The translations under genes were made by a program, and so were the position numbers. The notes beneath the pieces are model-generated. The model worked only from the letters and a program-made list of their open reading frames with translations, was not told where the DNA came from and did not search any database. From the NCBI RefSeq assembly GCF_020164485.1, contig NZ_JAIQZA010000040.1, positions 1-34,522 on the forward strand: a DNA stretch of 34,522 bases, given 5' to 3'. Source of the DNA: Salegentibacter tibetensis. GTDB lineage: Bacteria; Bacteroidota; Bacteroidia; Flavobacteriales; Flavobacteriaceae. The first letter of the stretch is position 1. Each line of letters starts with the position of its first letter. Positions 1 through 34,522 of this stretch are shown here, piece after piece.

Positions 1-1
1 T

Positions 2-676
2 TTTATTGAGATTACGGATGGTAAAGTGCACGATGTAAATATTCTGGATGCTTTGACCTTGGAGCCAGGTGCTTTTTATATTATGGACAGGGCTTATCTT
101 GACTTTGAGTGGTTTTACCATTTAAATGAATGTTTGAGTTTTTTTGTGATTCGGGAAAAACGCAATTTTAATTACAGAAGGGTTTATTCTAACAAGGTGG
201 ATAAAACCTTGGGGTTTAAGTGTGATCAGATCATAAAGCTCACGGGGTTTTATACCAAGCAGAAATATCCAGAAAAACTCCGGAGGATCAAATATTTTGA
301 TAAAGAGACAGGGAAAACTTTAGTTTTTTTAACTAATAATTTCACCTACCAAGCAACGATTATTGCTGAGCTATATAAAGAAAGATGGAAAATCGAATTA
401 TTTTTCAAATGGATTAAACAACATCTGAGAATCAAGAGTTTTTTTGGAACAAGCTTGAATGCGGTTTATACCCAAATATGGATAGCAGTAAGTGCCTATC
501 TGATAATTGCAATTATGAAGAAAAGACTGAAAATAGAGCTTGAACTTTACACTATTTTACAAATTTTGAGTATTAGCCTCTTTGAGAAAGTAACTGTAAA
601 TCAACTACTTAACAATAAAGAATACAGAAACAATGTTAATGACGATTATAACCAACTAGAAATGTTTGATTTATAA
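2..676 (+). CDS. IS4-family DDE transposase, C-terminal part (cut by window edge)
   Basis: The frame is open to the left edge, so the N-terminus lies outside the window; the GTG at 26 is internal, because in-frame codons before it read FIEITDGK and continue the family motif. What is seen: the block ITDGKVHDVN, a catalytic Asp in MDRAYLDFEW, and the IS4 signature Y-x2-R-x3-E-x6-K in YKERWKIELFFKWIK, which carries the catalytic Glu. The family cuts and pastes its own insertion sequence through a DDE active site. The gene ends normally at TAA 674-676, and no clear terminal inverted repeat can be matched because the other end is missing. Whether the element is intact depends on sequence left of the window. 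Confidence 0.88.
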   Translation, partial: FIEITDGKVHDVNILDALTLEPGAFYIMDRAYLDFEWFYHLNECLSFFVIREKRNFNYRRVYSNKVDKTLGFKCDQIIKLTGFYTKQKYPEKLRRIKYFDKETGKTLVFLTNNFTYQATIIAELYKERWKIELFFKWIKQHLRIKSFFGTSLNAVYTQIWIAVSAYLIIAIMKKRLKIELELYTILQILSISLFEKVTVNQLLNNKEYRNNVNDDYNQLEMFDL

Positions 677-914
677 CCGGACACTAGTGGCGCTATATAT
701 GGATAAAAGCCAGATTTGTACATGGTGTTAATTCAAAAATCGAGGAAATAGAATATCGGCATTAAATTACAGGGCCATTGGCCTAGATCGTGAAATCGTA
801 GCTTAGACAAATTAAACCTCACGCTTTTGGAGTAATCAGTAGTCAATGACATGCTTACCATTAAAACTACTTAGAACACAGGTGGATTAAATAATCCTTT
901 TCTTCCGGGAGTTT
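677..914. other. Non-coding stretch downstream of the transposase
   Basis: No convincing reading frame, RNA or repeat is seen. The right end of the insertion sequence should lie near its start, but the boundary cannot be fixed from one end. Confidence 0.5.
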
Positions 915-1075
915 TTAAATTTCCATTTTTATAGAAATGCTATCATTTAACTTTCCTTTGATGATGGTATTATCCTTAAAGTCACCCCTTATTATTTGCC
1001 CCATAAAGGTCATAAATCAACCGGTCGATTTTCATCTGTGGATTTAATTAGCCCTTGCAACTCTAAAATTATCGA
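915..1075 (-). pseudogene. Decayed unknown gene, C-terminal remnant with two frameshifts
   Basis: On the minus strand a coherent peptide can be rebuilt only by removing two single bases. A first segment reads ILELQGLIKSTDENRPVD, a second YDLYGANNKG, and a third DFKDNTIIKGKLNDSISIKM ending in EI and TAA (915-917). The joins fall at a T near 1012-1016 and in a G run near 984-987. I do not recognise the family. It directly follows, in the same direction, the restriction-modification fragment at 1079-1240, but the two do not look like one protein. The call rests only on the continuity of plausible protein sequence across the frameshifts. Confidence 0.4.
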
Positions 1076-1078
1076 GCA

Positions 1079-1240
1079 GTATTTTACCTCCAGGTTCTTA
1101 TGCGTGATACGCTCCCGCAGATAATATAACACCAGCTCCTGAAACGCCTTCACATTGATGTTCTCCTTGCTAAGCATGTCTGCCCGGTTGTTGGGCTTCT
1201 TTGCTTCCAGAATAATATTAAAGTTGGAGTTTATGATGAT
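1079..1240 (-). pseudogene. Fragment of a type IIG / Eco57I-like restriction-modification protein
   Basis: The minus strand reads NSNFNIILEAKKPNNRADML followed by SKENINVKAFQELVLYYL, RERITHKNLEVKY. From memory this matches the N-terminal region (DUF7149-like) of Bacteroidota Eco57I-type R-M proteins, which have an E-x-K nuclease-like segment ahead of SKEN...ELVLYYLRERI. The intact proteins are about 1000 residues, so only a few percent remains. Homology stops near 1079 where unrelated sequence begins, and at the other side it collides with an opposite-strand RecG-like fragment around 1211-1240. No methyltransferase or specificity domain is present, so it cannot work. Confidence 0.6.
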
Positions 1241-1729
1241 GTGGTGAATATTGTCTCACCCGGAAGCTTACCTAACAATATTACGATGGAAGATATTTTT
1301 AACGGTCGCAGTGAAAGCCGAAACCGGGTGTTAGCTAATATTTTTAAAGAGCTGGGGCTTATTGAACAATGGGGAAGCGGGATTAACCGTATTATTAATT
1401 CCTGTAAAGAGTACGGTTTACCTACTCCTAAAATAGAAGAACAGAATGATTTTATGGATATCGAAATCATTCGTTCACAGGATGATTTGCAAACGATAAA
1501 ACCCGAAGTCCAACCGATTGAAGCCGATTACGACCGATTATCAGAAGAAGAAAAGCAATTACTACTATATCTATTGGACCACAACCAGATAGTTAGAAAA
1601 GAAGCTGTTCAATTATTGAAAATAGGGGAAACAAAAACAGAAGAAGTATTTAATGAATTAATGCACAAGAAACTCATTGAGCGTAAAGGTAAGGGAAGAG
1701 CTACTTTTTATAAGCTAAACCACAACTAA
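1211..1729 (+). pseudogene. C-terminal part of a RecG/AlbA-like regulator (HATPase_c_4 plus winged helix)
   Basis: The frame reads NNIKVGVYDDVVNIVSPGSL and later SRNRVLANIFKELGLIEQWG, SGINRIINSCKEYGLPTP. This is the GHKL-like ATPase fold (HATPase_c_4) that follows an AlbA_2 DNA-binding domain in proteins often annotated as RecG-like helicases or putative transcriptional regulators. The last 60 or so residues (from SEEEKQLLLYLLDHN) look like a winged helix. Family members are usually 400-500 residues; here only about 170 remain. No start codon or AlbA domain precedes it: upstream sequence belongs to a minus-strand R-M fragment. The GTG at 1241 would give 162 residues but is probably not a genuine start. 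Confidence 0.7.
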
Positions 1730-1795
1730 AGAAATTAAAGAATTATAAATCATGACACTACTGACTAATTAAGAGCTTTAGGAAAATCTAATCGC

Positions 1796-1820
1796 AACGC
1801 GGAAGTCATTCTTCCGCGTT
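1796..1820. terminator. Perfect 10-bp hairpin, possible bidirectional terminator
   Basis: AACGCGGAAG and CTTCCGCGTT form a perfect stem around the loop TCATT. It lies 67 bp after the RecG-like remnant (plus strand) and just beyond the stop of the minus-strand remnant at 1829-2032. No long T run follows on either side, so efficiency is uncertain. Confidence 0.5.
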
Positions 1821-1828
1821 TCTTCCAA

Positions 1829-2032
1829 TTAAAACGGCATCAAATTAATAAAAAGACCTTTATCAGTTTCTTTCACCCGCATGTTACTTCTTGGATACCC
1901 GTGAAGCTAATCGTAGAAATTATATACCCATAAGTCCTTATCTTTTTCCCAGGATTCTTTTTCAATTTTTAAATGAATTGGACCGTTAGCTCCTTCCTTT
2001 GTTGACTCTAAAATATGTTTAAGGTAGGAGTA
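1829..2032 (-). pseudogene. Unrecognised decayed reading frame with one in-frame stop
   Basis: The minus strand reads YSYLKHILESTKEGANGPIH, LKIEKESWEKDKDLWVYNFYD, then a TAG, then LHGYPRSNMRVKETDKGLFI and NLMPF before TAA (1829-1831). Composition on both sides of the TAG looks like real protein in the same frame, which suggests a gene broken by a nonsense mutation, with its upstream part missing (a TGA lies just before). I do not recognise the family. It sits between the graveyard fragments and the end of the PUL. Confidence 0.35.
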
Positions 2033-2166
2033 AAATCAGATTTTATTAGGAAAGCTATAATATAAACGGGGTAACCTTATAGGTATCTTCAATTTTGAAC
2101 TTATATATGTTTAATTGACATCTATACTATAAAAGTACAAGATATATAAACTCTTTATCATTCGTT

Positions 2167-3354
2167 TTACTCCTCTTTTATCGAAAATTTATATTTTGAG
2201 AGAGTCTGATATTTTTCTCCAGGTTCCAGTATTATAGAAGGAAAATTATCCTGGTTAGGTGCATCAGGAAAATGCTGGGTTTCCAGGGCAAAAGCTGTCC
2301 TGAACTCATCGCTTGTTCCAGATTTGAATTTGTTTTTACCTTCCATAAAATTGCCACTATAGAATTGAATTCCGGGCTCCCCTGTATAAATATCCATCTT
2401 AACACCTGATTTATCACCAATAATGGTAGCAGCATGATTCATTCCATCAGACTTCTTTTCATCCAAAATAAAATTATGGTCATATCCTTTACCATATGTT
2501 AATTGACCATTCTTCTGCGTTATGCGTTCCCCTATCCTGTGAAATTGCCTAAAATCGAAAGGAGTTCCTTCTACATCCCTTAATTCCCCGGTTGGGATTA
2601 ATCCACTAGCCACCGGTGTAAATTTAGTAGCATTCAGTTTTAATTGATGATCCAGAATTTTTCCGCTACCTTCACCATTTAAATTAAAAAAGGCGTGATT
2701 GGTAAGGTTTACCGGTGTTGCTTTATCTGTTGTAGCTTCGTATTGCATTTTAATCGCCTGGTCATCAGTTAATGAATAGGTTACTTTAACATCAAGATTG
2801 CCCGGGAAACCTTCTTCCATATCAGGAGATCGGTATTTGAGAACAAGCGTATGTTCATTAGGTTGGTTTGCGTCCCAAACTACATAATGAAAACCTTTAT
2901 ACCCTCCATGCAAACTGTTTTCACCATTGTTTTTTGGAATATTATACTCCTTTCCCTCTAATTGAAATTTTCCTTTAGCGATCCTGTTACCTACCCGGCC
3001 GATTGTAGCCCCAAAATAAGGCTCTGTTGATTCTGTAAATCCTTTGATACTGCTCATTCCTACAACCACATCAATCATTTCGCCTTCGCGATTAGGGACC
3101 CACAAACCAATTAGCCTCCCACCGTAATTTGTAAAAGCGGCTTTAATACTGTCTTTCTCCAGCCAATATAGTTTGACAGGTTTATTATCTATTATGGTAT
3201 CGAAATTTTCAGCTTTAAGATGCTCTTCCTTATTAAAATGCATCTCTTGTGAATCTTTTGAAGCTATTTCGTTTTTTGATTCAGATTGATTTTTACAGGA
3301 ATATAATGCAGCGGAAGCACATATAAAAGTTATTAGAAAGCGCAAGTTTTTCAT
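2167..3354 (-). CDS. galM: Aldose 1-epimerase (mutarotase), lipoprotein
   Basis: Predicted to interconvert alpha and beta anomers of free aldoses. Motifs of the GalM beta-sandwich are all present: GRVGNRIA (about 119-126), SLHGG with H149, NLTNHAFFN with the catalytic-type H220, YDHNF near 291, QFYSGN near 330 and ALETQHFPDAPN with E358 as likely base. The N-terminus has a lipobox ending LYSC (Cys20), so the protein is lipid-anchored in the cell envelope rather than cytosolic. At 395 residues it is about 40 longer than cytosolic GalM because of the leader and a linker to about residue 50. It is the last gene of the PUL, 17 bp after a GH43 gene, and probably handles arabinose, xylose or galactose released there. 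The true sugar cannot be read from the sequence. Confidence 0.93.
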   Translation of the reverse strand: MKNLRFLITFICASAALYSCKNQSESKNEIASKDSQEMHFNKEEHLKAENFDTIIDNKPVKLYWLEKDSIKAAFTNYGGRLIGLWVPNREGEMIDVVVGMSSIKGFTESTEPYFGATIGRVGNRIAKGKFQLEGKEYNIPKNNGENSLHGGYKGFHYVVWDANQPNEHTLVLKYRSPDMEEGFPGNLDVKVTYSLTDDQAIKMQYEATTDKATPVNLTNHAFFNLNGEGSGKILDHQLKLNATKFTPVASGLIPTGELRDVEGTPFDFRQFHRIGERITQKNGQLTYGKGYDHNFILDEKKSDGMNHAATIIGDKSGVKMDIYTGEPGIQFYSGNFMEGKNKFKSGTSDEFRTAFALETQHFPDAPNQDNFPSIILEPGEKYQTLSKYKFSIKEE

Positions 3355-3371
3355 AAGAATATATTTTAATG

Positions 3372-4541
3372 TTATTTAATTTCTTCTGGAAGAAAAGGAA
3401 GAGATTGTTCTGTTGTGGTTGGTCCTTCGACTTCAAGCTTTCCATTTTCATGGATTATTAATCTATCAATAAAGACTACACGTTCATCTCCTGTAGATTT
3501 GGTTCTTCCGTGATAAACAGCATAGACCTCAGTACTGTCTTTCGAAAATACAAGACTATTGTGGCCGGTACCGGTAACATCTCCACCTTTTTCAAGGTTT
3601 TTTTCTAAAATAGGGTTATTATCTGCTTTTTCATATGGTCCTAATGGTGAAGAAGCAGTAGCATAACCCACTGCATAATTTTGACCTCCATAAAAATTGG
3701 CGGAATACATCATATAATAAGTCCCATCGTGTTTAAAGGTATAAGACCCCTCTGTCCACCTCCTATTAACCTCCCTGGAGGTTACCGAACGGCTTTCCCA
3801 TTCTGCATTTTTTTCATCCATCTTTTCTGGCGGACGAAGTAACAGTTTAGGCTCTCCTTTTACTCCACTAAAGTCCGATTCTAACTCTATGCCATACACC
3901 CAGCTTTCTTCAATTTCATCAAACCAGCCTTTTTCCCTGGCCCATTCAGAAATTTCTGTTTCAACCGGATGCTTATATGCAACTCGGGAATAATACAGGT
4001 AGAATTTCCCATCATCGTCTTTGAACACATTAGCATCTATTACCGGATATCCTGGATCAAAAAGCGGTTCATCGCTAACTTCTTCAAAGGGTCCTGTAGG
4101 TTTATCAGCCACGGCAACCCCTATCTTGAAATTTTCCAGTTCCTCATTAGGGTTATTTTTCCATTGTGCACTAAAAAACATATAATACTTCTGGTTGAAT
4201 TTATAAACTTCCGGAGCCCAGAAATCACCTACTGCCCAGGAACCCTCTTCATTTCCTTTGTAAACCTGACCTTCAAACTCCCAATTCACCAGATCTTTAG
4301 AAGAATAAGTAGCGAAACCATCTTTGGCACCGCCACCAGTACCATACATATAATAATTGCCGTTACCGTCATTCAGAATATAGGGATCCCCAAATTCAAC
4401 ATCTAAGGGGTTTGAATATGTTTTTGTTTCAACAACAGCATTGGTCTTTTTTTCTTTATCTTCTTCACTGTTTTTACAGGATAAGAAAAGAAATGCCAGA
4501 CTCATTAAAAATATATAATGGAATTTAATGTTTTTTTTCAT
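3372..4541 (-). CDS. GH43 exo-acting glycosidase, surface-type lipoprotein
   Basis: A glycoside hydrolase family 43 enzyme (five-bladed propeller, inverting) likely to release arabinofuranose or xylose. All three acidic residues are visible: D52 in EFGDPYI (base), D169 in PVIDANVF (pKa modulator) and E264 in RWTEGSYTF (acid); WAPEV at 109 and GTGHNS near 324 are further family marks. A lipobox ends FLSC (Cys22). The residues right after it are KNSEEDKEK, resembling the S-(D/E)3 lipoprotein export signal known in flavobacteria, so surface display is plausible. Residues 190-260 form an extended region before the catalytic Glu that may shape the pocket. It is 19 bp after the upstream GH43 gene and 17 bp before galM. 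Subfamily and linkage are not decidable by eye. Confidence 0.9.
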   Translation of the reverse strand: MKKNIKFHYIFLMSLAFLFLSCKNSEEDKEKKTNAVVETKTYSNPLDVEFGDPYILNDGNGNYYMYGTGGGAKDGFATYSSKDLVNWEFEGQVYKGNEEGSWAVGDFWAPEVYKFNQKYYMFFSAQWKNNPNEELENFKIGVAVADKPTGPFEEVSDEPLFDPGYPVIDANVFKDDDGKFYLYYSRVAYKHPVETEISEWAREKGWFDEIEESWVYGIELESDFSGVKGEPKLLLRPPEKMDEKNAEWESRSVTSREVNRRWTEGSYTFKHDGTYYMMYSANFYGGQNYAVGYATASSPLGPYEKADNNPILEKNLEKGGDVTGTGHNSLVFSKDSTEVYAVYHGRTKSTGDERVVFIDRLIIHENGKLEVEGPTTTEQSLPFLPEEIK

Positions 4542-4560
4542 TTGAATAATAGTTTAATCT

Positions 4561-5634
4561 TTAAGAAGATGGGGGTGTTAATTGTTCATTTCTGCCTGCC
4601 GGCGTTCCGAAATCGGGAAAACCATTTTCATCCCAGTGAACTTGCTGAATGCGAGGTTTCCTGGAATCGGTACATCCATCACCGGAATTATCATTGGCGT
4701 GGTAAAGAATCCAGTCTTCGGATTCATCTGGTGATTTAAAAAAACTGTTATGGCCAGGGGCATATACACTATTAGTCTCGCTCTTTTCAAAAACAGGGTC
4801 TTCATGTTTCTCCCACGAGTCCGGGTTAAGAGGGTCACCTCCATTGTAAGTAAGTACCCCGATTTTATAATCATCGGTCCAGCAACCCGAGCCTGAATAA
4901 AACATAAACATATCGCCTTTCGGATTTTCCCATGCCACCGGGCCTTCATTTACTAAACCGTTTTGCTCCCAGGCATAATCCGGTTCGGAAATCATTACCC
5001 TAGATCCTTCAAGAGTCCAGGGATTTTCCATCCTGGCTATATAAAGCTGCTGTCTCCCCGAATTCACTTCCGGATTTTCCGCTCTCCAACCGGACCATAC
5101 AAAATAATTTTCATCATCTATTTCCATTACTGTACCATCTATAGCCCACTGGTTGGTTTCATCGGCTATTTTGCCTTTGAACTCCCATTCCCCTTCCATT
5201 GGTGATTCAGCAGTATTTTCCAAAACAAACATCCTTCTGTTTTCGTCGCTGTGATTTGAAGTGGCGGCGAAATACATATACCATGCCTCATTTACGTAAT
5301 GCAATTCAGGGGCCCAGATTTGAGTGGAATATTCTTCTCCAGAAGGAGGAGTCCAAATAATTTTTGGGTTAGCATTCTGAAGATCTGCCATACGTTCAGT
5401 CTTCCAAAGCTGAAGATTATTTCCTGTAGTATGGGTGTAATAATAATAGCTATCATCACCTTTTATCACCCAGGGATCGGCCCCGGAGGATAATATTGGA
5501 TTATCAAAAGTATTAACCTCTTCGGGCATTTCAACATTATCGTCACTACCAATAGAAGAAGGTTCATTATCTGTTTGATCACAAGCAAACACAAAATTTA
5601 AAATAATTAGAAATAAAAATAACCTATAAATCAT
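4561..5634 (-). CDS. GH43 putative alpha-L-arabinofuranosidase, lipoprotein
   Basis: This protein is a close paralogue of the GH43 at 7896-8939: both share SGADP, YYYYTHT, IWTPP, IWAPE, the SGW block, ISEP, GCWTD and VYAPGHNSFFKSPD. The candidate catalytic triad is D53 (SGADPW), D166 (WAIDGTV) and E230 (VNEGPV). This branch is commonly annotated as alpha-N-arabinofuranosidase. The leader ends VFAC (Cys18), and a short acidic/serine linker runs to about residue 45. It lies 5 bp after the GH43 gene at 5640-6665, so the two are surely cotranscribed. Unlike its paralogue, which has an ordinary signal peptide, this copy is lipid-anchored, so the duplicates may work in different compartments. Confidence 0.9.
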   Translation of the reverse strand: MIYRLFLFLIILNFVFACDQTDNEPSSIGSDDNVEMPEEVNTFDNPILSSGADPWVIKGDDSYYYYTHTTGNNLQLWKTERMADLQNANPKIIWTPPSGEEYSTQIWAPELHYVNEAWYMYFAATSNHSDENRRMFVLENTAESPMEGEWEFKGKIADETNQWAIDGTVMEIDDENYFVWSGWRAENPEVNSGRQQLYIARMENPWTLEGSRVMISEPDYAWEQNGLVNEGPVAWENPKGDMFMFYSGSGCWTDDYKIGVLTYNGGDPLNPDSWEKHEDPVFEKSETNSVYAPGHNSFFKSPDESEDWILYHANDNSGDGCTDSRKPRIQQVHWDENGFPDFGTPAGRNEQLTPPSS

Positions 5635-5639
5635 AATTC

Positions 5640-6665
5640 TTATTTTAATTTTAAAAAGCTAAAAGTTTCCTCTTCTGCCTGTAAAAATTCATTCCCGTCT
5701 TCATCTTCAGCGAAACTTAACTGTATAACCGCTGTTCTCCTGGGATGAACCGAAGCATGAGAAAAATGGGTGTGTAAGACATAATGCATTTCATCATTTT
5801 CTCCTATAATAACATCTCCATGTCCCGGACCACTTTCGCCTAGCAGCTCTCTGTGAATAGTGGGATTTTCATCAGACTTTTTCCAGGGTCCCAAAGGGCT
5901 GTCACTGGTAGCATAACCAACTGCATAATCAGGATTTCTAAAATCATTCGCAGAGTATATTAAATAATATTTCTTATTATGCTTTATTACTGTTGGCCCC
6001 TCGGCAACCGGCCAGTCCACCAAGGCTGTATTTTCCCAATGTTTTGTTGCTGACAGGCATTCCCTAAGAGTTTCAGGCTTTATACTTTTAAGATCACCTT
6101 CCATCTCGGCTACAAAAATTCTGTTTCCTTCATCAAGTCTCACATGATACAGGTAAGCTTTACCATCGTCAAAAAAAATGAAAGGATCAATTTGTTTTGA
6201 TTCAGCATAAAGGGCTTCCCCTGAATTGGTAAAAGGACCCAACGGGCTATCACTAGTGGCAATAGCTATACTTTCATTGGCAGTGTAAGCCATGTAAAAC
6301 TTATCATCATACTCAAAGACCTGAGGTGCCCAAAAACCCTTATTGCCAAAAGCATTATTTTCTGTTAAGGCAAAACCATCTGATTTACCAAGCGGACCCT
6401 CCCAATTTTCCATATCATCTGAGCTAAATACCAAAAATCCTAAACCTTTCTCTGTAAGCTCTCCCTGTGAGGTTCCATATAAATAATAGGTGCCATTCTG
6501 ATAAAAAATGGTCGGATCAGCAAGTTGAATTTGTTTAGCTTTTGGTTCATTACCAGAACCTAATGCATCATCATTCTCAGCACTGGAAGCTTTTTTACTA
6601 TCGGAGCAGGAAATACCGGGTAACACCATGATAATTATTAGTAAATCTGAAAAAATTTTATTCAT
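5640..6665 (-). CDS. GH43 glycosidase, lipoprotein
   Basis: A family 43 propeller enzyme with all three expected acids: D50 in LADPTIF, D160 in QIDPFIF and E222 in AEGPTVI. Other family marks are FWAPQVFEYD (111), YLIYSAN (234) and a repeated SDSPLGP turn (138 and about 256). The leader ends GISC (Cys20), followed by a low-complexity linker to residue 45. It differs clearly from the paralogous pair at 4561 and 7896 and from the 3372 enzyme, so the locus holds at least three GH43 types. A 167-bp gap separates it from the clan GH-A gene upstream, the largest gap among the enzyme genes; no TAnnTTTG promoter is seen there. Likely beta-xylosidase or alpha-L-arabinofuranosidase; not resolved further. 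Confidence 0.88.
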   Translation of the reverse strand: MNKIFSDLLIIIMVLPGISCSDSKKASSAENDDALGSGNEPKAKQIQLADPTIFYQNGTYYLYGTSQGELTEKGLGFLVFSSDDMENWEGPLGKSDGFALTENNAFGNKGFWAPQVFEYDDKFYMAYTANESIAIATSDSPLGPFTNSGEALYAESKQIDPFIFFDDGKAYLYHVRLDEGNRIFVAEMEGDLKSIKPETLRECLSATKHWENTALVDWPVAEGPTVIKHNKKYYLIYSANDFRNPDYAVGYATSDSPLGPWKKSDENPTIHRELLGESGPGHGDVIIGENDEMHYVLHTHFSHASVHPRRTAVIQLSFAEDEDGNEFLQAEEETFSFLKLK

Positions 6666-6832
6666 TATTTTACTTTTTAATGGAATTAAAACTTCTATTT
6701 CAACTATCTACTGACAAATGATTATGGTTTTATTAGCCAGGTATAATTCCTAATTTACAGATGTAGATCGTCCAATGAATTTGACTTATATTTTTTCATC
6801 TTGAACTAAGCAAGAACCACTTTAGTGTTTTA

Positions 6833-7888
6833 CTAAGGATTCTCTGAATTTAACTTCTTGATTAAATCTACTTCATCCTGACGGTAAGGAGTGCCGTCCT
6901 TTCTAAAAATATCATGAAACCATTCAACAGGTTCTTCCCCGGATTCGATAGGGGTATTCCAGGCATAAATCGTATTTGATTTCCCATTTACCAAGCCCCA
7001 ATTAATAGCTCCTATATTTTCTTCTTTGAGCATAGGCAGGGTATTGTTAAAAGTATTGTTCCTGGTTCGCGCCATATATTCGGTACATATCATGGGGCGC
7101 CCGTGGGTTTTTAATAACTCGATAATTCTATTATGGGCTTGAGGTTCGTCGTAACTATGATAAGTAATGATATCAGAATTTAGTGCCTGGTAGGTATTCA
7201 GGTCTTTTAAATCCCATTTCCAGAGACCTACAGATAAGGGTTGAGAAGGATTCACCTCGCGTGCCCATTTAAAAACATTTTTAAGCAAAGCCATAGATTC
7301 ATTGCCTTTATCGTTATTTCCCGGTTCGTTGTAGAGATCCCAAAGCACCACTCTGTCATCGTCCCCAAAAGTATTCAGGATATCTTTTACATAAGCTTCA
7401 AGTTCTTCAGAATCTGCCATCTCTACCGATTCGGGATAGCCGGGATCCTGTACCCAACCGGAATTATGAGTTCCAGGCTTGGGCTCAGGTTGCTTACCTA
7501 TTTCTGGATTAGCATCCCAAACATCATCGAAAAACACAAACATCGTTTTAATATTATGAGAGTTTGCAATTTTAAGGTATTCTTCCATCCTGGATTTAAA
7601 ACCTTCTTTATCTGCTTTATACGCAAGACTGTGAAGATAAACTCTCATGGTATTAAACCCTATTTCTGCTGCATAACCCAGCTCGCGATCTATGGTTTCG
7701 GGATCAAAAGTATCTTTTTGCCACATTTCCAACTGGTTTATTGCGGTACTGGGATTGAAATTCGCTCCCGTAAGCCAGTCATGCTGATTGTACCACTCCT
7801 GGGCCTTTTCACGGCTCCATCGATCCTGTGCATTTAAACTTCCTAATGCAATTACTACTATTAAGCTTGTAAGAATAATTTTTTTCAT
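6833..7888 (-). CDS. Secreted clan GH-A (GH5-like) glycoside hydrolase
   Basis: A (beta/alpha)8-barrel retaining hydrolase of the type often annotated as cellulase-family or 1,4-beta-xylanase in Bacteroidota. The acid/base Glu is E188 in WDLYNEPGN and the nucleophile E270 in ICTEYMAR; further barrel marks are MRVYLHS (81), MFVFFDDVWD (116) and ITYHSYDEP (241). The signal peptide is MKKIILTSLI... with a likely cut after LNA (residue 20); there is no lipobox Cys, so it is probably periplasmic or secreted. At about 330 mature residues it is a single catalytic domain without a carbohydrate-binding module. The N-terminal block WSREKAQEWYNQ...TGANFNPSTAINQLE is repeated in the broken gene at 10085-10334. 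It is the only non-GH43 backbone-type hydrolase here, so it may be the endo-acting enzyme of the PUL. Confidence 0.85.
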   Translation of the reverse strand: MKKIILTSLIVVIALGSLNAQDRWSREKAQEWYNQHDWLTGANFNPSTAINQLEMWQKDTFDPETIDRELGYAAEIGFNTMRVYLHSLAYKADKEGFKSRMEEYLKIANSHNIKTMFVFFDDVWDANPEIGKQPEPKPGTHNSGWVQDPGYPESVEMADSEELEAYVKDILNTFGDDDRVVLWDLYNEPGNNDKGNESMALLKNVFKWAREVNPSQPLSVGLWKWDLKDLNTYQALNSDIITYHSYDEPQAHNRIIELLKTHGRPMICTEYMARTRNNTFNNTLPMLKEENIGAINWGLVNGKSNTIYAWNTPIESGEEPVEWFHDIFRKDGTPYRQDEVDLIKKLNSENP

Positions 7889-7895
7889 AATGATA

Positions 7896-8939
7896 TTATT
7901 TTATTGATGGTATTTCTAATACTGTTTCTGAAGAAACCGGTTTTCCAAGTTTTGGTGTTCCGTCTTCATTCCATTCTATTTTTTGCATTCTGGGAGATCT
8001 CTTTGTACCACAGCCTTCTCCTGGTTTTGAATTTGCGTGGTACAGAATCCAGTCTTCAGAGCCATCAGGCGATTTGAAAAAGGAATTATGACCGGGTGCA
8101 TAAACGGAATTTTCTTCGGACTTTTTAAAAATAGGCTTATCATGTTTCATCCAGGACGCAGGATCCAGAATATCCTCTCCCTCCAGGCTAAGAAGACCCA
8201 GGGAATAATAATCGGTCCAGCATCCATTCGCTGAGAAAACTATAAATATTTTGCCATTATTTTCTAAATACTGAGGGCCTTCATTTACATTGACGTGAGG
8301 AGGGTTCTCTTCATCATCCAAATCTCCCTGTTTTTCCCAAACATGAGTAGGTTCAGAAATTAACACCCGCTTCCCCTCAATGGTCCAGGGGTTTTTCATT
8401 TGGGCGATATAAATATTCTGCTGCCCATTGGTACGTCCTTCCCAGCCAGACCAGATCATGTAGAGTTCATCCTGATAGTTAAAAACATTACCGTCTATAG
8501 CCCACCGATCAGGCCAGGCAGCAACCTTTCCTTTAAATTTCCATTCTCCCCTGAAAGGGTCTTCATTATCATTTTCAAGTACATACATTCGGTGATTCTC
8601 ATTGTTTCCATCGTCTGCTGCAAAATACACATACCATTTGCCATCGATTATATGAATCTCCGGGGCCCAGATATCTTTTGAATACATAGTTCCTTCAGGA
8701 GGAGTCCAAATAGTTTTACTTTCAGCATCGGCTATATTTGCCAGGTTTTTGGTTTTCCATACAACAAGTCTGTTCTGAAGAGTATGAGTATAATAATAAT
8801 ACCCTTGATAAAAGGTACTATAGGGATCTGCCCCAGAGGGCAAAACAGGATTTGTAAAAGTACCAAATTGTGCAAGTGCGCTTGCAGTTATCAGCATTAA
8901 AAGAAAGCTGACTAAATATCTATTTTTTCTTTTCATCAA
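7896..8939 (-). CDS. GH43 putative alpha-L-arabinofuranosidase, secreted
   Basis: Paralogue of the GH43 at 4561-5634, sharing most motifs along its whole length. Candidate catalytic acids are D38 (SGADPY), D149 (WAIDGNV) and E220 (VNEGPQ). The signal peptide has a likely cut at ALA-Q (after residue 23) and no lipobox Cys, so the enzyme is soluble, whereas the paralogue is a lipoprotein. Compared with that copy it has a short acidic insert (GDLDDEENPPHVN, about 205-217) just ahead of the catalytic Glu. The first two codons are both Met (ATGATG), so the start may be the second. It ends 7 bp before the GH-A gene, in the same operon. Activity on arabinofuranosyl linkages is inferred from family resemblance. 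Confidence 0.9.
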   Translation of the reverse strand: MMKRKNRYLVSFLLMLITASALAQFGTFTNPVLPSGADPYSTFYQGYYYYTHTLQNRLVVWKTKNLANIADAESKTIWTPPEGTMYSKDIWAPEIHIIDGKWYVYFAADDGNNENHRMYVLENDNEDPFRGEWKFKGKVAAWPDRWAIDGNVFNYQDELYMIWSGWEGRTNGQQNIYIAQMKNPWTIEGKRVLISEPTHVWEKQGDLDDEENPPHVNVNEGPQYLENNGKIFIVFSANGCWTDYYSLGLLSLEGEDILDPASWMKHDKPIFKKSEENSVYAPGHNSFFKSPDGSEDWILYHANSKPGEGCGTKRSPRMQKIEWNEDGTPKLGKPVSSETVLEIPSIK

Positions 8940-9023
8940 TTATTTTTTAAACTAAATTTTGAACAACTTAACAGCCAGATCATGGAAAATAGTAAGAATG
9001 ATTTTTCTATAGGATCCATAATG

Positions 9024-10061
9024 CTACTTCTCATTTTTTTCTTTCGCTGAAATTCCGAATTCGTTCACCAGGTTATTATATTCTTCATTTGTAATGGTGA
9101 TCATGCAACCATGCCTAAGCTTTTCAGGCATACTGTATTTATCCCAATCACTAAAGAAAGTGTAGCCTGAGGCCTGATACCAGGGACCGTTTAGATTATC
9201 TGAAATTGAGAGACCGTAGGATACTCCAGGGTATTGTTCATAGTACAAATACCAGATCTCCCCATTTGGAGACTGAATCAAGCTAGGGGCTTCCCTAAAA
9301 TTTGGACTAATTGGATCCTGGGGAAGGGAATACGGTCCCAATAGTGAAGCAGATCTTGCTATTCGGATTGTTTTTCCCGTAGGCCAATAAAGAGTAGGAT
9401 AGGTCTCGTCCTTTAAGATTGCATAATAACTGTCTTCCACCTTTCTGATAATTACATCTATAGTTCCAAAATTCCAATCGAATAGCATTTTTGGTGGACC
9501 TTCAAAATTCCTGAGATTCTCTGAAAGAACATACAAGGTTCGCTGGCTTGCCCAATAACGCTCGGGATCTTCTTTGGTTCCTTCTTTATGCGGTGTATGC
9601 CAGGTCAATATAAACCTGGAAGATGCTTCGTCATAAAAAAGTTTTGGAGCGCCAATTCTTTGTAATGCTTCTTCATACCCGGGGGTAGCACTTAGATCTG
9701 GAGTATACACCGCGTGCTTTTTCCAGGTTATCAGATCTTCAGAAATCCAGATATTAATATCTGGCGATGAATCGCTCGTATTACCCGCGATATAATATTT
9801 CCCATCTGGTCCTTTTACAATATCGGGGTGTCCCTGATAGTCGTCAAAAACCCGCTTCCCTTCATTCAGGTTTTGCCAGTGTAAACCATCTTTACTCACA
9901 GAATAATATAATTTCCCGTAATCCTGGTGAGTCATATGGGCAAAAAGGTAAGCTTCATTTACCGCCTTTTCTTCACCACCCACCTGTCCCGGAGGATCCG
10001 GTTGCTGTGAGAATACGCTTGTAAACGCAAATAGCAAAAATATTAATTGATATTTCCTCAT
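9024..10061 (-). CDS. GH43-like five-bladed propeller protein, secreted
   Basis: The N-terminal part (AYLFAHMTHQDYGKLYYSVS, DGLHWQNLN) and the repeated strand motifs GKYYIAG, RFILTWH, SYYAIL and IWYLYYE fit a GH43/GH32-clan propeller of the kind annotated as arabinosidase or GH43 in Bacteroidota. Candidate acids are D80 (GHPDIVKG), D202 (GTIDVII) and E257 (FREAPS, like the EAP of arabinanases). The usual early D-P motif of GH43 is absent, so family assignment is less certain than for its neighbours. A signal peptide ends around VFSQQ (residue 18). It lies 84 bp upstream of the GH43 at 7896 and just downstream of the broken GH-A gene. It could be a divergent arabinosidase or a non-catalytic binding propeller. 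Confidence 0.72.
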   Translation of the reverse strand: MRKYQLIFLLFAFTSVFSQQPDPPGQVGGEEKAVNEAYLFAHMTHQDYGKLYYSVSKDGLHWQNLNEGKRVFDDYQGHPDIVKGPDGKYYIAGNTSDSSPDINIWISEDLITWKKHAVYTPDLSATPGYEEALQRIGAPKLFYDEASSRFILTWHTPHKEGTKEDPERYWASQRTLYVLSENLRNFEGPPKMLFDWNFGTIDVIIRKVEDSYYAILKDETYPTLYWPTGKTIRIARSASLLGPYSLPQDPISPNFREAPSLIQSPNGEIWYLYYEQYPGVSYGLSISDNLNGPWYQASGYTFFSDWDKYSMPEKLRHGCMITITNEEYNNLVNEFGISAKEKNEK

Positions 10062-10084
10062 AAATAAGCCCGTGAAATAGTTAT

Positions 10085-10334
10085 TTAAAGCATTCCAATA
10101 CTAAAGCGTGTCTCCAGCTGGTTGATTGCTGTACCCACATTAAAATTTGCACCAACAAGCCCTGGTTGTTCACTATACCATTTATTAGTCTTTTCCCTGC
10201 TCCAAACTTCTCTCGATTCTATGGAATTCACCTCTGAATCAACCACTAAATTTTTTCTTTCTTTCTCATTTTCCTTACAGGAAAAAAAGGGCAAAAGACA
10301 TCATTATCAGAAAAAGGAAATTTATCTTTTTCAT
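10085..10334 (-). pseudogene. Truncated, frameshifted paralogue of the clan GH-A hydrolase
   Basis: From ATG at 10334 the frame reads MKKINFLFLIMMSFALFF and then hits TAA. Removing one T from the 7-T run (A run 10282-10288 on the plus strand) restores a lipoprotein leader ending ALFSCKENEKERK. The downstream block WSREKTNKWYSEQPGLVGAN, FNVGTAINQLE matches the start of the mature enzyme at 6833-7888 (WSREKAQEWYNQ...GANFNPSTAINQLE). After QLE the match stops and the frame ends at 10085, so the catalytic barrel is missing. It is therefore a 5' relic of a second GH-A gene, inactivated by a homopolymer slip and a large deletion. It sits between the susD terminator and the enzyme genes; the rest of the gene is not in the window. 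Confidence 0.85.
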
Positions 10335-10351
10335 TGATTTATTTTAAAAAA

Positions 10352-10385
10352 ATCCCTGAAGCAGCTAATTCAAAACTTCAGGGAT
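10352..10385 (-). terminator. Strong intrinsic terminator after susD
   Basis: A perfect 10-bp stem, ATCCCTGAAG/CTTCAGGGAT, encloses a 14-nt loop. On the minus strand it is followed by seven Ts. It starts 7 bp past the susD stop codon and separates the transport genes from the enzyme genes, so it could limit read-through and set a high transporter-to-enzyme ratio. Confidence 0.88.
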
Positions 10386-10391
10386 ATCCAA

Positions 10392-11924
10392 TTAATATTG
10401 AGGGTTCTGTTCCAGATTTGGATTATTTTCAACTTCAACCTGAGGTATTGGCATTCTAATATTCTTACCAATTTCAAAATTGTTAAAATCGGGATCTCTT
10501 TCTGCTATTTCGTCTACAGATTGCTGATTTTCAAGGTCACCCCATCGTTTAAGGTCTTCCCATCTTACACTCTCTCCTGATAGCTCCAGGACTCTTTCTA
10601 TTTTAAGACGGTCGAGGAATCTATCCTGGTCATTTCCAATTTCGGGATAAGCTTCTGCTAATGGGGCCATATTTGACCTTGCTCTCACAATATCAACATA
10701 TTGGTAGGCTTCAGAGGTCATTTCCAGTTCATTTAGAACTTCAGCATAGCGCAATAAGATATCGGCATAGCGTATAAGTCTCCAGTTTACACCAGAAAAA
10801 TAATCTTCATTATCTCTTTTGTAATCTCTGGCACCTTTTCTAAACCATGCTTCATCTTCTCCCCATTCCCAATCTCTGCCATAGGTTTTATCTCCAAAAT
10901 CTTCAAAAAGGCTTGGGTAAAATAACGAATGTTGCAATCTGGGATCCAATTCGCCAGAAACAGTTTGCTCCTCTTTAAAGGTATCAACGAGCCAGAATCT
11001 AGCCTGTCCGTCGGACCATCCAATACCTCTTGGTGCAAAAAACTGTGCCCTATTGCTGGACACGGAAGCATCAGGACCTTCACCAGTACCTCCACGACGT
11101 TGATCGCCAAACTGAATCTCGAATACAGATTCTGAATTATTTTCATTAATATCTGTGAAATTGTCTTTATAATTATCCACAAGCATATAGTTTGCTCCCT
11201 CACCTGTTACGAGAAAATCCAGTGCTGTTTTTGCATCGTTCCACCTATGCTGTTGCATATAAACTTTTGCGAGCATAGCTTTTACCGCACCTTTTGTAGG
11301 TCTCCCAACATTTTCGGCATCCCATTGCATAGGTAAATCTGTAAAGGCTTCGTTTAAATCCTTTTCTACCTGAGCAAATACTTCCTCTTTAGAAACCTGC
11401 TGTGGAAGATCATCAGGCCTTGAAGGCTCGAGGACCATTGGGATATTTTCCCAAAGTAGACCGGCATAATAATAATGTAATGCCCTTAAAAATTTTGCTT
11501 CCGCAAGAATCGATTGTTTTCTGGCTTCATCCTGGAATTCTATCTCCGGTACATTCGCTAGAACCTGATTAGCCCTGAAGATTGCCTTATATGAGTCTCT
11601 CCAGGTCACCCCATTACCTTCCCAGAAATTATAATTTATATAATTGAATCTGGTCCAATCTGCAAGTTCTATCCAGGGACTGGTACTATAGCCTTCATCA
11701 GAGGTTAAATCTAATCTAAAATACATCCAGCGTGTCCATAAGCCATCCTTATAAAACATGGCATAAATAGAATTCACACCTAACTCGGCATCATTTGGAG
11801 TAACCCAAAACTGATTAGTAGTCAGCGCATTCGGGTTCTTAAGATCAAGTTCCTCTTCCTGGCAGGAAACTACCGCTAAGAGTGAACAGATAACTGTAAA
11901 AATTAATAGTAACTTCTTCATCAT
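10392..11924 (-). CDS. susD: SusD/RagB-family outer-membrane glycan-binding lipoprotein
   Basis: Partner of the SusC channel: a surface lipoprotein that captures oligosaccharides and acts as a lid on the transporter. Seen: lipobox AVVSC (Cys21) followed by the acidic EEELD, the typical early motif LKNPNALTTNQFW, an N-terminal alpha-helical TPR-like half (RANQVLANVPEI, AEAKFLRALHYYYAGLLWENIP near 147-168), and a C-terminal SusD half with RYADILLRYAEVLNEL, ERVLELSGESVRWEDLKRWG and IPQVEVENNPNLEQNP at the end. At 510 residues it has the usual family length. It follows susC by 13 bp and is followed by a strong terminator. The glycan cannot be read from the SusD sequence. Confidence 0.96.
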   Translation of the reverse strand: MMKKLLLIFTVICSLLAVVSCQEEELDLKNPNALTTNQFWVTPNDAELGVNSIYAMFYKDGLWTRWMYFRLDLTSDEGYSTSPWIELADWTRFNYINYNFWEGNGVTWRDSYKAIFRANQVLANVPEIEFQDEARKQSILAEAKFLRALHYYYAGLLWENIPMVLEPSRPDDLPQQVSKEEVFAQVEKDLNEAFTDLPMQWDAENVGRPTKGAVKAMLAKVYMQQHRWNDAKTALDFLVTGEGANYMLVDNYKDNFTDINENNSESVFEIQFGDQRRGGTGEGPDASVSSNRAQFFAPRGIGWSDGQARFWLVDTFKEEQTVSGELDPRLQHSLFYPSLFEDFGDKTYGRDWEWGEDEAWFRKGARDYKRDNEDYFSGVNWRLIRYADILLRYAEVLNELEMTSEAYQYVDIVRARSNMAPLAEAYPEIGNDQDRFLDRLKIERVLELSGESVRWEDLKRWGDLENQQSVDEIAERDPDFNNFEIGKNIRMPIPQVEVENNPNLEQNPQY

Positions 11925-11937
11925 TGTTATATTTTAT

Positions 11938-14900
11938 TTAGAAACCAAATTCTACTCCTAATGAATACGTTTGAACATTAGGAAATGCCCCAAGATCCAC
12001 TCCTCTCTGGAAAATATTGCTATTACTAAACTCAGGATCAAGACCTTGATAATTTGTTATAGTGATTATATTTTGTGCTGAAAGACTTAAGCGTGCTCTC
12101 GAAAAGCCGATTTTTTCTAAGGTATTGGCTGGAATATTATAGCCTAAACCAATATACTTTAATCGGGCAAAGCTGCCATCTTCGAGCCATCTATCGCTAT
12201 CACCTCTTGAATTAAGGGTAGTCCCTTTTACGACCCGTGGAAAATCTGTATTCGGATTTTCTGGTGTCCAGGGCTGAACTCCTGCCCTATAGTTACTATC
12301 ATCGTCAAATCGGTCGACGATACTTCTATATCCATTGTAGACAGTAGCTCCAAAAGAACCAATCCAGTTCATTGAAAAGTCAAAATTTTTATAATTAAGT
12401 CCTGCATTTAGCCCCATTTCAAAATCTGGCCAGGGACTTCCCACTATTTCCTTATCTTCATTGGTGATCTCTCCATCGTCATTTATATCCTTAAAACGGA
12501 TATCTCCTGGTAAAGCACCAGGTTGGATTACTTCTCCTTCAGAATTGGTATAATTGTCAATTTCCTGCTGACTTTGGAATAGTCCATCAGTTTGAAGAAC
12601 ATACCACATACCAACCGGACCTCCTGCCCGGGTAATAGTATTACCTTGAATACTTTCATTTAATCCGCTTCCCAATTTTACAAGTTTATTGTTAAGTTTG
12701 GTAAAATTTACTGAGGCATTAAAGCTTAAATCATCATTCACCACTTTATTATAAGACATATTAAACTCAAAACCTCTATTTTCAACAGTTGCAGCATTTG
12801 CAATAGGATTTCCCCCATCATTACCGGTGGAAAGAAGAATTGGGAAACCGAATAATACATCTTCTGTCGTAGCAATAAAATAATCTGCAGTAAACTGTAG
12901 TTTGTTTTTGAACATACTAAGATCTACCCCAATATTAGTTTGCTTCAGCGTTTCCCACCTTAGTTGTGAATTTGCAAGCCTTACCTGGGTGGCTGAAGGA
13001 TATAAATTTTGCCCTCTACCCAGGACAATTGCACCGAAAGTATTTATGAAGCCCTGGTATTCATAATTTCCTATATTTCCACTTCCAAGCTCACCATAAC
13101 TTGCTCTAAGTTTAAAATCACTTATATTCTCAACATTAAAGAATGATTCATTACTTAATCTCCAGGCTCCTGATAGGGAAGGGAAATTAGCCCACTTATT
13201 CTCATCACTGAACCGTGAAGATCCATCCCTTCTAAAGACAGCATTTAATATATAACGATCATCATAATTGTATTCAAACCTCCCGAGGTAGGAGAGAAGA
13301 GAAGCTTCATTTCTAAATCCACCAACCTGCGGCTGATCCCCTAAATCAAGAACATCAAAATAATCGCCGGTATTTGGATTTATAAGTAAATTTCTTTTTA
13401 AACCATTAATTTGTTCATAAGTATCTTTCTGATAGGTTGTTCCTACAAGCAATGTGATATCATGCTTGCCAAACTCTTTATCAAAAGTTAATGTGTTTTC
13501 AAGAAGTTGGGTTTGTGATTGGGCCCTATTTTGACTTGTGAATGAAGGGTCAAAAGGTTGATTCAATGTCCAACTACCTTCTTTACGTAAATATTTAAAA
13601 TCGTCAAAGCTGGTTTCATACCCAAAACTCACCCGATATTTCAAAAAGGGAAAAGGATCTAATTCCGCCCATACATTCCCCCTAATCCTTAAGTTTTCAA
13701 TAGTTTGATCTATAAGATTTGCTATGGCTACCGGGTTAGCGCCAAAGGTATTTGCTACACCAGATTTACCGTAACCATATCCTCCTGGATTACTTTCATC
13801 ACGCACAGGAATGGTAGGAAATAACCTTACCACATCAATAAATGGATTTCCACGCAATGCTTCGGGCCCTCCAATTTCATTATTTTTGGAATTTGATATT
13901 GCAAGGTTCTCACCCACGCTAAAAATTCCTTTTGTCCCACTACTATTTACTCTAAAAGACACACGGTCAAATCTAGTATCGATTACTGTCCCTTTATTTC
14001 CAAAATAGTTACCAGACATAAAATAAGAAGAATTCTCGCCACCTCCGGAAAAGCTCACATTCTGATCTTGGATCATCCCTGTACGGAATACTTCCTCCTG
14101 CCAATCTGTGTTTACATCGAGATTAAGATCCTGTCTTGGAATTCCTGCATTGTCATAAGCCATATTATTTAACCTGACAAATTCCTCCTGTCCAGCCAGG
14201 TCATATTGAGGAACTTCAGTAAGGCTTAATTTAGAACTTACATTAATCTGTAATGGTCCTTTTTTACCTTTTTTGGTGGTGATAATCACAACACCATTCG
14301 CAGCTCGCGAACCGTATATGGCCGCTGCTGCTGCATCTTTAAGAATCTGAATAGACTCAATATCATTGGGATTAAAATCCCTGTTAGCTGTTGTAACCAG
14401 GCCATCAATTACATATAACGGATTTGCATTCTGAAGGTTTTTAAGTCCGCGAATTTCAATTCTCGCTTCCTGGCCCGGTTGCCCTCCACCTCTTACATTC
14501 ACTCCGGCAGCAAGCCCCTGTAAACTCTCTGCTACGGTGGTTGTTTGCCTTTTTTGAATCTGATCTGAACTTACTACAGAGATAGCACTGGTCAGATCTT
14601 TTCTCTGCTGAGTACCATATCCCACGACCACAATTTCGTCTAGAGCAGCAACATCTTCCTGTAATTGTACATTAATAAAAGATTGCTCGCCAACAGCTAC
14701 TTCTTTAGTATCAAAACCAATGTAGCTAAAAACAAGCGTTTGGTCCGGCTCAGCCTCAATAGAATAATTTCCATCAATGTCAGCTGAAGTACCAACCGAA
14801 GTCCCTTTGACGATCACGTTAACAAAAGGAATAGCCTCGCCATTTAAATTTGTCACTTTCCCCGTAATTACTACAGTATTTTGAGCGTTTAAACCCAGCA

Positions 14901-14958
14901 ACGGAAAAAGCAAGAAACCTAAAATGAACAGTAATTTAAATGGTAAAATAGTTCTCAT
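11938..14958 (-). CDS. susC: SusC/RagA-family TonB-dependent outer-membrane transporter
   Basis: Energised outer-membrane channel that imports oligosaccharides with SusD. Domains in order: signal peptide with likely cut at LNA (residue 25); a carboxypeptidase-regulatory-like beta-sandwich (about 28-105, with VTGK/GKVTNLNGEAIPFVNV and SYIGFDTKEV); the TonB-box/SusC signature LDEIVVVGYG (about 107-116); a plug (about 117-230, with NPLYVIDGL and AAAAIYGSRAANGVVIITTK); then a 22-strand barrel ending in the aromatic GVEFGF typical of outer-membrane proteins. Length 1006 is normal. There is no N-terminal STN domain, so it is not the transducer type that signals through an anti-sigma factor, which agrees with the HTCS next door being the regulator. 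First gene of the operon, divergent from the HTCS with a 359-bp gap. Confidence 0.97.
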   Translation of the reverse strand: MRTILPFKLLFILGFLLFPLLGLNAQNTVVITGKVTNLNGEAIPFVNVIVKGTSVGTSADIDGNYSIEAEPDQTLVFSYIGFDTKEVAVGEQSFINVQLQEDVAALDEIVVVGYGTQQRKDLTSAISVVSSDQIQKRQTTTVAESLQGLAAGVNVRGGGQPGQEARIEIRGLKNLQNANPLYVIDGLVTTANRDFNPNDIESIQILKDAAAAAIYGSRAANGVVIITTKKGKKGPLQINVSSKLSLTEVPQYDLAGQEEFVRLNNMAYDNAGIPRQDLNLDVNTDWQEEVFRTGMIQDQNVSFSGGGENSSYFMSGNYFGNKGTVIDTRFDRVSFRVNSSGTKGIFSVGENLAISNSKNNEIGGPEALRGNPFIDVVRLFPTIPVRDESNPGGYGYGKSGVANTFGANPVAIANLIDQTIENLRIRGNVWAELDPFPFLKYRVSFGYETSFDDFKYLRKEGSWTLNQPFDPSFTSQNRAQSQTQLLENTLTFDKEFGKHDITLLVGTTYQKDTYEQINGLKRNLLINPNTGDYFDVLDLGDQPQVGGFRNEASLLSYLGRFEYNYDDRYILNAVFRRDGSSRFSDENKWANFPSLSGAWRLSNESFFNVENISDFKLRASYGELGSGNIGNYEYQGFINTFGAIVLGRGQNLYPSATQVRLANSQLRWETLKQTNIGVDLSMFKNKLQFTADYFIATTEDVLFGFPILLSTGNDGGNPIANAATVENRGFEFNMSYNKVVNDDLSFNASVNFTKLNNKLVKLGSGLNESIQGNTITRAGGPVGMWYVLQTDGLFQSQQEIDNYTNSEGEVIQPGALPGDIRFKDINDDGEITNEDKEIVGSPWPDFEMGLNAGLNYKNFDFSMNWIGSFGATVYNGYRSIVDRFDDDSNYRAGVQPWTPENPNTDFPRVVKGTTLNSRGDSDRWLEDGSFARLKYIGLGYNIPANTLEKIGFSRARLSLSAQNIITITNYQGLDPEFSNSNIFQRGVDLGAFPNVQTYSLGVEFGF

Positions 14959-15317
14959 AGAATTTCATTTAGAAATTTGTAATCATTTGAAACAATTTGA
15001 GGAGAATTACACACTTCATAAGCACGTATTTGGTTACATTTAAAGAAATATCCAAATAATCATAATTACGAATTACATAATTTTCTTCTTTAATTATTAG
15101 TAAAATTTGAATAACGGAAAGCATATATTAAGAATAACGCTTTTTCAAAGTAGGTTAATTTAATTTTAAAATTTGCAAGGTTATTGTTTCAATTTTTCAA
15201 CATAATTGGTCAAGTTTAATTTAATTTTAACAAAAGACATCTTTTGAACACTTTTGTGGAACTTTGAAACATTTTGTATAATAGGTATTTAAGCAATTTG
15301 ACTTCTTTTGTATAACT
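14959..15317. promoter_or_regulatory. Divergent control region between susC and the HTCS gene
   Basis: This AT-rich 359-bp gap must hold the promoters for both directions, though no exact TAnnTTTG element is found. Two near-identical 14-mers in the same orientation lie near the two ends: TTTGAAACAATTTG at 14986-14999 and TTTGAAACATTTTG at 15263-15276. At 15241-15280 four consecutive 10-bp blocks each carry T/CTTTG at the same position (G at 15246, 15256, 15266, 15276), with two more TTTG at 10-bp spacing (G at 15300 and 15310). Such helical phasing suits a regulator binding one DNA face, or intrinsic bending. The HTCS is the natural candidate binder; this is inference. Confidence 0.6.
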
Positions 15318-18300
15318 ATGAGGATATTTTTATTATTTATTGTTATTACTCTATCCGTCTGTAATACAGAGGCGCAGAATCTCTCTTTTAAACAATTAAA
15401 AGTAGAAGATGGGTTATCTCATAATTCAGTCATCAGTATGTTGCAAGACGAGAATGGTTTTCTATGGTTTGGGACTAAAGATGGGTTGAACCGTTATGAT
15501 GGGTATAATTTTAAAGTGTTTCGGAATGAACCCGATAATGAAAATACCATTGGTAGTAATTTTATACGCTGCCTTCATCAATTTGAAGGTCATCTTTGGG
15601 TGGGAACTGATACAGGCTTATTTAAATATGACGATAAGACAGAATCTTTTAGTTTAATTCAGAGTACAAAAGCTCAACCCATATTAGATATACAAGGAGA
15701 TTTACAAGATAATTTGTGGTTCATAGCCTCTGGAAAACTTCATAAACTTGATCTTAAAAATACCGAAGAGGAAGTTTTTGATAACTTTAATGCTTCTTTT
15801 ATAACTACGAATAAGGATGGAGAGGTGTTTGTATCGTCTTCGGATCTGTTTTATGAATATGTTCCCCAAAATAATTCTTTCAAAAGAATTGATCTCGAAG
15901 AAAGAGCAACGAATTTAAGTGACATTATAATTACCAATATCAAGGCTCAGGGAACGGATTCTATTTTTATAGGCACAAAAAATAAAGGAGCTCTTTTATA
16001 TAACAGAAAAACAAATGAAATCACTTCTCTTCTAAAAGAAGATGAAAATCCACTCTTTGTAAGAGAATTTTTAAAGAAAAATAACAAAGAGTTATGGATT
16101 GCAAGCGAATCAGGTATTTATATATATAATTTAGAAACTGACACTTATCAGAATTATAAGAAAAATTATAATAACCCTTATTCCCTATCAGATAATGCAA
16201 TCTATTCTCTAGTATTGGACGGAGAAGATGGAGTATGGATTGGCACCTATTTTGGGGGTGTAAATTATTACCCAAAACAATATACTCCAATAGATCGATA
16301 TTTTCCAAAGGTGGGAGAAAATTCAATTAGCGGTAATGCCATAAGAGAAATAAAGAAGGATACATTTGGAAATTTATGGATTGGAACAGAAGATGCGGGC
16401 CTAAATAAATTAGATCCAGATATCGGCAGGTTTAAAAATTTTTATTCTGTTCGTAATAATGGAAATCTTTCACATTATAATATTCATGGGCTCCTAGCCC
16501 GCAATGATGAATTATGGATAGGTACATTTGAACATGGCCTAGATATAATGGATATTAAAACGGGGGAAGTTAAAGACCATTTTGGTTCTGCAAAAAATGA
16601 AGGTGGCCTAAGAAGCGAGTTTATCCTATACATTTATGAAACGAACAACGAGAACGTATATGTGCTAACTTCATCTGGCATTCATAGGTATATGCCTGAA
16701 TCTAATTCATTTGAAATAGTTGAAGGCTTCCCAGAAATTTATCATTATACTACATTTATTGAAGATCACCAAGGCGTCTTATGGGCAGGAACCTATTGGG
16801 ATGGACTATTTTACTATAACCCCGAAACTAAAGATAAGGGTTTTTATCGTTTTGATCGGAATGATAGATCCAGTTTGAGTTCTAATGTTATTAACGGGTT
16901 ATTTGAAGACTCTAATAATAATCTATGGATTACAACCGAAAATGGTTTAAATCTATTTAACCCAAACCAAAATAACTTTTATCGCTATACCACAGATAAT
17001 GGTTTTCCAAGCAATGTTACCTACTCAATTTTAGAAGATGGTGACTCAAATCTTTGGATAAGCACTTCCAATGGCTTGGTTGAGTTTAATAAAACGAATC
17101 AGGAGATTAAAGTTTTCACAAAATCTAATGGATTATTAAGCGATCAATTTAATTATAATTCTGCTTTCAAAGATGCAGATGGTAAGATGTATTTTGGAAG
17201 TGTAAATGGACTAATAAGTTTCAATCCTGAAAGTTTTATTCAGAATACTTTCCACCCGCCTATTTATATCACTAATATTCAAATAAATAATCAAGATGTT
17301 TCTGTAAAAAAAGAAGATTCTCCTTTAGACACCTCAATTACCTTTTCTGAGAGCATTGAACTTAATAATAAGCAATCTACGTTTACTCTGGAATTTGCTT
17401 CACTAAGCTATACAGCGCCAGAAATGACAAAATATTGGTACAAACTTGAGGGACTAAATGAAAACTGGATTCCCATTGGAAAAAACCATAAAGTAAGTTT
17501 TAATGAATTGCCCGCAGGAAATTATACTTTTAAAGTTAAGGCTTTAAATAGTCATGGAGTTTGGAGTAACGAAAACAGCAGCCTAAATATTGAGGTGCTT
17601 CCTCCTCTAATGGCTAGCAATCTTGCATATACAACATATGCAATTCTACTTATTTTAATAGTATTCTACCTCTTGCGATATTATCATAGATACAACCGAG
17701 ATAAAAACAATAGCAGGATACAACAGCTTGAAAACGAAAAAGAAAAAGAAATATACCAGGCGAAGATTGAATTTTTTACCAATATCGCTCACGAAATTAG
17801 GACGCCGCTAACTTTAATAAAAAGTCCTCTGGAAAAACTTTTAAGATTAAATTACAAGTCCTTAGAAATACCTAAAAACCTGGGTATTATGGAGAGAAAT
17901 ACTTCTAGGCTTTTAGATCTTGTAAATGAACTTTTAGATTTCAGAAAAACAGAGATGAAACATGTAAAACTGAGCTTTATTGAAGTAAATATTACTCAGC
18001 TTGTAGAGGAAACATTCATTCGTTTTAGCCAATTAATTAAAGATAAAAATATTCAATTCGATATTTCAAAGCAGGAGAATGATATTTTAGCTTTTGTGGA
18101 TGAAGAAGCAAGCAGGAAAATTCTCAGTAACCTTTTTAGTAATGCTATAAAATATTGTGATTATCGCGTTCAGGTTTTTTTAGAACAAACAGATGATCAT
18201 TTTAAAATTATTGTTAAAAATGATGGTGATCCAATTCCCTTAGAATTAAAGCAACGTATTTTTGAGCCATTTTTCAGAGTTCCAGGAGAATCCAAAAATT

Positions 18301-19265
18301 CAGGAACAGGTATAGGCCTTTCACTTGCACATTCCCTCGCAGAATTACATAACGGTAATTTATATATAAACAGCAGTAACACCTCCATGAATGAATTTGT
18401 ATTGAAAATACCGCTTCATCAGGATAATGAATTTAAAACATTTAAAAATCAACCAAAGGAAATTTATAAACCTGAAGAAGTTATTAAGAAATTCGATAAA
18501 AACTCACCATTAATCCTTGTAGCGGAAGATAATACTGAATTAGCTGACTTTATATATAATGAGCTATCTGAAAATTATAATGTCCTTGTCACTACTAATG
18601 GTAAGGAAGCCTGGAAGGCAATTTGCTCATACAACGTCGACATTGTGGTAAGCGATGTTATGATGCCATTTAAAAGCGGAATTCAATTGTGTAAAGAAAT
18701 CAAGGATGATATTAATAAAAGTCATATCCCGGTCATACTATTAACGGCGAAAAGTGCTCTAAATGCGAAAATTGAAGGCTTAGAATCAGGAGCAGATGCC
18801 TATATCTCCAAGCCCTTTTCATTAAATCATTTACAAGTGCAGATTTCAAATCTATTGGATAATAGAAGGTCTATAATTGGACATTATAACAGTTCTCCCC
18901 TGGCCCATCTTAAATCCCTTTCACTAGCCACAAACGATAAAACCTTTATAACACAGCTGGACAAAAAAATAGATGAAAATTTAAAAGATGCAAATCTCAA
19001 TGTTGAAAAACTCGCCGATCACATGAATATGAGTCGCTCGACTCTTTATCGTAAAATCAAGGATATTTCCAATTTATCTCCCAATGAATTAATTAATGAG
19101 ACCCGATTAAAAAAGGCAGCATACTTGCTCAAAACCTCAAACTCTAAAATTTACGAAATTTCCGAAAGTGTTGGTTTTAGATCTCAAAGTAGTTTTGGAA
19201 GGAGTTTCCAGAAGCAATTCAAAATGACTCCATCCGAATTTATAGAGAAAGAACAAGATTTCTAG
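15318..19265 (+). CDS. Hybrid two-component system sensor/regulator (HTCS) of the PUL
   Basis: One-protein sensor and transcription activator. Domains in order: signal peptide (cut near TEA/Q, residue 19); two seven-bladed periplasmic propellers built from reg_prop repeats such as GFLWFGTKDGLNRYDG and NLWIGTEDAGLNKLD (about 25-660); a Y_Y_Y domain (KYWYKLEGLNENW, about 710-765); one membrane helix (about 770-790); HisKA with H825 in AHEIRTPLTL; HATPase with SNAIKY and GTGIGLSLAH; a receiver with phospho-acceptor D1113 in SDVMMP; and an AraC-type HTH (about 1225-1310, LADHMNMSRSTLYRK). At 1315 residues it is full length and all key residues are kept. In this family the periplasmic domain binds an oligosaccharide directly and the AraC domain activates the adjacent susC operon, transcribed divergently here. 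Confidence 0.97.
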   Translation: MRIFLLFIVITLSVCNTEAQNLSFKQLKVEDGLSHNSVISMLQDENGFLWFGTKDGLNRYDGYNFKVFRNEPDNENTIGSNFIRCLHQFEGHLWVGTDTGLFKYDDKTESFSLIQSTKAQPILDIQGDLQDNLWFIASGKLHKLDLKNTEEEVFDNFNASFITTNKDGEVFVSSSDLFYEYVPQNNSFKRIDLEERATNLSDIIITNIKAQGTDSIFIGTKNKGALLYNRKTNEITSLLKEDENPLFVREFLKKNNKELWIASESGIYIYNLETDTYQNYKKNYNNPYSLSDNAIYSLVLDGEDGVWIGTYFGGVNYYPKQYTPIDRYFPKVGENSISGNAIREIKKDTFGNLWIGTEDAGLNKLDPDIGRFKNFYSVRNNGNLSHYNIHGLLARNDELWIGTFEHGLDIMDIKTGEVKDHFGSAKNEGGLRSEFILYIYETNNENVYVLTSSGIHRYMPESNSFEIVEGFPEIYHYTTFIEDHQGVLWAGTYWDGLFYYNPETKDKGFYRFDRNDRSSLSSNVINGLFEDSNNNLWITTENGLNLFNPNQNNFYRYTTDNGFPSNVTYSILEDGDSNLWISTSNGLVEFNKTNQEIKVFTKSNGLLSDQFNYNSAFKDADGKMYFGSVNGLISFNPESFIQNTFHPPIYITNIQINNQDVSVKKEDSPLDTSITFSESIELNNKQSTFTLEFASLSYTAPEMTKYWYKLEGLNENWIPIGKNHKVSFNELPAGNYTFKVKALNSHGVWSNENSSLNIEVLPPLMASNLAYTTYAILLILIVFYLLRYYHRYNRDKNNSRIQQLENEKEKEIYQAKIEFFTNIAHEIRTPLTLIKSPLEKLLRLNYKSLEIPKNLGIMERNTSRLLDLVNELLDFRKTEMKHVKLSFIEVNITQLVEETFIRFSQLIKDKNIQFDISKQENDILAFVDEEASRKILSNLFSNAIKYCDYRVQVFLEQTDDHFKIIVKNDGDPIPLELKQRIFEPFFRVPGESKNSGTGIGLSLAHSLAELHNGNLYINSSNTSMNEFVLKIPLHQDNEFKTFKNQPKEIYKPEEVIKKFDKNSPLILVAEDNTELADFIYNELSENYNVLVTTNGKEAWKAICSYNVDIVVSDVMMPFKSGIQLCKEIKDDINKSHIPVILLTAKSALNAKIEGLESGADAYISKPFSLNHLQVQISNLLDNRRSIIGHYNSSPLAHLKSLSLATNDKTFITQLDKKIDENLKDANLNVEKLADHMNMSRSTLYRKIKDISNLSPNELINETRLKKAAYLLKTSNSKIYEISESVGFRSQSSFGRSFQKQFKMTPSEFIEKEQDF

Positions 19266-19270
19266 GCTAG

Positions 19271-20010
19271 TCAATTGATATTGGAAAAACTTTTAAAAAA
19301 TATAAAGTAAATATTTAAACTAGCGCTGTTTTTTCGGGCCTTGCTATCGATCTGCGTGATATCATAGGCCTTTGCAATCAGCTGATACCCTCTCCACTTA
19401 TCTGTTGTTATTTTCGCATCACGACTGATATGGTCAACAAAGATATACTGCAGGGACTTGGCCGAAAAATCCTCGATACGCATGGCGTACATCCTTTTCA
19501 CCTTTCCATCCTCCGTTAGCTCAACAGCTGTTACTGCTTTCTTTTTCTTGGCTTTATAGCTTCTGCCGATTTGTTCCTTCTCCCGTCCACCCAACACAAA
19601 TTCGTCGACGTGGACAGTTCCACCCATTGGATTATTGCCACTGCTCTCCATTGCTTCCCGTACTTTGTGCATAAACAGACGTGCTGTTTTTTCGGTAACC
19701 CCGAAACGTACGGAAACATAACTCGCCGAAAGACTTTTGGTGCTGGTAGCCATCTCGAAGACGATGAAAAAAGCCTTGCGGACACCAAATTTGACTTTGT
19801 GGAAAAGTGTATTGGACGTAGCGGATTCGTGGTGTGAACAGATATTGCAGGTTCGTGAGAAATCCTTTCTCACCTGAGCTTTGTTATGTCCACATTTGCG
19901 GCATTCAAAACCCTCATTCCATTTAATCCCGGCCAAGTATTCTTTACAATGATCGTTGGTTTTAAACCGATCAGAGAACTCTAGAGATTTTGACCCTTGA
20001 AAATATTCAT
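19271..20010 (-). pseudogene. ISXO2/IS1595-family transposase, frameshifted and C-terminally truncated
   Basis: The natural start is ATG 20008-20010 (MNIFKGQNL), which hits TAG after nine codons. Restoring one base near 19982-19985 joins it to EFSDRFKTNDHCKEYLAGIK, the usual family start. Then come a zinc ribbon (CRKCGH ... CNICSH), the block NTLFHKVKFGVRKAFF, and the first two catalytic Asp residues in VHVDEFVLGG and ITTDKWRGY. After about YDITQIDSKA (near 19340) the sequence stops resembling the family, so the third catalytic residue and about 80 C-terminal residues are lost. The remnant abuts the end of the HTCS gene. It cannot transpose by itself but marks past insertion at the island edge. 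Confidence 0.88.
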
Positions 20011-20321
20011 ATTATCCCTATATTTATTGACTTTAAAGATATGTATTTAAATACTTACCTCTAAAATTTAATATCTATGATTGGTTCATAAAGAAAGGCC
20101 CCATCTCTGATTATGACCATAATTTGTAAAAAAACGGATTCGCATTTTAATAAAATGAATCAAAAACCTCAAATAAATATTATTCGACTTGAAAAGTTTA
20201 AATTTCATAAATACGAGACCAATCTGGCAACCAATTTTTTCGCCTCTGATAAAACTTGTAAACGCTGGAAACTTTGAAAAATGGTTGTTTCTTCCAATTT
20301 AAAAGACACCATAAGGATTTT
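20011..20321. other. Non-coding stretch between transposase relic and integrase
   Basis: AT-rich with no recognised gene. One small plus-strand frame (ATG 20155 to TGA 20275-20277, 40 residues, rich in K/F/N) exists, but I see no ribosome-binding site or family resemblance, so I do not call it a gene. Confidence 0.5.
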
Positions 20322-21554
20322 TTAACCTTTCCCATTCCTAAGCTTCCTACTTAATTCAGACATATCCTCACTTAATTTATCTTCAAGAACTCGCGCATAT
20401 ATTTGGGTCGTGGCTATTTTCGTATGTCCCAAAAGCTTAGAGACAGTTTCTATAGGCACCCCATTAGAAAGAGTAACAGTAGTAGCAAAAGTATGCCGGG
20501 CCATATGGAAGGTTAAATTCTTCTTGATATCACAAAGGTCCGCTACTTCCTTTAAATAAAGGTTCACCTTAACATTGGTTATTATAGGCAAAAGACTTTG
20601 GGTTATTTCTGTCATTGGATGATCGTCATACTTTTCGAGTATCTCTAAGGCTTTGTCCAGCAAAGGAATCTTAACTTTGGCTTTGGTCTTGTTTCTTGAA
20701 GTGAAAATCCATTTCTGACCGTCCAGACCATTCCTAACATTATCCTTGGTTAGATCATTCATATCTGTAAAACTGATCCCTGTATAACAGCTAAAAACAA
20801 ATAAATCCCTCACCCTATCCAAACGATCATTATAAAAATTAAAATCCTCGATTTGTTTTAATTCATTAAGATTTAGAAAGTCTCGTTCTTTTTTTTGAAA
20901 AGTAGGTTTCCATCGTATAAAAGGATCCTTTTCAACCCATTCCAAATGAAAAGCAAGAGTCACTATTTTACGAAGTCTTTGTAAATGTTTCATTACAGTA
21001 TTATGACTCATTGCATTCACGTGCCCCTTGGGCCAGTAATTAAAAAGGAAGTTTGCAAAATCATTGATGAACTTATAATTAAGTTCGTTTAGGTAGATAG
21101 TAGTTGTCTTAAGTTCTTCGTTTAAGAATTTAAGAACATATTTCTCTGTAACCCCGAAATTACGGATGGTTCCTTTGGTAAGCGTTTTCTCAATCTTTTG
21201 CTTGTGATACTCTAAAATATCTAACAAGGTTTTATCCCTAGGCCCTTCCCCTAAAAAATTCGATTTAAGAAGGTCAGCAGTTACTTTTTTATTCTGAAAC
21301 CTTAAGTCCTGGTAATTCTGAAAAATTTTTGTTCTGGTTTCCGAAATGAGATTATTAGCCTCCCTAGCTTGTTTAGAATTACCATTAACACGTTGTGTAG
21401 AAGAATCCCAAAGATCGAATGGAACCTTAGATTTTAAACTAATATTTACTCTACGACTATCCAGGGAAATTCGAACGTAGAGATTTGTTTGATTGTTTTT
21501 CACTCTGGAAGAATACACCCAGAATAAGATGGAAAATGTTTTAGAAGTACGCAT
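20322..21554 (-). CDS. Tyrosine recombinase / site-specific integrase (Bacteroidota type)
   Basis: Catalyses integration or excision by recombining two DNA sites through a covalent tyrosine link. Domains: an arm-binding domain (about 1-95, starting SKTFSILFWVYSSR), a SAM-like core-binding domain (about 105-205) and the catalytic domain (about 225-400). Visible catalytic residues are a Lys near 289-291 (SRNKTKAK), H350 and R353 (FHMARHTFA), H377 (LLGHTK) and nucleophile Y386 (QIYARV). The first canonical Arg is replaced by Ser261 (CYTGISFTD), as in IntDOT-like recombinases of this phylum. At 410 residues it is full length. The start codon lies 230 bp from the 3' end of tRNA-Arg on the same strand, the usual arrangement for an element integrated into a tRNA gene. 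Confidence 0.95.
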   Translation of the reverse strand: MRTSKTFSILFWVYSSRVKNNQTNLYVRISLDSRRVNISLKSKVPFDLWDSSTQRVNGNSKQAREANNLISETRTKIFQNYQDLRFQNKKVTADLLKSNFLGEGPRDKTLLDILEYHKQKIEKTLTKGTIRNFGVTEKYVLKFLNEELKTTTIYLNELNYKFINDFANFLFNYWPKGHVNAMSHNTVMKHLQRLRKIVTLAFHLEWVEKDPFIRWKPTFQKKERDFLNLNELKQIEDFNFYNDRLDRVRDLFVFSCYTGISFTDMNDLTKDNVRNGLDGQKWIFTSRNKTKAKVKIPLLDKALEILEKYDDHPMTEITQSLLPIITNVKVNLYLKEVADLCDIKKNLTFHMARHTFATTVTLSNGVPIETVSKLLGHTKIATTQIYARVLEDKLSEDMSELSRKLRNGKG

Positions 21555-21560
21555 AGGTAT

Positions 21561-21591
21561 CGTCTTTAAATTAATATTCAGTTAAAAGACG
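21561..21591. promoter_or_regulatory. Inverted repeat just upstream of the integrase start
   Basis: CGTCTTT (21561-21567) and AAAGACG (21585-21591) are exact inverted 7-mers 17 bp apart, starting 7 bp upstream of the integrase start codon. It may be an operator or a recombinase-binding site. Confidence 0.4.
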
Positions 21592-21632
21592 AAAGTCAAA
21601 TCCACAAAAATTTTAAGCTACTGGTAATCAAA

Positions 21633-21668
21633 CTGTCAACATGTTGACAGGAAAAATTTTATGTTGAC
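21633..21668. promoter_or_regulatory. 18-bp perfect palindrome plus a third half-site, probable att/operator
   Basis: CTGTCAACATGTTGACAG (21633-21650) is a perfect palindrome. Its half ATGTTGAC (21641-21648) recurs at 21661-21668, exactly 20 bp (two helical turns) away. It lies between the integrase gene and the tRNA, where recombinase or excisionase sites and int operators are usually found. The role is inferred from position and symmetry. Confidence 0.55.
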
Positions 21669-21725
21669 GATTTGTTAGAAAATAAATATAATAAAAGTCT
21701 TTCAAACAAAAGCTCTAAAAAACAT

Positions 21726-21759
21726 AAAACCCTGTAAATCATAGTATTTACAGGGTTTT
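21726..21759 (-). terminator. Intrinsic terminator of the tRNA-Arg transcript
   Basis: A perfect 14-bp stem, AAAACCCTGTAAAT/ATTTACAGGGTTTT, has a 6-nt loop. On the minus strand it is followed by ATGTTTTTTAG. It lies 24 bp past the tRNA 3' end. Confidence 0.88.
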
Positions 21760-21783
21760 GATATCATTTGATTTCTTTAAAAG

Positions 21784-21857
21784 TGACCTTGCCAGGATTC
21801 AAACCTGGAACCTCCTGAGCCGTAATCAGGTGCGCTATTCAGTTGCGCCACAAGGCC
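21784..21857 (-). tRNA. tRNA-Arg(ACG)
   Basis: The minus strand folds into a full cloverleaf: acceptor GGCCTTG/CAAGGTC with one G-U pair, D arm GCGC/GCGC, anticodon stem CCTGA/TCAGG with loop TTACGGC (anticodon ACG, read as ICG for CGN arginine codons), T arm CCAGG/CCTGG with loop TTTGAAT, and discriminator A. The CCA end is not encoded. The gene is intact despite the neighbouring integrase, as expected when an element restores the 3' half on integration. Confidence 0.96.
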
Positions 21858-21945
21858 TTTTTAATATTGCTTTTCCTACGTGGTTAAGCGGCTGCAAATA
21901 TATTATTATTTTTAAAACAAGAAAAGAATCTTTGACTTTTTTAGC

Positions 21946-22221
21946 CTAAACTATTTCTGCGCTTAATCCTTCTTCTAATAATTTTGAACATCGGGGCTTT
22001 AAATCGTCAAAAGAACCTGTTTTCACTATACACTTCCCTTTGTAGTGAACCAGGATGGCACATTGTTCGGCCTGCACGGCGGTGTGCTCACAGGCGTAAA
22101 TTAGCGTTTCTATTACGTGATCAAAAGTATTGTAATCGTCATTATAAAGTACGATCTCATTCTCCTTCTGCGTGGTGGTTTTCACCTCTTCTAATACTTC
22201 TTCTTTAGTACTCATCTTCAT
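21946..22221 (-). CDS. clpS: ATP-dependent Clp protease adaptor ClpS
   Basis: Cytosolic adaptor that delivers N-degron proteins to ClpAP/ClpCP. The core motif is YNDDYNTFDHVIETL (26-40), which carries the Asn/Asp pocket residues for N-terminal substrate residues; it is followed by AEQCAILVHYKGKC and a short C-terminal helix. The 91 residues match the family length, with a variable N-terminal tail of about 20. The start could be the ATG at codon 3. A -7 element (22238-22245) suggests its own promoter although prmA lies 43 bp upstream on the same strand. It is the first core gene beyond the tRNA-linked island. Confidence 0.94.
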   Translation of the reverse strand: MKMSTKEEVLEEVKTTTQKENEIVLYNDDYNTFDHVIETLIYACEHTAVQAEQCAILVHYKGKCIVKTGSFDDLKPRCSKLLEEGLSAEIV

Positions 22222-22237
22222 TTATAATTTAAAGCTT

Positions 22238-22245
22238 CAAAGATA
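22238..22245 (-). promoter_or_regulatory. Putative -7 promoter element of clpS
   Basis: The minus strand reads TATCTTTG, an exact match to the Bacteroidota consensus TAnnTTTG, ending 16 bp before the start codon. No clear -33 TTG is seen. Confidence 0.45.
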
Positions 22246-22264
22246 CAAATTATCTATAAAATGC

Positions 22265-23098
22265 TTATGCTGAAAACTTTATAGCAACCCAATTATTTCT
22301 ATCCAGGTGATCTACATATTCAAGCCCCAGGTCTATACAAGCTTTTTTTATTACAGGAATGTCCTCTTCGTAAAACCCGCTTAAAAAAAGATTTCCACCT
22401 TTATTCAGGCAATTTTTGTAAATAGGAAGGTCCCTTAATAAAATATTGCGGTTAATATTGGCCAGGATCATATCATACTTTCTATCCTGCAATAATTCGG
22501 CACCTCCTTCTTCAACGTTAATGTTATCGCAATCATTCCTTCCCACATTTTCAAGGGTATTCTGATAACACCAATTGTCAATATCAATAGCATCAACAAA
22601 CTTCGCTCCTTTAAGACTTGCCAGAATTGCTAAAACACCGGTACCGCAGCCCATATCGAGCACGGCTTTATCTGTCCAGTCATTTTTAAGAATATGCTGA
22701 ATCATCATATGCGTGGTCGCGTGGTGACCGGTCCCAAAAGACATTTTTGGTTCGATCACAATATCGAATTCTGTATCTGGTTCTGGATGAAAAGGTGCCC
22801 GCACACTACAAATATCATCTACTAAAATGGGGCTAAAATTCTTTTCCCATTCTTCATTCCAGTTTACCTGTTCTATTTCTCCTTTGGAATAGGTGATTTG
22901 GAACTCTTCCGATTGCAAAATATGAACCCCTGCCAGAAGATCATCTTCATATTCTTCGGCAGGGATATAGGCTGTAAGGCCGTCTTCTTCTTCCACAAAA
23001 CTCTCAAATCCCAAATAGCCAAGCTCTGCCACCAGAATTTCTGAAGCAGGCTGAAGCGGCTCTATTTTAAACTTGAATTCGAGATAATTGGAAGACAT
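22265..23098 (-). CDS. prmA: Ribosomal protein L11 methyltransferase PrmA
   Basis: SAM-dependent methyltransferase that trimethylates ribosomal protein L11 in the cytosol. Seen: a short N-terminal substrate-recognition domain (1-90, with the family start YLEFKFKI), the linker motif PKMSFGTGHHATTHMM (117-132), SAM motif I VLDMGCGTG (146-154), an acidic ribose-binding residue in DAIDIDNW, and the NPPY-like block ILANINRNIL. At 277 residues it is slightly shorter than E. coli PrmA (293). It starts 2 bp after tpiA, so the two form an operon with clpS downstream. Confidence 0.95.
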   Translation of the reverse strand: MSSNYLEFKFKIEPLQPASEILVAELGYLGFESFVEEEDGLTAYIPAEEYEDDLLAGVHILQSEEFQITYSKGEIEQVNWNEEWEKNFSPILVDDICSVRAPFHPEPDTEFDIVIEPKMSFGTGHHATTHMMIQHILKNDWTDKAVLDMGCGTGVLAILASLKGAKFVDAIDIDNWCYQNTLENVGRNDCDNINVEEGGAELLQDRKYDMILANINRNILLRDLPIYKNCLNKGGNLFLSGFYEEDIPVIKKACIDLGLEYVDHLDRNNWVAIKFSA

Positions 23099-23100
23099 AT

Positions 23101-23853
23101 TTAAAAGGCATTTATAATTTCAACAAAATCTACAGCTTTAAGGCTGGCACCACCAATAAGTCCGCCGTCTACATCTTCTTTTGCAAAGATCTCTTTAGCG
23201 TTTGCGGGTTTTACACTTCCACCGTAAAGGATAGAAACATTTTGCGCGATCTCATCATTAAATTTTTCTGAAATATTTTTTCTAATAAAAGCGTGCATTT
23301 CCTGTGCTTGCTCGGGTGAAGCAGTCTCTCCGGTACCAATAGCCCAAACCGGCTCGTAAGCCAATACAACATTTTTCCAATCTGAATCTGAAATCTGGTA
23401 AAGGCTCTCCTGAAGTTGTTTTGCTACAAGATCAAAGTGCTTATCGCTCTTTCTATCGGCCAGCTCCTCTCCAAAACAGAAAATAATTCTCATTTCGTTT
23501 TTAAGGGCTGCGTTTACTTTTTCGGCAAGGATTTCATTGTTTTCACCAAAATGAGCACGGCGCTCACTATGGCCTAAAATTACCGTATCTACACCAATAC
23601 TTTTAAGCATTTTTGCTGAAACTTCTCCGGTATAAGCTCCGTTTTCTGCCTGATGCATGTTTTGCGCCACGACCTGTACCGGTGTATCTTTTAAGCCCTG
23701 AAAAGCTGCGTACAAATTAGTAAAGGCTGGTGAAACCATAACTTCGGCTTGCGGCTCTTTTACCAATTGCATTTTTAGATGTGAAAGTAACTCTTGCGTT
23801 TCAGCAAGATCGTTATTCATTTTCCAGTTTCCGGCTACTATTTTTTTTCTCAT
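23101..23853 (-). CDS. tpiA: Triose-phosphate isomerase
   Basis: Glycolytic isomerase of dihydroxyacetone phosphate and glyceraldehyde 3-phosphate. All catalytic residues are in place: N9 and K11 (GNWKMN), H95 (ILGHSERR) and E167 (AYEPVWAIGTG, which includes the flexible loop 6), plus the phosphate-binding YGGSVKPAN and GGLIGGASL near the C-terminus. The 250 residues are typical of the dimeric (beta/alpha)8 enzyme. It lies first in an operon with prmA, and an exact TAnnTTTG element lies 51 bp upstream. Confidence 0.98.
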   Translation of the reverse strand: MRKKIVAGNWKMNNDLAETQELLSHLKMQLVKEPQAEVMVSPAFTNLYAAFQGLKDTPVQVVAQNMHQAENGAYTGEVSAKMLKSIGVDTVILGHSERRAHFGENNEILAEKVNAALKNEMRIIFCFGEELADRKSDKHFDLVAKQLQESLYQISDSDWKNVVLAYEPVWAIGTGETASPEQAQEMHAFIRKNISEKFNDEIAQNVSILYGGSVKPANAKEIFAKEDVDGGLIGGASLKAVDFVEIINAF

Positions 23854-23904
23854 AATTTCTTAGTTGATTTTATTTATTTCCGCGGAAAGAAATCCGCACT
23901 TCTA

Positions 23905-23912
23905 CAAATATA
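23905..23912 (-). promoter_or_regulatory. Putative -7 promoter element of tpiA
   Basis: The minus strand reads TATATTTG, an exact match to TAnnTTTG, 51 bp upstream of the tpiA start. A 12-bp palindrome TTTCCGCGGAAA (23877-23888) lies in the predicted 5' leader. Confidence 0.5.
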
Positions 23913-23993
23913 TCGATTAGAATAAACATAGCTGCGCCTTAGCCTAATGAAGATTGGCTTTTTACCAATATTTTAAAAAATCTTAAGGATGAT

Positions 23994-25088
23994 TTATAAT
24001 TTTATATCCTCAGCATCAAACCAATGCTTTTTCTGGCTAATTGTACCTTTTTCTAAAACCAAAAGTCCGGGATTAGATCTTACGATCGTTTGTAAAGCTT
24101 TTTTATCTACCTGGTAGAACTCAAAATTGAGCTTAAACTTATTGCGTATTTTCTGCTGATCGGCAGCATTCGAAGCTGTTAAGCCAACTACTTTATAACC
24201 TTTCTCTTCAGCTTCTATAGCAAGTTTCTGTATCGCTTTAAAGCCTTCCTGCTCGGTATGGGATAAATCATAGGCTATCACCATAAAAAGCTTTTCGGCA
24301 TCAAGAATCTCATCGGTTATTTCCTCGCCGTTTGCTTCTATTTCAAAATCCTGAATAGGTGGTACATAGCCTTCCTCAATCATTGTAGTTTCCACTTTCA
24401 CAAACTCCCCTTCCTGGCCTGGATAACTTCCATCAGTAGTTACCGTAATTTCTTCGCCATTATTTCTAAAAGTCCATTCATACTCATAAACTGCCTTTTG
24501 AGCGTCTTCTGGCACTTGCATGAGTTCTTTAATATTATTTCCAATTTTATAAGCCCTAAAATCGAAAACCGGTAAATGCATAAGCACGTGATAGGCAAAC
24601 CAAAAAGAAAGCATAAAGGATAAAAAGATGATCCAGCGGTGCGAAATAGGGTTCAAAACCGGAGTGATCAGTTTTCGATTAAAGAAAAGTATTAATATAA
24701 ATATCAGTAGGATTACATCTTTTATAAACGACTGCCAGGGCGTTAACGGAATCGCGTCCCCAAAGCAGCCACAATCGGTCACTTTATTGAAATAAGCGGA
24801 ATAGAACGTAAGAAACGTAAAGAAAACGATCATTAAAAGTAGAGCCCAAACCGTGAATTTAGGCAGGTATCCTATTAAAATCATTATCCCCACCACCAGC
24901 TCAAAAACCACTAAAATGATAGCTATTACCAGGGAATAAGGAACCAGGAACTCAAGCCCCAAAACTTCCGGACTGAAATATTCCTGTAGTTTATAAGAAA
25001 ATCCCAGCGGATCATTGAGTTTTATAAATCCTGAAAAAATAAATAATACCCCAACCAGCACCCTGGAAATTCCTACTAATAATTTCAT
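23994..25088 (-). CDS. BT_3928-type DoxX/MauE-like membrane protein
   Basis: An inner-membrane protein of a family conserved in Bacteroidota. The N-terminal half is DoxX/MauE-like with about four membrane helices (near 5-22, 45-75, 80-95, 125-141), a fifth around 149-170, and a conserved CGCFGD motif (about 108-113) between helices, as in MauE proteins that serve disulfide chemistry. The C-terminal half (about 180-364) is soluble and looks thioredoxin-like in layout (EKLFMVIAYDLSHTE, then EKGYKVVGLTAS) but shows no CxxC. A redox or envelope-stress role is plausible by family; the substrate is unknown. It is followed at 141 bp by tpiA and preceded at 44 bp by the DUF1599 gene. Confidence 0.82.
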   Translation of the reverse strand: MKLLVGISRVLVGVLFIFSGFIKLNDPLGFSYKLQEYFSPEVLGLEFLVPYSLVIAIILVVFELVVGIMILIGYLPKFTVWALLLMIVFFTFLTFYSAYFNKVTDCGCFGDAIPLTPWQSFIKDVILLIFILILFFNRKLITPVLNPISHRWIIFLSFMLSFWFAYHVLMHLPVFDFRAYKIGNNIKELMQVPEDAQKAVYEYEWTFRNNGEEITVTTDGSYPGQEGEFVKVETTMIEEGYVPPIQDFEIEANGEEITDEILDAEKLFMVIAYDLSHTEQEGFKAIQKLAIEAEEKGYKVVGLTASNAADQQKIRNKFKLNFEFYQVDKKALQTIVRSNPGLLVLEKGTISQKKHWFDAEDIKL

Positions 25089-25132
25089 GCTCTTTTGTTT
25101 AAAATTGATTTTTTTTGAAAAGCTAAGAAAAT

Positions 25133-25678
25133 TTACTCTTCGTTTTCGTTAATGAGAACCATTGCAAAAATGGAATAATTAATCATATCTTGGTAATTCG
25201 CATCAATCCCTTCGCTCACCAGGGTTTTGCCCTTATTATCTTCAATTTGTTTTACACGCAATAATTTCTGAATAATTAGATCGGTTAAAGAACTAACCCG
25301 CATATCCCGCCAGGCCTCGCCATAATCGTGATTTTTATTCATCATCAGGGCTTTGGTCTTAGCGATTTTTTCGTCATAAAGTTCTGTAGCCTCTTCTACC
25401 CCAAAATCTGGCTGGGCAACCACGCCTTTTTCCAACTGAATTAATGCCATCACCGAGTAATTGATAATTCCTATAAATTCAGATTTTTCGTCTTCATCTA
25501 CTTTTCTAACTTCATTTTCCTGAAGTTTCCTTATTCGCTGGGCTTTGATAAAAATCTGGTCGGTAAGGGACGGCAGCCTTAGAATTCTCCAGGCGCTTCC
25601 GTAATCTTTCATCTTATTAATAAACAGGCTGCGGCAGGTAGCCACTACCGCGTCATACTGTTTTGAGGTATTCTGCAT
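25133..25678 (-). CDS. DUF1599 protein with two tandem copies of the domain
   Basis: A small cytosolic protein of unknown function. Two repeats are visible: residues about 10-85 (CRSLFINKMKDYGSAWR, SLTDQIFIKAQRIRKL, INYSVMALIQLE) and about 105-178 (KALMMNKNHDYGEAWRDMR, SLTDLIIQKLLRVKQI, INYSIFAMVLIN). Each keeps K-x-x-DYG-x-AWR and an INYS helix. PF07659 has been described as a nucleotide-modification-associated domain with an all-helical, MazG-like flavour; that link is from memory and unproven for this protein. It is divergent from folP with a 132-bp gap to the likely folP start. Confidence 0.82.
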   Translation of the reverse strand: MQNTSKQYDAVVATCRSLFINKMKDYGSAWRILRLPSLTDQIFIKAQRIRKLQENEVRKVDEDEKSEFIGIINYSVMALIQLEKGVVAQPDFGVEEATELYDEKIAKTKALMMNKNHDYGEAWRDMRVSSLTDLIIQKLLRVKQIEDNKGKTLVSEGIDANYQDMINYSIFAMVLINENEE

Positions 25679-25810
25679 AAAAGAGATCTAATTTGCGTAA
25701 ATTTCGTGCAAATATTTTAGATACTAAAACCGCATTTTATAAATTCTGAAGTGAGCCTAAAAAACCAGCGCTTTTCAACTTCAGGAAATTCAATAAAAAT
25801 CCGTAAAAAA

Positions 25811-26635
25811 ATGACCATAAATTGCAAAGGCCGGCTTGTAGATCTTAACAGCCCTAAAGTGATGGGTATTATTAATACCACCCCTAATTCCTTTTATGCT
25901 GAAAGTCGAAAAACTTCGGAAAAAGATATATTTAGGCAGGTAGAACAAATGCTAAAGGATGGCGCTGAATTTATTGATGTTGGCGGTTACAGCACTCCTC
26001 CCGGTGCTCCCAAAGTTGAAGAAACAGAAGAGCTTAAACGAGTACTCCCGGCTGTAGAAAATATTCTGAAACATTTTCCGGAGGCCATTATTTCCGTAGA
26101 TACATTTAGAGCGAATATAGCCGAAAAAAGCATTGAAGCGGGAGCAGCAATTATCAACGATATCTCGGCGGGAAACCTGGATCCGGAAATGATGAACACC
26201 GTGGCAAAACACCAGGTACCTTATATTATGATGCATATGCGCGGCACACCGCAAACGATGAAAGAACTGAACCAGTATGACGATCTTTTGCAGGACATCT
26301 TATTTTATTTTTCAGAAAAAATAAATGCGGCCCGAGCTTTAGGAATCAACGATCTTATTGTTGATCCCGGCTTCGGATTTGCAAAAAATATTAGTCAGAA
26401 TTTTGAATTGCTATCTAAAATGGAACTCTTTAAAAACCTGGAACTTCCCATTTTAACCGGACTTTCACGAAAATCGCTTATCTATAAAACATTAAATACT
26501 TCAGCGCAGGAAGCTTTGAATGGCACCACATTTTTAAACACTATCGCTTTAAGCAAAGGTGCTTCTATATTGCGGGTTCACGATGTAAAAGAAGCGGTAG
26601 AATGCACTAAATTATACGCAGAACTTAATAAGTAG
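25811..26635 (+). CDS. folP: Dihydropteroate synthase
   Basis: Condenses pterin pyrophosphate with p-aminobenzoate in folate synthesis; target of sulfonamides. Motifs: KVMGIINTTPNSFY, DVGGYSTPPGA, a conserved SVDTF, INDISAGNLD, MMHMRGTPQTM, VDPGFGFAKN and the phosphate-binding GLSRKS. I choose ATG 25811 (274 residues, MTINCKGRLVDL), because family members start there; a frame extension to GTG 25751 adds 20 basic residues without family resemblance. GYSTPPGA is a variant of the usual GGxSTRPG loop (Arg replaced by Pro), common in Bacteroidota homologues as far as I recall. It is followed by cdaA after 37 bp, the usual pairing in this phylum. Confidence 0.95.
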   Translation: MTINCKGRLVDLNSPKVMGIINTTPNSFYAESRKTSEKDIFRQVEQMLKDGAEFIDVGGYSTPPGAPKVEETEELKRVLPAVENILKHFPEAIISVDTFRANIAEKSIEAGAAIINDISAGNLDPEMMNTVAKHQVPYIMMHMRGTPQTMKELNQYDDLLQDILFYFSEKINAARALGINDLIVDPGFGFAKNISQNFELLSKMELFKNLELPILTGLSRKSLIYKTLNTSAQEALNGTTFLNTIALSKGASILRVHDVKEAVECTKLYAELNK

Positions 26636-26672
26636 CCGCATATTTTCTATTTTTACACAAAACCCCGCTAAT

Positions 26673-27446
26673 TTGGATATAATAAATCTTCGTTTTCTCG
26701 ATGCCCTGGATATTGTATTTGTAGCCTTACTGCTGTATTATTTATACAAACTAGTAAAAGGAACGGTTGCGGTAAATATCTTTATCGGGATCGTGATTAT
26801 TTACCTTATGTGGAGCCTCACGCAATTGCTTCAAATGGAGCTCTTAAGCAGTGTTCTGGGTGAATTTATTGGCGTGGGAATGTTTGCATTAATCGTGGTT
26901 TTTCAGCAGGAAATAAGAAAATTTCTTTTAATGATTGGCTCTACTAATTTCACTCAAAAAGGAAAATTCTTTACCCAGTTGCGTTTTCTGAAAAACGATC
27001 TTGAGACCAGTACAAATGTAAAAGATATCATTTCGGCCTGTGAAGTGATGGGCCAAAATTACACCGGAGCGCTAATTATAATTCAGAAAAATACGAACCT
27101 GGATTTTGTGAAGAATTCCGGGGACGATATGAATATTGAACTCAATCAACCAATTATAGAATCTATTTTCTACAAGAATTCTCCGCTTCACGATGGTGCG
27201 ATGGTCATAGAAGACAACAAAATTACTGCTACCCGGGTTATTTTACCGGTTTCTAACGACAGGTCAATTCCGCTAAGGTTTGGTTTACGGCACCGTGCCG
27301 CAGTTGGAATTACTGAAAAAACCGATGCCCTGGCCCTTGCAGTGAGTGAGGAAACAGGACAAATTTCTTATATAAAAGACGGGCAATTTGTAATGTTTGA
27401 AAGCAACGAGGAACTTATTGAAAAAATTAAGGAAGATCTTTTATAA
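26673..27446 (+). CDS. cdaA: Membrane diadenylate cyclase CdaA (c-di-AMP synthase)
   Basis: Makes cyclic di-AMP from two ATP, a second messenger for osmotic and wall homeostasis. Three N-terminal membrane helices (about 12-28, 35-50, 60-80) precede a DAC domain with both catalytic motifs, DGA (174-176, in LHDGAMVI) and RHR (206-208, in GLRHRAAVG). The 257 residues fit the family. The best start is TTG 26673 (MDIINLRFLDALD), which matches the usual N-terminus. It is cotranscribed with folP upstream and convergent with the ABC transporter gene, whose end is 3 bp away. Confidence 0.95.
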   Translation: MDIINLRFLDALDIVFVALLLYYLYKLVKGTVAVNIFIGIVIIYLMWSLTQLLQMELLSSVLGEFIGVGMFALIVVFQQEIRKFLLMIGSTNFTQKGKFFTQLRFLKNDLETSTNVKDIISACEVMGQNYTGALIIIQKNTNLDFVKNSGDDMNIELNQPIIESIFYKNSPLHDGAMVIEDNKITATRVILPVSNDRSIPLRFGLRHRAAVGITEKTDALALAVSEETGQISYIKDGQFVMFESNEELIEKIKEDLL

Positions 27447-27449
27447 GCT

Positions 27450-29216
27450 CTATAAAGATTCCTCTGCCATAAACTGGACTTCATATAAATTTTTATAATA
27501 CCCATCCTTCTTTTGAAGTAACTCGGTGTGGGTTCCAATTTCCACGATCTTACCGGCATCCATCACCATGATCTTATCGGCTTTTTTAATGGTAGCAAGC
27601 CTGTGGGCAATAACAATTGAAGTTCGGCCTTTGGTGATCTTATCGGTCGCTTCCTGAATTAGGATCTCGCTGTAGGTATCTACCGAAGAAGTTGCTTCAT
27701 CTAAAACTAAAATACTGGGATTGCTCATATAAGCCCGCAAAAAGGAAATTAGCTGGCGCTGGCCGGAAGATAACATCGCCCCGCGTTCTTTTACATTATA
27801 ATGATAGCTATTCGGCAGCGTACTAATAAACTCGTGAATACCTATTTGTTTAGCGGCATTAACCACTTCCTCTTCAGTAATATCGGGATCATTAAGGTTA
27901 ATATTGCTCAAAATCGTATCGGCGAAAAGGAACACATTTTGTAAAACCACGGCGATTTCAGAACGCAGCGATTCAAGCCTTATATCTTTAATATCAATTC
28001 CGTCTACCAGGATTTGCCCACTGTTTATTTCATAAAAACGATTCAGTAAATTGATTACCGTAGATTTACCGGCACCGGTTGCTCCTACAATCGCGATAGT
28101 TTCCCCGGGATTTGCTTTAAAGGAAACCCCTTTCAGCACTTCTTCATCATCGGTATAACTAAAATGAACATCCTTAAATTCGATTTCGCCCTTCAGGTCT
28201 TTTACTTCAATTTTCCCTTCGTTGCTTATTGAAGATTCTGTATCTAAAATTCCGAAAACGCGATTTGCGGCCACCATTCCCATTTGCAGGGTATTAAACT
28301 TATCGGCAATTTGGCGTAGTGGCCTAAAAAGCAGCTGGGACAGTTCAATAAAAGCGATAATCACACCAAGGGTAATTCCGTCATCGGCTACAGCCCGAAG
28401 TCCGCCGTACCAAACGATTAAACCAATGGTTATGGAAGTAGCCATTTCAGCAATAGGAAAGAAAATCGAGTTGTACCAAACCGTTTTCACCCAGGCATCG
28501 CGATGCTTGCTGTTTATTTCTTTAAAATTATTGTATTCGGCTTTTTCACGTGTAAAAAGCTGAACGATTTTCATTCCGGTAATTCGCTCCTGAACAAAGG
28601 TGTTTAGATCTGCCACCTGGGTTCTTACTTCCTCAAAAGCAATCTTCATTTTCTTTTGAAAAACCCGCGTAGCATACATAATTAGCGGAAGCACTGTTAA
28701 AACCAACAAAGTTAACTGCCAGCTCTGGTAAAACATAAATCCAATTACCACCAGCATTTTTAGAATATCACTGATAATCATAAAAAGCCCCTGACTAAAA
28801 ATGCTCGCAATAGTTTCAATATCGCTCACCGCCCGGGTAACCAAACGCCCAACCGCCGACTTATCAAAATATGTCATTTTAAAACCGAGCATATGTTTAA
28901 ACAGGTTCACACGAAGGTCACGTACCACTTCCTGTCCCAGCCAGTTGGCGAAATACACAAAAAGAAACTGAAAAATCACTTCCAGTAATAAAACCCCGGC
29001 CATAAGACCTACATAAAAAACAAGGTTATCATAATTCTGCGGCGTAATCGCATCATCTACAGTAACCTTCAACAAATACGGTCTTAAAACGGCAAAAAAC
29101 GAAAGCAAAATAGCCGCAACCGCCACAAAGTAAAAAGTTGCCTTGTAAGGATTGGTGTATTTAAGCAAGCGCTTAAACAGATTAAAATCGAATGCGTTAC
29201 CGGATTTAGATGCCAT
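27450..29216 (-). CDS. ABC exporter, fused permease and ATPase (MsbA/LmrA type)
   Basis: Half-transporter that works as a homodimer or heterodimer in the inner membrane. An N-terminal six-helix exporter domain (about 25-310) is followed by an ATPase: Walker A GATGAGKS (378-385), Q-loop LQNVFLF (about 425), signature LSSGQ (482-486), Walker B ILVLDE (D506, E507) and H-loop His538. At 588 residues it is the standard length with all ATPase residues kept. The substrate (lipid, drug or peptide) cannot be told. Its start codon directly follows the truA stop (TAAATG), so the two are translationally coupled. Confidence 0.94.
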   Translation of the reverse strand: MASKSGNAFDFNLFKRLLKYTNPYKATFYFVAVAAILLSFFAVLRPYLLKVTVDDAITPQNYDNLVFYVGLMAGVLLLEVIFQFLFVYFANWLGQEVVRDLRVNLFKHMLGFKMTYFDKSAVGRLVTRAVSDIETIASIFSQGLFMIISDILKMLVVIGFMFYQSWQLTLLVLTVLPLIMYATRVFQKKMKIAFEEVRTQVADLNTFVQERITGMKIVQLFTREKAEYNNFKEINSKHRDAWVKTVWYNSIFFPIAEMATSITIGLIVWYGGLRAVADDGITLGVIIAFIELSQLLFRPLRQIADKFNTLQMGMVAANRVFGILDTESSISNEGKIEVKDLKGEIEFKDVHFSYTDDEEVLKGVSFKANPGETIAIVGATGAGKSTVINLLNRFYEINSGQILVDGIDIKDIRLESLRSEIAVVLQNVFLFADTILSNINLNDPDITEEEVVNAAKQIGIHEFISTLPNSYHYNVKERGAMLSSGQRQLISFLRAYMSNPSILVLDEATSSVDTYSEILIQEATDKITKGRTSIVIAHRLATIKKADKIMVMDAGKIVEIGTHTELLQKKDGYYKNLYEVQFMAEESL

Positions 29217-29960
29217 TTATTTTATTGCTATTTCAGGATAAGTTACCCGGGTTAGGTAAAGTGCCTTTGCCGGTACCGAAGTCCCTGCCCTGCTCCTGTC
29301 CTTACTTTTTATAATCTCGTGCATACTTTCAACGGGTTGTTTTCCAAAACCAATTTCAAGTAAAGTTCCTACGATTGCACGTACCATATTCCTTAAAAAT
29401 CTGTCGGCTGAAATATGAAAAACCAACACTTCATTATCTATTTTCCAAACTGCTTCAGCAATCTTGCAATTATAGGTTTTTACATCGGTTTTAGACTTTG
29501 AAAAACACTTAAAATTAGTATAATCCTTTAGGATTTCTGCTGCCTGGTTCATTTTTTCAACATCCAGCCTATTTTTTAAAAAATAGCTTCTGTCTTCCAA
29601 AAAAGGATCTTTATGCTGAACAATATGGTATTCATAACTTCGGCTTAAAGCATCAAATCGAGCGTGCGCATCGGGTTTTACTTTAAAAATGTCTTTTAAT
29701 GCGATATCTCCCGGAAGCAATGAATTTAATTTAAACCGAAAAGCTTCCTTTTCTAATTCCTTATCAACATCAAAATGCGCAAAAATCTGTTTTGCGTGCA
29801 CGCCGGCATCTGTTCTTCCGGCCCCAACAATATCAATTTTATGCTGAAAAACCACAGATAGCGCTCTTTCTATTTCCTCCTGAACCGAAATTGCATTCGG
29901 CTGATTTTGCCAACCGTGATAAGCTTTTCCAAAATATGCCAGTTCTAAAAAATACCTCAA
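29217..29960 (-). CDS. truA: tRNA pseudouridine(38-40) synthase TruA
   Basis: Converts uridines 38-40 of the anticodon arm to pseudouridine. It has the N-terminal motif AYFGKAYHGWQNQPN, the catalytic Asp D51 in GAGRTDAGVHA, ARFDALSRSYEY, and the C-terminal RFLRNMVRAIVGTLLEIG. At 247 residues it is full length. The stop is directly followed by the ABC exporter gene. It is divergent from the metallophosphatase gene, with 113 bp between. Confidence 0.96.
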   Translation of the reverse strand: MRYFLELAYFGKAYHGWQNQPNAISVQEEIERALSVVFQHKIDIVGAGRTDAGVHAKQIFAHFDVDKELEKEAFRFKLNSLLPGDIALKDIFKVKPDAHARFDALSRSYEYHIVQHKDPFLEDRSYFLKNRLDVEKMNQAAEILKDYTNFKCFSKSKTDVKTYNCKIAEAVWKIDNEVLVFHISADRFLRNMVRAIVGTLLEIGFGKQPVESMHEIIKSKDRSRAGTSVPAKALYLTRVTYPEIAIK

Positions 29961-29975
29961 CCGAGTTCTTTATTT

Positions 29976-29983
29976 TATATTTG
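29976..29983 (+). promoter_or_regulatory. Putative -7 promoter element of the metallophosphatase gene
   Basis: TATATTTG is an exact match to the Bacteroidota -7 consensus TAnnTTTG, about 90 bp upstream of the TTG start at 30074. No TTG is seen at the -33 position. Confidence 0.4.
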
Positions 29984-30073
29984 CGAACTGCAAAGATAAG
30001 GCATTTATTAGAAGCTCAAATCCTTTGAAAGCATTGGTTTTAAAATGAATTTTCTAAATAAAACAATCCCGAT

Positions 30074-30568
30074 TTGAAAAAAATACTTTTGCTAAGTGAT
30101 ACCCACAGCCATATTGACGAAAGAATTCTGCATTATGCCGGGGAATCCGATGAGATATGGCACGCCGGTGATATTGGCAATACCGATGTTTCAGATGAAT
30201 TAAAGAAAATAAAACCCTTAAGGGCAGTCTACGGAAATATTGACGATGCAGAAATAAGAAAAGAATTCCCGCTTCACCAGCGTTTTACATGTGAAGGAGT
30301 AGATGTTTGGATTACCCATATTGGGGGTTACCCGGGAAAATATTCCCCGGCCATACGGGAACAGATAAAACAGGATCCCCCAAAACTTTTTATTAGCGGG
30401 CATTCCCATATTCTAAAAGTAATGAACGATAAAAATTTGAGCTTACTTCACATGAATCCCGGTGCGGCCGGTAAGCAGGGTTTTCATAAGAAACGGACTA
30501 TGCTTCGGTTTAAAATTGAAAATAAAAATATTTCTGACCTGGAGGTGATAGAATTGAAGGGGAAGTAG
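30074..30568 (+). CDS. YfcE/MJ0936-type metallophosphodiesterase
   Basis: A small cytosolic metal-dependent phosphodiesterase. The two-metal site is intact: D9 and H11 (LSDTHSH), D33 (HAGDIGN), N56 (GNIDD), H82 (THIGG), H110 and H112 (SGHSHI). The 164 residues fit the family. The start is TTG 30074, which places MKKILLLSDTH exactly as in homologues. The natural substrate of this branch is unknown, and cyclic nucleotides or model phosphodiesters are typical in vitro substrates. The 3' side runs straight into CAGT repeats with no terminator visible. Confidence 0.93.
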   Translation: MKKILLLSDTHSHIDERILHYAGESDEIWHAGDIGNTDVSDELKKIKPLRAVYGNIDDAEIRKEFPLHQRFTCEGVDVWITHIGGYPGKYSPAIREQIKQDPPKLFISGHSHILKVMNDKNLSLLHMNPGAAGKQGFHKKRTMLRFKIENKNISDLEVIELKGK

Positions 30569-30684
30569 GCAGTTTTTCAGTTGGCAGTAGGCAGTCTCAG
30601 GTATCAGTTGGCAGTCTCAGTATGCAGTCTCAGTTTTCAGTGGGCAGTCGCAGTTTTCAGTGGGCAGTCGCAGTAGGCAATATG
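30569..30684. repeat. Array of short CAGT / GGCAGT repeats
   Basis: About a dozen copies of CAGT occur, mostly as GGCAGT, TCTCAGT and TTTTCAGT, with the 20-bp unit CAGTTTTCAGTGGGCAGTCG-like appearing twice in tandem (around 30632-30672). Similar intergenic CAGT/GGCAGT arrays are common in Flavobacteriia genomes. No coding potential is seen. Confidence 0.8.
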
Positions 30685-31210
30685 CAGTTCGAAACTCCTC
30701 GTTCATTGCGAAGGCACGACTGAAGCAATCTTTTTTAATTTCCTCAAAAATCTAAAACCTAAAGATTACAACGCTCCTGCGTGGTTCGTAACGACGAAAA
30801 AATCAAGATTCACAAAACATTCGTGTATTCGTGGCAATGTGGAAAAGTGAGCAACCTCCGTTTTCAGTTCTCAGTAGGCAGTTCGAAACTCCTCGTCATT
30901 GCGGAGGCACGACTGAAGCAATCTGTTTTAATTCTACGAAAAATCTCAAATTTAAAGATTACCACGCTCCTGCGTCGCTCGTCGTGAGGGAAAGAACCAA
31001 GGTTCACAAAACATTCGTGTATTCGTGGCAATGTGGAAAAGTGAGCAATCTCCGTTTTCAGTTCTCAGTAGGCAGTTCTAAACTCCTCGTCATTGCGGAG
31101 GCACGACTGAAGCAATCTGTTCTAATTCCACTAAAAATTTCTAATCCCCACACTCCTGCGTCGCTCGTAAAAAGATACAAATCCTAAAAAATTCGTGTAT
31201 TCGTAGCTGG
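30685..31210. repeat. 194-bp composite tandem repeat, about 2.7 copies
   Basis: Copies start at 30685, 30879 and 31073 with CAGTTCGAAACTCCTCG (third copy TTCTAAACT). Each holds, in order, a CATTGCGGAGGCACGACTGA then AGCAATCT element with ATTGC/GCAAT ends, a GCTCCTGCGT segment, ATTCGTGTATTCGTGGC, and TTTTCAGTTCTCAGTAGG. The ATTCGTGTATTCGT motif recurs at 30819, 31013 and 31191 (spacing 194 and 178 bp). The third copy has lost part of the middle and the end. Open frames across it are by-products of the repeat and not genes. Similar CATTGCG...GCAAT elements are widely dispersed in bacterial genomes. Confidence 0.9.
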
Positions 31211-31222
31211 CAAAACTTATAA

Positions 31223-31882
31223 ATCGGGTAGGAGAAACGGGATTAATTCCCGTTTCGACCTCCCACACCACCGTACGTACGGTTCTCGTATACGGCGGTT
31301 CCCAGCTTGACATCCTTTTAGATGTGTAAGATGTTGTTTTCAGCTATCCCTTTAAATAATTATCACTCTTACCTATTCTTCGGATTCCGTCCTATTTTTA
31401 TGGTAAGGAGCCTCTAACTGAGCATCTGATATCATTGGTTTATCAGGTAACATTCATTTACTATCTTACTGCAAGGTTCAGCCATTCGCTATCTTGTGAG
31501 TCCTCCACATTTCTATTTGTGGCTCGATTCCGATAACTACTATGGCGTCTGCTGACTTCTCACGACTACTGTTGTCCGTGCTTCTCACACTGTTTCCGTA
31601 CGTCCGTAAGATCTCCCGTGGTAAGACATATAACTTTCATTCCACTTACCCACACCATTTACACTCCAATTTCCGTGTAGCTTTAGGGCTTCGTTGTGTG
31701 TTGCAAACTCACCCCAATTGGATATGCCTGATGATGTTCGTGTTCCTCGCATCGGAATTTTGCCTCCAGCTTCCTTCAGATTCCACCTCGCGATGGACAC
31801 CTTTGCTATTGGCTAATGGTAGGTAACTACAAACCCCCATAACGGACTCCCACCGTCGAGCTATATGCCATGCACGGCACAC
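31223..31882 (-). mobile_element. Group IIC intron, ribozyme without reverse transcriptase
   Basis: On the minus strand the sequence follows the bacterial group IIC ribozyme plan known from the Oceanobacillus iheyensis intron. Its 5' end is GTGTGCCGTGCATGGC; domain I blocks are GGTGGGAGTCC, GGTGTCC, GTGGAATCTGAAGGAAGC, GAGGAACACGAAC and TGAGTTTGCA, followed by AGAAGTCAGCAGACGCCATAG. Domain V is GAACCGCCGTATACGAGAAC then CGTACGTACGGTGGTG, with the class C triad CGC; domain VI ends in CCTACCCGAT at 31223. Only about 660 nt separate the ends and no RT domains are encoded, so mobility would need an enzyme from elsewhere. The 5' boundary could be 31882-31886 because of a GT run. A hairpin terminator lies just upstream, the known target of this class. 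Confidence 0.9.
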
Positions 31883-31888
31883 ACACAA

Positions 31889-31916
31889 AAAACCCGAAGC
31901 TTTCACTTCGGGTTTT
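31889..31916 (-). terminator. Intrinsic terminator of the DUF4293 gene and intron insertion site
   Basis: An 11-bp stem, AAAACCCGAAG/CTTCGGGTTTT, encloses a 6-nt loop. On the minus strand it is followed by a T run that leads directly into the group IIC intron. It starts 29 bp past the DUF4293 stop. Confidence 0.88.
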
Positions 31917-31945
31917 CACGCACTAATACTACTAAGATGATAGGC

Positions 31946-32356
31946 TTATCGTAATCGGTCCACAGATTTTACGAGATCTTCGTCCTTTTTAATGGCCTTA
32001 TTGGCCAAAACAAGAAAAACGATAGAAATGATTGGAAGAAACATCCCAATACCCTTCTCTGAAATATCCATTTCTCCAGGTACACTTAGCGACCAATAAA
32101 CAAACACTCCTAGTAAAAAAAAGTTTAATAAGATATTTAGACGCCCCAATACAAATTGAAGCTTTCTGTTTTTGAACATAAAAATACTCGCCAAAGATAA
32201 TAAAGCTGAAGCGAGAAATGCAATAAAAACCGTAAGATAATCTTGCGCATACATCGCCACTCCTTCTGAATTTTCCCAAAGTGAGAAAACGAAAATAAGT
32301 CCGCCACTAATTATGGCAGCGATAAGTAAATATACTGTTTGTATTCTTTGTAGCAT
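31946..32356 (-). CDS. DUF4293 four-helix membrane protein
   Basis: A Bacteroidota-specific inner-membrane protein of unknown function. From ATG 32356 it reads MLQRIQTVYLLIAAIISGGL, the usual start of the family; a longer frame to 32464 adds 36 residues without resemblance. Four hydrophobic helices are seen (about 8-27, 47-65, 72-92, 105-122), followed by a charged C-terminal tail (KAIKKDEDLVKSVDRLR). At 136 residues it is typical. It is divergent from rho, a neighbourhood I recall as common in flavobacteria, and ends in a strong terminator. Confidence 0.88.
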   Translation of the reverse strand: MLQRIQTVYLLIAAIISGGLIFVFSLWENSEGVAMYAQDYLTVFIAFLASALLSLASIFMFKNRKLQFVLGRLNILLNFFLLGVFVYWSLSVPGEMDISEKGIGMFLPIISIVFLVLANKAIKKDEDLVKSVDRLR

Positions 32357-32378
32357 AACTTCTGGTGGAATTCGCGAA

Positions 32379-32386
32379 CAAAAATA
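32379..32386 (-). promoter_or_regulatory. Putative -7 promoter element of the DUF4293 gene
   Basis: The minus strand reads TATTTTTG, an exact match to TAnnTTTG, ending 22 bp before the ATG at 32356. Its position supports the shorter start, since a start at 32464 would place this element inside the gene. Confidence 0.5.
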
Positions 32387-32553
32387 AAGATTCTTTTTAG
32401 AAATGCTATTTAAAATATTAAAATAAAGTTGTATACTTGCAGGAACATTTCGTAACCAATTCAAAACAGGTTACTTAAGTCTCCAAATTTTTTTCGATTC
32501 TTCCTCGAGAAGTTTAACAATCAATCCAAACACAAATTTATTCTTAATTATTC

Positions 32554-34206
32554 ATGTTTGAAATTTCAGAATTAAAAGCTAAAAAGCTTCCTGAGCTACA
32601 GGATATCGCTAAATCTTTAAACGTCCCAAAATTCAGGACTTTAAAAAAATTAGATCTCGTATATCAAATCCTGGACTATCAGGCTGCCAACCCTAAAAAA
32701 GCTAAAGAAGCGTTAACCGACGACACTAAGAAAGAGGAAACTCCAAAAAGTGACGAACGTAGCCAGGCTTCAGAAAAACCACAGCCAAAAAAAGCTGGTA
32801 AAATCGGAAGCAATAAAAAACCGCCCCGGGCTGCTGCAACTGCAGAGACCAAAGAGTCCCGACCGGTAAGAAAAGAAAGTTCTTCTCCTAAAAAAGAAGA
32901 TGCACCTTCAAAGCCCAGGGAACCTAAAAAGCAGGAGCAAAAACCGAGAGAAGACAACAATAATACTTCTCATTCAGGTAAAAACAATCCTCGCGATCAG
33001 AAAAAAGACACTCGCAGTAATAAAAGTAATGGAGGCCGAGACGCTGGCAATCGTGATGGGCGAAACCGCTACCGCGAACCAGATTACGAATTTGATGCGA
33101 TTATAGAGAGTGAAGGCGTACTGGATATTATGCAGGACAACTATGGTTTCCTTAGATCTTCAGATTATAACTACCTCACCTCTCCAGATGATATTTATGT
33201 ATCCCAGTCGCAAATTCGTTTATTCGGATTAAAAACGGGAGATACTGTTTTAGGTCAGATCAGACCCCCAAAAGAAGGTGAAAAATATTTCCCTTTAATC
33301 AAGATCAACAAAATTAACGGATTAGATCCGCAGGTAGTGAGAGACCGTGTTTCTTTTGAACACTTAACTCCGCTTTTCCCTAAGGAAAAATTCAATATCG
33401 CTGAAAAGCAAAGCAGCATGTCTACCCGTATTATGGACCTCTTTTCCCCTATTGGAAAAGGCCAGCGTGGTATGATTGTTTCCCAGCCTAAAACTGGTAA
33501 AACAATGTTGCTTAAAGATATTGCTAACGCAATTGCAGCCAACCATCCAGAAGTTTATCAAATAGTGTTACTTATTGATGAACGTCCGGAAGAGGTTACC
33601 GATATGCAACGTAATGTACGTGGCGAAGTTGTGGCTTCAACTTTTGATAAGGAAGCTCACGAACACGTTAGAGTTGCCAATATCGTATTGGAAAAAGCAA
33701 AACGTTTGGTAGAATGCGGACACGATGTAGTGATCCTTCTGGATTCTATTACGCGTCTGGCCCGTGCTTACAACACCGTGCAACCTGCCAGTGGTAAGGT
33801 TCTAAGTGGTGGTGTAGATGCCAACGCCTTACACAAACCAAAACGTTTCTTTGGTGCTGCCCGTAATATTGAAAACGGAGGTTCCCTTTCAATTATCGCT
33901 ACCGCCCTTACCGATACTGGTTCTAAAATGGACGAAGTGATCTTTGAAGAATTTAAAGGAACAGGAAATATGGAACTGCAGTTGGACAGAAAAATTGCCA
34001 ATCGTAGAATTTTCCCTGCAATTGACCTTACTTCCTCAAGTACACGTCGTGACGACCTGTTATTAGACGAAGCTACACTTCAAAGAATGTGGGTACTGCG
34101 TAAATATCTTGCAGATATGAACCCTATTGAAGCAATGGAATTTATAGAAGACAGGATTAAAAAAACTAAAAACAACGAAGAGTTTTTGATCTCCATGAAC
34201 GGATAA
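32554..34206 (+). CDS. rho: Transcription termination factor Rho
   Basis: Hexameric RNA-dependent ATPase that ends transcription. Domains: an N-terminal Rho_N helix bundle (1-50, [19 protein letters not shown]), then a long K/P/S/N-rich disordered insert (about 50-178) with RGG-like [15 protein letters not shown], a cold-shock RNA-binding domain (about 180-258, [14 protein letters not shown]) and the RecA motor. Walker A is QPKTGKT (311-317), Walker B VVILLDS (392-398) and the secondary RNA-binding/Q-loop segment [14 protein letters not shown] (413-426). The 550 residues exceed E. coli Rho (419) almost wholly because of the insert, as in other Bacteroidota. Walker A has Thr where E. coli Rho has Ala (PKAGKT). 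An intrinsic terminator follows the gene. Confidence 0.98.
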
Positions 34207-34228
34207 ACCCTTCTCTCGTTATAAACAC

Positions 34229-34260
34229 AAAATCCGGAAGCTTTACAGTTTCCGGATTTT
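34229..34260 (+). terminator. Intrinsic terminator of rho
   Basis: An 11-bp stem, AAAATCCGGAA/TTCCGGATTTT, with a 10-nt loop runs into TTTTTTTT-rich sequence, 23 bp after the rho stop. Confidence 0.9.
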
Positions 34261-34522
34261 TTTATGGCTAAATTTTATTAAAACGAAATTATGAGTTTCC
34301 GGTGCAACCACCCCTTTCTTCAGCAAAAAAGCTGAATTCATTCCCCTCCTTAAAAAGGGGAGCTCTTAATTATTTGTCATTATTTTTTTTGAAAATAAAC
34401 CACTCTGCACTCAAAGTGCAGAGGTTTTTTTACTAGGGACTGAAAGTCCCCAAGCTATTCCAATATGAAATTGGAGTTATCACTCGAATCTCGACGATGG
34501 TGCTCCAAATATTCATTAACCA
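34261..34522. other. Non-coding stretch with hairpins at the right edge
   Basis: No gene is seen. A partial inverted repeat CCCCTCC...AAAAAGGGG lies near 34343-34361. A terminator-like hairpin is listed separately. GGGACTGAAAGTCCC (34436-34450) is a small hairpin with 6-bp stem. TTGGAG and CTCCAA near 34471 and 34503 form a weak inverted repeat. The edge cuts off any context. Confidence 0.5.
34403..34431 (+). terminator. Terminator-like hairpin
   Basis: CTCTGCACT and AGTGCAGAG form a 9-bp stem with loop CAA, followed by GTTTTTTT. There is no gene between it and the rho terminator, so it may be a second stop for rho or belong to a lost gene. Confidence 0.7.

Follow-up and report, generated by a model that had tools for sequence, protein, structure and literature searches.

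The window, the whole 34,522-nt stretch of Salegentibacter tibetensis DNA analyzed here (contig NZ_JAIQZA010000040.1), contains a structurally complete group IIC intron that encodes no reverse transcriptase (RT) and is predicted to splice. We consider it likely that this intron, which has kept the D4a hairpin of its domain 4 (D4), represents a form that is moved in trans by the RTs of other IIC introns and whose D4 is carried on several ribozyme backbones. The intron and its domains were assigned as follows:

31223..31882, minus strand: group IIC intron without RT, 660 nt (Rfam matches, empty homologous sites and alignment to RT-bearing relatives)
31626..31797, minus strand: part of D1 and the following ribozyme core (RF02001, whole model, 131.3 bits, E 4.6e-27)
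31694..31702, minus strand: D1d loop AACACACAA with the EBS1 candidate (position from comparing 25 introns)
31537..31561, minus strand: conserved stretch of D3 (within the RF01998 match)
31267..31299, minus strand: D5 (RF00029 and fold)
31223..31266, minus strand: D6, with the bulged A at 31229, the seventh base from the 3' end (fold)

The intron begins with GTGTGCCGTGC at 31882 and ends with CCTACCCGAT at 31223. In a covariance-model search of the minus strand against Rfam, RF02001, RF01998 and RF00029 all exceeded their gathering thresholds and followed one another in this order between 31797 and 31223, so that the D1-D4 core is present. RF01998 matched at 31579-31481 (43.4 bits, E 8.4e-05), while RF00029, the D5/D6 family, matched at 31300-31223 (43.9 bits against a gathering threshold of 40, E 1.3e-05). 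Together with the terminator site, these D1-D3 and D5/D6 matches bear out the class IIC assignment of the original prediction. Its claim that the RT is absent also held, as no RT frame was found in the intron and the longest listed frame inside it, of 94 aa, lies on the opposite strand. The extent first proposed, 31223..31916, was correct at its lower end but not at its upper end, since 31914-31891 form the stem-loop of a terminator and the intron proper covers 31882-31223.

Folding revealed regular D5 and D6 domains. The 90-nt D5/D6 segment reached -40.2 kcal/mol (z -4.2), a value equaled by 0 of 200 shuffles, and the fold of the whole intron (z -4.1) was better than 20 of 20 shuffles. CGC is the D5 triad of class IIC, and the D5 of the window reads ACCGCC, as in its aligned IIC kin. 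A decayed ribozyme that has lost splicing appears improbable: drift would be tolerated at this intergenic site, and the EBS1 loop is shifted by one relative to the loops of other introns, but the RF02001 match spans the whole model, D5 is regular and free of the extra base present in the RT-bearing relatives L038 and L040, and D6 retains its bulged A.

The insertion site comprises the following features:

31946..32464, minus strand: DUF4293 gene upstream of the intron (PF14126, 114.9 bits)
31887..31914, minus strand: intrinsic terminator, with its stem-loop at 31914-31891 and T tract at 31892-31887 (read directly)
31883..31888, minus strand: IBS1 candidate TTGTGT, the last six bases of the 5' exon (6 contiguous bases pair with the D1d loop)

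The 5' exon ends in the DUF4293 terminator and the intron starts 8 nt past the terminator stem, which agrees with the predicted location right behind an intrinsic terminator. A simple terminator scan gave no entry for the DUF4293 terminator; its assignment rests on the directly read stem, loop and T6, and the stem and T6 are repeated in 13 sister sequences. The end of the DUF4293 gene was located in 14 of the 15 Salegentibacter genomes, the missing one being 61% complete. No intron follows the T tract in 10 of the 14 (sister species), and a IIC intron lies within one or two nt of the same place in the other four, the window's included. At the three other occupied sites, the intron sequence breaks off at a contig end, some 125 to 345 nt in. 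Compared with the window, these sites are 97% identical in their exons and 82-86% identical in their introns, suggesting that gene and intron did not simply diverge in step. In the exon tree, the occupied genomes as one clade gave a p-AU of 0.081, which does not separate one insertion from several. Just downstream of the intron, at window positions 30684-31146, lies a direct repeat of 194 bp in about 2.4 copies (89% matches), followed by shorter GCAGT-rich repeats at 30564-30679; several sister species have phrases resembling these repeats downstream of their empty site.

Alignment with the full-length RT-bearing relatives L039 (1,906 nt) and L040 (1,903 nt) extended along D1-D3 and D5-D6 and revealed no large ribozyme deletion, the RT body being the sole missing part. 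The RT of L039 scored 440 bits to a chain of 7uim, 403 to the GsI-IIC RT and 155 to LtrA, with the match starting at residue 46, and these scores place the RTs of the kin introns with the IIC kind. We take 7uim to be the structure of PMC10190682. The window retains the stretch that precedes RT residue 46, in which we identified the following elements:

31304..31481, minus strand: RT-less D4, 178 nt, common to introns of S. salinarum and P. psychrovividus (local alignment)
31366..31410, minus strand: D4a hairpin, the presumed maturase-binding element (standard pairs, and compensatory changes relative to RT-bearing introns)
31373..31435, minus strand: RT-start remnant of 20 codons in the RT frame and a stop (alignable to the start of the L002 RT)

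The intron is thus not stripped to its ribozyme, as had been proposed, having kept both a D4a hairpin and the first codons of the lost RT. The fold of 31360-31420 shows D4a with a z of only -1.2, which is unremarkable by energy alone; the hairpin was recognized by comparison. For this purpose, the stem arms were set by hand because MAFFT alignments shifted the register of the stem and left L125 and L126 unusable, and the count leaves out L119, L121, L122, L125, L126 and the duplicate L038b. In the nine introns compared (three RT-less and six RT-bearing), 70 of the 72 cells of the eight-pair outer stem are standard pairs, and at six of the eight pairs both bases differ between the RT-less and the RT-bearing introns. 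The six distinct pairs of arms scored 7.83 of 8 with their own partners and 5.10 on average when swapped, although the top score of swapped arms, reached between near-identical RT-less ones, was also 8 of 8. These compensatory changes indicate that the RNA, rather than the reading frame, was kept. D4a is the maturase-binding hairpin of IIC introns, and in this intron it would presumably bind an RT as well.

The same RT-less D4 is known from four copies in three species. Apart from the window, it was found in S. salinarum (DSM 23400; L037, 666 nt) and in the P. psychrovividus plasmids pPP7 and pPP2, behind different terminators. L037 directly follows a second IIC intron, ahead of whose 3' end RT sequence can be read. 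The 5' start of L037 is GTGCCC as against GTGTGCCC in its kin; judging by these letters, the S. salinarum copy may be damaged. Direct tandems of IIC introns, each starting at the end of the previous one, were observed at L038 (1115-2261, then 2262 on), at L039 (774-2679, then 2680 on) and on the minus strand of L037, and the first copy of the L038 tandem is without the front half of its RT.

Local alignment of the D4s scored 192 for the window and S. salinarum (shuffle maximum 37), 92 for the window and Persicobacter (34) and 78 for S. salinarum and Persicobacter (31). Against 12 D4s of RT-bearing introns, the best scores were 58 for the window, 63 for S. salinarum and 38 for Persicobacter. 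The backbones follow a different pattern. In D1-D3, the window is nearest to Salegentibacter RT-bearing introns, with 82% identity to L040 (79-82% to the nearest RT-bearing ribozymes), the S. salinarum copy falls with RT-bearing introns from a different family (L117, 82% identity, with a support of only 68/77), and the Persicobacter copy falls with RT-bearing introns of its own genus (92-93%; L112/L125 92%). In the D4 tree, the window and S. salinarum copies group together (96/91), and so do all three RT-less introns (79/93). The test groups were chosen after inspection, and with the p-values accordingly serving as a guide, D1-D3 rejected both a single RT-less clade (p-AU 8.6e-36) and a grouping of the window with the S. 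salinarum copy (4.6e-06), whereas D4 rejected the window with Salegentibacter RT-bearing introns (9.2e-22) and the S. salinarum copy with L117/L119 (5.6e-06). On D4, a grouping of the Persicobacter copy with its backbone kin was not rejected (p-AU 0.236), and it is therefore the alignment scores that link this D4 to the other RT-less ones. D5-D6 likewise point to a mosaic origin, as the S. salinarum copy is 99% identical to the RT-bearing L040/L038 and 90% to L117, its nearest relative in D1-D3; the Persicobacter copy is 94-97% identical to its own RT-bearing introns in this region. Judged by their sequences, the introns of the three species seem to form a small non-autonomous IIC intron family of mosaic make-up, whose RT-less D4 is, on the alignment evidence, spread over Flavobacteriia and Cytophagia.

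The likeness of the D4s might also have arisen through separate RT losses, with the constraint on D4a making independently deleted D4s alike and no RT-less ancestor in common. RT loss does recur in IIC introns, as in the first copy of L038 and in introns of Bacillus smithii and E. coli plasmids, and the core ATAGGACGGAATCCGAA is also present in RT-bearing introns of the genome G591 and of three viral contigs. We nevertheless regard this account as very improbable, since the stem letters CUC/GAG and UUACY/GGUAA occur in none of the RT-bearing introns compared, and the likeness extends over about 112 nt of D4 between the window and Persicobacter and runs across the deletion joint between the window and S. 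salinarum.

Database searches returned few further copies. A D4-D6 query, which scored no more than two candidates in each genome and may have missed some, matched 42 of 397 Flavobacteriaceae genomes, and the matches listed were D5/D6 stretches save for the own genome and one 33-nt stretch of the D4 core. With D4 only, 3 of the 397 genomes matched; besides the own genome, these were stretches of 33 and 31 nt without the intron motifs looked for, except one stray 8-mer. The pattern CATAANAATAGGRCGGAAYCCGA, which would miss Persicobacter-type copies, was found besides the window in one stretch of an 84,980-species collection (S. salinarum) and in none of the viral contigs. The core ATAGGACGGAATCCGAA occurred in two of 395 phylum genomes, the own genome and G591 (two RT-bearing copies), and in five viral contigs, of which three carry the RT-bearing introns mentioned above and two have no group II match. 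Within the genus, TAGGRCGGAAYCCGA was found at six places in 3 of 15 genomes, two of the six being RT-less, and L040 was missed by one base. The RT-less signature CTTACN{4,9}TAGGACGGAATCC was present in one of 395 class genomes, the own one. A viral contig with this signature was dismissed as a chance match, as it lies in coding sequence and has no Rfam group II match. Phage records gave 6 matches out of 50,697, all partial, and 427 plasmid records matched the window intron, none over 80%; the D4a query matched only two of 72,556 plasmid records, both from Persicobacter. The RT-less D4 family may have more members than were recovered here.

Evidence for movement came from the two Persicobacter RT-less copies, which are identical at 649 of 650 columns, while the similarity of their 200-nt flanks (about 50 and 48%) is at the level of shuffled DNA. 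This combination indicates that the RT-less form itself was copied recently. An intact RT-bearing IIC intron is present on pPP5 of the same P. psychrovividus strain, and the family is probably moved in trans by IIC RTs of this kind. Exon recognition was evaluated in the 25 introns with a readable exon and loop, in which EBS1/IBS1 runs averaged 4.68 as against 3.73 when permuted (2 of 5,000 permutations as high). The loop of the window pairs best with its own exon (6, and at most 5 with other exons). Its 5' exon, however, pairs equally well or better with the loops of several other introns, in runs of up to 8, and the EBS1/IBS1 evidence is therefore weak for this single copy.

An intact RT of a related intron in the same genome, as found for the P. 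psychrovividus copies, was not found in the draft assembly of the window. The original prediction suggested that an intron RT elsewhere in the genome may move the intron. A relative with 75% identical DNA does exist, the IIC intron of contig C103, which is the sole close one with an RT in this assembly, but its RT is interrupted near residue 371 of 470, and no RT of the own genome is evident as the mover. The interrupting sequence is IS-like: 122 nt of it recur with 100% identity within two bases of four contig ends, that of C103 included. Searches of the assembly with RVT_1 (three places) and with a IIC protein query (two) revealed neither an intact IIC RT nor a further piece of the C103 RT. 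In S. salinarum, intron 5' ends lie at contig edges, and multi-copy RT-bearing introns hidden in assembly gaps would be expected to leave the same trace here; no intron 5' ends were found at contig edges in the own assembly.

The window copy may thus be stranded today, and we propose trans movement for the family rather than for this copy at present. As a full account, a stranded relic seems unlikely. The RT would then have been lost after insertion here, or the intron would have arrived RT-less long ago, and it would be immobile, at most self-splicing and of no consequence behind a terminator. The interrupted C103 RT, the intergenic site and the 79-82% D1-D3 identity to the nearest RT-bearing ribozymes, which speaks against a recent origin, all fit such a relic, but the same RT-less D4 elsewhere and the two fresh Persicobacter copies show that the RT-less form has been copied. 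The two readings are compatible, as the relic can hold for the window copy while mobilization in trans holds for the family.

Other RT-related elements were also observed in the own genome. Contig C109 (L046:2124-2722) carries a second RT-less group II intron of another kind (RF01999 98.4 bits, RF00029 57.1, with about 400 nt between them), and an RT-bearing relative of it, whose frame opens late, lies on C138 (L003). On C137 (L005:1012-2790), a 593-aa reverse transcriptase matches the PADLOC defence model RT_UG39 with 629.8 bits and is adjoined by an HNH/HIT-like frame.

Several known introns resemble the family described here. The RT-bearing IIC introns L039 and L040 of Salegentibacter and L125 of Persicobacter have the same domains and terminator sites as the RT-less introns, but differ from them in that their D4 encodes an RT of some 460-470 aa and in the letters of their D4a stem. 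The plasmid introns L113 (B. smithii) and L114 (E. coli) have IIC domains by Rfam with the RT missing or reduced, as in the window, although the remains of their D4 are unlike that of the window by inspection, pointing to separate losses. L113 occupies positions 1937-2576 of its plasmid, and L114 lies at about 1880-2592, between the bcsB and bcsC genes.

The TeI3 introns of Thermosynechococcus elongatus belong to class IIB. The ORF-less TeI3 introns have the RT body deleted and DIVa kept, with identical break-points in 17 of 17 introns; assays in E. coli showed their mobilization by RTs from related introns, and EcI5 is named as the closest relative (PMC2882425). The window intron is similar in that its RT body is deleted and D4a kept. 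However, the TeI3 introns all lie in one genome and derive from one ancestral intron, whereas the present introns are of class IIC, occupy terminator sites and have a D4 found across orders on different backbones. The principle of an RT-less intron moved in trans is already known from Thermosynechococcus, and what is new here is class C, the spread across orders and the mosaic of D4 and backbone. A trans-acting RT was also proposed for three ORF-less introns of a Listeria phage, as it is here for the family of the window; these belong to one phage and share 40-50% identity, and the available excerpt of that report does not mention D4 sharing. More generally, RT-less group II introns are described as seldom found in bacteria and almost always accompanied by a related RT (PMC4424553), and a 2022 survey pipeline places RT-less introns in a separate class and confirms that class C introns favor terminators (PMC8919778). 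Among the papers listed by our literature search, none dealt with group II introns of Salegentibacter or Persicobacter, and none referred in its title or the start of its abstract to a D4 common to different backbones.

In the trans-mobilized explanation that we favor, an ancestor of the window intron would have encoded an RT and lost the RT body from D4 while D4a was kept. Transcripts reading past the terminator would fold into the ribozyme, and a IIC RT from another intron in the same cell would hold D4a and aid splicing. The resulting RNP would insert the intron behind terminators through reverse splicing and cDNA synthesis. The RT-less D4 would have spread among Bacteroidota onto several IIC backbones, giving rise to a mosaic family either through exchange of D4 or through overwriting of the flanking domains by resident introns. 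Template switching or DNA recombination within conserved flanking sequence may have joined it to local backbones. A bolder version, which we offer tentatively as possible but somewhat doubtful, is that of a horizontally spread, SINE-like parasite of IIC introns, in which an RT-less D4 with a maturase handle passes between unrelated backbones by RT template switching or recombination within conserved flanks, each freeloader wearing the ribozyme known to the local RT.

If the favored explanation is correct, these introns would constitute a class C family in which members from different bacterial orders carry the same RT-less D4 on different backbones, and D4 would be an exchangeable part of the intron. 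The family would further provide a small natural system for learning which features of an RNA a maturase requires for splicing and moving it, with a bearing on how splicing proteins and intron RNAs became separate.
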